DNA of 64,000 bases, from assembly GCA_002457145.1 (NCBI GenBank), contig NTJP01000005.1, positions 43,255 to 107,254 on the forward strand, given 5' to 3'. A model generated the notes under the pieces. It was not told where the DNA came from, ran no database searches, and saw nothing but the letters and a program-made list of their open reading frames with translations. How positions within the stretch are numbered: position 1 is the stretch's first letter; each line of letters opens with the position of its first letter. The stretch comes from Marine Group II euryarchaeote MED-G38 (GTDB lineage Archaea; Thermoplasmatota; Poseidoniia; Poseidoniales; Thalassarchaeaceae). Positions 1 through 64,000 of the stretch are shown piece after piece. The position numbers and the translations under genes are program-made.

Positions 1-130
1 ACTATGATTATCAGAAATATGATGTTTGATGAGTTTATAATATAATGTAGATTTTCTATTATGTAATGTAATTATTGACAATGAAATATTATATAGGTAC
101 TTTCATATCTATAATTATTTATTAACAATT

Positions 131-1426
131 TTATATCGTCTTATTTGAATTTACAATAATTCCATTAATCATTGTTTTACTTATAGAATTAATACCAGGG
201 GTCTGACACCAACCATCAATATATGATGACGCAATAATATTCAAATCAGCAGGTGAACCTATAGATAGAGTTCCTCTCATCTCATTCGAATCAAATAATG
301 TTGAAGCTGGATTTCTAGTTGATGCTACTAAAGATGTTAATGGATTAATATCCAATCTGTGCGTTAGAAGACTACCAATGAATGGCATAGACAATGAAGA
401 GTAGTTAGGATTAAAATCAGATGCAATAGCAAAATTCCAACATTCATCAATACATTTCTGTATTGGTAAATCTATTTTTTTTCCTAAAATATATGGTGTA
501 CCGGGTAAAAAAGTTTGCATTGTACCATTTTTTGAGGCTAAATTTCTAGAATCATCATTTGAAAATGCCACATGATCGCCACTTACTGATCCTAATTCAG
601 AAGCAAGTTTCAAACCATTAGAATCCACAAACTCATCTACATGTAATCTAGATTTAAGTCCCACTTCATGCGATGCCTTAACAATTCTTTCAGTATCTTC
701 TAAACTAAACCAACCAGGCTCACAAAATACATCGACCCATTTAGCTAACTTATTTTCATATACATTAGGTAATTGAATTTCAATTAATTCTTCAATGTAT
801 TCGTTTTTATTTTTGTCTGTAGGAAAGTCATGTGCCCCTAACCATGTCGAAAATATATTACAATGTGAGGTCTCGGCTAATGATGATACAACCTTTAATA
901 ATATATCTTCAGTATTATTAGACAATCCATATCCACTTTTTGCTTCCAAAGTCGTAGTACCATGCATCATTGCAATATCTAATCTTTCACTAGCTTTTGA
1001 TAAAAGTTTAGAGAATTTGGTATTTCTTGTACTCTCAACAGTTTTTTTTATGCCCCCTCCTAATTTAGATATATCGTGATAAGATAAGCCTTGTTGTCTC
1101 ATAGATAACTCATTATATCTATCTCCCGACCAAACTAGATGTGTATGGCTATCAACTAATCCTGGTATAATCGCTTTTCCTTCAGCATCAATAATATCAT
1201 ACCCACTTCTCTTGATATTTCCTCCTTCATACCATGGTATGAATTCGTCTATTACTACATCATTTTGATTAATTGTCTTAATTTTACCATCTTTGATAAT
1301 TATAGCGTTATCCTTAGCATATACAAGGGATTCCTTATCTGACATTTCATAACCTGAAATTGGCTTAGTAATATCTCCTGTGGATAAGTGGGCGATTTCA
1401 CCACAGTTCGTGATGATGGTAGTCAT
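131..1426 (-). CDS. hutI: Imidazolonepropionase (HutI-like amidohydrolase)
   Basis: 431-aa ORF with amidohydrolase motifs (GLVDSHTHLVW, HVDEF, GDHVAFS, ASDFNPNYSS) typical of HutI. Confidence 0.88.
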   Translation of the reverse strand: MTTIITNCGEIAHLSTGDITKPISGYEMSDKESLVYAKDNAIIIKDGKIKTINQNDVVIDEFIPWYEGGNIKRSGYDIIDAEGKAIIPGLVDSHTHLVWSGDRYNELSMRQQGLSYHDISKLGGGIKKTVESTRNTKFSKLLSKASERLDIAMMHGTTTLEAKSGYGLSNNTEDILLKVVSSLAETSHCNIFSTWLGAHDFPTDKNKNEYIEELIEIQLPNVYENKLAKWVDVFCEPGWFSLEDTERIVKASHEVGLKSRLHVDEFVDSNGLKLASELGSVSGDHVAFSNDDSRNLASKNGTMQTFLPGTPYILGKKIDLPIQKCIDECWNFAIASDFNPNYSSLSMPFIGSLLTHRLDINPLTSLVASTRNPASTLFDSNEMRGTLSIGSPADLNIIASSYIDGWCQTPGINSISKTMINGIIVNSNKTI

Positions 1427-1476
1427 GTCTTGTGGGAGCAGTTATACTTCAAAGGGATAACCCCCTACGGGTAAAC

Positions 1477-2484
1477 ATGAAGGGTGCGGTGTTAGGTATT
1501 GAAAGTACAGCACATACTCTCTCGTTTGGAATGGTCGATATGGATGGAAAACTATCATCCTCATTTTCAAATTTATTTAGACCAGAAGAAGGAGGCATTC
1601 ACCCAAGAGAAGCAGCTGATCATCATTGTCTAAAAGCTTCGAATTTACTAGAAAATATAATGTCCACTGAATTTTTTAATAGCAATGAAATTGAAGCAGT
1701 AGCATTTAGTCAAGGCCCGGGTTTAGGGCCATGTTTGAGAGTGGGTGCAAGTATTGCGCGTACTCTTTCAAAAGTATGGAATGTCCCTCTAATAGGAGTA
1801 AATCATTGTGTGGCTCATATTGAAATTGGTAAAAATCAAACAGGATGTAAAGATCCTGTTCTGTTGTACGTAAGTGGAGGAAATACTCAGGTTATAGCAA
1901 GCTCTAGGAATAAGTATAGAGTCATGGGTGAAACATTAGATATCGGAATAGGAAACATGTTAGATAAGTTTGCAAGAACACAAGGAATTCCATTTCCTGG
2001 AGGTCCAGAAATAGAGATTTTAGCGAATAGATTTGCATTAAATCATGATATCAATGCTAATTTTATTAATCTTCCATATGGAGTTCAAGGCATGGATATT
2101 GGTTTTTCAGGTATGTTAACTGCAGCCGAAAGAAAAATTATTGATGGAAATTCTCTCGAATCCATATGTTGGTCATTACAAGAGCATGCATTCGCTTCAT
2201 GTATTGAGGTTGCAGAAAGAGCGATGGCACATACAGGTAAGAATGAATTACTATTAGGAGGAGGAGTGGCGTGTAATTCCAGAATTCGGGAAATGGCAGA
2301 AATAATGTGCGAAGAACGCGGTGCCAAAGCATATTGGCCAGAAAAAAGATTTTGTATTGACAATGGTACTATGATTGCTGAATTAGGAAGATTATTGCAT
2401 AAAGTAGGATATAGTACTAATTTAAGTGATAGTGCTATTAATCCTATGTTAAGGACAGACCACACAGAAATAATATGGGATTAA
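1477..2484 (+). CDS. kae1: tRNA N6-threonylcarbamoyladenosine biosynthesis protein Kae1/TsaD
   Basis: MKGAVLGIESTAHTLSFG..., HPREAADHH, SQGPGLGPCLRVG, NHCVAHIEIG, YVSGGNTQVI; start set to internal ATG that matches the Kae1 N-terminus rather than ORF start 1432. Confidence 0.93.
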   Translation: MKGAVLGIESTAHTLSFGMVDMDGKLSSSFSNLFRPEEGGIHPREAADHHCLKASNLLENIMSTEFFNSNEIEAVAFSQGPGLGPCLRVGASIARTLSKVWNVPLIGVNHCVAHIEIGKNQTGCKDPVLLYVSGGNTQVIASSRNKYRVMGETLDIGIGNMLDKFARTQGIPFPGGPEIEILANRFALNHDINANFINLPYGVQGMDIGFSGMLTAAERKIIDGNSLESICWSLQEHAFASCIEVAERAMAHTGKNELLLGGGVACNSRIREMAEIMCEERGAKAYWPEKRFCIDNGTMIAELGRLLHKVGYSTNLSDSAINPMLRTDHTEIIWD

Positions 2485-2534
2485 GAAGACTTATCAAACC
2501 CTATTAATTGGAGAGTACGGAGATTGATTAAAAG

Positions 2535-3353
2535 GTGCAGCGTAGAAGGAGGCCTAAAGTAGCACCACGTAACGTTTTTGGAGGTAATATACCTCCAAGA
2601 CCTCAAAAAAAATCTAAAGATTCAGTTGCTAACAAAAATGTTAAGAAACCTAGTCAAGGTACATTAAAGGCCCCATTACCACCTAAAATTGTTCAGAAAG
2701 AAGAGCCAAAAAAACTTAGTGAAAATGAAATTATTATTAATAAAAGTAAAGAGGATAAAACTCTAATAAAAGACCATGAAGAAAATTTAGAAATAGAAAA
2801 AACTCAGAAGGATAATCTAACTGTAGAAGATAAGTTATCAGAAGATAATAAGATAATAGAAGAAAATATACTTGGTAGAAAATCTAAAAAGAAAAGTATA
2901 GGATTACAGAAGAAAGTAGAGCATGAAATTGAAGAAGAAGTGGTTTTACCTAGTTCAAAGGCCATGGAATTGATAGAAAAAAGTAGAATCCGAGCAACTG
3001 AAAAAACACAGATAAAAGTGACAGATAAAAAGCCCAAAACAGTTACTGAAGTAGTAAGAAAACCTAGACCTAGATCAAGGCAAAAAACATATCAACCAGC
3101 AACTAGGTTAAAACGTTTAGATAGAAGTAAACATATGGAATATAAGTATGAAATGCGTGCATTATTAGTTGAAATAAATGTAATGGAAGAATACAGATCA
3201 AATCTTTTAGCAAGTATTTGGGCAAAGGGAGAACGTAAATCTACAAAGGAAGCCAAAGGTTACATAGATGAAAAGCTACTCGAAGGTATTTTAGATGAAA
3301 AACAACATAAATCATTATCAAGAGTGATAGAGAACTATACAACAAGAAGGTGA
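2535..3353 (+). CDS. Lys/Glu-rich hypothetical protein with a conserved-looking basic C-terminus
   Basis: 272-aa ORF, low-complexity charged N-terminal two thirds, compact C-terminal ~80 aa; no family recognised. Confidence 0.65.
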   Translation: MQRRRRPKVAPRNVFGGNIPPRPQKKSKDSVANKNVKKPSQGTLKAPLPPKIVQKEEPKKLSENEIIINKSKEDKTLIKDHEENLEIEKTQKDNLTVEDKLSEDNKIIEENILGRKSKKKSIGLQKKVEHEIEEEVVLPSSKAMELIEKSRIRATEKTQIKVTDKKPKTVTEVVRKPRPRSRQKTYQPATRLKRLDRSKHMEYKYEMRALLVEINVMEEYRSNLLASIWAKGERKSTKEAKGYIDEKLLEGILDEKQHKSLSRVIENYTTRR

Positions 3354-3357
3354 TTAT

Positions 3358-3837
3358 TTGAAAATAGAAAAAGATAAAGTAGTAACGGTACATTATACAG
3401 GAACATTTCCGAATTCTGATGAAATATTCGATTCAAGTAAAGATAGAGAGCCTATGGAATTTTTAGTTGGTCATAATAATATGATAATGGGCTTCGAACA
3501 AGAACTTTTGGGAGCTCAAAAAGGAGAAAAAAGAGATTTTACATTGATACCAGAACAAGCATACGGACATCGAAATGAAGATGCAATACAAGAAATGCCC
3601 AAAGATCAATTTCCTCCTGATTTAGAGGTTGGAATGATGTTCCAAGCGCAAAGTGACCAGGGGCCAATGCAATTTTCGATAAATGAAATATTAGAAGAAA
3701 CAGTCAAAATTGATTTTAACCATCCTATGGCAGGTAAAACATTACAATTTAGTGTAGATGTAATAAGCATAAGAGATGCAACTGAAGAAGAAATATTACA
3801 TGGTCACTCGCATGGAGCAAATGGGCACCAACATTGA
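3358..3837 (+). CDS. FKBP-type (SlyD-like) peptidyl-prolyl cis-trans isomerase
   Basis: VTVHYTGTFPNSDEIFDSS...PMEFLVGHNNMIMGFEQELLGAQKGEKRDFTLIPEQAYG; His-rich tail; TTG start. Confidence 0.92.
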   Translation: MKIEKDKVVTVHYTGTFPNSDEIFDSSKDREPMEFLVGHNNMIMGFEQELLGAQKGEKRDFTLIPEQAYGHRNEDAIQEMPKDQFPPDLEVGMMFQAQSDQGPMQFSINEILEETVKIDFNHPMAGKTLQFSVDVISIRDATEEEILHGHSHGANGHQH

Positions 3838-5378
3838 ACGCATATTTCATGACCAATTGCCTCTCCGATAGTTCTATGGGAAATATGAGTAGTCCTGGAA
3901 AACCACCTTTTACGAGTGGTATTTATCACGAAATGTACCGTAAAAAAGTTTGGACAATGAGGCAATATGCTGGTTTTTCATCTGCAAAAGAAACTAATTC
4001 GAGGTTTTTATCATTATTGACTAACGGGCAAACTGGCCTCTCTGTAGCATTTGATTTACCAACACAATTAGGACTTGATTCGGATGATGATTTATCATTA
4101 GGAGAGGTTGGTAAAGTGGGTGTCGCCATAGATTCTATTCATGATATGAAAATATTATTCAAAGATATCAACTTAGGAGAAATATCAACGTCTATGACGA
4201 TTAATGCACCGGCAACCACATTATTAGCGCTTTATGTAGCACTTGCAGATGAAAAAGGCATACCTAGGAAAGAACTGAGAGGAACTGTACAGAATGATAT
4301 ATTAAAAGAATATATTGCAAGAGGATTATACATTTTTCCTCCTGAACATTCTTTAAGACTCACTACAGATTTAATGAAATGGTGTAATAAAAATACTCCT
4401 AAATGGAATACTATTTCTATAAGTGGTTATCATCTTAGAGAAGCTGGTTGTACAGCATCCGAAGAGTTGGCCTTGACTCTTACAAACGCTTTATATTATA
4501 CTCGATGTGCAATCAATAGTGGACTAAAAATTGATGAATTTGCACCACGTATGTCATTCTTTTTTGGATGCCACAATAATTTCTTTGAAGAAATCTGTAA
4601 ATTTAGGGCTGCAAGAACTTTGTGGTATGATATCATGTCGGAATTTAATCCCAAAAATATTAAATCTTCGATGCTTAGATTCCATACTCAAACTTCTGGA
4701 GTAACATTAACAGCACAGCAGCCAATGGTGAATGCAATTAGAGTGGCATACCAAGCATTATCAGCAGTACTTGGAGGAACACAATCATTACACACCAATA
4801 GCTTTGATGAAGCATTAGGATTACCGACTGAAGAGTCAGCTACTCTTGCATTAAGAACTCAACAAATAATTGCATCTGAAATCGGAATAATAGAAAATAT
4901 AGATCCATTGACTGGATCTATAATGATAGAAAATAAAACTAAAAATATCATGGCTGAGGTTAGGAAGATAATGTCAGAAATTGAGGATAATGGGGGTTCT
5001 ATGAATTGTATTATTTCAGGATATCAACAAAAAATGATTCATGAGAGTGCGTGGAAACATATGAAAAATGTAGAAAATAAAGATATTGAGGTTGTAGGTG
5101 TCAACAAATATGAAGAAAATAATAAAGAAGATTTTGAAGCTCAACGATTGGATATAAATAATACTAGAAAGCAAATTATTCACTTACAAGAATTGAAAAA
5201 AAATAGAAATGAAGACGCCATCAAGAACGCATTACAAGAATTAAGTAGAGTATGTAAGAGTGAAGAAAATATTATGGATTCAATTATATCAGCAGTGAAG
5301 GCTGAAGCTACAGTGGGTGAAATTAATAATGTTATGAAAGACGTTTTTGGGACCTGGATATCTCCGAGTGGTGTTTAA
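3834..5378 (+). CDS. mutB: Methylmalonyl-CoA mutase, large (catalytic) subunit
   Basis: FTSGIYHEMYRKKVWTMRQYAGFSSAKETN, GQTGLSVAFDLPTQLG, RFHTQTSGVTLTAQQP, GGTQSLHTNSFDEALGLPTEESA; actual start may be ATG at 3849. Confidence 0.93.
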   Translation: MNAYFMTNCLSDSSMGNMSSPGKPPFTSGIYHEMYRKKVWTMRQYAGFSSAKETNSRFLSLLTNGQTGLSVAFDLPTQLGLDSDDDLSLGEVGKVGVAIDSIHDMKILFKDINLGEISTSMTINAPATTLLALYVALADEKGIPRKELRGTVQNDILKEYIARGLYIFPPEHSLRLTTDLMKWCNKNTPKWNTISISGYHLREAGCTASEELALTLTNALYYTRCAINSGLKIDEFAPRMSFFFGCHNNFFEEICKFRAARTLWYDIMSEFNPKNIKSSMLRFHTQTSGVTLTAQQPMVNAIRVAYQALSAVLGGTQSLHTNSFDEALGLPTEESATLALRTQQIIASEIGIIENIDPLTGSIMIENKTKNIMAEVRKIMSEIEDNGGSMNCIISGYQQKMIHESAWKHMKNVENKDIEVVGVNKYEENNKEDFEAQRLDINNTRKQIIHLQELKKNRNEDAIKNALQELSRVCKSEENIMDSIISAVKAEATVGEINNVMKDVFGTWISPSGV

Positions 5379-5780
5379 ATGAGTAATGTTGAAGTAGATC
5401 ATATAGGAATAGCCACGGAGTCTATAAAACATAGTAGTGTATTTTGGGAGTGTTTAGGATTCACTAGTTCGGGGGAAGAAATAGTAGAGGAACAGGGCGT
5501 AAAGATTAGATTTCTTACTGGAAAACAAGGTTCAAAGATAGAATTACTAGAGCCTCTAAAAGAAGATACTCCGATAGGAAAATTCATTAGAAATAGAGGC
5601 CCAGGAATACAACAATTAGCAATTAAAGTAGTTGATATAAATAAAATTGTTTTAGAATTAAAAAAGTCAGGTATAAGAATAATTAATGAAAAACCAAGTA
5701 TAGGTGCAAATGGGAAACTAATCTCATTTATTCACCCTTCCTCTACTGGAGGAGTCCTGGTAGAATTAATTCAAGATTAA
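5379..5780 (+). CDS. mce: Methylmalonyl-CoA epimerase
   Basis: VDHIGIATESIKHSSVFWECLGF, IRNRGPGIQQLAIKV; glyoxalase fold signature, directly after the mutase. Confidence 0.9.
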   Translation: MSNVEVDHIGIATESIKHSSVFWECLGFTSSGEEIVEEQGVKIRFLTGKQGSKIELLEPLKEDTPIGKFIRNRGPGIQQLAIKVVDINKIVLELKKSGIRIINEKPSIGANGKLISFIHPSSTGGVLVELIQD

Positions 5781-5819
5781 ATTAACAATAATCAAAAGTA
5801 AAAGACACTGGGCCGTATT

Positions 5820-6119
5820 ATGGAAACACTAATATGTCGTTTTGAAAAATTAGAAAATATCAAATCTGAAGTATTGGATAATGAAATTATGTTTCTGGCT
5901 GATACCTTAGAGATGTTAAGAATAACAGATGAAATATCTAACGATGCATTCTTAGATGCTGGTATGATACAAGGTGGATTATCGATAATATCTAATCTAT
6001 TATCTCAAGGCCTTAATCCAGAAGATGTTCGAAACCAAATAAATAGATTAAAACAAAAAAGTATTGCATTATCAAAAACTTATCCAGAATTAGATAAATT
6101 GATTGAAGAAAGAAGATAA
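5820..6119 (+). CDS. Hypothetical protein (99 aa, alpha-helical)
   Basis: Intact ORF in operon-like spacing; no recognised family. Confidence 0.55.
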   Translation: METLICRFEKLENIKSEVLDNEIMFLADTLEMLRITDEISNDAFLDAGMIQGGLSIISNLLSQGLNPEDVRNQINRLKQKSIALSKTYPELDKLIEERR

Positions 6120-6160
6120 TACTTAGGTAATATTCAGGTAATACTTGAGTAATATTTAAT
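6117..6160. repeat. Four phased 11-bp tandem repeats (TAATACTTAGG / TAATATTCAGG / TAATACTTGAG / TAATATTTAAT); candidate operator
   Basis: Read directly: units at 6117-6127, 6128-6138, 6139-6149 and 6150-6160, with no gaps, just upstream of the RHH ORF at 6184. Confidence 0.7.
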
Positions 6161-6183
6161 AATAAAATCTAGTTCCAATAATT

Positions 6184-6357
6184 ATGCCTAAAGTTAGTTT
6201 AGATATGCCTCAACAAATTATTGAGGACCTAAGAAAACATGTTGGAGACGATAGGAAATATGTAAGTTTGGCGGATGCCATTAGAACAGGTTGTAGAAAA
6301 TTGTTAGATCAATTGGATGAAATTGACGCACGTCATGGGAGGATTGAGAATGAATAA
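6184..6357 (+). CDS. Small ribbon-helix-helix (CopG/RHH-like) DNA-binding protein, 57 aa
   Basis: Translation MPKVSLDMPQQIIEDLRKHVGDDRKYVSLADAIRTGCRKLLDQLDEIDARHGRIENE; RHH-like beta-strand + two helices; missing from the ORF track (below 60 aa); overlaps folE start by 8 nt. Confidence 0.75.
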   Translation: MPKVSLDMPQQIIEDLRKHVGDDRKYVSLADAIRTGCRKLLDQLDEIDARHGRIENE

Positions 6358-6925
6358 TATAGGACGAAAAGAAGCTGAATCTGCAATTAAGACTTTACTG
6401 AAATACTTAGAAGATGACTTTAATAGAGAAGGACTAAAAGAAACTCCTAAAAGAGTCATAGATTCATTTGATGAGATATTTGCTGGTTACCAGCAACGAC
6501 CATCAGAGGTTTTAGCATCAACGTTTAATGCAGAAGGTTACGATGGAATCGTTCTTCTGAGAGATATTGAATTTTATTCTACATGTGAACATCATTTACA
6601 ACCATTTAGCGGTCGAGCACATATTGCTTACATACCCACAGATAGAATTGTTGGGATCAGTAAATTAGCAAGGATTGTAGAATTATACGCGAGAAGATTA
6701 CAGAATCAAGAAAGAATAACAATATCTATTGTAGATGATATTGTTGAAAATTTAAATCCATTAGGAGCAGGGGTGATATTAGAAGCAAGACACGGATGTA
6801 TGCAATGTCGTGGCGTATCCAAACAAAATGCTGTTATGACAACCAGTGCTATGAGAGGGGTATTTTTCGAAGATTCTGGGGCCCGTTCTGAATTAATGCA
6901 ATTAATCAGGAGTAGGGAACTGTGA
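6350..6925 (+). CDS. folE: GTP cyclohydrolase I (FolE)
   Basis: FYSTCEHHLQPFSGRAHIAYIP, GISKLARIVELYARRLQNQER, HGCMQCRGV; start set at ATG 6350 (MNNIGRKEAES). Confidence 0.95.
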   Translation: MNNIGRKEAESAIKTLLKYLEDDFNREGLKETPKRVIDSFDEIFAGYQQRPSEVLASTFNAEGYDGIVLLRDIEFYSTCEHHLQPFSGRAHIAYIPTDRIVGISKLARIVELYARRLQNQERITISIVDDIVENLNPLGAGVILEARHGCMQCRGVSKQNAVMTTSAMRGVFFEDSGARSELMQLIRSREL

Positions 6926-7518
6926 GCACCTACCCCATTGTTGAGATATTTCACTCAGTTCAAGGTGAAGCATTTCATACTGGGGTTCCACATGTATTTA
7001 TCAGATTTGGTAACTGTAATTTAAGATGTGAATGGTGTGATACAGACTTTCTAACATTTCATGAAATGTCGTTAGAACAAATAATCAATCAAGTAGTATC
7101 ATACAATTGTAAAAGAGTTATTTTTACAGGTGGAGAACCTTGTATGCAGGATTTGAATACAATAGGTAAAGAATTAAAGAAATATGATATTCATCTCTCT
7201 GTCGAAACCAACGGAACTATAAGAGTCCCAAATATCATAGATTGGATTTGCGTCTCTCCAAAAGATCAAATTTATCCAAATGTGAATATTGAACAACGTA
7301 CTGGAGACGAATTAAAGGTTGTTTATTGTGGACAAGATCTTTCAATTTATGATGATATTAAAAAAGGATTCAAACATCATTACATACAACCTTGTTACAT
7401 AGAGAACGATAGTATTGAATCGAATGGAAGAAGTTTTAGTATAGTTGAAAAAGTGGTAAAGTCTAATCCGGGATGGAGACTATCATTACAAACTCATAAA
7501 TGGATGGGAGTTGATTGA
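6922..7518 (+). CDS. queE: 7-carboxy-7-deazaguanine synthase (QueE), radical SAM
   Basis: EIFHSVQGEAFHTGVPHVFIRFGNCNLRCEWCDTDF; GTG start overlapping folE stop. Confidence 0.94.
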   Translation: MSTYPIVEIFHSVQGEAFHTGVPHVFIRFGNCNLRCEWCDTDFLTFHEMSLEQIINQVVSYNCKRVIFTGGEPCMQDLNTIGKELKKYDIHLSVETNGTIRVPNIIDWICVSPKDQIYPNVNIEQRTGDELKVVYCGQDLSIYDDIKKGFKHHYIQPCYIENDSIESNGRSFSIVEKVVKSNPGWRLSLQTHKWMGVD

Positions 7519-8607
7519 ATGAGAGTAGTTATGGCATTAAGCGGAGGAATGGATTCTACAGGGCTATTACTACGTCTTTTATCAGATGGATATAAAGTGA
7601 CATGTTTAATATATGATTATGGTCAAAAGCATATTATAGAAATTGAAAGGGCTCTTCAGAATTTAACTTATATAAATAATAACGGGATCAAAGTAGACCA
7701 TAAAGTAGTAAATCTATCTAGTGTAATGGGATTATTTCATTCATCATTAATTAAAAATAATGAAGAAATTCCTGAAGGCCACTATGAGGAAGAACAAATG
7801 AAATCAACAGTTGTGCCAAATAGGAATGCGATTTTCGCCTCAATTTTGTATGGTTATGCGTTGAGTATTGGATTAAAAGAAGATACTAATGTAAAAATAG
7901 CATTAGGAGTTCACTCAGGAGACCACGTTATATATCCAGATTGCAGACCAGAGTTTTATGAGTTATTAGAACAAGCCTTTGCAAAAGGCAATTGGAACTC
8001 CGAAAAAGTTTCTTTGCACTTGCCTTATATTGATGGAAATAAAGAAACAATATTAAGGGATTCTATCAATTCATGTAGAAAATTAAGACTTGATTTTGAT
8101 ACTGTTTTTGCTAATACGAATACCTCTTATAACCCTGATTCTAATGGTAGATCTTCGGGCACTAGTGGTGCCGATATTGAAAGAATACTAGCATTCTATT
8201 CTATTGGTAAGAAAGACCCAGTGGAATATGTAAAGCCATGGGAAAATGTATTATCTGAAGCTTTAAAAACTAAATTAAGATATAATGTAATGAAAGAAAA
8301 TGGAACCGAGCAGCCATTCACAGGTGAGTATGATAAACACTTCAAAGAAGGGGTTTATACCTGTTATGATTGTGGTAAGAAATTATTTTCATCTAAATCT
8401 AAATTTGATTCCGGATGTGGCTGGCCAGCATTTTCTGAAGAATTTGATAATGCAGGTATAATAAAAATAAATGATAATTCCTATGGAATGAATAGAATTG
8501 AAGTAAGATGTAGTGGATGTGAATCACATTTAGGCCATCTTTTCCATGAATCAAAAGGTCCAAGATATTGCATAAATTCTATATGTTTAAAATTCGAGGG
8601 AAAGTAA
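7519..8607 (+). CDS. QueC-like 7-cyano-7-deazaguanine synthase fused to MsrB (peptide-methionine (R)-S-oxide reductase)
   Basis: N-terminal QueC PP-loop LSGGMDSTG and VPNRNAIFAS; C-terminal complete MsrB (NGTEQPFTGEY, CYDC, GCGWPAF, CSGCESHLGHLF, RYCINS). Confidence 0.92.
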   Translation: MRVVMALSGGMDSTGLLLRLLSDGYKVTCLIYDYGQKHIIEIERALQNLTYINNNGIKVDHKVVNLSSVMGLFHSSLIKNNEEIPEGHYEEEQMKSTVVPNRNAIFASILYGYALSIGLKEDTNVKIALGVHSGDHVIYPDCRPEFYELLEQAFAKGNWNSEKVSLHLPYIDGNKETILRDSINSCRKLRLDFDTVFANTNTSYNPDSNGRSSGTSGADIERILAFYSIGKKDPVEYVKPWENVLSEALKTKLRYNVMKENGTEQPFTGEYDKHFKEGVYTCYDCGKKLFSSKSKFDSGCGWPAFSEEFDNAGIIKINDNSYGMNRIEVRCSGCESHLGHLFHESKGPRYCINSICLKFEGK

Positions 8608-9063
8608 ATGGTAACTAAAATAATGAGATGGGTAGAAACTGATACAGGGCATAGAGTTCCTAATCATAAAAGTAAATGTAGACATTTTCATGGCCATAGA
8701 TATAGATGGGAGGCCGTTATTGAGGGTGATGTTGTTAGTCAAAAAGGTGTTTCTGATGAAGGTATGTTAATGGATTTTTCAGATATTTCAATTATTCTTA
8801 ATACGGAGATACACGACATAGTAGATCATTCATTCTTAGTTTATGAGAATGATTTGGAGGCGCTTAAAGCACTAGAAATATTGGAACCGGGACATAGAAC
8901 CTTGGTATTACCATTCATCCCAACAGCTGAAAACCTAGCCAGATGGGCTTTTGAAAAAGTTGAGAAACATATTAAAAGTTCGTATCAAAACAAGTTAAGG
9001 TTAGTTTCTTTTAATGTTAGAGAAACCCCCAAATCATGGGCTAGTTGGACTCCTGATCTTTAG
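8608..9063 (+). CDS. queD: 6-carboxytetrahydropterin synthase (QueD/PTPS family)
   Basis: TGHRVPNHKSKCRHFHGHRYRWEAVIEG, MDFSDI, DHSFL, PTAENLARW. Confidence 0.93.
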   Translation: MVTKIMRWVETDTGHRVPNHKSKCRHFHGHRYRWEAVIEGDVVSQKGVSDEGMLMDFSDISIILNTEIHDIVDHSFLVYENDLEALKALEILEPGHRTLVLPFIPTAENLARWAFEKVEKHIKSSYQNKLRLVSFNVRETPKSWASWTPDL

Positions 9064-9793
9064 TAAATGACTTATTTGCACTTTTAATTACTCCTAAAAT
9101 ACGATGTATTTCATCGTCTTTAGGTAGACCTCTTAAGATTACTCTAAATAGCGTTTCTTCAATACCTTTCTTTGAATGAGATTTTACAGGGAGTACTTGT
9201 GATAATTGAAAAATTTCTTCTCTTAATTGCTTTCTTAGGTCAGGAGATAAAATTCTGTCTGTAGCAATATTATCAGCATTCTGAAACCATTCATAGCATA
9301 TTATTGAGACTGCATGGCTCAAATTCATTATAGGATATCCTTCCCATGTAGGAATTGATAGTAGAATATCACATTTTTGCAATTCTTCATTTAATAAACC
9401 GATACCTTCTGGACCAAAAATTAATGCTATTTTATTATCACTTTTTTTTAAATTATTGGATAGTTCTTTGGGGTCGAGAAAATGTCTAAAAGATATTTTA
9501 CTGCCAAATTCTCTTTTACCTGAAGTACCAACCAATAAAGAACAATCTTTGCTTGCACTTGGAATGTCATCAAAGAATGATGTATTATCTAAGACACTTT
9601 GAGCGTGTTTAGCCCTATTTCTGGTTTCATTTGACCAAGATTTAGAATTTCCTATGATACGAAGATCTGTTACACCAAAATTTAACATTGAACGTGCAAC
9701 TGCGCCAATATTTCCATCAAATTGTGGTCTTACTAGTATTATACACAATTTATTCCCATATTCAGGAAGTGGAACTTCAAGCCTTTCACCCAT
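9041..9793 (-). CDS. trmJ: TrmJ/SpoU-family tRNA 2'-O-methyltransferase
   Basis: IILVRPQFDGNIGAVARSMLNFGVTDLRII, LIFGPEGIGLLNEEL, PIMNLSHAVSIICYEW (SPOUT knot motifs). Confidence 0.88.
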   Translation of the reverse strand: MGERLEVPLPEYGNKLCIILVRPQFDGNIGAVARSMLNFGVTDLRIIGNSKSWSNETRNRAKHAQSVLDNTSFFDDIPSASKDCSLLVGTSGKREFGSKISFRHFLDPKELSNNLKKSDNKIALIFGPEGIGLLNEELQKCDILLSIPTWEGYPIMNLSHAVSIICYEWFQNADNIATDRILSPDLRKQLREEIFQLSQVLPVKSHSKKGIEETLFRVILRGLPKDDEIHRILGVIKSANKSFTKDQESN

Positions 9794-9817
9794 ATGTACT
9801 CTCCTAATAGGAGTACC

Positions 9818-10033
9818 TTAATCAACACGTCTTTGTTTATATCGCGTAATATATCCTGCTATCCAGTTACGCATTTTCTTATTTGTAACTTCTTCTCCTT
9901 CGGAATTACCTAAATCTGTATACATAGAGACATATTTCTTGTTATTTTCAAAATCACCGGTGAATTTGTCTGGATAATCATCCACCAATCTTAATGCTCT
10001 AATTTTAATAAAAGAAGGTCGAATATTACCCAT
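9818..10033 (-). CDS. rps17e: Ribosomal protein S17e
   Basis: [35 protein letters not shown]...[13 protein letters not shown]. Confidence 0.93.
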
Positions 10034-10034
10034 A

Positions 10035-10310
10035 TTATTCCTCCATTAATTTAACTTCAAGGATATTAAAACCTTCTTCTCTAGTGCAAATGACTCTTAT
10101 TTTTCGAGGAGGTTTTTGTGCTCCTCTTGCCCAAATAATTTTATTTATTTCTTCATCAATCCAAACCTTTTCGTCTTCAGTTTTCTTCATATGTTGCGAA
10201 ACATGTTTTTTAATTTCAGAAATGGCTCTGTTGGCTCTATGATTTCTTGTAACGCTCCAGGCCGCCCTCAATGGGATTGTTAATTCTCTAACTTCTGCCA
10301 TATCTTTCAT
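10035..10310 (-). CDS. rpl31e: Ribosomal protein L31e
   Basis: [34 protein letters not shown]...[10 protein letters not shown]; start revised from 10388 to ATG at 10310, which overlaps the L39e stop as ATGA. Confidence 0.9.
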
Positions 10311-10462
10311 CTCTGTAATTTGGAACGTCGCCACATATGTCTTTTGGGATGTGTACTGGTATTTCGGTTGGTACGTAGCATGACCCAAACAGGTACCCTT
10401 CTATTTTGATTTGTTACTTTTATCAATCGCTTCTTTTTAGCATATGGTTTATTTCTTGCCAA
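10307..10462 (-). CDS. rpl39e: Ribosomal protein L39e (51 aa, TTG start)
   Basis: Translated by hand: [51 protein letters not shown]; matches L39e consensus QNRRVPxWV...TNR...NPKRRHWRRS; missing from the ORF track. Confidence 0.92.
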
Positions 10463-10474
10463 ATAATCACCTCA

Positions 10475-10945
10475 TTAATAATTTGAAAGTCCTGGATACT
10501 TCTCTTCTGCAACTTTTCTTACGGAATGTGCTACATTGTTGAGTAATTTATGTCCTTCCGGAGTAAGTATTTTTCCATAATTTACGGTTCCTGCCGCATT
10601 ATGGGAACTAGTAATAAGACCAGAATCAGTTAATTGTCGTAGAATAGTTCTAGCAATATTCCGTGAACCCGCTGCAGCCCTGTTGGGTTTCACGCCTCTA
10701 TCTCTTGGTCCACCAAATTCTTGAGCCATGTGATTTGTACCAATTGGTCCTTTAAATGCTACTTTACGCAGTATTGCTGCAGATCTAATTAACCACCAAT
10801 TCTCTTGATTAGGTGGTCTTTCTCTATGAGTACCTGTTTTTACAAATGCAGCCCAATCAGGTGCTACTATGGAATCGAATGATGACAATTCCTCTAACAA
10901 ACCGTCAATTAGAATGTTAGCAGGAATATCGTTGAATGTCGTCAA
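10475..10945 (-). CDS. rps19e: Ribosomal protein S19e
   Basis: PDWAAFVKTGTHRERPPNQENWWLIRSAAILRKVAFKGPIG...GVKPNRAAAGSRNIARTILRQL. Confidence 0.95.
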   Translation of the reverse strand: MTTFNDIPANILIDGLLEELSSFDSIVAPDWAAFVKTGTHRERPPNQENWWLIRSAAILRKVAFKGPIGTNHMAQEFGGPRDRGVKPNRAAAGSRNIARTILRQLTDSGLITSSHNAAGTVNYGKILTPEGHKLLNNVAHSVRKVAEEKYPGLSNY

Positions 10946-11067
10946 AGCATCACCTATTGTGAACGCCCGTCTTAGGGAGTCTATTTAATCGTGATGACTG
11001 AACCATATTATAAAAATGAATAATTGTATGAACAAGTATTCAAAAAAAGAGACCACTACCAACACCT

Positions 11068-11862
11068 ATGAAGAAGTCATTAGCGAAGAATCCTAATATG
11101 CTTAGGACGATGATTGGAACTGGTCTAGTTCTAGTATTGATACTATCTTATGCTGTGTATTCTAATACCTTAGATTCGGAATATTATGGATACAATACTA
11201 CTAATGAATCAGAAACTATAAACCTCCAGTCAAATGAAGAAGGACAAGCTAATTGGTATTTTACCTCTAAGGAGGCCATTACATGGATTAACGTTACAAT
11301 TGAAGGAGTAGGAGCAGAATCCTCTACACTGATTATCGAAGCATCTGGAGTGGAATGGTATTATTCATCTTTATTGGGCATCGAAGGTGCCGACTTCTTC
11401 AATTGTGAAGACGGGGGATTTTCTGAAGTATCTGAATCTTGTTTGAGAGCATCTGTTCACGAGATTCCCATTGATAATGAAGGAGAACAGATAATCCATG
11501 GCAGAGTTTCATTAAATCTTCCCATTGAAGGACTAGGATATATTCAGAGTGATAATACTGCATTAGCAGAAGAAGAAGCTAGAAATATAATAGATAATGA
11601 AAAGAAAACTGTAACATGGAATTTAAAGGTTGTAAATAATGGAGGAGTTATTTCCGATGACAATATTACAATTAGTACTAGTATTGTCAAACATGAATTT
11701 GTTTCTATTGAAGAATTCAAATTAAATCCAGTTCAAGAATCTATTTACAGTCTTGCAACTTTAATTGGCTGTTTCTTCTTGCTTCTTTTTGTTCCATTAA
11801 CAATATATTTCTCAGCACTGTATAAATCTAAAAATGATGATAAATTAAGACTTGAAAAGTAA
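11068..11862 (+). CDS. Hypothetical secreted/membrane protein (N- and C-terminal TM segments)
   Basis: Intact 264-aa ORF; TM near N-terminus (TGLVLVLILSYAVYS) and C-terminus (LIGCFFLLLFVPLTIYFSALY). Confidence 0.65.
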   Translation: MKKSLAKNPNMLRTMIGTGLVLVLILSYAVYSNTLDSEYYGYNTTNESETINLQSNEEGQANWYFTSKEAITWINVTIEGVGAESSTLIIEASGVEWYYSSLLGIEGADFFNCEDGGFSEVSESCLRASVHEIPIDNEGEQIIHGRVSLNLPIEGLGYIQSDNTALAEEEARNIIDNEKKTVTWNLKVVNNGGVISDDNITISTSIVKHEFVSIEEFKLNPVQESIYSLATLIGCFFLLLFVPLTIYFSALYKSKNDDKLRLEK

Positions 11863-11867
11863 AAAAA

Positions 11868-12242
11868 TTAATCACTATATTCCCCTATATGCCAAGAAAT
11901 ATATGCCTTAGGTTTAACTATAGTGCACAAACGAAGATCTATAAAATTTATTATAGATGTTTTGATCCTTTGTTTTGAGGGTAATATTTGCTCATTAAAT
12001 TCTAATTCCATAATTTTTACAATTTCTACAAAACTATTTTTACCGTCCATCAAAAACCATAATCTTGAATTCATTAAATCTAAACGTCTTTTAATATATC
12101 TAGGAGATTTAAGTAAATTTGAAAGGATTGATTCAAGATTAGAGAAATCTTTCTTATACTCAATTATTATTTCATTTGATATGGTATCATAATACCATTT
12201 AACTGGCAACCTTACAGGTATATCATTATCTAAAATTAACAT
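11868..12242 (-). CDS. Hypothetical protein (124 aa)
   Basis: Intact ORF, adjoining upstream small membrane ORF. Confidence 0.55.
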   Translation of the reverse strand: MLILDNDIPVRLPVKWYYDTISNEIIIEYKKDFSNLESILSNLLKSPRYIKRRLDLMNSRLWFLMDGKNSFVEIVKIMELEFNEQILPSKQRIKTSIINFIDLRLCTIVKPKAYISWHIGEYSD

Positions 12243-12424
12243 TAATTATCACCAAGTATCCAAATTAGCAATGATACCATAGATGAAACTCCTAACCATG
12301 CAAAGAATTTTGTTATATGGATTTTTTTTGTAAAATTTGATGTCCACCAAGTTATAGAAGCAGATATAGCAGAAATTAATAGTAAAAATTCACTTCCATG
12401 AGGTAATGAAGTCAAATGATACAC
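12242..12424 (-). CDS. Small membrane protein (60 aa)
   Basis: Two predicted TM segments; tight spacing with neighbours on the same strand. Confidence 0.5.
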   Translation of the reverse strand: MYHLTSLPHGSEFLLLISAISASITWWTSNFTKKIHITKFFAWLGVSSMVSLLIWILGDN

Positions 12425-12970
12425 CTAACGTCTTAGCTTTAATGAATTAGAATTAAGTGATTCAGCGAATTTAATTAATCTATCATTCAATTTTTCATCT
12501 ATTATTTGACCGTTATCATTGAAGGAATTTTTTATATCAGCCATTACCAATTGTTCAGGAATAGTCCAGCCATGCATCCAACGTACAGAAGTTCTCATAT
12601 GGTTGAGTGTAGTAGTATTAGATTGACCTCCGAGAGTACTAATAAGGCCGAAAACTTTTCCAGATGTTTGATCAAAGGAGAGCCAGTCTATGGAATTTTT
12701 CATGACACCACTCATAGTACCATGATATTCAGGACTAGATAAAATAAATGCATCAACTGAATTAGCCATTTCTTTGAATAATTTCACATTGGGATGTTCC
12801 CAACACCCATCTTCACCTACAAAAGGTAATGGATTTTTTTCATTATCCCAAATAACTACTTCACAACCTAATTTTTTACATTCTTCTTTTACTAAATTAA
12901 TCATATGGCCATTTGCTGATTCAAGACTGTAGGAACCACAGATTCCCATAATACGAATAGACTCAATCAT
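12425..12970 (-). CDS. NADPH-dependent FMN reductase family protein
   Basis: IMGICGSYSLESANGHMINLV..., SPEYHGTMSGVMKNSIDWLS (flavodoxin-like FMN_red motif). Confidence 0.88.
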   Translation of the reverse strand: MIESIRIMGICGSYSLESANGHMINLVKEECKKLGCEVVIWDNEKNPLPFVGEDGCWEHPNVKLFKEMANSVDAFILSSPEYHGTMSGVMKNSIDWLSFDQTSGKVFGLISTLGGQSNTTTLNHMRTSVRWMHGWTIPEQLVMADIKNSFNDNGQIIDEKLNDRLIKFAESLNSNSLKLRR

Positions 12971-13085
12971 ATATTACCGTAGGGTACATAATTATTCAAC
13001 CCATTCATTAAAATATTAAATATTGATAATTATGATAAAATCATAATCAGAAAATACTTATGGATAATGTGTTAGGCGTGGAATC

Positions 13086-14345
13086 ATGACGAAAGTAGAA
13101 TCGGCTTCAGATTCTAGCATCACAGAGATTATTCAAGAAGCATTAGAACTCTATTCAAAAGGAGAACATTCAAGATCATTAGAACTGTATAATTCTATAC
13201 TTTTAATAGATAAAAATAATGTAAATGCTCTATATTCCAAAGGTGTAATCAAGGTACATCAAAATAAGATTAATGAAGCAATAAAATATTTTGAGAAAGT
13301 TAATTTTATTATGCCAAATCATCCCCCAACAATAGCTAATCTTTCTTACCTTTTAGAGAACATTTCTCCAAAAAAAGCTTCAGATTATGCCAAAATAGCA
13401 TTAATTACTTATCCTGATATGGTTGAATTAAAAAGAATATCTAACATTAAGATAAAAGAATTAAAAGATCATATTCACGATGACGGTTTGGGAATACAAA
13501 ACCAAAAATTAGTTGAATCTCCTGTTACTGTAGAAAAAGAAGAAGAGGAACAAGAAGAAGTGTTATTAATTTCCAAACCAGTTCAAAATGAAGACATAGA
13601 TGTTTTGGACCTATTAACATTGAATCAAAAGACCTCTGAAGAAAAAGCTAGAGAATTAAATGATATAGGAGATTATATTGGTGCTGTAAAAATATGGAAA
13701 GAGATACTTGAAAGAAAATCTAAATCTCCTGAAGCATGGAATGGACTTTCTGATTCATTACAAAAGGCTGGTTACATTGAAAAAGCGATACAATGTAAAA
13801 ATAAAGCAAAAATGTTAGAGGCCGAGAATAAATCCACAAATATAGAAAACAGCATTAAAAATAACATGGAAAATGAGTCAGAAGAAATATTGTATCATGA
13901 AAAAATTGAAGAAGATTTGAATTACAAAGAAAGTGTAAATACCTCAATTGAATGGTACAATAAGGGAATAAATTTCCTTTCAGAAGAAAAAAGTAGTGAC
14001 GCATTAAGTTGCTTCGAGAAGTCTATTGGAGGCTGCCCTAAAGAAGAAAAAGAACTACGTGTGAGAAGCCAGAATGGTCGTGGAGATGCATTATATCAAA
14101 TGGGGAAATATTCAGAAAGCATTCTAGCATACCATGCCGCGATATCTCTAGAACCTTCTTTTCTAACTGGTAGAACTCTGTATAATATGGGTCAATCATA
14201 TGCTTTTTTAGAGTTATATGAAGATGCATTAAAATGTTTTGAACAATCAATCGGAAGAGGATTAGAAAAGGATGGAATAGAACTTTGTAAAACCCAAATA
14301 AATAGATGCAAGTTACTTTTAAGGGAACAAAATAAAAGAAAATAG
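13086..14345 (+). CDS. Tetratricopeptide repeat (TPR) protein
   Basis: Repeated TPR motifs: ALYSKGVIKVHQNKINEAIKYFEKV, RGDALYQMGKYSESILAYHAAISLEP, NMGQSYAFLELYEDALKCFEQSI. Confidence 0.85.
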   Translation: MTKVESASDSSITEIIQEALELYSKGEHSRSLELYNSILLIDKNNVNALYSKGVIKVHQNKINEAIKYFEKVNFIMPNHPPTIANLSYLLENISPKKASDYAKIALITYPDMVELKRISNIKIKELKDHIHDDGLGIQNQKLVESPVTVEKEEEEQEEVLLISKPVQNEDIDVLDLLTLNQKTSEEKARELNDIGDYIGAVKIWKEILERKSKSPEAWNGLSDSLQKAGYIEKAIQCKNKAKMLEAENKSTNIENSIKNNMENESEEILYHEKIEEDLNYKESVNTSIEWYNKGINFLSEEKSSDALSCFEKSIGGCPKEEKELRVRSQNGRGDALYQMGKYSESILAYHAAISLEPSFLTGRTLYNMGQSYAFLELYEDALKCFEQSIGRGLEKDGIELCKTQINRCKLLLREQNKRK

Positions 14346-14348
14346 TTT

Positions 14349-16658
14349 TTATTCAATTGATTTACTAATAGTTATTATTACAGATTTACTAGTTGGGGTG
14401 TTACTCCTATCTGCTACGCTATCTAATGGTATCAAAGAATTAGACTCAGGAAAATATGTTGCAATATTACTTTTAGGAATGTCATACGGAATGACAAACC
14501 ATTTATGTGAAATTCTATTTTCACCTCGAAAATGTGAGGTTAGATCAACTAACTGAAATTTTTCAAAGTTATTATCTTTAATATCTTCGGGATTCATAAA
14601 TACTACTCTCCTTCCATTAGAAATACCCCTATATCTATCATTTAAACCATATATTGTGGTATTATATTGGTCATGAGAACGTATTGTCATCATTAAGAAT
14701 TGATTTAATTTGGCCTTCTTACTTGAGATATTGTGTTTAACAAACTCAGCTTTACCCGATTTAGTATTAAATGTCAAACTATCTCTAGGAGGATTTGGTA
14801 AATAAAAACCTCCATTATTTCGTAGTTTATTGTTGTAATTATCAAAACCACCAATACAAGAACTAATTAGATTTCTAATGTTATCGTAATCAATAGATAA
14901 ATTATGCCACTGTATTTTATTACGAGAGATTTTATTCTCTAAAGATAAAGCAATACCTGCTACTATGGCAGTTTCTGATTTTAAATTATTACTAATTGGT
15001 TTAGAATTACCACGTGATGAGTGAACAACACCCATTGAATTTTCTACTGAAATAATCTGATTACCTTGAGAAGTGTTGTCTATTTCTGTCCTACCCAAAC
15101 ATGGTAATATCAATGCTTTTTTCCCAGTAACAAGATGAGATCTATTAGGTTTTGTAGAAATTTGAACTGTTAACTTACAATTTTTTAGTGCACTTGCAGT
15201 TAATTTAGTATCTGACATTGCAGATAAAAAATTTCCTCCCATAGATAAAAATACTGTGTTATTATTATTTTTCATTAATTTTACTGCACCCACAGTATCG
15301 ACACCATGATCAATTGGTGCATCTATTCCTGTATTTGCTGTTAAAGATGATAAAAAATCTAAGTTAGGTTTATGATTTATCCCCATTGTTCTATCTCCTT
15401 GGACATTAGAATGGCCTCTGACCGGACAAATTCCAGCGCCAGGACGGCCTATGTGGCCACCTAATAATTGTAAATTAACTATTTCTTGAATTGTAGCAAC
15501 AGAATTTTTATGTTGTGTAATACCCATTGCCCAACAAACTATAGTAGATTTTGATTTGGAAATTATTGCACCTAATCTCTTGATATCTTGTATACTAACT
15601 CCGGAATGAACAGATATCTCTTCCCAATCGGTATTAATAACTTCTTCCAAATATTCATTAAAACCATTAGTATATTTTTTAATAAATTCTTTATCATAAT
15701 TTTCCCCTTCAATTATAACTTTTGAAAAACCTCTGAATAATGCCATATCTCCATTAATATTTACGGAAATATGCTCATCAGAAATTTTAACACCTTTACC
15801 CAATAAGTCTAATGGTTTTTGAGGGTGCTTGAATCCTACCATTCCTGTTTCTTTTAATGGATTGATACTTATTACTGAAGCTCCAGATTTCTTTGCATCA
15901 CTTAATGCTGAAAGCATTCGAGGATGGTTAGTTCCAGGATTTTGGCCTATTACTATAATTAAATCAGCCTTGTTAAAATCATCTAATTTTACTGTTCCTT
16001 TTCCTATTCCTATAGATTCAGTTAATGCTACCCCGGAAGATTCATGGCACATATTTGAACAATCAGGGAGGTTATTTGTACCGAACCATCTAGCAAGTAA
16101 CTGCCATAAAAAAGCTGCTTCATTACTAGTTCTACCAGATGTATAAAAAATTGATTGATTTATATCTTCTAAACTAGCTAGTTCGGTAGCAATAATATCG
16201 AAAGCTTCATCCCAACTTATTTTAGTATAATGCATACTGTTGGGCATTAAAACCATTGGATCGGTTATTCTACCTTGTTTATTTAACCAATTATCTGATT
16301 TTAGAGATAGTTCATTCACAGACCAATTTGACCAAAAATCCGGATCTGCCTTATTACTAGTTCTTTCATCGGCAACAGCTTTAGCACCATTCTCACAAAA
16401 TTCAAATCGTGAACGGTGATTATCAGGGTCGGGCCATGCGCACCCAGGGCAATCAAAACCTTGGAACCTATTCACTTTAGATAAATTATAAATTGAGGAG
16501 ACAAGATTATTACTCACACTATGAGAAAACGAAGCAAGAACTCCTGGGATTCCGGCCGCTGTCGATTTAGGTTTACTCAACTTTGGAGGATTTTTTTCCA
16601 AAGGTGTAAGCTCATTTACAGGACCCCTCATAGTAGTTGACAGTGATGACGTGTACAT
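14349..16658 (-). CDS. Molybdopterin oxidoreductase, FdhF/YdeP-like formate dehydrogenase alpha family
   Basis: FDCPGCAWPDPDNHRS, YTSGRTSNEAAFLWQLLARWFGTNNLPDCSNMCHESSGVALTESIG, GQNPGTNHPRML, GRPGAGICPVRGHSNVQGDRTMGI. Confidence 0.88.
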   Translation of the reverse strand: MYTSSLSTTMRGPVNELTPLEKNPPKLSKPKSTAAGIPGVLASFSHSVSNNLVSSIYNLSKVNRFQGFDCPGCAWPDPDNHRSRFEFCENGAKAVADERTSNKADPDFWSNWSVNELSLKSDNWLNKQGRITDPMVLMPNSMHYTKISWDEAFDIIATELASLEDINQSIFYTSGRTSNEAAFLWQLLARWFGTNNLPDCSNMCHESSGVALTESIGIGKGTVKLDDFNKADLIIVIGQNPGTNHPRMLSALSDAKKSGASVISINPLKETGMVGFKHPQKPLDLLGKGVKISDEHISVNINGDMALFRGFSKVIIEGENYDKEFIKKYTNGFNEYLEEVINTDWEEISVHSGVSIQDIKRLGAIISKSKSTIVCWAMGITQHKNSVATIQEIVNLQLLGGHIGRPGAGICPVRGHSNVQGDRTMGINHKPNLDFLSSLTANTGIDAPIDHGVDTVGAVKLMKNNNNTVFLSMGGNFLSAMSDTKLTASALKNCKLTVQISTKPNRSHLVTGKKALILPCLGRTEIDNTSQGNQIISVENSMGVVHSSRGNSKPISNNLKSETAIVAGIALSLENKISRNKIQWHNLSIDYDNIRNLISSCIGGFDNYNNKLRNNGGFYLPNPPRDSLTFNTKSGKAEFVKHNISSKKAKLNQFLMMTIRSHDQYNTTIYGLNDRYRGISNGRRVVFMNPEDIKDNNFEKFQLVDLTSHFRGENRISHKWFVIPYDIPKSNIATYFPESNSLIPLDSVADRSNTPTSKSVIITISKSIE

Positions 16659-16684
16659 CAGGTCTTTTATAGAAATGTATAAAA

Positions 16685-17485
16685 TTATTGAATTCTCTTG
16701 GAACCTGAAAAAATTGTTATCTTATTTTTCTTAGCGAATCCAATTAGTGTCATTCCATGTTCTGTGGCTAAGTCAATTGCTAAACTACTTGGTGCACCTA
16801 TGGCAATCATTATTGGAAACCCAGCCCTAAGAGATTTTTGGACAAGTTCAAAAGAGGCTCTGCCAGAGATGACTACGATTTCTTCTCTTATAGGTAAATT
16901 ATCATTATTTAATGCATCTCCAATTAATTTATCCATGGCATTATGCCTTCCTATGTCTTCTGCAATGGAGATTAATGAACCTGAAATATCTATTCTGGCG
17001 CATGCATGAGTTCCGCCAGTAGAAGAAAAGAAGTTTTGTCCATTCTGCAGAGCGGACAATGCATTAGCGATTATATTGATATTAATATGAATATTATCCG
17101 ATAGTTCGGGGCCATGAAGGTGTATTAAATTAGATATAGATTCCTTACCACAAATGCCACAAGAAGATGTCATGGTTAGTTTTCTATTGTGTTCTTGTGG
17201 GTTAAATTCTACATTATTAGATAAAATTACTTTATTATAATCAGTATTTTCTATTATTTCAATTATGTCAGACTTAGATGAGATTATTCCCTCATTGTAC
17301 AACAATCCTTTAATTAGATCGGAGTCATTTCCAGGTGTTCGCATCAATAAACCTAGTGAAAAATCTAAGTTATCTTTACTAGAAATTTTTATTGACAATG
17401 GAGATTCTACAGAAACATAATCTATATCTCTTTTGATTGAGTCATCTTCAATTCTAATTATGTCCCTAGATTCGATGCCTTCCAT
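16685..17485 (-). CDS. fdhD: FdhD formate dehydrogenase accessory sulfurtransferase
   Basis: LMRTPGNDSDLIKGLLYNEGII, TSSCGICGKESI, STGGTHACARI, EDIGRHNAMDKLIG, SGRASFELVQKSLRAGFP. Confidence 0.95.
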   Translation of the reverse strand: MEGIESRDIIRIEDDSIKRDIDYVSVESPLSIKISSKDNLDFSLGLLMRTPGNDSDLIKGLLYNEGIISSKSDIIEIIENTDYNKVILSNNVEFNPQEHNRKLTMTSSCGICGKESISNLIHLHGPELSDNIHININIIANALSALQNGQNFFSSTGGTHACARIDISGSLISIAEDIGRHNAMDKLIGDALNNDNLPIREEIVVISGRASFELVQKSLRAGFPIMIAIGAPSSLAIDLATEHGMTLIGFAKKNKITIFSGSKRIQ

Positions 17486-17575
17486 GTTACTCCGCAGAGG
17501 GTTTTCCGTTATGATTAATGGGTAGAGGAAGTATCAAACACAATTATTCAAATAACCCCTACACTACAGCGATAT

Positions 17576-17962
17576 ATGGGTCTGTTAGATGGTTCTGGAT
17601 TTTCATTACCAGTTTTCTCAGAAGTTAATGTAGTAGATGTTCAAATTGATGTTACTGAATCAGCTCAGTTAGCAATGAAAAAATCGATGGAGGGAGATGA
17701 AAACACTCATGTATTGATAATAAGTGCTGAAGCAGGTGGATGCTCAGGATATTTATATGATATGAAAATTACTGAAGATCCGAAAGATGATAATTTCCAA
17801 AGAATAAGAATTGGAAATGTTAGCATACTAATTCACAATAAAGATAGTTCATTATTAAACGGGATAAAGCTAGATTACAAAGACACCCTTATGGGAGGTG
17901 GATTTCAAATTGAAAATCCTAGTGCTGATCGGGAATGTGGTTGTGGACAATCATTCGGCTAA
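17576..17962 (+). CDS. Iron-sulfur cluster assembly/insertion protein (IscA/ErpA/HesB family)
   Basis: EAGGCSGYLYDMKI ... RECGCGQSFG with the three conserved Cys. Confidence 0.88.
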   Translation: MGLLDGSGFSLPVFSEVNVVDVQIDVTESAQLAMKKSMEGDENTHVLIISAEAGGCSGYLYDMKITEDPKDDNFQRIRIGNVSILIHNKDSSLLNGIKLDYKDTLMGGGFQIENPSADRECGCGQSFG

Positions 17963-17976
17963 GGTGTTGAAAATTC

Positions 17977-18912
17977 TTGTTAAATTTATATCCCACAGAT
18001 TTTTATTATGAAATAAAATCTAGTTATACAATTATCCGAGGAAAAGATGGAATTAAACATCTGGAAAGAGTACTGACAACCAAAATTGAGAATATTGAAT
18101 TTGGAAATAAGCATGAGTCGCTTTTGTGTGATTTAAATGGAAGGGTTATTGATCTTTTGACCATATACATTATTAAAAATGAATTATTAATTGTTGGTAA
18201 TTCTATAAAAGGAGACGAAGTAAGAAGAATATTATCAACAGGAATACCGTGGAATGAAGATATAATTGTACTAAATGCGGACGAAAGTATAAGAAAAGTT
18301 ATATTATCAGGTGATAAAATAAATAGAATATTTAAAAATATTTATGATTCCATACTAAAATTAAAAGATTTTGACTGGTTGGAAAGTGGAGATAATATTA
18401 TTTCCACGAATAATCGACATAAAATTACTTCAATAGAAATTTTAATGCCTAAAAATGAAATGAATATTATTAAAGAAAAATTGATAGAAAATAAATTTAA
18501 GATGATTAATGAAAAAGAATGGAATAAGTTTAGAATAGACGTTGGAATTATCAATCACAAAGAAATAGACAATAGGATACCATTTAATGTAGGGATGAAA
18601 GAGTTAGTTAAGATGGATAAAGGATGTTATCCGGGGCAAGAAATACATGCTCGACTAGAAAGTCGGGGAAAATTAACAAAAACCCTAGTTAGGTTAAGCT
18701 GTCAAAATTTTCTGAAGGAAGGAGAATATAAAATTGATGGGGGCGGAAAAATAATAATTACAACTGCATATGATGGAAAAGGTAATAAATCTAAATTCTT
18801 AGGGATTATACCCATTAAATATGTTGAAATGGATAAAATAGTACTAACTAATGGAATTGAAATGGTAATAGAAGAAGTCGTTAGTTTTCAATCTCTAAAT
18901 TTTCACCGCTAG
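17977..18912 (+). CDS. YgfZ/GcvT-like folate-binding protein
   Basis: KGCYPGQEIHARLESRGKLTKTLVRL (YgfZ signature KGCYxGQE), next to IscA-like gene; non-ATG start (TTG). Confidence 0.85.
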   Translation: MLNLYPTDFYYEIKSSYTIIRGKDGIKHLERVLTTKIENIEFGNKHESLLCDLNGRVIDLLTIYIIKNELLIVGNSIKGDEVRRILSTGIPWNEDIIVLNADESIRKVILSGDKINRIFKNIYDSILKLKDFDWLESGDNIISTNNRHKITSIEILMPKNEMNIIKEKLIENKFKMINEKEWNKFRIDVGIINHKEIDNRIPFNVGMKELVKMDKGCYPGQEIHARLESRGKLTKTLVRLSCQNFLKEGEYKIDGGGKIIITTAYDGKGNKSKFLGIIPIKYVEMDKIVLTNGIEMVIEEVVSFQSLNFHR

Positions 18913-19945
18913 ATATCCATTCAGATAAAGGCATGACTGGAGACAAGTGCAATGAACCTTTATCCCTGGTAAATAGGTATAATGTAGGTTTGAAGATGTC
19001 AATCATTTGTTTTTGGAAAGAATTCCTTACTGAGGACCCTCTTAACCTGAAAAATATTAATTCAACTGTTATTCCTATTACTGTGGCCGTATAAAGAACA
19101 AGTAGAACACTTATTGAGAATGCAACGGGATCTGACAAGGATTGATCTGCTCTTATCTGACCTCCATACATCAATTGCCTTGATAATAAAAATAGTAATC
19201 CAACTCCAACCCATGGACCTAATGCATTTTCAACGAAAGTATCCATAGGAATTAGTCTACGATTAGTTGGATCTGCAAAAACCAATGAGCTCGCCGTTGC
19301 CGCTCTAATAACCGAAATAAATGAAACTAAAAAAATATAAACAATTGCACTAACTAACATAATATTCTTTGCACTAATGGGCATGTATGATATAATCAGA
19401 TAAGTGAATAATCCCAAAAAAACTGTAATTGGCATCCTATGTATTGAGGCTAAAACTCTGTCTAATTCTTTGGCACCATCATCCAATCTAGGTATTCCTA
19501 TAATTTCCCAACGTGTTAATTTTTGAACAATTCTGGCAACCATAGATAAGAGTGATTTTTCTATTAATAACCATTCAATTAATCTTAAAACGGGCATCAT
19601 TGGTAATGTTATTATAGCCGCAAATAATCCTACTAATGGCCAAACTATTAGGCTAGGGAAAAGTAAAAAATGCGATAATCTGAGAGGGTGTAAAAGGTCT
19701 GATTCTATACGTGCCTGTCTGTCAGAAGTTAAGTGAACTTTACGGGCCTCTGCATCTAATTGGGATCGATATTTACGAATGGGTATCCCTGCATCCAATA
19801 CTCTTCTTACTTTCTCCCTGTAATCTTCTTGTTCAGGCTCCATCCCTACCCACCAGCGCCATGCAAAAGATACTGGAAGAGCAAGAATAACCGGACCTAA
19901 TAGAATGAGTACTGCTGTAAAAAGTGTCTCAAGTGATTCCGCCAT
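18881..19945 (-). CDS. Multi-pass membrane protein, unknown function
   Basis: 354-aa ORF with several hydrophobic segments. Confidence 0.6.
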   Translation of the reverse strand: MAESLETLFTAVLILLGPVILALPVSFAWRWWVGMEPEQEDYREKVRRVLDAGIPIRKYRSQLDAEARKVHLTSDRQARIESDLLHPLRLSHFLLFPSLIVWPLVGLFAAIITLPMMPVLRLIEWLLIEKSLLSMVARIVQKLTRWEIIGIPRLDDGAKELDRVLASIHRMPITVFLGLFTYLIISYMPISAKNIMLVSAIVYIFLVSFISVIRAATASSLVFADPTNRRLIPMDTFVENALGPWVGVGLLFLLSRQLMYGGQIRADQSLSDPVAFSISVLLVLYTATVIGITVELIFFRLRGSSVRNSFQKQMIDIFKPTLYLFTRDKGSLHLSPVMPLSEWISSGENLEIEN

Positions 19946-20037
19946 GTGTCACGCTGAAGATGTCATAGTCAATAATAAAGCGGTTAGAAAATCAATTAAT
20001 TGTATGATTATAGATAAAGTTCATTGAATAGGCACCA

Positions 20038-21024
20038 GTGAGAATCTACATGGCTAGAATATTAGTTAGTGATGGTATGGCAAAAAAAGCTATCGAGAGG
20101 CTTAAAGAAATTGGCTTTGAAGTTACGGAAAAACATTATTCACATGAAGAATTATCATCTGGAATTCTAAATAACTATGATGCGATAGTAGTTAGAAGTG
20201 CTACAAAACTAACTGAAAAGGTATTATCAACTATTGAAAATGAAAAAGGTATTAGATTTATTGGTAGAGCAGGTGTTGGAATTGATAATATTAATCTTGA
20301 AGAGGCATCTAGAAGAGGTATATTAGTGTGTAATACCCCCCAATCATCCACGCAAAGTGTTGTTGAGTTGACAATAGGACACCTAATCACATCTACTAGA
20401 CATATTGCTACAGGAGATAGAAAATTAAGAGAAAATAACTGGGCAAAAAAAGAATTAAGAGGTACCGAATTGTCAGGAAAAAATTTGGGATTAATTGGGT
20501 ATGGAAGGATTGCCCAAGGAGTAAGTGGAGTTGCAAAGGCCTTTGGAATGAATATTCATTGTTATGATCCATATATATCTAAGGAGTTCGCAAAAAAGGA
20601 TGATTGTATTATTCATAAAAATATTGATGATGTATTTAAAAATTGTACTCACATATCAATACATTGTAATCTTAACGAAGAGACATATCATTTAGTCAAT
20701 GAAGAAAGAATAGAAATGATGCCCGAATATGGCTCAGATGGAATGAAATGTGGAAGGCATATTGTAAATTGTGCCAGAGGGGGAATTGTTGATGAGGAAT
20801 CAATAATAAGAACACTAAAGAATGGAGTTTTATCTTCTGCGGCACTTGATGTTTTTGAGCAGGAACCATTGAATTTAAGTTTATTATTAGAGCAAGAGAA
20901 CTTTCATGGTACACCTCATATTGGGGCTTCAACAATAGAAGCCCAAAGTAGAATTGGTGATGAAATGGTGATATTACTAAAAGATTTTTTCAATGGTGAG
21001 AGACCTCATTCAGCAATTAACTAA
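20038..21024 (+). CDS. serA: D-3-phosphoglycerate dehydrogenase / D-2-hydroxyacid dehydrogenase
   Basis: VGRAGVGIDNI-like (IGRAGVGIDNINLEEASRRGILVCNTP), NLGLIGYGRIAQGVSGVAKAFGM, VNCARGGIVDEESI, AALDVFEQEP. Confidence 0.88.
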   Translation: MRIYMARILVSDGMAKKAIERLKEIGFEVTEKHYSHEELSSGILNNYDAIVVRSATKLTEKVLSTIENEKGIRFIGRAGVGIDNINLEEASRRGILVCNTPQSSTQSVVELTIGHLITSTRHIATGDRKLRENNWAKKELRGTELSGKNLGLIGYGRIAQGVSGVAKAFGMNIHCYDPYISKEFAKKDDCIIHKNIDDVFKNCTHISIHCNLNEETYHLVNEERIEMMPEYGSDGMKCGRHIVNCARGGIVDEESIIRTLKNGVLSSAALDVFEQEPLNLSLLLEQENFHGTPHIGASTIEAQSRIGDEMVILLKDFFNGERPHSAIN

Positions 21025-21025
21025 A

Positions 21026-23500
21026 TCATTCTAGATTATGCATCCTTACTAAAGCAACGGATATTATTTCAAGTTCTTTAGGAATTTCTACACCAGAAAT
21101 TGCAGATTTTAAGGAAAGCCCATTATCTTTCTTTTTCTTCCAAACGGAAGAATTGAAATCTATTATAAGTTGGGATATAGTATCTAAATTTATAAAGTGA
21201 CTAGGTACATTGAGATCTAAATTTGGATATTTATCTGCTGTAATACTGCTTTTATTATATAATGTTAAAGATATATGGTGGCAAAAGAATGGGCAAATAG
21301 GTGTAAAAACAGTAATTATATCCTTTACAATCCTATGTAACGTCCATGAAGCATTTGCGTCATCGGAATATAATCTGGTTTTAGCCATCTCTAACCAATG
21401 GCTTGGAAATATCCCAGTTGCAAAATTCTTAATTGATTGAGCAGCGGTATATATATCAATATCTATCCAGGATTTATGTATGTTTTCCATATTTCTAATA
21501 TGTTCAGATAAAATCCAAATGTCTTCTGCCGGTAAATCTACAGGTTGAGTATCTAGATTAATAGGTACATCAAACTGGCTAGCAAATCTTGCAACATTAA
21601 ATATTTTAGTTAAAACTCCAAAATATTTTGATTCAATTTCTTCTGGGTTGATATGGAAATCATCGCCAACCTGAGCATCACATGCTTTCCACAAACGAAA
21701 ACATTCACTACCTATTTTCTTAGCTTGCAAATGAACCTGTTTACCGTCTGGACCCTTAATTTTCCATGAGCCGGTTCTACCTCCAAAGCCACATTCTAAA
21801 ACAGAATTTGCATCTATGCCGTTACCAACAGATTTAGACATTTTTCTGCCCCAAGGATCCATTCCTAGACCATCTATCCAAATATGATTAAATGCAGGTT
21901 TGTCTAGTAAGAGTGTACTCTTTAGCATTGTATAATAAAGCCAGGTCCTTACTATTTCTTTACCTTGAGGTCTGAGGGCTGTTGGAAAAGATCTTCTAAA
22001 TAAGTCATTATCGTTTAGATATCCTGAAACAAATAAATTAGAGTTTGATGAGTCCATCCATGTATCAAAAACTTTATTTTCACCTTTAATCAATCCAAGA
22101 TGTGGAAGATCTTTATCATATTTGCAGATAAATTCTCTAGATTTTCTATCCAATACTTCTGAGCCTGCAGGTGGTAAATCTTTCCATGGCTGGACATATT
22201 TTCCCGTAGGAGGAAGAATTATTTTAGTTCCATCTTCAGAATACCAAATAGGTATTTCTGTGTGATACCAACGTCTTCTACTTATTGGCCAATCTATTGA
22301 AATACCCTCCATCCAGTCATTAAGAAATTGTCTATTTCTTTCAGGTATTACACGACTTTGTTTTGAAAGTTCTAGAATTCGGTTCTGTATATGAGTTTGT
22401 TTCACGTACCATTCTTTTAGTAAAATTATTTCTATAGGATTATTTCCTCTTTCACTTACAGGAATTTCTTGTATATGATCTTGAATTGTGGAAATTAAAT
22501 TATTATCTGACAATAGTTCAATGGCCTTATCACGCGCATCCATCACCGATAGGCCAAAAAGAGGTCCGGAAATAGATGTCAATTTACCTTCTAAGTCTAT
22601 AGCTTGAAATGGTTTTAATTTTAATTCTCTGAATATAGATACATCATTTTGATCGCCGAAAGAACAGACCATTAAAACACCAGAACCAAAATCCATTTTT
22701 ACTGATGGGTGTGAAACGATTTTTACAGTTTTTGTTCTATTTTTTACCTCAATTGGTAAAAAAATATTTTTACCAATTAATTCTTTGTATCTAGAATCTT
22801 CTGGATGTACAACTACTACGCCACATGCACAAATCATTTCCGGCCTTGTTGTTGTAATTATTACTTCTTGATTATCTTCAGTGAACCATCTTACATCGCA
22901 TAATTTAGTATTTCTTTTAACTCTATGAACTTCTGCATCAGCTATTGTAGTTCCTTCTACTGGGTCATATATATTTGGTCTTAAATCCTCAATAATCTCT
23001 CCTTTTTTGAATAAATCTACGAAAATTGCCTGTGTAATGGCCCTATAATTTGGAGAATCTGTATGATATTCCTTATCAAAATCACATGATAATCCTACTC
23101 TTTTAGCGGTAAGTTTCATTTCCTGTGTATATCCTTCTATGGTTTCTTTACATAAATTTAGGAATTCTTCTCTATCAAATGTTCGCATCTTTCGACCCAT
23201 CTTTTTTTCTACAGTAAATTCTATATTTATTCCATTTCTATCAACTCCCCATGGAAAAAATACTTCTTTACCAAGGAGTCTTTGACTTCTGGCTATGACG
23301 TCGATCATACTATATTGTGCAACTGCACCAATATGCCAGGTTCCACTTGGATATGGCGGAGGAGTATCTATAACGAATATCTCTTTCTTACTTTTTGGAT
23401 TAAACGTATATACATCACCTATGTCATTGTAATGATTTTCTTGAATTATCTTTTCCAAATCTATTGACCATCTCTTTTCAGAAATTTTGGGATTACTCAT
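21026..23500 (-). CDS. valS: Valyl-tRNA synthetase (archaeal type)
   Basis: DTPPPYPSGTWHIGAVAQY (HIGH), MSKSVGNGIDAN (KMSKS), WGVDRNGINIE; internal ATG 23500 chosen as start. Confidence 0.92.
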   Translation of the reverse strand: MSNPKISEKRWSIDLEKIIQENHYNDIGDVYTFNPKSKKEIFVIDTPPPYPSGTWHIGAVAQYSMIDVIARSQRLLGKEVFFPWGVDRNGINIEFTVEKKMGRKMRTFDREEFLNLCKETIEGYTQEMKLTAKRVGLSCDFDKEYHTDSPNYRAITQAIFVDLFKKGEIIEDLRPNIYDPVEGTTIADAEVHRVKRNTKLCDVRWFTEDNQEVIITTTRPEMICACGVVVVHPEDSRYKELIGKNIFLPIEVKNRTKTVKIVSHPSVKMDFGSGVLMVCSFGDQNDVSIFRELKLKPFQAIDLEGKLTSISGPLFGLSVMDARDKAIELLSDNNLISTIQDHIQEIPVSERGNNPIEIILLKEWYVKQTHIQNRILELSKQSRVIPERNRQFLNDWMEGISIDWPISRRRWYHTEIPIWYSEDGTKIILPPTGKYVQPWKDLPPAGSEVLDRKSREFICKYDKDLPHLGLIKGENKVFDTWMDSSNSNLFVSGYLNDNDLFRRSFPTALRPQGKEIVRTWLYYTMLKSTLLLDKPAFNHIWIDGLGMDPWGRKMSKSVGNGIDANSVLECGFGGRTGSWKIKGPDGKQVHLQAKKIGSECFRLWKACDAQVGDDFHINPEEIESKYFGVLTKIFNVARFASQFDVPINLDTQPVDLPAEDIWILSEHIRNMENIHKSWIDIDIYTAAQSIKNFATGIFPSHWLEMAKTRLYSDDANASWTLHRIVKDIITVFTPICPFFCHHISLTLYNKSSITADKYPNLDLNVPSHFINLDTISQLIIDFNSSVWKKKKDNGLSLKSAISGVEIPKELEIISVALVRMHNLE

Positions 23501-23630
23501 ATTCTTCCCCTCTATTATTATATGTGGCATACTAAGTTACTCTTGACCGTTACCAATCATTCATAGAAATATAGACCTTTTTTGAATTGAACAGACGAGA
23601 GGTTGAAGTTCTTGGTTCATACAGGTAGCA

Positions 23631-26516
23631 TTGAGTGGCATGGTTGTTGGAAGCGATGACACTAGTTTAATTATTGATAAACTTAAATATTTTATCAATG
23701 ATATTAGGAGAAAATCTAGAGATTTGACTCCGAATAAGGCATTAACAATGTTTCCAGCCATACCAGTTGTGATATGTTTGATTATAACAGGATTTTTTAC
23801 TGCGCATTCTGGTGTGAACGACTGTAGAGATGGTTATGAACCATCTTGGTGTAGCGAAGAAGGAGCATTAAATGTTAATGGGGAAATGGAAATTTACCTT
23901 CCTGAATCTACTGATCCCATTGGTTCAAAGAATTTACTACAAGAAGTTGGAGAAAACTGGACTACAAATATAATGGTGATATATGTCGAATCCGAAAATT
24001 ATAATGTTACAGATACAAGAATACTCGATGAAATAGACATTATCGAAAGAAGCGTTAACAACATCAGAGACGATGCTGGAGATGAAGATTCAATAGTTTA
24101 TGTATTATCAATCTCTACAGTGATTAAGGAAGTTAACTCAAGTGCAGGTAGAGTTACTAAAGCGTTCTTTAATGGATTAGCAGAAGCAACTGGTAATGAG
24201 GATCTATCAGAAAATATTAACGAAACCATAGATCAACAATCGGATATATTAGGAAATTATGCAATACCCGATGAGCAAGACAGGGTTGACAGGATTTTAG
24301 CTGAGATGCCACAAAATGCCCTAGATAAATTAGTTAGAGATGTAGGTACATTTGATGCCGAAGGAAATCAAGTCAATATTTCATCCAAAAAATGGAATAG
24401 GGCTGTTATTATAATCGGTATTTCAGATAATCTAGATAAAAATGGAGATGGGATAGAGGATATTTCAATACCTGATATAATTCAAGAAACCCAAATGAAC
24501 ATTGATAAATTATCAATAGAAAATGACTGGGAAGGAAAAAATCTCACAATGACTTTAACTGGACCAGTGCCACTAACTAATGCAATTACTGAGGAGTCTT
24601 TCAAATTATTTTGGAAGGTTTTTCCTTATGGAGTAATTGCAGTGGCTGCAGGATTATTCATTTTCCATTGTGATATTTTACAAACCGGAAGACCCAGAAT
24701 AGTACAAGGCATAAAAACAGTAATTATCACTGGATTACCTACCTTATGTTCAGTTTGGGTAACTTTAGGCATAATAGGATTTTCAGATTATGAAGTAACA
24801 ATGACTGTTATTATTGTAGGCCCGATAGTCTTAGCATTGGGTGTATCTTATGGATTACACATTACAAATAGATATGCAGAGGCCAAAGGAACTCCTAAGG
24901 ATAAAATTAATGAAGCTTTAAATTCTACAGGAAGAGCAGTTTTTCTCTCAGCAATTACGACTATAATTGGATTTATTTCTTTAGTTTTTACTCCGATGAG
25001 GCCTATACAAACAGTTGGTTGGTCTTTGGCAGGAGGAATAGTAGTAGTATATTTTATGACTATGTTAATGGTTCCTAATTTAACATTATTATTAGATTTA
25101 AAGAAACCTTCACATCCCCCTCCTAAACTATTTACTTCTGCAGTTAACGTGCCAGTAAATTGGACAAAGACTAGTTTGAGTATATTTGTCTTATTATTAT
25201 TACTTTCTTCTGGAATTTCTAGACAGAACATTGAAGAAAATATTGATCTTTTAGATATGGCACCAGAAGAAGTTGGTGCAGTTCAAAAAATGAAAGTATA
25301 TTCTAACGAGTTCGAGTCGGGGCAACCTGGATTTATTTTGGTTAAAGCACCAATTGGGGCAGAACCTTCATTCTCATTTACTGCCGAACATCCATATGCC
25401 AATTTAGAAGGTATTGAAAATTTAGAAACAGAATGTGATAGAGTTGACAATACTACAGCGGTTTCTATAGTATTTTTAATGAAAGCCATTGCCGTTGGCG
25501 TAAATTTATCTGGGTCTCCGATACTGGACATTATAGACAATTCTCCGGTTCCAGTACCATCTCCAATACAAGATGTAGCAGAATTGATATTTGACAGAGA
25601 AGCATCAGGTAATGCATCTTTTTGGGCTGCTTTAGATACTTTAGATGCTCAAGAAGATGATGGAGGAAGACAAGTACAAAATTTCCTCTTATATGTCTTT
25701 TACAATAGCTTAACAACCGAAATGAGAGAATTATTTATATCATCAGATTTTTCAAGAAATTTAATTTATGTAGATATGCCTTTTATGGACAGTAAAACTA
25801 CAGATATCGCTGTAACAGAATTAAATTTAAAAACAGAAGCGGCAGGTAAAAATGAAAACTCGATAGATGCATCAAGTTTAATCGGAGTAGCTCCAATAAC
25901 GATAGAAATTAATCAACTCATAGTAGGCTCACAATGGAATTCGTTATTTTTTGCATTGGCATTTACTGTAATTACTTTAGCATTAGTATTTAGAGACCTA
26001 AGATATGCATTATTGACTACAATGCCTGTAGGATTTACAGTGGGAATGCAGTGGATCGTTATGGATTCTAACGGCGTACCATTAAATTTGGTAACAGTCA
26101 TGATTGGTTCGATACTTGTCGGCGTTGGAGTAGATTTTTCAATCCACATAGCAAATAGGGTTAAAGAATTAGGAGGTACATTAGATGCTATAAAAACAGC
26201 TTGTGCAAGCACCGGAATGAGTTTAGCAGAAGCAACTACTGTAACTGCATTAGGAATGTCTTGTGCATTCCTAATACCAATTCCAGCAATTCAACCATTT
26301 ATTGCAGTAATTATCATATTACTAATTGTTGCTGCTCTATCTGCGTTATTATTATTACCTGCAATTTATGCTATTATGGTAAAGACGAATTGGGGCCTAA
26401 CTGGAGGAGTAGAAAATATGGTGAAAAGTGCTGGACTTAGAAGGGCTATCGCTAGAGATGAGATTGATGCCTTAGATGCATCTTTAATTTTGGGTACTTC
26501 AGAAGACGCGTGGTAA
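23631..26516 (+). CDS. RND/MMPL-superfamily exporter (HVE-like, two halves)
   Basis: 961 aa; two copies of the RND TM block (GPIVLALGVSYGLHITNRYAEAKG ... GSILVGVGVDFSIHIANRVKELGG). Confidence 0.85.
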   Translation: MSGMVVGSDDTSLIIDKLKYFINDIRRKSRDLTPNKALTMFPAIPVVICLIITGFFTAHSGVNDCRDGYEPSWCSEEGALNVNGEMEIYLPESTDPIGSKNLLQEVGENWTTNIMVIYVESENYNVTDTRILDEIDIIERSVNNIRDDAGDEDSIVYVLSISTVIKEVNSSAGRVTKAFFNGLAEATGNEDLSENINETIDQQSDILGNYAIPDEQDRVDRILAEMPQNALDKLVRDVGTFDAEGNQVNISSKKWNRAVIIIGISDNLDKNGDGIEDISIPDIIQETQMNIDKLSIENDWEGKNLTMTLTGPVPLTNAITEESFKLFWKVFPYGVIAVAAGLFIFHCDILQTGRPRIVQGIKTVIITGLPTLCSVWVTLGIIGFSDYEVTMTVIIVGPIVLALGVSYGLHITNRYAEAKGTPKDKINEALNSTGRAVFLSAITTIIGFISLVFTPMRPIQTVGWSLAGGIVVVYFMTMLMVPNLTLLLDLKKPSHPPPKLFTSAVNVPVNWTKTSLSIFVLLLLLSSGISRQNIEENIDLLDMAPEEVGAVQKMKVYSNEFESGQPGFILVKAPIGAEPSFSFTAEHPYANLEGIENLETECDRVDNTTAVSIVFLMKAIAVGVNLSGSPILDIIDNSPVPVPSPIQDVAELIFDREASGNASFWAALDTLDAQEDDGGRQVQNFLLYVFYNSLTTEMRELFISSDFSRNLIYVDMPFMDSKTTDIAVTELNLKTEAAGKNENSIDASSLIGVAPITIEINQLIVGSQWNSLFFALAFTVITLALVFRDLRYALLTTMPVGFTVGMQWIVMDSNGVPLNLVTVMIGSILVGVGVDFSIHIANRVKELGGTLDAIKTACASTGMSLAEATTVTALGMSCAFLIPIPAIQPFIAVIIILLIVAALSALLLLPAIYAIMVKTNWGLTGGVENMVKSAGLRRAIARDEIDALDASLILGTSEDAW

Positions 26517-26535
26517 TTTATAATATCATAATATA

Positions 26536-27030
26536 TTGGATAGTGAGATAAAAATGAGAAAGTATTGGCTTATGAAAAGTGAACTAGATGTTTATCCATG
26601 GGAGGCATTAGTTTCCGAAGGTAGGACGCATTGGGATGGAGTTAGAAATTATCAAGCTAGAAACATGATGAGAGATAAAATGAAAAAAGGAGACTTGGTA
26701 TTATTTTATCATTCAAATTGTAAACCACCACACATAGCAGGTATAGCAAAAATAGTTAGAGAATCATATGCAGATTTCACATCCTGGGATGTAAAATCGA
26801 AATATTTTGACCCTAAATCTACTCCTGAAAATCCAAGATGGTTTATGGTTGATATAGAACCCTTAATAAAAATTGATAATATTGGTTTACCTGATTTAAG
26901 ATCTAACCCTCTTTTAGAAGGTATGCCGCTTCTTAAGAAAGGTAGTAGATTGTCAGTTCAACCAGTACCAGAAGAATATTTTAGTGTAATATGTACTATT
27001 AGTGGAATAAATAATTTCGAAACATTATAG
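26536..27030 (+). CDS. EVE-domain protein
   Basis: YWLMKSELDVYPWEAL...WDGVRNYQARNMMRDKMKKGDLVLFYHSNCKPPHIAGIAKIV (EVE/thymocyte nuclear protein family); ATG 26554 is the likely start. Confidence 0.92.
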   Translation: MDSEIKMRKYWLMKSELDVYPWEALVSEGRTHWDGVRNYQARNMMRDKMKKGDLVLFYHSNCKPPHIAGIAKIVRESYADFTSWDVKSKYFDPKSTPENPRWFMVDIEPLIKIDNIGLPDLRSNPLLEGMPLLKKGSRLSVQPVPEEYFSVICTISGINNFETL

Positions 27031-27354
27031 TGGGCATGTTCTCGGTGGACGTACGTTGCCAAAAATGTTGAGACATCAATCTCCTCAGCCCCGCTATCCC
27101 AAGGCATCCAGCATCCCCGGTCGGGTTGCTCGCTTCCGCGCCTGACCTGGTTCCCGGGTATAAAAAAGTCAATTCTTCCCTCCGGAAGGACATCCTATCA
27201 ACCTGGATCTCTTGGGGGCGAAGCGTCGACGTTAACTGATGAGACATCAGAGGCTCGTCTACGCCGCCCTCGAACTTCAGGCCACCATTATCAACGATTT
27301 GTGGAAAATAGAACACGTCAACGCTCCCCCTAGCCCGTGCTAGGGATAAGCCCA
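27031..27354 (-). ncRNA. Archaeal signal recognition particle (7S) RNA
   Basis: GC-rich island in AT-rich DNA; minus strand holds the SRP helix 8 core CCAGGTCAGGCGCGGAAGCGAGCAACC (GGAA tetraloop); ends can pair (TGGGC...GCCCA); ~324 nt as expected. Confidence 0.92.
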
Positions 27355-27378
27355 TCACGTATCAATTAATCCATTTGT

Positions 27379-27795
27379 TTAAGAATCAACTGTCTCATAT
27401 TTAGAAGGACATCCGGTGATAACTTCAGAAGCTTGAATATTCCAAGAATTATTGATTTTAACTAACTTTCCTTTAACAGCAACTGGTAAACCCTCTTGAA
27501 ATCCCTCTGGTATTGATGCAGCAGAAAAATCAATAATTAAATATTGATTAGTTCCGGATATCGTGAATATATTTTCTTCAATAATCAGACTATTATTTAG
27601 CACATCACCTCTGACAAATAATTCCTTATTTTCATAATTATCTGGGTTAGTCATTATTTCATCGACTGAATATTGAACCTCGGGTTCCACTGATATAAAC
27701 ATCAATAAAAGTAATGAAGACATTGCTATTGAGATAATAATTAATTTAGTTTTTTTATTTGCTACCATGTCGCACAACTCTAAAAAAATAATCAC
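27379..27795 (-). CDS. ccmE: CcmE-like cytochrome c maturation/OB-fold protein with CxxxY motif
   Basis: N-terminal TM, VDEIMTNPDNYENKELFVRGDV..., C-terminal EVITGCPSKYE where CcmE normally has HxxxY. Confidence 0.7.
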   Translation of the reverse strand: MIIFLELCDMVANKKTKLIIISIAMSSLLLLMFISVEPEVQYSVDEIMTNPDNYENKELFVRGDVLNNSLIIEENIFTISGTNQYLIIDFSAASIPEGFQEGLPVAVKGKLVKINNSWNIQASEVITGCPSKYETVDS

Positions 27796-28892
27796 TTATG
27801 TTTGTATCCTACTGCCTCGGAAATACTACTAAAGCCTTCTTCGATACGTTTCTCTTTAATCCCTTTAACAATTGTAGATACAACAGATGGTCCTTGAAAA
27901 ACTAAGGATGAATATAATTGTATTAGAGAAGCTCCGGATGTTATTGAAGACCACGCGGTTTCTGGAGATTCTATTCCTCCAACTCCAATGATGGGGATTT
28001 TCCCATGAGTATGATTAAAAATTAATTCTATTACTTCCTTTGATCTATTATGAAGTGGCCTTCCTGATAGGCCGCCTTCTTCTGAAAAAATACGTCTAGA
28101 TTGGGCATTAGTAGGATTAGGTTTTACTACAGTAGTATTTGTTGCCACAAAACCATCTATATGATTTCTAGTTGCAACATTAAGAGAATCTAATATCTGA
28201 TCATTTGTCCTGTCGGGAGATAATTTCAATAATATAGGTTTATGTTCATTCATGTGGCGTATGTGGTTGCATTCTTTTAGGATAGAATTGAGATAAGTTT
28301 CACCTTGAAGATCTCGTAAGTTAGGCGTATTAGGGGATGATACGTTTAATACAAAAAAATCAGCATAATCCCATAGAATTTTCAACGTTTCGGAATAATC
28401 ATTTGGGGAGTCTGTATTTGACACTTTACTAGACCTCCCAATATTAGCAGCAATTGGTATATTGGGCCAATTATTAGATAATTTACGTGCAAGTAATTTA
28501 TCTTTAATTGCCAAGGCCCCGGGATTATTAAGTCCCATTCTATTTACCAATGCATTTTCTTTATTTGCCCTAAACATCCTTGGTTTTGGATTACCTTCTT
28601 GAGGGAATCTAGTTATCCCCCCATACTCCCCCCAGGAGAAGCCTAAGGCTGGCCAAGAGGATAATGCATCCGCCCCTTTATCGAATCCAGCTGCCAAACC
28701 TAAAGGGTGTTGAAATGACGTATTGAAAACATCTATTGGTTCTGGTGATGCCGCATATGCAGAATTTAGAATTTTTTGTCCGATATTTTTTTGACCGAAT
28801 TTAGTGAGTAAATTAATACTCATTTTATGAGACTTTTCTGAACTAAATCCTCTGAGTAGCGGAAATATAAGAGTTCTGTAAGGCAGACCCAT
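27792..28892 (-). CDS. pyrD: Dihydroorotate dehydrogenase (class 2, quinone type)
   Basis: HPLGLAAGFDKGADAL, FVLNVSSPNTPNLRDLQ, LLKLSPD, GGLSGRPLHNRSKEVI, IIGVGGIES. Confidence 0.95.
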   Translation of the reverse strand: MGLPYRTLIFPLLRGFSSEKSHKMSINLLTKFGQKNIGQKILNSAYAASPEPIDVFNTSFQHPLGLAAGFDKGADALSSWPALGFSWGEYGGITRFPQEGNPKPRMFRANKENALVNRMGLNNPGALAIKDKLLARKLSNNWPNIPIAANIGRSSKVSNTDSPNDYSETLKILWDYADFFVLNVSSPNTPNLRDLQGETYLNSILKECNHIRHMNEHKPILLKLSPDRTNDQILDSLNVATRNHIDGFVATNTTVVKPNPTNAQSRRIFSEEGGLSGRPLHNRSKEVIELIFNHTHGKIPIIGVGGIESPETAWSSITSGASLIQLYSSLVFQGPSVVSTIVKGIKEKRIEEGFSSISEAVGYKHK

Positions 28893-28926
28893 TGATAACC
28901 CGAGAAGGCAATATTCTTCAATAGTT

Positions 28927-29367
28927 GTGTATCATAGTTATATTATGTCCTCTTCTGCATACGATTTATCTCTCTGGGAAATTTCTCGAAGAGCATTAAG
29001 ATCTGAAAAATTAAAATTTTCTTTTGATGAAAAAACCAAAATAAATATACAAAAATTAAGTAATCTTATTTCGGACTCAGCACCATCGATAATAATTGAA
29101 ATGAATAAAGATGGATATGGCAAAAATAATCATATTGAAATCTTTAATAATGAAAAAAGAATAGGAATTATAGGTCTTGAAGAACCTAATAATATTGATT
29201 GTTTATGGATTCCGACAGATATTAGTACATTTTGGGAAGATTTTGAAAATAAAATATTACATTTAGTTGAAGCAGGATATCCTGGTTGCATTGGATGTGG
29301 CGGGCCTGGTTCAGAAGAGGTATGGAATGAAAATAAATACCGAATTCAAATTCGAGAAAATAAGTAA
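28927..29367 (+). CDS. Hypothetical protein (146 aa), GCIGCGGPGSEE motif
   Basis: Intact ORF; likely start MSSSAYDLS at an internal ATG. Confidence 0.55.
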   Translation: MYHSYIMSSSAYDLSLWEISRRALRSEKLKFSFDEKTKINIQKLSNLISDSAPSIIIEMNKDGYGKNNHIEIFNNEKRIGIIGLEEPNNIDCLWIPTDISTFWEDFENKILHLVEAGYPGCIGCGGPGSEEVWNENKYRIQIRENK

Positions 29368-29471
29368 GCTAAAAACTATGGTTATCAATAATGGATAGTT
29401 ACTCACATTTATACATAGAATATTATTCGACAATTAATAGTGAGTACCATAGATAAGGAGGATGAAGTGAT

Positions 29472-31736
29472 TTGAAATTGATGATTATGGAATCTGGTGC
29501 TAAAGCTAAGACTGTTAAAAAATATCTAGGAAAAGGTTGGATTGTTGATGCATGTGGTGGTCACATTGACAGATTACCGTCAAAAAAAGGAGAGAAGGGT
29601 AAAAATGAAGCTATGTGGAAATCTGAGCCTGATAAACTTCCGGATGCACCTTGGACCTCAGATAGAAATAAAAAAGAAAAAATTAATAAAATTATAAAAA
29701 ATGCAAAATCTAAAAAAGTTGATGAGGTATTTATTGCTACAGATCCCGATAGAGAAGGAGAATTTATTGCATGGAGATTAAGTGAAACTTTTATCAAGGC
29801 AGGATTTAAAAATCAAAGAAGAGTTGTATTTAATGAAGTTACTGAGGAATCTGTACTAGATGCTCTAACAAGAAATGATGGAATAGATTTCAAGATAGTT
29901 GATGCGGCAAAAGTTAGAATGTTTATGGATCGCCTAATAGGATGGGAATGTGCTAATGTTAGTAGAAGATCTGGTATTGGATCCATGGGCCGTGTGCAAA
30001 CGCCAACATTAGGTTTCATAGTTGAAAAAGAGTTAGAAAGAGAAAGTCATATTCCAAAGAAATATCATAGTGTTAATTTTAATTCAGGTGAAGTTAAATT
30101 CAAAATCAGATTTCATGAAAAGAATGATAAGAATGCTTGGATAGATGATTCAAGCACAAAACCTAAACATTTCCCTGACAGAACCTTTGACTTAGATTTG
30201 GCTGAAAAATCAATTAAATTACTTAAGGAAAATAAAAAAATTCAACTAAAATCTATTAAAAATAGTAAACAACATAGAAAACCGAAACCTCCCTTTACCA
30301 CAGATACGTTATTACAAGCATCTAATTCTTCATTGGGTTGGTCATTGAAGAAGACTAGTGATATAGCTGGAGAATTATATAATTTGGGGCATATTACCTA
30401 CATAAGAACGGATTCAACTAGAACTAATCAAGATGCTCGTAAAGAAATTAAAGAATATATATCAAATGAATTTGGTAATGATTATATTGGTCAAGGAGTA
30501 CTAGGGAACGATACCAAGAAGGAATCATCAAAAATTCAGGATGCTCACGAGGCTATAAGACCAACTAGACCTAAAATTAATGAAATAGATGAAAAAGATG
30601 ATGATTTAAAGAAGTTATATAGACTAATTTGGTCACGTTTCGCAGGAAGTCAAATGTCTGATTCAATTAGAGAGAATAGATCAATAAATGCCGTCACAAA
30701 AGGTTTGGACAAGGACATTACAGGATCTCTTTCTTGGAGAATTCATTCAGGATGGGAAGAAGTATTTCAAGAATATCATGGAAAAGTAAGAACAAAACCT
30801 CCTGAGAATAAATTAGAAATTGACGAAGTATGGTCAATTGATATAAACAATGATAATCCAGAATTAATTAGTGAACAAACAAAACCCCCGAGAAGATATT
30901 CAGAAAGTTCCATAGTACAAGAAATGAAAAGAGCAGGAATTGGTAGACCGTCAACCTATGTTTCTATGGTTCAAAGAATACTTGCAAAAGGATATGTTGA
31001 AAAGAAAAATGGTTCATTAATTCCTACTGAAAATGGAAAGAGGTTGTGGTTAGAAGTAGTTCCATTGTATAATAATCATTCAGAGAAAGTTGAATTATTT
31101 AGTACTAAATTTACATCAATAATGGAGTCTAAGCTAGATAATATAGCTAATAATAATGATAATTCTTCTAAAGTATGGCATGAATTTGTTAAAGATTTTT
31201 ATAATATACATACTAAAGCAGATGATGATTCCAAAAACATACCCTCTATAAAGCAAATTAATCTTCTAAAAGATCTTTTGAGCAATATAAGTAAAGTAGA
31301 ACAGGAAAGTATGTTAAGAGGGAAAGAAATAAATTTATTGACCAGGGATGAAATTAAACCGATTATAGATAATGCAATTAAAATATCTGGACCAAGGAGA
31401 GCGAGTAAAAAACAGATTGATTTGATAATTAAAAAATGTAATCAATTAGGAATAATTTTAGATGATTTTCTAAATGAAAATAACGTAGATGATTTAGAGT
31501 CTTTGACTGGAGGGAGTAACGGAACAGCAAGCCTAATCATTGGACAATTATTTGATATTGGTGGTAAAGAACCAGCAACTGAAAATCAAATAAAAGCAAT
31601 TAGAAATATATCAAAATATCTAGAAATTAAAATAGAAGATGCAATGGCAATAGTAAAAGCTACAACAATTGAAGAAATTAATAAAAAAGATGCTAGTGAT
31701 TTGATTGGGAAAATGAAGAAAATGAAAAAGAAATAG
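29472..31736 (+). CDS. topA: DNA topoisomerase I (type IA)
   Basis: LMIMESGAKAKTVKKYLGKGW, ATDPDREGEFIAWRL, active-site region ITYIRTDSTRT, GIGRPSTYVSMVQRI; TTG start. Confidence 0.95.
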   Translation: MKLMIMESGAKAKTVKKYLGKGWIVDACGGHIDRLPSKKGEKGKNEAMWKSEPDKLPDAPWTSDRNKKEKINKIIKNAKSKKVDEVFIATDPDREGEFIAWRLSETFIKAGFKNQRRVVFNEVTEESVLDALTRNDGIDFKIVDAAKVRMFMDRLIGWECANVSRRSGIGSMGRVQTPTLGFIVEKELERESHIPKKYHSVNFNSGEVKFKIRFHEKNDKNAWIDDSSTKPKHFPDRTFDLDLAEKSIKLLKENKKIQLKSIKNSKQHRKPKPPFTTDTLLQASNSSLGWSLKKTSDIAGELYNLGHITYIRTDSTRTNQDARKEIKEYISNEFGNDYIGQGVLGNDTKKESSKIQDAHEAIRPTRPKINEIDEKDDDLKKLYRLIWSRFAGSQMSDSIRENRSINAVTKGLDKDITGSLSWRIHSGWEEVFQEYHGKVRTKPPENKLEIDEVWSIDINNDNPELISEQTKPPRRYSESSIVQEMKRAGIGRPSTYVSMVQRILAKGYVEKKNGSLIPTENGKRLWLEVVPLYNNHSEKVELFSTKFTSIMESKLDNIANNNDNSSKVWHEFVKDFYNIHTKADDDSKNIPSIKQINLLKDLLSNISKVEQESMLRGKEINLLTRDEIKPIIDNAIKISGPRRASKKQIDLIIKKCNQLGIILDDFLNENNVDDLESLTGGSNGTASLIIGQLFDIGGKEPATENQIKAIRNISKYLEIKIEDAMAIVKATTIEEINKKDASDLIGKMKKMKKK

Positions 31737-32951
31737 TTGATATTTATGATTTATAATTATGATGTAGTAGTAATAGGGGCAGGACCGATTGGAGGTTACC
31801 TCTCCAAAAATCTTTCTGAGCTTGGCCATAGTGTACTATTAATTGAAGAGCATGCAGAAATAGGTAGACCATTTCAATGTGCAGGATTGGTTAACCCAGG
31901 AGCAATGGAAAAAGTCAATTTAGAAGAAACTGCACTGACTAGAATTTGGGGGGCAAGACTACATAGTCCTTCGGGTTCTTTTATAGAGATAGGAGATCCT
32001 TCCATAACTAGAACCTGGTCAGTATGTAGGAAATTATTCGATGAGCAGGTGGTGATACAATCAATTAAATCCGGAACTGATTTGTGGTTGTCGAGCAATC
32101 CAATATCGGCAGTTGTAAAAGAAGATTATGTGGATTTAATTATAAATGTAGATGGTTCAAAAACAGAAGTAAGAACCAAATTATTATGTGGAGCCGATGG
32201 TGCACACTCGTGGGTAAGACGGTATTTCAAAATGGGACGGCCGAAAGAGATGATGATCGGTTTACAAATAGAAGTTACCGGATATGAATCTCAAGACGGC
32301 CGTTTGGAATTATTTACCGGAGATAATATATCACCAGGTTTTTTTTCTTGGGCGATTCCTTCAGGAGATACTACTAGGATTGGAGTGTGGAGTAAACCAA
32401 ATTTACTTGGTGAAGAATCATGTGAAAATTTCTTAAATAATTTAATGAATAATTCTCCATGGAAAAATAAATTTTCTGAGTGTAAAGAGGTTGGTAGATT
32501 TTGTGGGCCAGTTCCCAGCGGGATATTGAAAAAGACAATGATAGAAAGAGTAGCATTATTTGGAGATGCAGCCGGAATTTGTAAACCTACCACTGGAGGA
32601 GGCATTGGCCCCGGGTTTAAGCAAGTAGATATTTTGGTTCCCTTATTAAGTAAAGCAATTTCAGACAATAAATTATCAAACAAGAAAATGATACAAATGT
32701 CTAATAGTTTAAATGAAATGAAAAGAAATCATAGAAGAAAAAGAGCGCTAAGAGATGCATTTCTAACAGAAGTGAGCCAAGAAGAATTGGATAACATTTT
32801 TGAAATTTGGTCAAGACCTGAAGTGATTAAATTAATAAATGAATTAGGAGATATAGAAAATCCTATTCCTTTAGGGCTGAGAATGTTAAAGGATGTTCCG
32901 GAATTTAGAAAATTTGCAAAAAAAGCTGCAATGGCTATTTTATGGGGATAA
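31737..32951 (+). CDS. Geranylgeranyl reductase family FAD-dependent oxidoreductase
   Basis: YDVVVIGAGPIGGYLSKNLSELGHSVLLIEEHAEIGRPFQCAGLV, CGADGAHSWVRR, FGDAAGICKPTTGGGIGPG. Confidence 0.9.
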   Translation: MIFMIYNYDVVVIGAGPIGGYLSKNLSELGHSVLLIEEHAEIGRPFQCAGLVNPGAMEKVNLEETALTRIWGARLHSPSGSFIEIGDPSITRTWSVCRKLFDEQVVIQSIKSGTDLWLSSNPISAVVKEDYVDLIINVDGSKTEVRTKLLCGADGAHSWVRRYFKMGRPKEMMIGLQIEVTGYESQDGRLELFTGDNISPGFFSWAIPSGDTTRIGVWSKPNLLGEESCENFLNNLMNNSPWKNKFSECKEVGRFCGPVPSGILKKTMIERVALFGDAAGICKPTTGGGIGPGFKQVDILVPLLSKAISDNKLSNKKMIQMSNSLNEMKRNHRRKRALRDAFLTEVSQEELDNIFEIWSRPEVIKLINELGDIENPIPLGLRMLKDVPEFRKFAKKAAMAILWG

Positions 32952-34042
32952 ATATGAATAAGTATATTCAAAAAATAAGATATCCGCCCTTTGAATATTC
33001 ACATGTGAATGCAAATAAAGTTCCCTTAATTGAAGTCGTTATAGAATCTGAATGTGAATTGGATAATGAATTTAAGATAGGTGAAGAAGATTCTTGGTAT
33101 GTTGAATGGAGTAAATTTAGAGAAGAAAATGGTAATAATCTAACTAAAATAGAATGTGAAGTGAAGAAAGATGTTTTACCCTTTTTAATGAAGACAAGAA
33201 ATGGTTGGTATATTAGTCCCGACCCATTACATCAAATTTCAAGAAAAATTATTCCTCCGACAGTAATTATTCTAATTTTATCAATATTAATTCATGCTAC
33301 TGAACCAGGATTATTGGAATTAGGGATTATTTCTAATTCATTCGCTGGATCTTATCGTTTAGGCCCGTTAGACTATCCAAAATTACTATTATTCTCTTTC
33401 CCTATTTTTTTATTGCCTATATTTTTTCGAATGATTGCAAACATGAGAGATATTTCAAAACAGAATAATTTTAAAAAAAATCCATTAAAGGCTCCGGAAA
33501 TAAATATATCAAAGGGGATTAATACTATCACTATAATTATAAACAACATTCCAGAAAAAATTAAACTAAAAAAAGCTAGATTACAGGTCGGTGTTGCTGT
33601 TCCTGAAAGAGAGAAAATATTGAATGCTCTTGGAAGAACTGAGGGGAAACAACCTGCCCCCGGAATGTCTACTAAACCACCAGAAAAAAGAATAAGTACT
33701 GGAGATGAAATTGGTACTGGCGTAGGAGAAGCAACGCCTATGGCGGTTACACACAGAAGGTCGTTGATGTTAGAGTCATTGAGAGTTCTAGATTCAGGAG
33801 ACTGGGTAAAAATTAATCAAATTGGTAGTCAAATGATATTAAAAGGGCCAAAAGAATGTTGGCCGAGTTCCATTTATTCATCTTTAATTACCATACATTG
33901 GGAACTTATGATAGAAGCCATAAAAGACGACGGTACAAAAATGAAATGGGTAAGGCCGGTAATAATGAAATCAGAAAATAGTAATATAAATATTTCAAAA
34001 CTACCAGTTAGGAGCGGAAGAATTGAAATGTCGGATTACTAG
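32942..34042 (+). CDS. Membrane protein, unknown function
   Basis: 366 aa with two TM segments (VIILILSILIHAT; LLLFSFPIFLLPIFFRMIANM); overlaps preceding gene. Confidence 0.6.
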   Translation: MGINMNKYIQKIRYPPFEYSHVNANKVPLIEVVIESECELDNEFKIGEEDSWYVEWSKFREENGNNLTKIECEVKKDVLPFLMKTRNGWYISPDPLHQISRKIIPPTVIILILSILIHATEPGLLELGIISNSFAGSYRLGPLDYPKLLLFSFPIFLLPIFFRMIANMRDISKQNNFKKNPLKAPEINISKGINTITIIINNIPEKIKLKKARLQVGVAVPEREKILNALGRTEGKQPAPGMSTKPPEKRISTGDEIGTGVGEATPMAVTHRRSLMLESLRVLDSGDWVKINQIGSQMILKGPKECWPSSIYSSLITIHWELMIEAIKDDGTKMKWVRPVIMKSENSNINISKLPVRSGRIEMSDY

Positions 34043-35205
34043 TTTTGCACTGGTATTATTGCTGAGATATTATTATCTGGAGTAACAATAACAGGTATTA
34101 AATTGTATTCCGAATCACGTTTACTGGGAATAAAACCTGCCCGTAAAATTGTTCTCTGAAGCTCTATTTCATTTGCCTGAGTTTTATCAGTACCAGATGC
34201 AGAGACAACGTTTTCTTCCATCATAGTTGAACCGGCATCATCCGCTCCAGCAAAAAAAGCCATTTGGGCTATTCCCAGTCCCATTGTAGGCCATGATGCT
34301 TGGATATGATCTATATTATCGAAAAATAATCTAGAAATCGCAACATGTCTCAAATATTCTTTGGGCCCTGTTTCTAACTCTAACCTATTATTTCCTTTAT
34401 TTCTTTTTCCAAAAACATTATTCTCTAACTGAACTGGCCAAGATATGAAGGAAGTAAAACCAAGAAAACCATTTTTGATAGTTGAGTCTTGTAACTTTCT
34501 AATTTTGTCCATATGAGATATTCTATCACCGTTAGTTTCGCCAAATCCTATTACATTAGTTGCTGAAGTAACTAGCCCCAAAGATTGTGCTTCTTCCATT
34601 ATTCTCAACCAATTTTCAGAGCCGCCTTTTTTTGGAGATATATCCAACCTAATATCATCAACTAATAATTCAGCACCTCCGCCAGGTAAACCATGTAATC
34701 CTACGTTTTTCATTTTTTCAAGTACTTCGAATGTAGATAAATTGCAAACTTCAGCTATTCCTTCAATTTCAATTGGAGAGAAACAATCTAACTCTATTGA
34801 TGGATGGTTTTTTCTAAGACTTTTTATTAAATCAAGATACCAATTTAATTCTAAATCAGGATTAACACCTCCTTGCATTAAAATTCTTGATCCTCCTATT
34901 TGTTCCAATTCACTAATTCTAGTGCTAATTTCTTGGAATGTTTGAGTGTAAGTTTCGGAATGGCCAGGTGGCCTATAGAAAGAGCAAAATTGACAGTTGA
35001 TAGTACAAATATTTGTATAATTAATATTCCTATCTACTAGATATGTTATTTTGTTTCCTGGCACTTGTTTTCTTCTACGAGATAATGCAGCATCCATCAA
35101 ATCGTTTAAGTCTGATTCATCATAAAGAATATTAGCATCTTTAATTGTAAGTCTAGGAGGATTAGCAGAGATTTGTTCTTTAAGTATATTTTTCCAATTT
35201 GTCAG
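34039..35205 (-). CDS. mqnC: MqnC-like radical SAM enzyme (dehypoxanthine futalosine cyclase / CofH-related)
   Basis: NINYTNICTINCQFCSFYR (CxxxCxxC), LMQGGVNPDLELNWY, GLHGLPGGGAELL; ORF extended upstream of the listed start (LTNWKNILKEQISANPPRLTIKDANILYDESDLNDLMDAALSRRRK) to a CTG behind GGAGG. Confidence 0.82.
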   Translation of the reverse strand: MTNWKNILKEQISANPPRLTIKDANILYDESDLNDLMDAALSRRRKQVPGNKITYLVDRNINYTNICTINCQFCSFYRPPGHSETYTQTFQEISTRISELEQIGGSRILMQGGVNPDLELNWYLDLIKSLRKNHPSIELDCFSPIEIEGIAEVCNLSTFEVLEKMKNVGLHGLPGGGAELLVDDIRLDISPKKGGSENWLRIMEEAQSLGLVTSATNVIGFGETNGDRISHMDKIRKLQDSTIKNGFLGFTSFISWPVQLENNVFGKRNKGNNRLELETGPKEYLRHVAISRLFFDNIDHIQASWPTMGLGIAQMAFFAGADDAGSTMMEENVVSASGTDKTQANEIELQRTILRAGFIPSKRDSEYNLIPVIVTPDNNISAIIPVQN

Positions 35206-35206
35206 A

Positions 35207-36613
35207 TTAATTCCCTCCTCTAATTATATTCTCTATTTCATCAACTTCTTTTGGACAGTTAGTTAAAATCACGGGACCATCATTTGTAATCAAAATATCA
35301 TCTTCTACTCTAATGCCGATTCCAGCATATTTTGATGGAAAATTAATATCTGTGCGCCAATCAGCAAAATATAATCCGGGTTCAACAGTCAGGACCATAC
35401 CTGCTTCTAATCTTCGTCCATGTTCTTCATTATTAGGAGAAATTATGCCAACATCATGTACATCTAGGCCCAAAGAATGACTAGTTCCATGCATGAAAAA
35501 GTTTCTGAATGGGCCATCATAATTATCCCCCAATGCTTCTTCTAGAGTGCATTCAAGTATTCCTAATTGTATCAATCCTTTTGCGATAACTTTGGAAGCA
35601 GCATAATGTGAAGATTTCCAATTATTTCCTACCTGGCATGCTTTAATACCTGCTAATTCAGCATCTAAAACTAGTTCGTAGATTTCTCGTTGTTCTTTGG
35701 AAAACTTACCATTTATTGGCCAAGTTCTAGTTATATCTGATGCATAACCATCTATTTCACATCCAGCGTCAATTAAGACCAAGTCACTATCATTTATCAA
35801 AGAATTATTAGATGTATAATGTAAAATTGTTCCATTAGACCCTCCTCCAACAATAGAGCCGTAACTGCATCTACTCTTATTAGAAATAAAGTGGCTTTCT
35901 ATAATTGCCTGTATATCCCATTCTGCATCTCCTAATTTAGATTTTGACATTGCATTATAATGCGCTTGAGAAGCTATATCCGATGCTTTTTGCATTATTT
36001 CAATTTCTTTATTAGATTTAATAAGTCTTAATTCATCTAATATGTATGAAGGATCTCCTATACTTACTGGACCCTTTCCATTAGTATTTCTCTTTCTGGA
36101 TTTATTCGTTAATGAATGATTAATTAAGTTATCCAGCTTAGAATTTAGACCTTGAATAATGAATACATTTTTTGATTCATTAACTAAATCCTGAATGGCA
36201 TCAAAACTATTTGTAATTGAATAAGCATTATTAACGGGCAAATATTTCATAGCATTTTTAACACCTATTCTTCGACCTTCCCATATCTCTGCTAGATGGT
36301 CATTTGGTTGAACATAAATAGCGGTAGTCCAAGAGCCAGATAGGTTAGAGCTGACAAAAATTGCTTCAGGATATCTCCAGCCACATAAGTATAACATGTA
36401 TGAATTTGCCCTGTATGGGAAATTTGTATCATTTGATCTTTTTGCATATGGATTACTGGGGATTATCACAATACTATTTTCAGGTAGTTGAGAATGTAAT
36501 TTAGACTGACGCGCATGATATTCATCTACTTCAAAAGGCAGAGTTAATATGTCATCCACATTTATATCTGGAATACTCCCATTAATAGGTGTATTCATAA
36601 GAAATATATACAA
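35207..36613 (-). CDS. pepP: Xaa-Pro aminopeptidase (M24B)
   Basis: LVLIDAGCEIDGYASDITRTWPINGKF, FFMHGTSHSLGLDVHDVG, LEAGMVLTVEPGLYF, GIGIRVEDDILIT. Confidence 0.94.
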   Translation of the reverse strand: MYIFLMNTPINGSIPDINVDDILTLPFEVDEYHARQSKLHSQLPENSIVIIPSNPYAKRSNDTNFPYRANSYMLYLCGWRYPEAIFVSSNLSGSWTTAIYVQPNDHLAEIWEGRRIGVKNAMKYLPVNNAYSITNSFDAIQDLVNESKNVFIIQGLNSKLDNLINHSLTNKSRKRNTNGKGPVSIGDPSYILDELRLIKSNKEIEIMQKASDIASQAHYNAMSKSKLGDAEWDIQAIIESHFISNKSRCSYGSIVGGGSNGTILHYTSNNSLINDSDLVLIDAGCEIDGYASDITRTWPINGKFSKEQREIYELVLDAELAGIKACQVGNNWKSSHYAASKVIAKGLIQLGILECTLEEALGDNYDGPFRNFFMHGTSHSLGLDVHDVGIISPNNEEHGRRLEAGMVLTVEPGLYFADWRTDINFPSKYAGIGIRVEDDILITNDGPVILTNCPKEVDEIENIIRGGN

Positions 36614-36616
36614 AAA

Positions 36617-38104
36617 TTACCATTTAGGAATTTTTTCTTCATTAACACTATATCTTTTATATAATCCATATGATACAAATAATAGAGAAAACAGTAAAAG
36701 GGCGAGTGCGAAATAAGTACTATTCCTTGATGAGTCTGATGTGATAATCACAGATATTTGTGAAATAATATTATCGTTATCTGAAACTTCAAGAGACAAT
36801 GTAAACTCTTTCGATTCTACAGAATCTGGCCATGAAAAAGTTCTAACACAGCCTTCATAAAAAGGTACATTATTAACTTTCCAAATACAACTTAATGAGT
36901 TTATATCATTTTCTGTATCGGTCGACCCAGATGCATCTAATTCTAATTCCTCATCAGCAAGTAGTTCAATTGATTCACCATTAAATACTTCTAATTGATT
37001 GATAGATAATCTAGCTACGGGGGCCATATTAATTATAGAAAAAGATATCGAAGACGAATTACTAAGTCCGCATTCATCAGTAACTGTTAGAATTAAAGTA
37101 TAATTACCCGCATTAAGTTCGTTAATTAAAAAAGTTCTTTCATCACTTCCTGATGTAACATTTCTTACTTCCATGTGAAATTTATCGTCATTGATATTTG
37201 GAATTATCTGACTAAGAACCCATACAAAATTTAGATTTGCACGACCAAAGAATGGATCTGAAGAAATACTGCCATCAAATAAAATCGGGTCAAACCCTTC
37301 TAAAATAATTAAATTATTTTGGGCTTGTATTTCTGAAGATGGTGCATTATTATCTATCTTTACAAAAGAGCAATGCAATTTAGAATTTAGTTGTTCGGAA
37401 TCAATTATAATATTAGACCATGTATATAATGAATAATAACCATCTTTAAGGTCGGATATATCTAGACTAGACTGGAATGTATTTGAATCTTGGTAAGGAG
37501 ATATTAGTTTAATTGAATTAGTTAAAATTTGAGATATTTCAACATCACATGATGCTGCGTTTGAATTGGTTTGGAAAATATTCCAGTAGACATCGGGAAG
37601 ATAACCATTCGGTGACCACGAACTTCCATAAATAGGAATATTTCCTGAGAATAAATTATTTTCGGACTGTTTAGATAGTATAAAGGCAGGATTGAATATT
37701 TGTTCAGTAGATGAATAAAAAATTGGTTTTATTATCGATTGAGGAATTTCAGATTCTAAAGTAACTGTTAGATAGCAGGTGCAATCAATTCCATAGGATG
37801 AAAAATCTAAGAATATTTCCCACTGATAGGTTGGATTCTGTAAACTTTCCGATAAAAAGTCAAGTGATAGTTCTCCAGTATCTATAATAACGTTTGAGGA
37901 TTCAAGTTGCCATGTTATCATTATTGAAATTTCACTAGAAGTAGCGAAACCAGATACTATTGTAGAATTATCAACTTCTGAAGGAGAATTTGAGTTAAAG
38001 GAAATACTTTGATATAAACCGTCATCTTCCGCATTTACTTCATTTAATATTGGATTTGTTACATTCAGAAATAAGAAAATCATAAATAATCTTACATATT
38101 TCAT
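36617..38104 (-). CDS. Secreted/surface-anchored protein with PKD-like domains and C-terminal TM
   Basis: Signal-like N-terminus, Ig/PKD-like ELDASGSTDTENDINSLSCIWKVN, C-terminal TM + basic tail. Confidence 0.7.
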   Translation of the reverse strand: MKYVRLFMIFLFLNVTNPILNEVNAEDDGLYQSISFNSNSPSEVDNSTIVSGFATSSEISIMITWQLESSNVIIDTGELSLDFLSESLQNPTYQWEIFLDFSSYGIDCTCYLTVTLESEIPQSIIKPIFYSSTEQIFNPAFILSKQSENNLFSGNIPIYGSSWSPNGYLPDVYWNIFQTNSNAASCDVEISQILTNSIKLISPYQDSNTFQSSLDISDLKDGYYSLYTWSNIIIDSEQLNSKLHCSFVKIDNNAPSSEIQAQNNLIILEGFDPILFDGSISSDPFFGRANLNFVWVLSQIIPNINDDKFHMEVRNVTSGSDERTFLINELNAGNYTLILTVTDECGLSNSSSISFSIINMAPVARLSINQLEVFNGESIELLADEELELDASGSTDTENDINSLSCIWKVNNVPFYEGCVRTFSWPDSVESKEFTLSLEVSDNDNIISQISVIITSDSSRNSTYFALALLLFSLLFVSYGLYKRYSVNEEKIPKW

Positions 38105-38155
38105 GTTTTTGGGACGTAAGGCATATTTAATTAAACCAGTGTATTACTGATTACT

Positions 38156-39217
38156 TCATCTTTCAGAAATTTGCATGCGCCATGATAAGTCATCAAGCCA
38201 TAATGAAAGTGAGTCCTTAGAGATAAATTCCTTAGAAGTTGCTGCTGATAATATGCAGTCACAGGCTGCAGATGCTAAAGTAACTGATTCTTGTAATTTA
38301 AGACCATTGCCCAGAGATATAGCCAAAGCGGCTGCAGCTGCATCATGGAGGCCAATTTGTTGTTCTGGTGAGCTTGCATTACAGGGAAAATATATATCTT
38401 CATCATTATTTGTGTAAAGAGTCATGCCTTCTATTCCACCAAGAACTAGTAGAGAACCCCAACCATAATTGTCGATGAGATATTGGGCGGTTGCTTTACT
38501 ATCAACTAGGTCTAAACGACGTTGTAATAATTCTAAACCTCTTATCTCAAATAATACAATTGTAGCTCCTCTACTCTTCTCAAGTCCAGTTAATTTTGGA
38601 TCTACAATAATCGGAATTTTTTTCATTTTAGCCTTTTCAATTAAATCTAATGCCCCTTCTGTAGAAATTACGCCTTTATCATAATCTGAAATAACTAAAA
38701 CGTTGCTGTTATCTAAAGAATTCATTGCTTTTGAAACTAATTCAGAACTAATATCCCTAGATAAGGGAATTAAAGACCCTCTATCTGCCTGTAGAAGTAT
38801 CTGACTATTTTTTAATAGACTCTCTCGGCTACCATAAAATCTTATTTTAGTAAGAGTTTTATGATCATCAATAACTAAAATATTAGAAACATCAACACCG
38901 GTTAAAGATAGTTTTGTTAAGATAGATTTACCTTCCAAATCATTACCTACACATGAAAAAAAATCTAATGACATTCCAAGAGAATTCAAACTTAAAGCTA
39001 TGTGAGCAGCAGCACCTGGAGACTCCTCGGAATCTGTTATTTTTAGGACTGGAACTGGTGCCGTAGATGTTAGATTATTTGCAAATCCATGATGGTATCT
39101 ATCTAACATAATATCTCCAATTAGCGTTACTCTGGATTTATTAGTTTTATTTAGTAAATTTCTTAATTTTTTTAGTGTTTTAGATTTCAAATCTTGCCCC
39201 GGGTCCATTTTAATCAA
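38156..39217 (-). CDS. PfkB-family kinase related to heptose-7-phosphate kinase (HldE/RfaE1-like)
   Basis: VTLIGDIMLDRYHHGFANNLTSTAPVPVLKITDSEESPGAAAHIALSLNSLG, VISDYDKGVIS, IIVDPKL. Confidence 0.82.
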   Translation of the reverse strand: MIKMDPGQDLKSKTLKKLRNLLNKTNKSRVTLIGDIMLDRYHHGFANNLTSTAPVPVLKITDSEESPGAAAHIALSLNSLGMSLDFFSCVGNDLEGKSILTKLSLTGVDVSNILVIDDHKTLTKIRFYGSRESLLKNSQILLQADRGSLIPLSRDISSELVSKAMNSLDNSNVLVISDYDKGVISTEGALDLIEKAKMKKIPIIVDPKLTGLEKSRGATIVLFEIRGLELLQRRLDLVDSKATAQYLIDNYGWGSLLVLGGIEGMTLYTNNDEDIYFPCNASSPEQQIGLHDAAAAALAISLGNGLKLQESVTLASAACDCILSAATSKEFISKDSLSLWLDDLSWRMQISER

Positions 39218-39291
39218 TCAGCCGTGAGAGTCATTACGAATGATATTTGGGGGAACCAATGGTATGAAATCATGAACATATACCCGTAAAC

Positions 39292-40314
39292 ATGGAGTCG
39301 GATATGGGAGGATGGGAATATAAGGGCTCAGCTTCTAATAGATTGTGGCATAAATCCGCTTTGGGGAAAGTAATCTCTGAAGAAATCTTATACTTGACAG
39401 ATGCAGAAGTTATTTTTTGTCATGAGCATAGAAATATTCAATTGCCATATGAAGAATGGATCACAGAATGCATAAAGAGAAATCCTTCGATTTTAGATGA
39501 ATACACAATTCTGGAGTCTTTAAGAAAACCTGGTAACAAGATAATGATTACTGAAAATGCTGATTTGTATAATTTTAAGGAAGAATATAATACTTGGGGC
39601 CTAAGATGGCCTTCTGATATTCATCCTAGAGATGGAGAGCCAATTGCTGAAATAAGATGGTTTCACTCGTCAGAGAAATTAGATATAGAAGAGATTTTTT
39701 CTTGGGCATCCAATATAAGAGATAAGAATAGGATTGCTGAAATATTAATAATTGATAATGAATTATCTGTAGTTACTTACAGAATAGAAATAATTAATCC
39801 AAAAGGTAATTTGATTATTCCAACTTTGAAAGATTATATTGAAATAGAATCTATTGAAGAAAAAATTAAACTCAATAATGATAATATATTTATTCCAAAT
39901 AATATCGAATGGAAACATGAAAATATAGGAATTCCCTACTCAAATGGAAGAATATTAGATGGCGACACAAAAAGAATGATATATAATATTACTAATCAAA
40001 AAGAACATGAGATGGATATTTCAGAAAGTATAATTTATGATTTACTAAAAAAAGGACTTCATCCAAGGCCAGGTTTCAAGTATGGATCTAAATGGAGATG
40101 TTATGAAACTGGTATTGAAGAAGATCACGCGCCATGGTTAGTTGTTCATCCTGATGATGGCCCTAAAAACTGGGAGGAAGCATGTTTAATCTCAAGACTT
40201 ACAGCAGGAGTGAATAAAAAGTGGCTATTTCCAATAATGAAAGATAATTGGTTTTATGTGTCAATAACTAGACCACCAGCAGATTCAAGGTGGAATAACC
40301 CCATCAGAAGATGA
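39292..40314 (+). CDS. endA: tRNA-splicing endonuclease (EndA), two-domain fused form
   Basis: C-terminal LLKKGLHPRPGFKYGSKWRCYE, HAPWLVVHP, LTAGVNKKWLFPI = Tyr/His/Lys catalytic motifs; 340 aa indicates tandem form. Confidence 0.85.
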   Translation: MESDMGGWEYKGSASNRLWHKSALGKVISEEILYLTDAEVIFCHEHRNIQLPYEEWITECIKRNPSILDEYTILESLRKPGNKIMITENADLYNFKEEYNTWGLRWPSDIHPRDGEPIAEIRWFHSSEKLDIEEIFSWASNIRDKNRIAEILIIDNELSVVTYRIEIINPKGNLIIPTLKDYIEIESIEEKIKLNNDNIFIPNNIEWKHENIGIPYSNGRILDGDTKRMIYNITNQKEHEMDISESIIYDLLKKGLHPRPGFKYGSKWRCYETGIEEDHAPWLVVHPDDGPKNWEEACLISRLTAGVNKKWLFPIMKDNWFYVSITRPPADSRWNNPIRR

Positions 40315-42279
40315 TTTATTTTTTATGGATTTATTCCCTATTAGAGATAATGCAGCTAAAATACAAATTATGAATATTCCGTTAGAAGGTTGTGAAATCC
40401 AAGGTAGGATACCTTTCCCTATAAAAGGAGATTCGCTTTGTAATATAATAGGAATTCTTTCTTCCATTGAATTAGAATCTGTAAGTATCAAATCTCCTTT
40501 AGCAATCATGCCTTGTTTCAGTAATCCATTTGGAGATACTGCAATAACTATGGGGTCACCAGGGCTAATATTTCCCTGAGTTATGGGTGTACAAATCCTA
40601 CTTATAGCACCGGATAATGAAATTGTATATATTCTTGAACCGTTACCTATAAATTCAGGATGAAGAATTACTTCTGAATCTTCATCCCATGGAATGATTG
40701 TTTCTATGGTATCATTACTTATCTTGTGACCAACTTTAATCCAATCAAGATCAATATCTAATAGATTAGAATTTTTACATCCCATTTGGCCCCTTAAATG
40801 ACCTTTGGATTGAGAAAATATGGATGAATTAATAATTTCAATAATATTCTTGCCTGGAATAATATCAATATATTTAGTGATATAATTTCCCTGTGAATTT
40901 AAATTTATATACAACTCACATTCTTCTTCTGCCTCTACTATTGCATAGGATTTATCATTAGGCAGTAATAGAATTGGAGTTCTTGGAGTAAGTATTTCTA
41001 AATTTTCAATGGGTTGGTTTACGAATGAAATGGTAGCTTCATTCCAAGAGCCATTCTCAGAGATATTTGCATTTATAATCGATGCTGCCCATGTTACTAA
41101 TCGACCTCTATTATCTCTAATTTGGACGCCCTCGTTTCCAAAAGAATCTCCTAACGAAAATAAATCTCCAACCTCGCCAGAATTTCTTCCCCTAATCAAT
41201 GCGTCATTACCATCGGCTTCTATGATTTTAACCCAAGCCACTTCTGGATCTATATTCACAAGGTTATTATCTAAATTACCATTATTCTTATCTTGATATT
41301 CTACTAAAATACCTGACCCAGGAAGTTCGGAATCGAAACCACCTGAGCGTAAGGAAATATGTATTTTCTCATTGGGTGCAATATCAATAGTAATTGAGTT
41401 TCCTCCTGAAGATAATGGGTAAATTGAAACCGAATTATCATTTGGTATAACATTGAAAGATCTTTGAGAACCAATTAATTCCAGAGTAGATGCACTAGGT
41501 AACGCAGGCACCATTCCATCACCATTCCAGTTACCACTTGCCATAATATCCCAATCTCCAAGACCGTTCCAATTAGAAGTAGGAGTATCACTGTGAACAT
41601 CATATAAATCGACCGCTCCCATTTGATGCAACATTTCGTGCATTAAAGTTCCTAAACCTGAAGATAGTGAAACCAAAGTATAATGCTCAACTGACCACTT
41701 AGAAATTTCTATTGGTTCATCGAGTCCTGAAAAATGACTCCAAATAGATGACGATTGTCCATTAGATTCTTGTGCAGATCCAGAATGTAATATTAATAAC
41801 CTGTCTAAAGTACCATCATTATTAAGATCCCATTTAGATAAATCGATATCATTTAATAGATATGGGACTGAACTATGAATTAAATCTTGGATTCCATTTT
41901 CAACACCTACATCCCTTCCATCCTGGGAATCTTGACCCCAAAATGAATCTGATTTTGGTGAATCCCAAGATTCTTCGATAATTGTAACGTTTAATGAAGA
42001 GTTTTTATTTAAAGATTTGATATATTTTTCAGCAGAGTAAGGGCCTTCAAATAATTTATTCAATTCATTGGAGTCAAATGGTTTATTTGGGAATGAAATC
42101 TTTAAAATTAGCCATTCTTCATTATCTTGTAAGTTTAATAAATCATGATTAGAATTATGTATATGATTTCTTTCTAATGCGTCATCGACGTAATTAGGGT
42201 TACTGTATGACAATAGGCCAACGATTAATAGTAAAAGAGCGAATACTACTCTAACCTTGCCCATATACGCACGAGACAT
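40285..42279 (-). CDS. M6-family (immune inhibitor A-like) secreted metalloprotease
   Basis: GLGTLMHEMLHQMGAVDLYD (HExxH), secretion signal, C-terminal TM. Confidence 0.85.
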   Translation of the reverse strand: MSRAYMGKVRVVFALLLLIVGLLSYSNPNYVDDALERNHIHNSNHDLLNLQDNEEWLILKISFPNKPFDSNELNKLFEGPYSAEKYIKSLNKNSSLNVTIIEESWDSPKSDSFWGQDSQDGRDVGVENGIQDLIHSSVPYLLNDIDLSKWDLNNDGTLDRLLILHSGSAQESNGQSSSIWSHFSGLDEPIEISKWSVEHYTLVSLSSGLGTLMHEMLHQMGAVDLYDVHSDTPTSNWNGLGDWDIMASGNWNGDGMVPALPSASTLELIGSQRSFNVIPNDNSVSIYPLSSGGNSITIDIAPNEKIHISLRSGGFDSELPGSGILVEYQDKNNGNLDNNLVNIDPEVAWVKIIEADGNDALIRGRNSGEVGDLFSLGDSFGNEGVQIRDNRGRLVTWAASIINANISENGSWNEATISFVNQPIENLEILTPRTPILLLPNDKSYAIVEAEEECELYINLNSQGNYITKYIDIIPGKNIIEIINSSIFSQSKGHLRGQMGCKNSNLLDIDLDWIKVGHKISNDTIETIIPWDEDSEVILHPEFIGNGSRIYTISLSGAISRICTPITQGNISPGDPIVIAVSPNGLLKQGMIAKGDLILTDSNSMEERIPIILQSESPFIGKGILPWISQPSNGIFIICILAALSLIGNKSIKNKSSSDGVIPP

Positions 42280-42312
42280 TATTGGGATTTTAATTAGATG
42301 TAAAGATGCATC

Positions 42313-43413
42313 CTAAGAATAAGAATCCTCTAAGGAGTTAAGTTTCCAAGAAATATCACTAGAAAGTTCTGAATCAAGCCATTCTAAACCTTTTAAATTA
42401 CAATTATGATTATTTAAGGAATTTTGAAAAAAACTTGGTATTGGCTTTCCATCACACCCTGTAATAATAAGTGATGAAATATCATAATTAACTACTAGAT
42501 CTAATAAGGAATTTTGTTCTTGTGGATATAAGCACAGGGCTTTACATGTTGGAATAGCAATTCCTTTTTTTTCGAAATTTTCTGGCATTTTAGGACAGGC
42601 CCCTTCGCAATTACAATCAACTATTGCTATACGATTACATTCACCACTACTGGAAATAATATCATCTACATTGAAAGAACGTAAACCCAATGGTGATGAA
42701 GGTAAAGTTCTTGAAACTAGATCAGAAAGATAAATGATGAATAATGCGATGACTATACGAAGGCCCTCGAATTCATTCGGTAGAGAAAGGATGACCAGAC
42801 TGCAAGAAACTGTGACTATTTTTAATTTCATAGTTGAATTTTTAATATCAAATACTCCAATTAGTCTAGATAATCCCAGAGAAATACTACTTAAAGAAAA
42901 AAGAATGAAAATCCATGAAAATCCTAGAGTTAGTTTGAAAATAGCAGATGCGTCATAATTTTTACCAACTCCTTCAACAGAGCTCAAAGTATCAAAAGAT
43001 GAGAGAAAGTTAGGTAGAAAAAATATCCAGGTAATGATTAATATTAATGGGATTACAAACAATGTAAATATTAACAAAACTGTAAACCATATCTTTTCTT
43101 TAGGCAATAATCCAATGGTAGTAAATTTAAGAAGTGAATAGGAAATAGATGGCATTGTAGATATAATTGCCAATAAAAACATCGTAGACCATTGTATTTC
43201 TATCCAATCATATGGCCCATAAATGGAGAGATTGAGAGACAAATCTGATAATGGAATACTATGTAACCATTTTGAAATTAAATCTTCTATAAAAAATGAC
43301 CATATAATTGAAAAAAATATGAATAAAAGTATATTAATTTTTATTATTTTAATCAATTCATTCATGTGTTCTGTGAAGGGTGCGGGAATATCATTGGAAA
43401 CAGAAATGACCAT
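42313..43413 (-). CDS. tatC: TatC twin-arginine translocase subunit with Cys-rich C-terminal domain
   Basis: PFTEHMNELIK, IYGPYDWIEIQWSTMFLLAIISTMPSISYSLLKFTTIGLLPKEK, multiple TMs; then ~110-aa soluble Cys-rich tail. Confidence 0.78.
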   Translation of the reverse strand: MVISVSNDIPAPFTEHMNELIKIIKINILLFIFFSIIWSFFIEDLISKWLHSIPLSDLSLNLSIYGPYDWIEIQWSTMFLLAIISTMPSISYSLLKFTTIGLLPKEKIWFTVLLIFTLFVIPLILIITWIFFLPNFLSSFDTLSSVEGVGKNYDASAIFKLTLGFSWIFILFSLSSISLGLSRLIGVFDIKNSTMKLKIVTVSCSLVILSLPNEFEGLRIVIALFIIYLSDLVSRTLPSSPLGLRSFNVDDIISSSGECNRIAIVDCNCEGACPKMPENFEKKGIAIPTCKALCLYPQEQNSLLDLVVNYDISSLIITGCDGKPIPSFFQNSLNNHNCNLKGLEWLDSELSSDISWKLNSLEDSYS

Positions 43414-43414
43414 A

Positions 43415-44476
43415 TCACAAAATATCCTTAACTTTAGGTTCTCTGCTAGCGGCTAATATAGTTCTGTAAACTCCATACGCAAACCATGCACTGATAAAAA
43501 AGAAGCACCCGATAATAAATACCGTTAGATCTGTCACTTCTGCATCGGGACCAACAATGGAAGGAGGAGGAAACTGTATTACTGCATCATTTATTGTCCA
43601 TCTGTAAGCCATGATAAATGTAATTATTGAACCAAGTGACCTACGAATTGCTTGGGGAATGGCTAATTCCCTAGCTAAGTATTCAGGGCCTTCATCGTAG
43701 CGTCTTTCTAAGATTTCTCTCTGAAAAGCACCCCCTACAATTAATGCAACAAGACTAGTCCAGAAAAATAAATTACCTTGTTTAAAAATTTCATGTGAAA
43801 GTTTGTTTTGGCGCTCTTGTTCTAATTGTTCTTCTGTTATTTCTAGAACAAAGAGAGAATCGTAATCTCCTACTGATATGGTTCTAGTTTGTAATGTTGA
43901 ATCTGATTCAGTAGTAGTAATTGTTCCGGGTTCGTTTATTGAAAATGAGACCAGGTTCCAATAATCATTTTCATCAGGTATTCCAGCTCCATCCACTGAA
44001 TTACCGGCTAGCCAGAAGTTAACTTGGCCAACATTTTCTGATGGTGCGGTCCACTTGAAGTCCCAAACTCCATCTGAATCAGTTTCTGAATGAGATATAT
44101 CATCTGGTCTATCTTCGGCCTGTCTTATATCCTGATCATCGTTCCATGAAAATATCCCTACTGCATCCGAAGATAATAAAAATCCTGCTTTCACATTACC
44201 ATCTCCTCCAGATAATGTTAGGGAATCTGCAACTCTTACGGTCAAATTATAAGTCTCTGATAAGTCATACATTATTGGGACACCAGTTATCATTACTACT
44301 ACTCTTGGGGATGATGCCCCGTTATTATGACAATTACAACCATATTTGACTGTTAATTCTTCGTCTGAATTTAATGCAGAGGGGCCGCCACTTAAACCAT
44401 ATACTGGTATAATTAGTAATCCCATTACGAGTAAAATAATACCAAAACGAGGAATGGTCTTATTCATTGGCATCAC
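43415..44476 (-). CDS. Secreted/membrane protein with choice-of-anchor/Reeler-like domain and CNCHNNG motif
   Basis: Signal sequence, KYGCNCHNNGASSPRVVVMI...YNLTVRV, C-terminal TMs. Confidence 0.65.
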   Translation of the reverse strand: MMPMNKTIPRFGIILLVMGLLIIPVYGLSGGPSALNSDEELTVKYGCNCHNNGASSPRVVVMITGVPIMYDLSETYNLTVRVADSLTLSGGDGNVKAGFLLSSDAVGIFSWNDDQDIRQAEDRPDDISHSETDSDGVWDFKWTAPSENVGQVNFWLAGNSVDGAGIPDENDYWNLVSFSINEPGTITTTESDSTLQTRTISVGDYDSLFVLEITEEQLEQERQNKLSHEIFKQGNLFFWTSLVALIVGGAFQREILERRYDEGPEYLARELAIPQAIRRSLGSIITFIMAYRWTINDAVIQFPPPSIVGPDAEVTDLTVFIIGCFFFISAWFAYGVYRTILAASREPKVKDIL

Positions 44477-44545
44477 CTATTATTATATTCGGAGGAGTAA
44501 GTCTCATAACTATTACCCGTAAGTCCTCTCCTAAATACCTAAAAT

Positions 44546-45997
44546 CTATATTTCCTTGATTGCTGAGTTTAAACTATTCATCATAACCTTTCCATCTCCA
44601 AATAACATCATTGTTTTATCTTCATAAAATAAATCATTATCCACTCCTGCATATCCTACAGATAAACTTCTTTTTATTATTACAACTGATCTTGCTTTAT
44701 CTGCATCTATTATAGGCATACCCGCCAAAGGCCCTTCACCACTTCTTGCTGCGGGATTACATGTATCATTAGCACCAATAATTACTGCCATATCACATTC
44801 TGAAAATTCTTGATTTATTTCCTCCATTTCTATCAATTGTTCATATGGGACATTAGCCTCTGCAAGTAATACATTCATGTGACCTGGCATTCTTCCAGCC
44901 ACAGGATGTATAGCAAATTTTACCTCGGTATCAAATTTTTCTTTTAGTAAATCTGCAAATTCTTTAACTTGATGTTGACATTGACTAACTGCCATACCGT
45001 AACCAGGGATAATGATGACTTTCTGTGCGCCATCTATCATCATAGCTACTTCTTCAGAGTCAGCACCAACTTTTGTCCTAGTAAGTACCTCCTTTTCTGA
45101 ACTACCAAATGATTTGAAAAGTACATCAATTAAAGATCTATTCATAGCTCTGCACATTATGAAAGTAAGAATAAGCCCTGATGCGCCTACGAGTGAACCA
45201 GCCACTATCAATACACTATTTGATATAATGAATCCAGTAAATGCAGCCGCTATACCTGAAAGAGAGTTTAGTAGAGATACAACAACTGGCATATCTGCAC
45301 CTCCAATTGGAAGTACCAATAATAATCCCAAAATACAAGATATTATGATAATTGCCCAGAGAAATGTTGCATTTGTGGGGTCATTTAGTGAAAGATAAAT
45401 GAATACTATGATACTTAAAAAGAAAACAATTTTTATAGAATTTAGCCAACTAGGGCCCCATGTTGGAGTTCTGAACCATTTACCAAATACAGTAACTCCC
45501 CCTTTGAGTTTATACATTGCTAGTATGGAACCAGTCAGTGTCATCCAACCCACAAGAGCAGAAAGTCCCGCTGCAATATATATCACAGTCAAATCCAAAC
45601 CTGTAGGGATATTATTGGATTCGTATATATATCTCCAACTTTCAGATAAAGCAACTAAAGCAGAAGCAGCACCTCCAAAACCATTGAATAATGCCACTAG
45701 CTCAGGCATTCCGGTCATTTCTACTCTTATTGCCATTATATAGCCAATTATTGAACCAATCAATAATCCAGAAATTATCAATTCCCAACCGATTATTCCT
45801 TCACCAACAAGATTCATTTCTAAAATGGTGGTAATAATTGCAACTGCCATTCCAGAAGCCCCGAGTAGATTGCCACGAGGTGCAGTTTTGGGATGACCTA
45901 GATTTTTGAGACCAAAGATGAATAAAGATGCAGATATAAGATAACCAAGTGAAATCCAATCTTCGAACATATTAATTCCCCTTCTTTTTACCTGCAA
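44546..45997 (-). CDS. pntB: NAD(P) transhydrogenase subunit beta
   Basis: GGADMPVVVSLLNSLSGIAAAFTGF, VIIIPGYGMAVSQCQHQVKEFADLL, HPVAGRMPGHMNVLLAEANVPYEQL, GANDTCNPAAR. Confidence 0.96.
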   Translation of the reverse strand: MQVKRRGINMFEDWISLGYLISASLFIFGLKNLGHPKTAPRGNLLGASGMAVAIITTILEMNLVGEGIIGWELIISGLLIGSIIGYIMAIRVEMTGMPELVALFNGFGGAASALVALSESWRYIYESNNIPTGLDLTVIYIAAGLSALVGWMTLTGSILAMYKLKGGVTVFGKWFRTPTWGPSWLNSIKIVFFLSIIVFIYLSLNDPTNATFLWAIIIISCILGLLLVLPIGGADMPVVVSLLNSLSGIAAAFTGFIISNSVLIVAGSLVGASGLILTFIMCRAMNRSLIDVLFKSFGSSEKEVLTRTKVGADSEEVAMMIDGAQKVIIIPGYGMAVSQCQHQVKEFADLLKEKFDTEVKFAIHPVAGRMPGHMNVLLAEANVPYEQLIEMEEINQEFSECDMAVIIGANDTCNPAARSGEGPLAGMPIIDADKARSVVIIKRSLSVGYAGVDNDLFYEDKTMMLFGDGKVMMNSLNSAIKEI

Positions 45998-46280
45998 TCA
46001 TATTTAGCATTCTATTTGTAACTGCAAATCCACCAATAACATTTATCATCGCTAGAACAATAGCAATAAAGGCTAAAATTCCAGAGGTATTTGTATCCAA
46101 TCCATTAAATATTACATTAGCGCCTATTAGTGCTCCTACAACGCTAATTCCAGAAATAGCATTTGCGCCACTCATGAGAGGAGTATGCAACATTGCAGGG
46201 ACTTTAGTGATTAATTCAAAGCCAAGGAAAATTGCCAAAACAAACAAGGTAATTGAACCAATTAATAATTCTGGAGTCAT
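45972..46280 (-). CDS. pntAB: NAD(P) transhydrogenase subunit alpha, membrane part (alpha2)
   Basis: ELITKVPAMLHTPLMSGANAISGI, VIGGFAVTNRML. Confidence 0.95.
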   Translation of the reverse strand: MTPELLIGSITLFVLAIFLGFELITKVPAMLHTPLMSGANAISGISVVGALIGANVIFNGLDTNTSGILAFIAIVLAMINVIGGFAVTNRMLNMIAGKKKGN

Positions 46281-47440
46281 TAAAGTATTCCTCCTAGTCT
46301 AGATTGTTTAGAGTGCATATTACCATTTTGACAAATAAGAACCCCTCCCATGCCAGGAATATGAAATTCAGATTCTTCTGGGGCACCAACTAATATATCA
46401 TCTTCTTCAGAAATAATTATTTCACCATCTTTGAAAATTGATGTTATGAAATTAGTAAGATTATTGGAATAAAGCATACTTGCTGTATTTGCAAGAGTAC
46501 CAGGTAAGTTAGAAGTTCCAACGACTACAACTCCATTATCTGTTGTAATAATTTTTCCTGCTTGAGTTATTTCGCAATTACCTCCTACATCGGCATTCAT
46601 ATCTACTACTACTGCCCCAGATTTGAATTTAGATATAGCACTCTCAGGAATAGTAATAGGAGCAGGTCTGCCAAATATCCTTGCCGTGGTAATTATTATA
46701 TCTGCATCTGAAGCAACATCGCATACTTTATCATTGACTTTTTGAATAAATTCTGGAGTAAGAGGTTTTGCATATCCAGATTCATCTTCAAAATCATCCA
46801 TCCCATCTACTTCAATAAAACGCCCTCCAACAGACTCTATTTGCTCAGCTGCAGATTTACGAACATCTGACGCATAAACTACTGCCCCTAGTCTTTTTGC
46901 AGTTGCAATGGCTTGTAATCCCGCTACACCACTACCCATTATGACAATTTTTGCAGGCCTTATAGTTCCTGCAGAGGTAGTCATCATAGGTATTCCTCTA
47001 GAAACATGAGCGGCCCCAAGTAGGACCGCCTTATACCCAGATAAATTATCTTGACTGGAATTGACATCCATAGATTGTGCACGGGAAAGTCTACGAGGAA
47101 TCATATCCATAGAAAATAATGTAATTTTATTATCTAATGATGAATTAACTTTCTCAGGATGTCTAAATGGATCGGCAATACATGCTAATACCAATCCATG
47201 TCTAAGCTCATCATTTTCTAACATATTAATTGTAATTAAAATATCTGATGCCAATACTTCGGTTCTTGAGCCTAATTTAGCACCTGAAGCAGAATATTCT
47301 GCATCTGAATAATTTGCATTTATTCCTGCACCTTTTTCAAAAATAACATTGAAGCCGGATTTTATGAGTTTTTTAACTGAATTAGGTACAATTGCTACTC
47401 TATTTTCTCCATCAGGTTCTAACAAAATTCCTAGTAACAT
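46280..47440 (-). CDS. pntAA: NAD(P) transhydrogenase subunit alpha, NAD-binding part (alpha1)
   Basis: VAIVPNSVKKLIKSGFNVIFEKGAG, VIMGSGVAGLQAIATAKRLGAVVYASDVR, VVVDMNADVGGNCE. Confidence 0.95.
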   Translation of the reverse strand: MLLGILLEPDGENRVAIVPNSVKKLIKSGFNVIFEKGAGINANYSDAEYSASGAKLGSRTEVLASDILITINMLENDELRHGLVLACIADPFRHPEKVNSSLDNKITLFSMDMIPRRLSRAQSMDVNSSQDNLSGYKAVLLGAAHVSRGIPMMTTSAGTIRPAKIVIMGSGVAGLQAIATAKRLGAVVYASDVRKSAAEQIESVGGRFIEVDGMDDFEDESGYAKPLTPEFIQKVNDKVCDVASDADIIITTARIFGRPAPITIPESAISKFKSGAVVVDMNADVGGNCEITQAGKIITTDNGVVVVGTSNLPGTLANTASMLYSNNLTNFITSIFKDGEIIISEEDDILVGAPEESEFHIPGMGGVLICQNGNMHSKQSRLGGIL

Positions 47441-47545
47441 TTACAAAAACCTCGTATATTCTACTCACGGTGACTTAATATATCTTTATCGAAAAGAATA
47501 CACTTATTGAAACCGCCGGCGAGTAGTTATCAAACAAATTAAAAT

Positions 47546-48121
47546 TTACATGAAAAGTACACGAAATCCAATTGAAAAAACAACTATATCACATATTGCA
47601 TGTGATAACCAACATACCCATATTGATTCATATTTCAAATATAACCATGACCATATCGCAGCAGCGGTTAAAAGACCGAAGGAAGCAATAAATATTTGCC
47701 AAAATATGAAACCAAAGAAATATAACGCTATAGCATGATGTAGTGTAAATAGAAATGCTGAAAAGATTATTGCATAGTAATCATTCCCAAATAAAATACT
47801 TGCCTTGGTGGTGATAAACCATCGAAAAACATATTCTTCCAAGAGGCTATTAATAAAAATCCAATAAATCATTCCGAAAACGTATAGATAAAAATTAGAA
47901 AGACCTTGGGATTCTAAAATAACTTTCATTTCATCCAAATTTATAGAGTTTTCAAAAATTAACCATGTGATTATGATAATTATCGACATTCCAACTCCAG
48001 TTATGGTACCCATTTTTAATCCATCAATAGTTGGTAATGATCTTGAAAAAATATTATTATCAACCTTTAGATACCAAATAGTGGGAATTATAAATATCCA
48101 AAATTTACATAATATGAACAA
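47546..48121 (-). CDS. CPBP-family intramembrane metalloprotease
   Basis: LLEEYVFRWFI (EExxxR), TLHHAIALYFFG, second His motif; reading frame stays open upstream to 48241. Confidence 0.75.
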   Translation of the reverse strand: MFILCKFWIFIIPTIWYLKVDNNIFSRSLPTIDGLKMGTITGVGMSIIIIITWLIFENSINLDEMKVILESQGLSNFYLYVFGMIYWIFINSLLEEYVFRWFITTKASILFGNDYYAIIFSAFLFTLHHAIALYFFGFIFWQIFIASFGLLTAAAIWSWLYLKYESIWVCWLSHAICDIVVFSIGFRVLFM

Positions 48122-48339
48122 AATTTGAGAGTGAACTTCATTTTCAAAAATTTTAATTCCAAATATAACAGAAATTGAGGGTACGAATGCAACTAAAAGG
48201 ATTGCAATTAAAGGATTATTATGAACTCTGATATATACTCGTCATACTACCTGTAAAAAAAATTTTCCACTGCATCAATTTCTGATATAGCATTACCAAA
48301 GGCTAAGTCCTGTGTCTCAATCGTAGCGTTTGAATTACC

Positions 48340-49278
48340 ATGGCGAGAGGTTCGAGAAAAGTAGCAATAATTGGAGCAGGGAATGTTGGAGCAACATGTG
48401 CATTTGTTTTAGCCGAAAGAAAAATTGGAGAAATAGTACTTTTAGATATATTTGAAGGATTTGCAAAAGGAAAAGCGCTTGATATGAGTCAAGGCGGTAA
48501 AATTCTAAATTATGATGGAAAGATAATTGGAACAAAAGATTATGCCGATATAGCAGGTTCTGAAGTGGTGATTGTTACATCTGGCTTTCCAAGACAACCT
48601 GGTATGAGTAGAGAAGATTTGATCGGTAAAAATGCTGAAATAGTTTCACAAGTTGGTGAGGGCATTAAAAAATATGCTCCCGAGTCAATAATTATTATGG
48701 TTACAAATCCTCTTGATTTGATGACATATCATATGCAAAAAGTGACTGGTTTCTCTCACAAAAAAGTAATCGGACAAGCCGGGATATTAGATTCTGCAAG
48801 AATGACACATTTTGTGGCTGATGCATTAGGATGTAGTAATGAAGATGTACAAGCAATGGTACTTGGAGGCCATGGAGACACTATGGTCCCACTGCCTCGA
48901 TACACTACTGTTGGAGGAATTCCTATAACTCAATTACTTTCACGAGAAGAAATAGAGGCAATAAGTACTAGGACGGCAAATGGCGGTGGAGAAATAGTAA
49001 AATTATTGGAAAGAGGTAGTGCTTTCTATGCTCCTGGTAGTGCAGCTGCAATAATGGCTGAATCAGTACTTAATGATCGAAGGAGACTACTACCTTGCAG
49101 CGCATATCTAAATGGAGAATATGGCATGGAAGATGTTTACATTGGCGTTCCAATAATATTAGGTAAAAACGGAGTTGAGGAAATTATTCAATTAGATCTT
49201 AAGGAAATAGAAATAAACAAATTACAAAATTCTGGTTCATTCTACAAAGAGCAATTACAGAGTATTTTACAATATTAA
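48340..49278 (+). CDS. mdh: Malate dehydrogenase (LDH/MDH superfamily)
   Basis: KVAIIGAGNVGATCAFVLAERKIGEIVLLDI, TSGFPRQPGMSREDLI, VTNPLDLMTYHMQKVTG, LGGHGDTMVPLPRY. Confidence 0.95.
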   Translation: MARGSRKVAIIGAGNVGATCAFVLAERKIGEIVLLDIFEGFAKGKALDMSQGGKILNYDGKIIGTKDYADIAGSEVVIVTSGFPRQPGMSREDLIGKNAEIVSQVGEGIKKYAPESIIIMVTNPLDLMTYHMQKVTGFSHKKVIGQAGILDSARMTHFVADALGCSNEDVQAMVLGGHGDTMVPLPRYTTVGGIPITQLLSREEIEAISTRTANGGGEIVKLLERGSAFYAPGSAAAIMAESVLNDRRRLLPCSAYLNGEYGMEDVYIGVPIILGKNGVEEIIQLDLKEIEINKLQNSGSFYKEQLQSILQY

Positions 49279-49283
49279 TTTTA

Positions 49284-50066
49284 GTGAGACATATGGAAAT
49301 AGGAAATAAATATCTATATCTAGAACATGATGGTAAAATATTGTTAGTTGATAACTATGGAAGAGGGCCTATGATACCCAAAATGGGCAGAATAGAATAT
49401 GAAAATAGTAATGGTATGCTAAGACTTCCGACCGTAGAAGAAGTTCAAGATATGAATATTGATTGGAAATATGTGCGAACCAATAATCTTACATTTGGAG
49501 ATAAAAAATATAATGTTACCATGGGTGAACCAAACATAAGTTGGCCAGAAAATTGGGCATGGAAAGATGGTGTAATTAGTGATAATAATGTAGAGCCACT
49601 AGTACGAGAATGCGTATATAGAACCATTCATAGAATAGTCAGTAAGGTTATAATTATTAATGAAAAAAAAGAAATACTAATGGCGAAGGTATCAAGAGGA
49701 TTTTTCAAAGGTTTTTGGACTTTACCTGGAGGGTTTGTAAACTATGGGGAACATCCACGTAAAGGTGCTGAAAGAGAGGTTTTAGAAGAGTTAGGAATTA
49801 ATATAAAAATTGCTGATAATAATGGCGAATCGGGCAATATTATTCAAGGAGATGATGGTCTGTTTATTCAGCATGAAATTTTTAATGAAGAGGGGATTAG
49901 CTGGGTTTCTTTTACTTACAGGTGTGAAGTTGATATAGATATCGACTTTAAACTAAAAGAAGATGAAATTGAAGAAGTAATGTGGTTTGAGGTAAGTACT
50001 GCTATGCAAAATGCAGTATCAGCTTTTGATATTAATGCAATTAAATATTTAATTAATAAAAATTAG
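49284..50066 (+). CDS. NUDIX hydrolase with ~120-aa N-terminal extension
   Basis: Nudix box GGFVNYGEHPRKGAEREVLEELGI. Confidence 0.88.
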   Translation: MRHMEIGNKYLYLEHDGKILLVDNYGRGPMIPKMGRIEYENSNGMLRLPTVEEVQDMNIDWKYVRTNNLTFGDKKYNVTMGEPNISWPENWAWKDGVISDNNVEPLVRECVYRTIHRIVSKVIIINEKKEILMAKVSRGFFKGFWTLPGGFVNYGEHPRKGAEREVLEELGINIKIADNNGESGNIIQGDDGLFIQHEIFNEEGISWVSFTYRCEVDIDIDFKLKEDEIEEVMWFEVSTAMQNAVSAFDINAIKYLINKN

Positions 50067-50116
50067 TGATGTGGGAACCGAATATCAAGCGGACGAAAAC
50101 ATAACTAAACAATCCA

Positions 50117-50151
50117 CCCGGACATATCCGGCCCCCGGTTTTTTGTCCGGG
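50117..50151. other. GC-rich nested inverted repeat (stem CCCGGACA/TGTCCGGG, inner CCGG-CCC-CCGG)
   Basis: Read directly; 8-bp perfect outer stem in intergenic AT-rich DNA. Confidence 0.65.
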
Positions 50152-50370
50152 CAGAGTTAGGTGAAGATACATCATGCTTAAGTCCTGTTAAGAGAAGTTT
50201 TACTCAAAGGTTAAAAAAAGTAATATAATGATAAAAATAATAATTAACCATAAAAATGGTTTGATACTTTTGACAAAACCGATAAAAAATGATACCACTG
50301 AACTAGTATTTCCCACGTTTACAGATGGGGGTGTTAGATATAGCATCTATGGAAATTTTAAAAAAAATTA

Positions 50371-50448
50371 TGGTGGGCCTGCCTGGATTTGAACCAGAGT
50401 CTGTTCGTCCCAAACGAACAAGCATAGACCAGACTAACCCACAGGCCC
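50371..50448 (-). tRNA. tRNA-Pro (UGG), CCA encoded
   Basis: Minus strand GGGCCTGTGGGTTAGTCTGGTCTATGCTTGTTCGTTTGGGACGAACAGACTCTGGTTCAAATCCAGGCAGGCCCACCA; acceptor GGGCCTG/CAGGCCC, anticodon stem GTTCG/CGAAC, loop TTTGGGA. Confidence 0.95.
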
Positions 50449-50487
50449 GTGGTAAGCCGTCCACTAACTGATATCTCATGAAGGTTA

Positions 50488-50925
50488 CTAGAGCCAGGTC
50501 CATTGATTGATACCTGAACGAATGATGTAACCTTCAGATTCAGATATTTGTATTAATTCTTCGGCACCTATATTCTCAATAGAATTATTCTTTAGTACTA
50601 GTTTTAGATTATCTAAAGTTAAAATTCCAATCTTATTGGTGGCATTTTTCATTAAAATTTGTAATTTTGTAATATTTCCATTCTCAAAATTATTTTTTCT
50701 TCTTTTTTTCTCTATTTTTCTTAACTTTGAATTAATTATTTGGTTGATTTCATCTGGTGCATTTGCAGCCGATACTGCAGAATGTAGTTCTTTGGATGTA
50801 GAGAAAGTATGTGAAATAATAAATTCATTTTTTCCGCCGCACCTAGAACAAGAGATACGTGAGTTCTTCTTTACCCCATAGTAATTACCGCAATCACATT
50901 TGACTAATAACCACTCTAGTGCCAC
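50488..50925 (-). CDS. Zinc-ribbon hypothetical protein
   Basis: VKCDCGNYYGVKKNSRISCSRCGGKNEF (CxC...CxxC) plus helical C-terminus. Confidence 0.65.
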   Translation of the reverse strand: MALEWLLVKCDCGNYYGVKKNSRISCSRCGGKNEFIISHTFSTSKELHSAVSAANAPDEINQIINSKLRKIEKKRRKNNFENGNITKLQILMKNATNKIGILTLDNLKLVLKNNSIENIGAEELIQISESEGYIIRSGINQWTWL

Positions 50926-51016
50926 AAATACCTGTAAATATCATAGTTCAATAATTTGTCTGAGATTTAGTCAAAAAAAGGCTGTGTTATTGAACTAAGT
51001 ACTTCCGGACTGTATT

Positions 51017-51289
51017 ATGATGCCAAGTAGGGCGGTCGTTGGAAGTGTCATATCTATAATTTTGATTTTATTATCAATATATAACTTTACTGTAGATAAT
51101 ACATCATCAACTCAAGCATGGAGTTATCTTTTATTAACTCCTTTACCGCTTATTTTTGCTTTTACTCCGTATAAATTTTCCAAAACCAACAATGTAGAAG
51201 ATATTTACGATTGGGAAGAAGAAACGGAAGAAATTGAAAACAAAAATATTGATCCAATAGAGTCTGGGTACGATGTACCAATATTATAA
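51017..51289 (+). CDS. Small membrane protein (90 aa)
   Basis: Two TM segments, acidic tail. Confidence 0.55.
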   Translation: MMPSRAVVGSVISIILILLSIYNFTVDNTSSTQAWSYLLLTPLPLIFAFTPYKFSKTNNVEDIYDWEEETEEIENKNIDPIESGYDVPIL

Positions 51290-53206
51290 TTATGATAATC
51301 TAAGTGTTTCTAGATTATTTGGAGCATATGTTTGGACTTTGAATTTCTCTCTTAACCCTTGTCTAAATGCATTACATGTCTGAGGATCTCCATGATGACA
51401 AATTATTTTCCTGGGAGTAGGATGTAAAGCAGAGACATAATCCATCAGTTGATTTCTATCTGAATGGCCACTGAATCCATCTATAATAACCATATTACAA
51501 TTTACTTCTATCATTAATGTTTGGCCTCTGTCCATTAAAGGTACTTGTGCATGACCATCTTGTAATCTACGCCCCAACGTTCCTGAGGCTTGATAGCCTA
51601 CAAAACAAAGAGTATTTCCATGTTCAGGGGCCCAGTGTTTGAAGTATTCGACAATAGGGCCTCCGGTCATCATACCACTAGTTGCTAAAACAATACATGA
51701 GTTGGTATCCAAAAGTATAGATTCTCTTTGCTTATGAGATTCAACCTGTTTAAACCAAGGTGAATTGAAAGGGTTTTGATCACCGCCTTTCAGCAGCTGT
51801 TTCCTTAATTCTCTGTTTAAGAAATTAGGATGACTTGAATGTATAGCAGTTGCTTCTGATATCATCCCATCAAGCCACACTGTAACTGGTTTTACTTTAC
51901 CGGATTTAAACAATTCATCAATAGCAATCATCACTTCCTGAGATCTCCCAACTGCAAAAACTGGACTGAATATTTTACCCCCTCTATTTAGAGTATCTAT
52001 AATTAAGTCCTGGAGTTCATGACTTGCTTGTTGTCTAGTTGGTTGGATATTTTGAGGACCGCCATATGTAGATTCTATAACTAAAGTATCAACTTTAGGG
52101 AAGCGAACAGTGGCCGCATCAAATAACCAAGACTTTTCATACTTTATATCACCAGAGAATAATAATTTATGCTCATAGTTTCCTTCACCTATTTGGGTAT
52201 AAACGCTTGAAGAACCAAGAATATGTCCTGCATTTTCGAGAGTTATTTTAACATCTGGAGCGATGTCAGTCTTATCTCCCCATTCAATATCAATGGTATG
52301 TTTTATGCACTCTTGTATATCAGCCTTAGAATATGGAGGATCATTTCCCTCTGCCTGTGCCACTTTTATATAGTCAATTTGTAATAAAGTCATTAAATCC
52401 CTAGTTGGAGGAGTACAATACACAGGACCTCTGTATCCATATTTGAATAAAACGGGCAACATCCCTATGTGATCAACGTGAGCATGAGTAATTACTATAG
52501 CATCTAAATTGTCCAATGGTAATAGCTCTGGAGCTGAAAAGAATGGTTGTGTTTCATTTCTATTAGTAGTTGGTTTGGCTCCACAATCAATAAGAATTTT
52601 TGATTCATTTGTTGTAACTAAATGCATAGCTCTTCCAACTTCCCTGTAGGATCCAAGTGCAGTTACTCTTACCCATGGGACACTATTCCGTTTTGGACGA
52701 TAAATTCTAGTACCAAATTTACGTAAAAGAGACTTGCGATCATCAGACATTTCTTTACGATACCTACGAATATCATGCTGAGTTCTACTTGCAATAGCAG
52801 GAGCCCTAACTACCTTTACTAACCAACCTATTTCATCCCTGAGGGATTGAATATTAATTCCTTTGGGGCCTACTGCTGTAGAAGGATCATCGCATTCAAG
52901 GATAATTTCAGATAAAGCTGGATCTAACCAAGTATTAACAATGCCTACTTCTGGCGGGATGAATTTTGTTATTGCTTGATGAATTGATGCTTCATCAGCT
53001 AGAATACTTGAATGTGGACGGATTACAACTCGCCGTTTAATCGACTTTGCTATTTGAACAGTTAAACTATCCCCACTTCCGATAAATAAAGAAGGTTTTT
53101 TAGTAATTATTGATATTGAACCTGCTTCTAAATCTACCTCGTAATCAATATCGCTAGGTATTAATTTACTTATTCTTTTTTTAATCTCAGTTAATGTTAA
53201 ACGCAT
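51290..53206 (-). CDS. Archaeal CPSF-type ribonuclease aCPSF1 (KH + MBL + beta-CASP)
   Basis: AVGPKGINIQSLRDEIGW (KH), ITHAHVDHIGMLPVLFKYGYRGPVYCT, SGDIKYE, GMMTGGPIVEYFKHW, VNCNMVIIDGFSGHSDRNQLMDYV. Confidence 0.96.
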   Translation of the reverse strand: MRLTLTEIKKRISKLIPSDIDYEVDLEAGSISIITKKPSLFIGSGDSLTVQIAKSIKRRVVIRPHSSILADEASIHQAITKFIPPEVGIVNTWLDPALSEIILECDDPSTAVGPKGINIQSLRDEIGWLVKVVRAPAIASRTQHDIRRYRKEMSDDRKSLLRKFGTRIYRPKRNSVPWVRVTALGSYREVGRAMHLVTTNESKILIDCGAKPTTNRNETQPFFSAPELLPLDNLDAIVITHAHVDHIGMLPVLFKYGYRGPVYCTPPTRDLMTLLQIDYIKVAQAEGNDPPYSKADIQECIKHTIDIEWGDKTDIAPDVKITLENAGHILGSSSVYTQIGEGNYEHKLLFSGDIKYEKSWLFDAATVRFPKVDTLVIESTYGGPQNIQPTRQQASHELQDLIIDTLNRGGKIFSPVFAVGRSQEVMIAIDELFKSGKVKPVTVWLDGMISEATAIHSSHPNFLNRELRKQLLKGGDQNPFNSPWFKQVESHKQRESILLDTNSCIVLATSGMMTGGPIVEYFKHWAPEHGNTLCFVGYQASGTLGRRLQDGHAQVPLMDRGQTLMIEVNCNMVIIDGFSGHSDRNQLMDYVSALHPTPRKIICHHGDPQTCNAFRQGLREKFKVQTYAPNNLETLRLS

Positions 53207-53272
53207 AAGAAGTCCTCTAGATAAATCCTACAGTATTATGTGCACCCAAATTGCACTAAGGAAGGAATGTGA

Positions 53273-53932
53273 TTATAGTGAAGAAACTAGATTCGTTAAT
53301 TCATTCTCAGATAATAATTGGAAACCATTGTCCATGGTTATTACGGCTAAGTCCATACCATTTCCACTTGCCGCATCTCTTTGAGCGGAGGCTAACAATG
53401 ATTTGGCTGCTACTCTAAGTGCTTCGTCTTTTGTCATATTATCTTTATACTGATCTTCTAAAACACCATACATAAAAGGGCTACCAGAACCAGTAGCACA
53501 ATAAACATCTGGTATTGAACCTCCCGCGGAATCTATGCTGTAGACACTAGGTCCACTATCATCCACTCCTACAATAAGCAATTGTACATGATGTGGTCTA
53601 CCCACTAAAATATTGGCAGTGAGAGTGGCGGCTCCTTTCACAGACATTGGAGAATCTCTCTTCAACTCATATAACCTTAATTCAGACGCTAACGTTCTTG
53701 AAAGAGATTGAGCATGCCCAACTAATCCTGCTGTGGTAAGAGCAATGTTTTCTGATATCTTGAAGACTTTTTGAACACTTTTATTTGCAATAAAGTGACC
53801 CATGGTAGCTCTATGATCTGCACCAACTACTACACCTCCATCAAATGTAATTCCTATAGTGCTAGTTCCAGTTTTTATCGCTTGAGAAGAGGTATCCATA
53901 AAAATCACCTGTCGGGGAAGAGTTCCCAACAA
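53273..53932 (-). CDS. psmB: Proteasome beta subunit
   Basis: TGTSTIGITFDGGVVVGADHRATMGHFIANKSVQKVFKI (processed Thr), ATGSGSPFMYGVLE. Confidence 0.96.
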   Translation of the reverse strand: MLGTLPRQVIFMDTSSQAIKTGTSTIGITFDGGVVVGADHRATMGHFIANKSVQKVFKISENIALTTAGLVGHAQSLSRTLASELRLYELKRDSPMSVKGAATLTANILVGRPHHVQLLIVGVDDSGPSVYSIDSAGGSIPDVYCATGSGSPFMYGVLEDQYKDNMTKDEALRVAAKSLLASAQRDAASGNGMDLAVITMDNGFQLLSENELTNLVSSL

Positions 53933-54062
53933 ACTCTACTGAAATCCGACCCTTTATGAATGCGACGGGAAAATAAGTCTTAAAATATAAAAGAGTAGTA
54001 AAACATGAGTTGAAGTTTTAATATATAGAAGGAGTCAAGTCTGTGAGATAAGTCGAGAGTAC

Positions 54063-54449
54063 ATGGCTAGAAGAGAAGAGGGCCCTCGTTGGATAGAAAT
54101 GTCCCAAACCTCCAATTCTAATGAAGCAGATATTGCCCCAGGAGAAAATTATCATGACTTAGGTTCAAAATATCCTGATGCACCAATACCGAGAGAATTT
54201 GGTGATGTAATAATAAGAAGGTCTGTACTTGAAGACTTGACTGGTGTCTCGACCATAATGAATTGGACCTCTGATGGTGACTTGGTAATTGTAGAAATGT
54301 CTGCATTGATGAAAAGAGAAACAGAATTGCACATAGCTGTTAGTAAAATTAAAGATTTTGTTGAGTTGGATTTAGGAGGTAGTCTATTGCAATTGGGGAA
54401 AACTAGGCTGCTAATATTACCACCAGATTTTGATACCAATGAGATGTAA
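54063..54449 (+). CDS. Hypothetical protein (128 aa)
   Basis: Intact ORF preceding ZPR1-like gene. Confidence 0.55.
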   Translation: MARREEGPRWIEMSQTSNSNEADIAPGENYHDLGSKYPDAPIPREFGDVIIRRSVLEDLTGVSTIMNWTSDGDLVIVEMSALMKRETELHIAVSKIKDFVELDLGGSLLQLGKTRLLILPPDFDTNEM

Positions 54450-54467
54450 AGAGAATATTTGAAAGGA

Positions 54468-55073
54468 ATGAATATGGAAAGTATTATTGATCAATCTTGT
54501 CCGATTTGTTCATCGAAAAAAGGTTTAAAATTGTATGTTCATATTTCAGAAATTCCATATTTTGGAGAACACACCCAAATGACAATGATGTGTGATTCCT
54601 GTGGATGGAAGAATACTGATTTTATACCTGCAGAAGGTAAGAAGCCAGGAAGTTGGTCATTGAGAATTAATAATGTCGAACACATGTCGGCTAGAGTTGT
54701 GAGATCTTCGTCATGTACAATAAGGATAGAGGAGATAGGACTGGAGGTTGAACCGGGAGGAAATTCGAGTGGTTATATTACAAATATTGAAGGAGTATTG
54801 AATAGATTTAGCGATATTGTAAAGATGATATTAAGACAAGCAAGAAGAGATGGAGAAGAAACTGTTGAAAATTGTATGTTACTTCTAGAAAAAATATATC
54901 AGATTAAGAATGGAGAGAGAGAAGTTGATATGATATTATTAGATCCTATGGGACATAGTCAAATTTTACATGATGATGCTATATCAAGAGAATTATTAGA
55001 GGATGAGCTTTCAGATTTAGAAATTGGCAATAGTATCCCAGTTTTTGATATCAATAGTGAAGAGATTCTTTAA
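54468..55073 (+). CDS. ZPR1 zinc-finger domain protein
   Basis: SCPICSSKKGLKLYVHISEIPYFGEHTQMTMMCDSCGWKNTDF (CxxC-x-CxxC ZPR1 signature), VEPGGNSSGYITNIEGVLNRF. Confidence 0.92.
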   Translation: MNMESIIDQSCPICSSKKGLKLYVHISEIPYFGEHTQMTMMCDSCGWKNTDFIPAEGKKPGSWSLRINNVEHMSARVVRSSSCTIRIEEIGLEVEPGGNSSGYITNIEGVLNRFSDIVKMILRQARRDGEETVENCMLLLEKIYQIKNGEREVDMILLDPMGHSQILHDDAISRELLEDELSDLEIGNSIPVFDINSEEIL

Positions 55074-55079
55074 TTAACA

Positions 55080-56462
55080 CTAAATTGAATCGTTTGCTAG
55101 AAATTCATCTAATCTTCCTGACCACTCATCTCTTTTCTCGGAAATATCGTTTAGCCAAATTGTTGCCTTATCAATACAAAGTTGTTTCATTTCACCGGCT
55201 AAAATTCTACCACTTTCATAATTTTTTCGTATTTTTTCTAATTCCGTATCATCACTTTCGAAGAAAAATTGGAGATATTGAAACGCTACATCTTTGGAAC
55301 AATCTCCGCCGAGACGCCTATGTTCTTCGACAGTAGATTGTCCACCACTGTGTGCTCTTTTCACTTTCCTTGACATAATTTCTATGGAATCATCCATGAA
55401 AATTGTAGTTTCTGGTTTTGAAGAGGACATTTTATCACCCGTCATTCCAACAACAAATCGATGATATGTAGAACATGGAGGTAACAAACCCATACCACCT
55501 AAACTTCGTTCTAAAGTCAATAATTCGATTTTTAATTTATATTTATCACTCGAAGTTGCCCCTGGAATTGTTATTGTACCATGTTTAAGATTTGATAAAA
55601 TATCAGCATAACCTAACTTTAAAATACAATTTTTTATTTTTTCAAAAATAATTTTTCTATCTTCAAGAACTAGTTTACCATTGTTGGATATTCCAAAAAT
55701 TTTTTCATTTTCAGGTTGAATAGATAGCGCAATAATTAGTCCTCCATTTTTTTGGTCTTTCAGATTAAACCAATTTGTTTTACTTACTAAACCCCTAGTT
55801 AATCTCAAATGAGGATCTTGATCTACTCCAACAGGTACAACTACTGGACGTAATCCTCCAAATTCTTCTAATTGTGGATGAGTAATATCTCCGGCTTGTA
55901 TGAGAGGTGATTGAACGTGAGCAAGATTGGTATCGCCTTGGAAGCCATAAATGGATTCTAATTCTGAGAGATTTGTTTTACGGCCCAAGGTAAATGCTAG
56001 TCTTTGTACTTCTGATCTCTTACTTTGAAAATATACATTAGTGGTTTCAGGCCTTAAACCTAAGGCAGCGTAGTTAATTATGTAATCTTCAATTGCGGTT
56101 TTACGGCCTCCTTCAAGAGATTTAGAGCGTGTAGCCAAAGCCTCTAAATCTGCTACAGCTACATTAATATCACCTCCATGTTGCTGAAACCATTTTACCT
56201 GTTGAATAACCATACTATGGCCAAGATGCATTTTTCCACTTGGCATTAAGCCAGTTAAAACACCAAAATTTTCATTATTTTTTATAGAATTTAATATTAA
56301 ATCAAAATCTCTATGTGCGAATATTATTCCCCTTCTATGAAGCATGCTAGGATTAGGTATCAATGATAAATCAATAGACCCTAAACCAAATTTTTGAATT
56401 AATCTTTGATAATCTGTAGACTGTTCAGACGACCAAGGATCAATCCGCTGGACATCTTCCAT
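55080..56462 (-). CDS. trpS: Tryptophanyl-tRNA synthetase
   Basis: GLMPSGKMHLGHSMVIQQ, VAVADLEALATRSKS, KMSSSKPETTIFMDD. Confidence 0.93.
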   Translation of the reverse strand: MEDVQRIDPWSSEQSTDYQRLIQKFGLGSIDLSLIPNPSMLHRRGIIFAHRDFDLILNSIKNNENFGVLTGLMPSGKMHLGHSMVIQQVKWFQQHGGDINVAVADLEALATRSKSLEGGRKTAIEDYIINYAALGLRPETTNVYFQSKRSEVQRLAFTLGRKTNLSELESIYGFQGDTNLAHVQSPLIQAGDITHPQLEEFGGLRPVVVPVGVDQDPHLRLTRGLVSKTNWFNLKDQKNGGLIIALSIQPENEKIFGISNNGKLVLEDRKIIFEKIKNCILKLGYADILSNLKHGTITIPGATSSDKYKLKIELLTLERSLGGMGLLPPCSTYHRFVVGMTGDKMSSSKPETTIFMDDSIEIMSRKVKRAHSGGQSTVEEHRRLGGDCSKDVAFQYLQFFFESDDTELEKIRKNYESGRILAGEMKQLCIDKATIWLNDISEKRDEWSGRLDEFLANDSI

Positions 56463-56556
56463 AGCAATGGGCTTACGATATATGAAATCAATCCATCGAT
56501 GAGGATATCAAATAAACACAGTTAAAACAATAACCCTTATCATTTTGTCACAGTAT

Positions 56557-57615
56557 ATGGCGATCATTCATTGTTTAGGCGTCGGACTTGTTGGATCATA
56601 TGTGGCTAAGAAATTATCTGCTAATGGGCATCAAGTTCATGCTCATGATTTGAATCCAGATAATGTATTTTCAGAATATCCAAGAATTATTATTCATAAA
56701 GGAGATGTTCTTGAGAGTTCTAAAGATAAAAATAATTTTGGAGAAGTGGACATAATAGTCAATATGCTTCCTGGCGAAATAGGGCACACTGTGATGAAAA
56801 ATATTTGTAAATATGGATTTAGAATAGTAGATTTAAGTTTTAGTGAGATTTCTCCAGACGTTTTGAAGGAGGAAACAATAGAAAATAAATCAACTATATT
56901 GTGGGATGTTGGTATAGCACCAGGGTTGTCTAATATGTTTCTTTCACTCGCTGTAGAAGATATGGGGCATTTAGAAAAAGGAGAAATTAGAGTGGGAGGG
57001 AACCCTGTAGAAAAAAAAGGAGGTTGGAACTATTTTGCTCCTTTTTCGCCTAAAGATGTAATTGCAGAATATACAAGACCTGCAAGGGTAGTTCGAGATA
57101 AAAAAATTATAACTTTAGATGCGTTGTCTGAACGGCATATAATAAATGTTCATGGAATAGGCGAAATGGAAGCTTTTCTTACCGATGGTTTACGAAGCGT
57201 ACTTTACACGATTCCATCGACAAATTTATCAGAATATACAGTGAGATGGCCTGGGCATATTCAGAAATTTATTGATGAAAGGGATAAAAATAATTTAAAC
57301 TATGAACAATTGTTGAAAGAATGGGAATACAGTCCTGAGATATCAGAATTCACATGGTTAGAGGTTGTAGCATATGGTTGTGAAGGAAAGAAAATACGTT
57401 GGATTGTTTCAGATGAAGGTGGTTCTGATGGGCATTCTATGGCCAGATGCACCGGATTAGTTACTGTATTTTGTATAGAGGAGTGGATATCAAATCCTAA
57501 AATGTTGAAAATTGGAATTCATCCTCCAGAGAACTTAGATGCGAATGTAATTAATACAATAGTTTCGAAAATGAAAGATCAAAATATTTCAATATTTAAA
57601 GAAATAATAAATTAG
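56557..57615 (+). CDS. Saccharopine dehydrogenase / lysine 6-dehydrogenase-like protein
   Basis: HCLGVGLVGSYVAKKLSANGHQVHAHDLN, WDVGIAPGLSNMF, YTVRWPGH. Confidence 0.82.
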   Translation: MAIIHCLGVGLVGSYVAKKLSANGHQVHAHDLNPDNVFSEYPRIIIHKGDVLESSKDKNNFGEVDIIVNMLPGEIGHTVMKNICKYGFRIVDLSFSEISPDVLKEETIENKSTILWDVGIAPGLSNMFLSLAVEDMGHLEKGEIRVGGNPVEKKGGWNYFAPFSPKDVIAEYTRPARVVRDKKIITLDALSERHIINVHGIGEMEAFLTDGLRSVLYTIPSTNLSEYTVRWPGHIQKFIDERDKNNLNYEQLLKEWEYSPEISEFTWLEVVAYGCEGKKIRWIVSDEGGSDGHSMARCTGLVTVFCIEEWISNPKMLKIGIHPPENLDANVINTIVSKMKDQNISIFKEIIN

Positions 57616-58775
57616 TCTTCATAATTGATGATTTGTTTTGCATCCATTACTATTAACCACTTTATTGCAATCGGTGTTGCAATTAAAGTTCCAATTGCGA
57701 TTATAATAATTGGCCAATTGAAGTTTGGCTCTGATGCCCGCTCTATCAGCCATGTGAATAATATTGGAGATTCCAGAAAATCTGATGCCCATTCTCGCAT
57801 ATTAGTAACATGGTGACCTACGATAGTTACTGAATGATGTAAATCATTAAAGGTGTACAAAGGATTACTAATTAGTGAAAAATTAGATAAATTTTGCATT
57901 TCTAAAACTATGGTTTCACCTGGGTTAATAGTTGCAACTATTCCACTTTCAACCTGACGCCATCCATTTTTTAAATTTTGATCATTTTTTGATAGAACAG
58001 AATAATTATTACCTTCAATATCTTTAACTGATATTATCGATTTATTAGAATGAATATGAATACTTCCTGGAACTTTCCAAGAGTTGTTATAATCTATTGG
58101 AAGCGTAACATGTACTGAAGAATTATCAATAGTTATCTCAATATTATTACTAGATGATTTGTGATTATACCATTCTCCCCAGGTCGTAAACCAGATAGAT
58201 GCATTATTTTCAAGACTTTCCATAAACTGTTTATCTTCTCTAACTCTTAAGTCATGGATTCTGGCAATCCAATATACACTCACAAGTGAATCTTTTGGAG
58301 ATTCCTCAATAAGAGAAATATTAGCAATATTTTTTTCAATACTCCCTCCATTTCTCTCGACGGTAAACAATCCTGAAGGATTATTAGATACCATATCTCC
58401 AATTATTTTGAATCCGTTGTCGATTAATTCGGATGAGGTTTTATCATTGATAAATCCAGAAGGAGTTCCGAATGAAATAGGATCTTTTCCCCATCTAGAA
58501 GCATTGGTATTTGATAAAAGATAATCTTTACATTCTTCAATAATCCATAAATCCTCGTTAATATCCTTATTTTCAAATCCATGACATCCAAATTCATCAC
58601 CTATTGCTAACCTATCTGGTCCAATCAAATTTTTTATCCAGCCATCAGATTCCCACTCAGCAGCAACTAAAGATGAAAAAGTGGGAAGAGAGAATATAAT
58701 AATCATTACAAAACTTACAACCCTCACCTTTTCCATGGCTCTCCGAAATAAGATTGGAATATGAGTACTTGCCAT
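57612..58775 (-). CDS. Secreted/membrane-anchored hypothetical protein
   Basis: Signal-like N-terminus and C-terminal TM (WPIIIIAIGTLIATPIAIKWLIV). Confidence 0.6.
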   Translation of the reverse strand: MASTHIPILFRRAMEKVRVVSFVMIIIFSLPTFSSLVAAEWESDGWIKNLIGPDRLAIGDEFGCHGFENKDINEDLWIIEECKDYLLSNTNASRWGKDPISFGTPSGFINDKTSSELIDNGFKIIGDMVSNNPSGLFTVERNGGSIEKNIANISLIEESPKDSLVSVYWIARIHDLRVREDKQFMESLENNASIWFTTWGEWYNHKSSSNNIEITIDNSSVHVTLPIDYNNSWKVPGSIHIHSNKSIISVKDIEGNNYSVLSKNDQNLKNGWRQVESGIVATINPGETIVLEMQNLSNFSLISNPLYTFNDLHHSVTIVGHHVTNMREWASDFLESPILFTWLIERASEPNFNWPIIIIAIGTLIATPIAIKWLIVMDAKQIINYED

Positions 58776-58815
58776 GTTTAGTAAAGGCTAAACAGTAAAG
58801 TCATTACGATAGAAT

Positions 58816-59592
58816 ATGGATGAGAGGATAAACTTTGATATTAATGAATTCTCCAATCAAGTAAAAATACAAGGAACAGGGGAGGAATTTAAAACACCTT
58901 TTTTCTATAAAATACTAGTAAAATATATTCGTATAATTGGACGTAGTCTGACAAGGGTAAGTTACATTGGAATAGAAAAAATCCCGAAAAAAGGACCTAT
59001 GATAATTGTAGGAAACCATATTTCAAACATTGACCCTATTGTCAAAATAATGGGAATTGGTAGACCTGTACACTATTTGGCTAAAGAGGGCCATTTTACC
59101 AAGGAGCCTAACAGAACAATAATGAAATTAACAGGACAGATTGAAACGTTTAGAGATAATGGAGCAAGAGATGCATTGGCAAGGGCTTCCGATGTGTTAG
59201 AATCAGGATTATGCCTAGGACTATTTCCCGAAGGCACAAGATCTAGAAATACAAGTCCACCATTCTTACAAAACGGTAAAACTGGAGTTGCTAGATTATC
59301 AGCTAGTTTTCCAGATATTCCGGTAATACCAATGGCATTAATTGGTACACGAGACATGATGAAACCCGGTGATAATATAATAAAAATATGGAAAAAAATT
59401 GAGGTTAACATAGATGAGCCGATAACTTTCAATCAATGGTTAATAGATTCCAATGGTGGCAACATGGATAAAAACGAAATATATAAAATAACAAAATTAA
59501 GTGATGAGGAAAGAGAAGTATTTATGAAAAATATTTATAGAAAGTTTACAAACCAAATTATGGAAAATTTAAAGCAATTAGGTGCCCCTTAA
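58816..59592 (+). CDS. 1-acylglycerol-3-phosphate acyltransferase-like (PlsC family)
   Basis: IIVGNHISNIDPIV (NHxSxxD) and LGLFPEGTRSRN (FPEGTRS). Confidence 0.92.
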   Translation: MDERINFDINEFSNQVKIQGTGEEFKTPFFYKILVKYIRIIGRSLTRVSYIGIEKIPKKGPMIIVGNHISNIDPIVKIMGIGRPVHYLAKEGHFTKEPNRTIMKLTGQIETFRDNGARDALARASDVLESGLCLGLFPEGTRSRNTSPPFLQNGKTGVARLSASFPDIPVIPMALIGTRDMMKPGDNIIKIWKKIEVNIDEPITFNQWLIDSNGGNMDKNEIYKITKLSDEEREVFMKNIYRKFTNQIMENLKQLGAP

Positions 59593-59643
59593 GTAATAAC
59601 CTCCGTAGCGTTGAAGGACTGTCTAGTCACACGATAAAAATAC

Positions 59644-60438
59644 ATGCGGCAGTATCTTGACTTCCTCAAAAAGATTCTAGAGGATGGAGAAGAGAAAAGT
59701 GATAGAACTGGCACAGGTACTAAATCCATATTTGGCTATCAAATGAGGTTTGATTTGACCAATGGCTTTCCAGCTATTACCACAAAGAAGATTCATTGGC
59801 CTAGTGTAATTCATGAATTATTATGGATTTTATCTGGAGATACGAATATTGATTATCTTAAAAAAAATGGAGTAAAGATTTGGAATGAATGGGCTGATTC
59901 TGATGGGAATTTGGGACCCGTATATGGCGAACAGTGGAGAAAATGGAGGACCAAAGATAACAAGAGTGTTGATCAGATAAAACAAGCAATTGAAATGATT
60001 AAGCAAGAACCGAACAGCAGAAGGATTATCATTTCAGCCTGGAATGTAGGTGAATTAAATGAAATGGCTTTAATGCCATGTCATGCATTTTTTCAATTTT
60101 ATGTTAATAATGGAAAATTATCATGCCAGTTGTATCAAAGAAGTGCTGATGCTTTTCTTGGAGTTCCTTTCAATATTTCATCATATAGTCTCCTTACGTG
60201 TATGATTGCTCAAGTCTGTGGCCTAGAACCTGGAGAATTCATTTGGACTGGAGGTGACTGTCATTTATATTTGAATCATATTGAACAGGCAAAAATACAA
60301 GTTGATAGAGAACCTCTGAAGTCTCCTACCTTAATTATTAATAATGATATAAAATCTATCGATGATTTTCGTTATGAAGATATATCAATACAAGAATATC
60401 AACATCACCCACACATATCAGCACCAATTTCCATATGA
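59644..60438 (+). CDS. thyA: Thymidylate synthase (ThyA)
   Basis: [74 protein letters not shown]. Confidence 0.97.
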
Positions 60439-60447
60439 GGCTTAAAT

Positions 60448-60957
60448 ATGCTTATTGCAATGATAGTAGCAATGGATAATGATAGTTCAATAGGACAAAA
60501 TGGAGGTTTACCTTGGAAATTATCAAGTGATATTAAAAGATTTAAGAAAATTACTCAAGGTGAAGGCTATAATGCCGTTATAATGGGGAGAAAGACTTGG
60601 AATAGTCTACCTAGTAAGTATCGGCCTTTATCTGGAAGGATCAATATCGTGATGTCAAGAGATTCTGATTGGTCCGATGAAGGTGCATGGAACGCACTTT
60701 ATCCTGGAAGAGCGATTGAAATTGCATATTCAGAAGGTTGTGAAGAATGCTGGATTATTGGCGGATCTCAAATATATGAATTATTTATTGATATGGTAGA
60801 TGAAATACATATCACTGAAGTGGACACATATAATAGCGGTGAAATTAAATTCCCTAAATGGCCACGAGAAGGTTGGAGTGAATATATTATAGAAAAAATA
60901 CAAAAAAATAGAGAAAATGATTTTGATACTAAATATTCTATTTGGAAAAAAGACTAG
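60448..60957 (+). CDS. folA: Dihydrofolate reductase
   Basis: IVAMDNDSSIGQNGGLPWKLSSDIKRFKKIT, VIMGRKTWNSLPSKYRPLSGR, CWIIGGSQIYELF. Confidence 0.95.
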   Translation: MLIAMIVAMDNDSSIGQNGGLPWKLSSDIKRFKKITQGEGYNAVIMGRKTWNSLPSKYRPLSGRINIVMSRDSDWSDEGAWNALYPGRAIEIAYSEGCEECWIIGGSQIYELFIDMVDEIHITEVDTYNSGEIKFPKWPREGWSEYIIEKIQKNRENDFDTKYSIWKKD

Positions 60958-60958
60958 T

Positions 60959-61345
60959 CTAATTTTCATAATCTGTAACACGAATTCCTAAATTAGTTAT
61001 CTTTGACTTTCTTTTAGATAATATGCTCATCTTATCGTGAAATTCCTTTTCTAAATCAATTTCAAGTGCTAATGCATGACCCATTATTAAAATTAAAAGA
61101 TCTGCTAATTCTTCAGAAATATTGTTTTTTGGTTTACCCTTTGTAATTGCTGCCGAGAACTCTCCTAACTCTTCAACAGTTAATGCGATTCTATAACCCA
61201 TATCATGACCTTTATGTTCAGATTTTGAAAATTCATGTTTATTATGAAAAATTGCTACTCTCCCCATCATAGATGTCCAAAGTCCATCTGGTAAATCTAA
61301 CTCTTCTTCCGGCAACCAATCTTCGACACTCAAAAGCCTATCCAT
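60959..61345 (-). CDS. MazG-like nucleotide pyrophosphohydrolase family protein
   Basis: LTVEELGEFSAAITKGKPKNNISEELADLLILIMGHALALE (ExxE...ExxD). Confidence 0.75.
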   Translation of the reverse strand: MDRLLSVEDWLPEEELDLPDGLWTSMMGRVAIFHNKHEFSKSEHKGHDMGYRIALTVEELGEFSAAITKGKPKNNISEELADLLILIMGHALALEIDLEKEFHDKMSILSKRKSKITNLGIRVTDYEN

Positions 61346-61380
61346 ATATTTCAGACTGCAACCAAGTCAACAAAGTTATC

Positions 61381-62145
61381 TCAGACTTGATAATTAGTAA
61401 TTAAATAATTTATACATTCAAGAATCATTTTTTCCATCGAATTAGAAATACTTTGAACTTCCTCATGATTTATTCTAATTTTGGGTCCTTTGGGATTTTT
61501 TCCAGCTGCCCAATTAGAGGAACAAAGCATTGATACGTGAGGAATAGATAATTCCGATATCAATCTAGATTCAGGACCTAATGTCATATTAACTACTTCT
61601 GCACCCAAAATTTCCAAAGCATTGATCTCTGCAGGACTTTCAAATTGCGGGCCTTTACATTGAGCAACTACCAGCTTCTTTGCCTCACGACCTTGAATTT
61701 CTTTCAATGCCTTAGAAAATATGTCAATGGCATTTATATCAAAAGTTGAGGTTCTATCGGAGTGATACGTAATAATATCATGAAAAGACCAAGCATATTC
61801 TGTGAAATCGATGATATCAGATGCCAAACCAATCTCACCAGGTTTTATCTCTGATGAAATAGAACCAACAGAATTTATACTTATTATGATGTTTGGAGAA
61901 AAACTTGCAACTGCATGTATATTCCCTCTATGTTCTATAGAATGGGGCGGCGTGATGTAATTGTTTATTGAATGGTGGCGATGTAAGAAAGATATATGAA
62001 AATTATTTTTTTTGATAATAGAAAGGGGGACTGTCCCCCAATTAGAATCGCATCTAATATTTATTAAAGGAGAATTTAATGAATCAGAAAATAGGTTTGG
62101 TAGATTAGACATCCCAGTTCCATAAATTACTGATAGGCGTAGCAT
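61381..62145 (-). CDS. S-methyl-5'-thioadenosine phosphorylase / purine nucleoside phosphorylase
   Basis: VIYGTGMSNLPNLF, FLHRHHSINNYITPPHSIEHRGNIHA, CKGPQFESPAEINALEILGAEVVNMTLGPESRL. Confidence 0.88.
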   Translation of the reverse strand: MLRLSVIYGTGMSNLPNLFSDSLNSPLINIRCDSNWGTVPLSIIKKNNFHISFLHRHHSINNYITPPHSIEHRGNIHAVASFSPNIIISINSVGSISSEIKPGEIGLASDIIDFTEYAWSFHDIITYHSDRTSTFDINAIDIFSKALKEIQGREAKKLVVAQCKGPQFESPAEINALEILGAEVVNMTLGPESRLISELSIPHVSMLCSSNWAAGKNPKGPKIRINHEEVQSISNSMEKMILECINYLITNYQV

Positions 62146-62185
62146 AATAATTAACCGAGACGGTATTGATAAAAGTAATTAGGGG

Positions 62186-63088
62186 TCATTCATTTAACCG
62201 GGCTATTAAATCTGCCTTTTTACCAGAAACAGGTTTTCCTGATTCTTTTAACAATTCTTTCAATTGAGGAACTGTCATCAAAGTGTAATCGATATCATTA
62301 ACCGGTTCTTCTTCTTTTTCTTCTTCTTGTGTTACATTTTCAATATCAGAAGTTGAAACGGCTAACTCTGAAATTTCTGCACCCGCTTCAGCTGCTACCA
62401 AGACATCACTTTCTTGCTCTACTACAGAATGTTTTGATTTTTCTAACTCATGAATTTCATCTAATGTTGGTCCTTCATCAACCAAAACGCCAGATTGTAA
62501 CAATTGTACTCTTCTGAATAGAAGATTTTTTACTGGTTGAATTATTGATACTTCTTCTTTGATAGTATTTTCTAAAGTTCCATCAAACAATGATTTTTGA
62601 ATATCTAGCCATGTTGAACTGGCGCCAACTCTCAATATAACATTTCTAGCAATAGTTCTCATTTGTTGTTTTTGACTAGCTTTAATACGTCCGCGAGAGA
62701 TAATTAATGGCTTAAATCTAATATAGAAACCATCTTTGGAGACTAAATCCACTGTATCGTCAATTTTTCCTCTTTCCCTACGAACTAGTCTTCGTACATG
62801 ATCTTTCATCAAATCGTATCCTATGAACTCTGTGAGTGCATCTTTATTGACAACTTCAATAACATTAAATTTTATTTTCACATGCATTTTTGAAAAATCT
62901 CCATCTAATTCGTTTTGCATTAATTCATAATGACGGCCAATTACCAAATCATCTTCCTCCGCAAGAGTTTCGCCTATCATCTTAAATGACCAAGGGTTTC
63001 TAGGTGCCCTGATAGAATACCAACGTTTAGCTTTCCACTTGTCTTTTTGTTTTCTAGCTGCTGCCCTCGATATTGCTCCTTTTGCCAT
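62186..63088 (-). CDS. rps3ae: Ribosomal protein S3Ae (S1e) with C-terminal SAP domain
   Basis: KDKWKAKRWYSIRAPRNPWSFKMIGETLAEEDDLVIGRHYEL, IRFKPLIISRGRIKASQKQQMRTIAR; C-terminus LMTVPQLKELLKESGKPVSGKKADLIARLNE; start set to ATG 63088. Confidence 0.93.
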   Translation of the reverse strand: MAKGAISRAAARKQKDKWKAKRWYSIRAPRNPWSFKMIGETLAEEDDLVIGRHYELMQNELDGDFSKMHVKIKFNVIEVVNKDALTEFIGYDLMKDHVRRLVRRERGKIDDTVDLVSKDGFYIRFKPLIISRGRIKASQKQQMRTIARNVILRVGASSTWLDIQKSLFDGTLENTIKEEVSIIQPVKNLLFRRVQLLQSGVLVDEGPTLDEIHELEKSKHSVVEQESDVLVAAEAGAEISELAVSTSDIENVTQEEEKEEEPVNDIDYTLMTVPQLKELLKESGKPVSGKKADLIARLNE

Positions 63089-63220
63089 AATAAAGACCTC
63101 TGGTGTTGGGGGCTGCCCCAATTGCAAGCCTTGCGAAATGAGTCGAGTATTTGAACAAGTGACATAAATAAGAAATATTATAATGAATTATTTGAAAGAC
63201 TTGGTGGTTTTGGGGAGGTT

Positions 63221-63655
63221 ATGAGTTTACATAGCGCGATATGGAGAGTTCACATAAGTGAAATCGATGATATGTCATTAATTATGAAAGGTATCGAATG
63301 GATTGCAGGAGAAAATTCATCAATAAAAATAGATAAGGGTAAATCAATCCATGGTGCAATTCAAAACACGATTACTGCTAAAGTTGACAATAAGAAAAAT
63401 GCATATGAGTCATTTATGAGACTAGGTAAAGAAGCACTTACTCAAATAATGGAGGATGATATATACAAAAGAATAGATGGAAATAAAAATTTTCATATAA
63501 GGTTAGACATTTCAAGTTTAGTCTCAGAGAAAATATCCATCAATGAAAATAAAGGATATTTAATCGCTAAAGGCGTATTTAAAATTGAATGTTATCCTGG
63601 AAATAATCCTGAAGATATTATCTCGGAATTGATAAGGAAAAATATTGGTGATTGA
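63221..63655 (+). CDS. RNA-binding protein of exosome-associated (COG1325-like) family, tentative
   Basis: SAIWRVHISEIDDMSLIMKGIEWIAG..., HIRLDISSLV. Confidence 0.5.
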   Translation: MSLHSAIWRVHISEIDDMSLIMKGIEWIAGENSSIKIDKGKSIHGAIQNTITAKVDNKKNAYESFMRLGKEALTQIMEDDIYKRIDGNKNFHIRLDISSLVSEKISINENKGYLIAKGVFKIECYPGNNPEDIISELIRKNIGD

Positions 63656-63710
63656 AATAATTAGACAAGTATTCAAATGGATTGAATGCTTCGGAGGTGT
63701 GAGGGAAAGT

Positions 63711-63986
63711 ATGACTCATGTAGTAACAGAGGCCTGTGTAGGGCATAAATATCAAGATTGTGTAGCAGTTTGTCCAGTGGAGGCATTTCGTGAAGCCGAT
63801 ACCTATCTTGTAATAGATCCAGATGAGTGTATTGATTGTGCAGCATGCATCCCCGAATGTCCCGTAGATGCAATATTTGCAGATACGGATTTGCCTGACG
63901 AACAAGAAAGTTGGTTACAAAAGAATGAAGATGAAGCACCTAACTTAGAGATTGCAGAAGGAGATTCTCCGGTTTTAGCAGACTGA
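63711..63986 (+). CDS. fdxA: Seven-iron-type ferredoxin (3Fe-4S/4Fe-4S)
   Basis: MTHVVTEACVGHKYQDCVAVCPVEAFREADTYLVIDPDECIDCAACIPECPVDAIF; start revised from 63645 to ATG 63711. Confidence 0.93.
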   Translation: MTHVVTEACVGHKYQDCVAVCPVEAFREADTYLVIDPDECIDCAACIPECPVDAIFADTDLPDEQESWLQKNEDEAPNLEIAEGDSPVLAD

Positions 63987-64000
63987 AATAGAGTTATCAA

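Follow-up and report, generated by a model that had tools for sequence, protein, structure and literature searches.

The preQ0 (7-deazaguanine) operon of Marine Group II and related archaea is preceded by an array of short palindromic repeats placed 11 bp apart, and we consider it probable, at roughly three chances in four, that this array is the operator of an autorepressed operon, which dimers of an RHH-type protein encoded by the first gene would fill cooperatively, blocking TBP/TFB. Sequence comparison establishes the conservation of the array, the palindromic form of its units, its single genomic location and its co-inheritance with the regulator and the operon. The result is a precise putative operator-regulator pair, conserved throughout a class of marine archaea that are abundant and uncultured, and a regulator family beyond the Pfam and NCBIfam cut-offs. 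Both the protein and the operator are small enough for study in vitro without culture of the host (one synthetic DNA and one 57-aa protein).

The repeat array and its promoter

Direct reading of the window, that is, the whole 64,000-nucleotide stretch of DNA analysed, bears out the first-pass annotation's description of four gapless 11-bp tandem units at 6117-6160, namely TAATACTTAGG (6117-6127), TAATATTCAGG (6128-6138), TAATACTTGAG (6139-6149) and TAATATTTAAT (6150-6160), which end 23 bp before the ATG of the regulator gene at 6184. The TAA at 6117-6119 doubles as the stop codon of an upstream ORF (5820-6119). Taken as four ungapped 11-bp units, the array is the best site in all 64 kb, with 37 of 44 column matches, a value reached in the window solely by start positions 6113-6117, and the three-site score of its upstream region was reached by 0 of 200 dinucleotide shuffles. 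Its Tandem Repeats Finder score is a middling 43, and about eight arrays in the window score higher. This ordinary score of the single sequence, together with the AT-richness of the window (34% GC), would favour a chance repeat in AT-rich DNA or an element of an RNA leader, to which we nevertheless give almost no credence. Chance is ruled out by the fixed phasing seen throughout the class, and an RNA element by the Rfam covariance models, none of which, the preQ1/preQ0 riboswitch included, matched 5900-6500 at E up to 1; in addition, if the TATA has been placed correctly, the approximately 23 bp from array to ATG are too short to hold a leader.

A better register of the units is provided by the alignment of 123 promoters: the unit becomes the 9-bp palindrome AGTAWTACT, centred in the window at 6119, 6130, 6141 and 6152, 11 bp apart. 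From the sequence and this alignment, the putative operator units, which have no assigned strand, are unit 1, GATAATACT (6115-6123), the most distal one, which includes the stop codon TAA of the upstream ORF; unit 2, GGTAATATT (6126-6134); unit 3, GGTAATACT (6137-6145); and the promoter-proximal unit 4, AGTAATATT (6148-6156), overlapping what we take, from general knowledge of archaeal promoters, to be the BRE. A TATA-like element, TTTAATAA, occupies 6155-6162 on the forward strand, about 22-29 bp before the ATG, and an AT-rich TTATA stands at the same place class-wide; its position is consistent with a leaderless transcript.

Conservation of the array in Poseidoniia

The array precedes the orthologous regulator gene across the archaeal class Poseidoniia, in Marine Group II and in part of Marine Group III, whose genomes belong to another family of the class. 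When three units were scored at spacings of 7-16, a spacing of 11 was uniquely the best in 110 of 123 promoters and tied for best in 7 more (117 in all), and 93% of the 123 gave p<=0.005 against dinucleotide shuffles; as the promoters are related by descent, these counts are not independent trials, and the contrast within each promoter is therefore the better argument. The array holds 0.99 bits of information per column, the 20 bp ahead of the ATG 0.38 and upstream DNA 0.11; in the two distal blocks of the 123 distinct upstream regions aligned, the value reaches up to 1.9 bits per column. The promoter-proximal block reads approximately GAATACTTATA, with its commonest centre 32 bp before the start codon, and merges the unit with a BRE/TATA-like element; the overlap of the last unit with a TATA-like sequence, noted at first in this one locus, recurs in most promoters. 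The unit matrix correlates with its own reverse complement at 0.96, a value that owes something to the palindromic search consensus and is supportive rather than independent proof. In 46 promoters aligned on the array, a short stretch between TATA and ATG, about 9-12 bp ahead of the regulator's start codon, shows weak conservation and is perhaps an initiator-type element.

Loss of the repeats from orthologous loci had been named in the first-pass annotation as the outcome that would speak against an operator; instead, they are kept with the same 11-bp phasing. Its expectation that phasing and repeat number would both be conserved holds for the spacing, fixed at 11 bp, but not for the number, which varies, with mostly two to four in-phase units per promoter. 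Similarly, the drift of repeats beside a retained regulator, which it had set against the operator, is generally not found, except in one small clade (L083, L085, L087, L098, L102 and L148) with a decayed, weak two-unit array in which TATTC is repeated 11 bp apart. The array of this clade lies nearer the ATG, and in the clade's regulator residue 35 is S and residue 51 mostly Q. Judged from these alignments, the array is a conserved and apparently ancient feature of the promoter heading the preQ0 operon in Poseidoniia.

One array per genome

At the stringency used, sequence searches indicate that the array marks one promoter and not a regulon. Of 58 whole genomes, 33 contain the three-unit pattern (<=2 mismatches), with every match just upstream of the regulator, and the two-unit pattern (<=2 mismatches) matched at the regulator promoter only in ten whole genomes, in which its reversed control gave about one match per genome. 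Genes of tRNA-guanine transglycosylase (TGT) have no array in the fetched stretches around them. A regulon defined by two- or three-unit arrays was rejected on both grounds. Wider control through single or degenerate sites, with the 57-aa protein binding the array and acting elsewhere as well, is improbable in our estimation. It would follow the precedent of CdrS, a global regulator with 18 sites (PMC8406309), and single sites cannot be searched for with useful specificity; the whole genomes, however, are without a second two- or three-unit array, and the regulator is missing where folE is missing, unlike a housekeeping regulator.

A different transcription factor might also occupy the array, leaving another role to the small protein. 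Binding of the array is a proposed function of the 57-aa protein, and the same genomes encode other RHH_1 proteins; even so, each genome has one array, always before the regulator gene even where the neighbours differ, and from a general factor one would expect further targets, which makes this reading slightly more improbable still than wider control.

The operon and the co-inheritance of regulator and folE

The putative regulator gene (6184-6357, forward strand, as are all genes of the operon) is followed, with an 8-nt overlap, by folE, encoding GTP cyclohydrolase I (6350-6925; PF01227, E 3.8e-68), and then by queE for 7-carboxy-7-deazaguanine synthase (6922-7518), assigned by operon context and a TIGR04508 match (E 1.2e-39) below the curated cut-off. 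The next gene is a fusion of queC with msrB, the gene of methionine sulfoxide reductase B (7519-8607; PF06508 and PF01641), and the last is queD for 6-carboxytetrahydropterin synthase (8608-9063; PF01242, with TIGR03367 at E 8.5e-22, just below its cut-off). Relatives of one group (e.g., L038, L043, L046, L053 and L061) have queD directly after queC and no msrB match at the locus. The window lies in a genome of the Poseidoniales (Marine Group II), and its nearest fetched relative is a Candidatus Thalassarchaeaceae archaeon, whose FolE is 93% identical.

All 80 fetched loci have the order regulator-folE-queE-queC(-msrB)-queD within the limits of their contigs, and the linkage of regulator and folE reported for the window is retained in relatives. 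The genes upstream of the array differ among these loci while the array is kept; since the upstream gene varies, it is ruled out that the array belongs to that gene. In the Marine Group III locus L203, a gene for a predicted membrane protein of 253 aa (1293-2054) stands between regulator and folE, and the array still precedes the regulator.

Five of the relatives searched are without the regulator, and these are without folE too; in one of them, G054, queC lies at the start of a contig, so that the absence is an assembly gap. Apparent mismatches between regulator and folE in the class-wide sample coincide with contig ends (G080, G107, G063, G076 and L055) or with a divergent FolE (G059). The latter genome, from Marine Group III and 97% complete, has no regulator and no TGT match, and its FolE (C12:14278-14796; 44% identity) serves perhaps another pathway. 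Within genus g8, G016, G026 and G035 are without regulator, folE and queC, while in G092, G111, G112 and G123 the regulator and folE are both present. The pattern of joint presence and absence is consistent across the genomes compared, single absences being uncertain because the genomes are incomplete. A sample of 392 genomes of the phylum yielded no member of the regulator family beyond the class. Four g8 genomes, 79-89% complete (G016, G026, G035 and G138), have no detected regulator or folE (queC is missing in the three tested) and keep the TGT gene, hinting at preQ0 salvage in the same lineages as the operon; salvage or import is possible in these cells.

The 57-aa protein

The regulator is present, as a rule, in one copy per genome, and its assignment to the RHH type rests on a weak but consistent profile match and on the layout of its helices. 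Searched with the CdrS profile (NCBIfam NF058555, an RHH family), 49 of 61 members gave a match, the best at E 1.4e-6 and below the curated cut-off; residues 1-47 of the window protein align with this profile at 19.4 bits, against an equivalog cut-off of 100 bits. Membership in CdrS itself was rejected, the match being real but weak and far below the cut-off, and the neighbour in the 80 fetched loci being folE-queE-queC-queD, not ftsZ2. For PF01402, the best of 20 members reached E 0.1, below the cut-off. Within a small set, the family profile aligns over positions 2-41, at E of about 0.01-0.1 and in the register expected, with recognised RHH_1 proteins that these genomes also encode. An AlphaFold2 monomer model built from 61 sequences is extended over residues 1-9 and predicts helices at 10-19 and 29-50 (pLDDT 78.5) and no strand. 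The regulator falls below the RHH cut-offs of Pfam and has no significant sequence match and no fold match in the PDB, and an uninformative profile comparison with CopG gave no alignment. Proteins of the RHH (MetJ/Arc/CopG) superfamily combine one beta strand with two subsequent helices in an intertwined dimer. Since the small ones acquire their fold on dimerisation (PMC4803016), it is no surprise that modelling the monomer yielded neither a strand nor a fold match. The RHH identity given in the first-pass annotation is weakly supported by the CdrS profile and the helices, and neither Pfam, nor the PDB, nor fold comparison gave anything significant. The operator layout found class-wide, 9-bp palindromes 11 bp apart before the regulator's own gene, is that of the RHH type, whose operators consist of short and often palindromic sites along one helix face and commonly lie in the promoter of the regulator itself.

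Between 22 and 23 positions of the regulator are invariant, including K3, S5 and D7, as would be expected of strand residues that read a fixed operator. Outside the putative DNA-reading strand, H19, G21, K25, C37, D42, D45, D48, G52 and R53 are also invariant, which would be explained if the protein sensed a 7-deazaguanine, be it preQ0 or an intermediate of its pathway, and used it as a co-repressor. Such sensing, which we consider unlikely, would amount to MetJ-like end-product control in place of the bacterial preQ1 riboswitch.

A model of autorepression

Conservation, linkage and promoter specificity, all drawn from sequence, support the earlier reading of the array as an autoregulatory operator, to which we add a mechanism; in it we infer the RHH fold, binding, cooperativity, repression rather than activation, and any signal. 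Each 9-bp palindrome AGTAWTACT would be read by one dimer through its paired N-terminal strands, and the unit being a palindrome of this size, one dimer per unit is probable. With a spacing of 11 bp, about one helical turn, neighbouring dimers would lie on the same face of the DNA, so that their binding can be cooperative. The distal units, which are nearest the consensus, would be filled first and the weaker proximal unit over the BRE/TATA later; as the regulator accumulates, occupancy would spread towards the BRE until TBP/TFB are blocked. More regulator would thus mean less transcription of its own gene and of folE-queE-queC-queD, and simple homeostasis of this kind would require no releasing signal.

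Several observations count against the model: the protein stays below the Pfam RHH cut-offs and matches nothing in the PDB by sequence or fold, L083 and its relatives keep the regulator yet have a weak array, and the closest family with a name, CdrS, reportedly acts as a likely activator. The main rival has the same protein and operator serving activation, with dimers upstream of the BRE recruiting or stabilising TBP/TFB. Most units do lie upstream of the BRE, and CdrS probably activates ftsZ1 from upstream sites (PMC8406309); on the other hand, most promoters have a unit over the BRE/TATA position, which is the usual site of repression, and the regulator heads its own operon, where RHH proteins typically show negative feedback (PMC5569661). 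We regard activation as unlikely and retain autorepression as the preferred reading.

Comparison with known systems

To our knowledge, the known dedicated controls of the preQ0 pathway are bacterial riboswitches. The preQ1 riboswitches control genes of 7-deazaguanine synthesis or uptake in bacteria and resemble the present system in their target, but they are RNA-based and bacterial, and the preQ0 array has no Rfam match. In the open-access literature, we found no protein, RHH or other, that regulates preQ0/archaeosine synthesis, in agreement with the first-pass annotation, which knew of no such RHH control. MetJ acts on a biosynthetic pathway by way of palindromic boxes in tandem and uses a co-repressor, whereas none is known for the 57-aa regulator. 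The omega repressor of the omega-epsilon-zeta system places one RHH dimer on each heptad and fills tandem units cooperatively (PMC4803016). Both share with the proposed operator one RHH dimer per short repeat and cooperative tandem filling, and differ in having units of 7 or 8 bp, as against 9 bp at 11-bp spacing here.

CdrS, a haloarchaeal RHH regulator of cell division with 18 chromosomal sites and likely activation (PMC8406309), is the nearest profile, and is likewise small and encoded by the first gene of an operon (cdrS-ftsZ2). It differs in its neighbour ftsZ2, its 18 sites and its likely activation, and the regulator described here scores 19 bits against the cut-off of 100. SvtR of SIRV1 and F55 of SSV1 are small archaeal-virus RHH repressors of their own promoters; F55 binds tandem repeats with the 11-letter consensus ATAGATAGAGT, overlapping the BRE or the start site, and in the model for these repressors occupancy grows from strong distal sites to the BRE/TATA (PMC5569661). 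Layout and, as proposed here, mechanism are the same as for the preQ0 array, but SvtR and F55 are viral, with several targets and other site sequences, whereas the present regulator would serve a single target, a chromosomal biosynthetic operon. The proposed mechanism resembles that of known RHH autoregulators with tandem operators (SvtR, F55 and omega); new here are the preQ0 target, the protein family and the repetition of a 9-bp palindrome every 11 bp.
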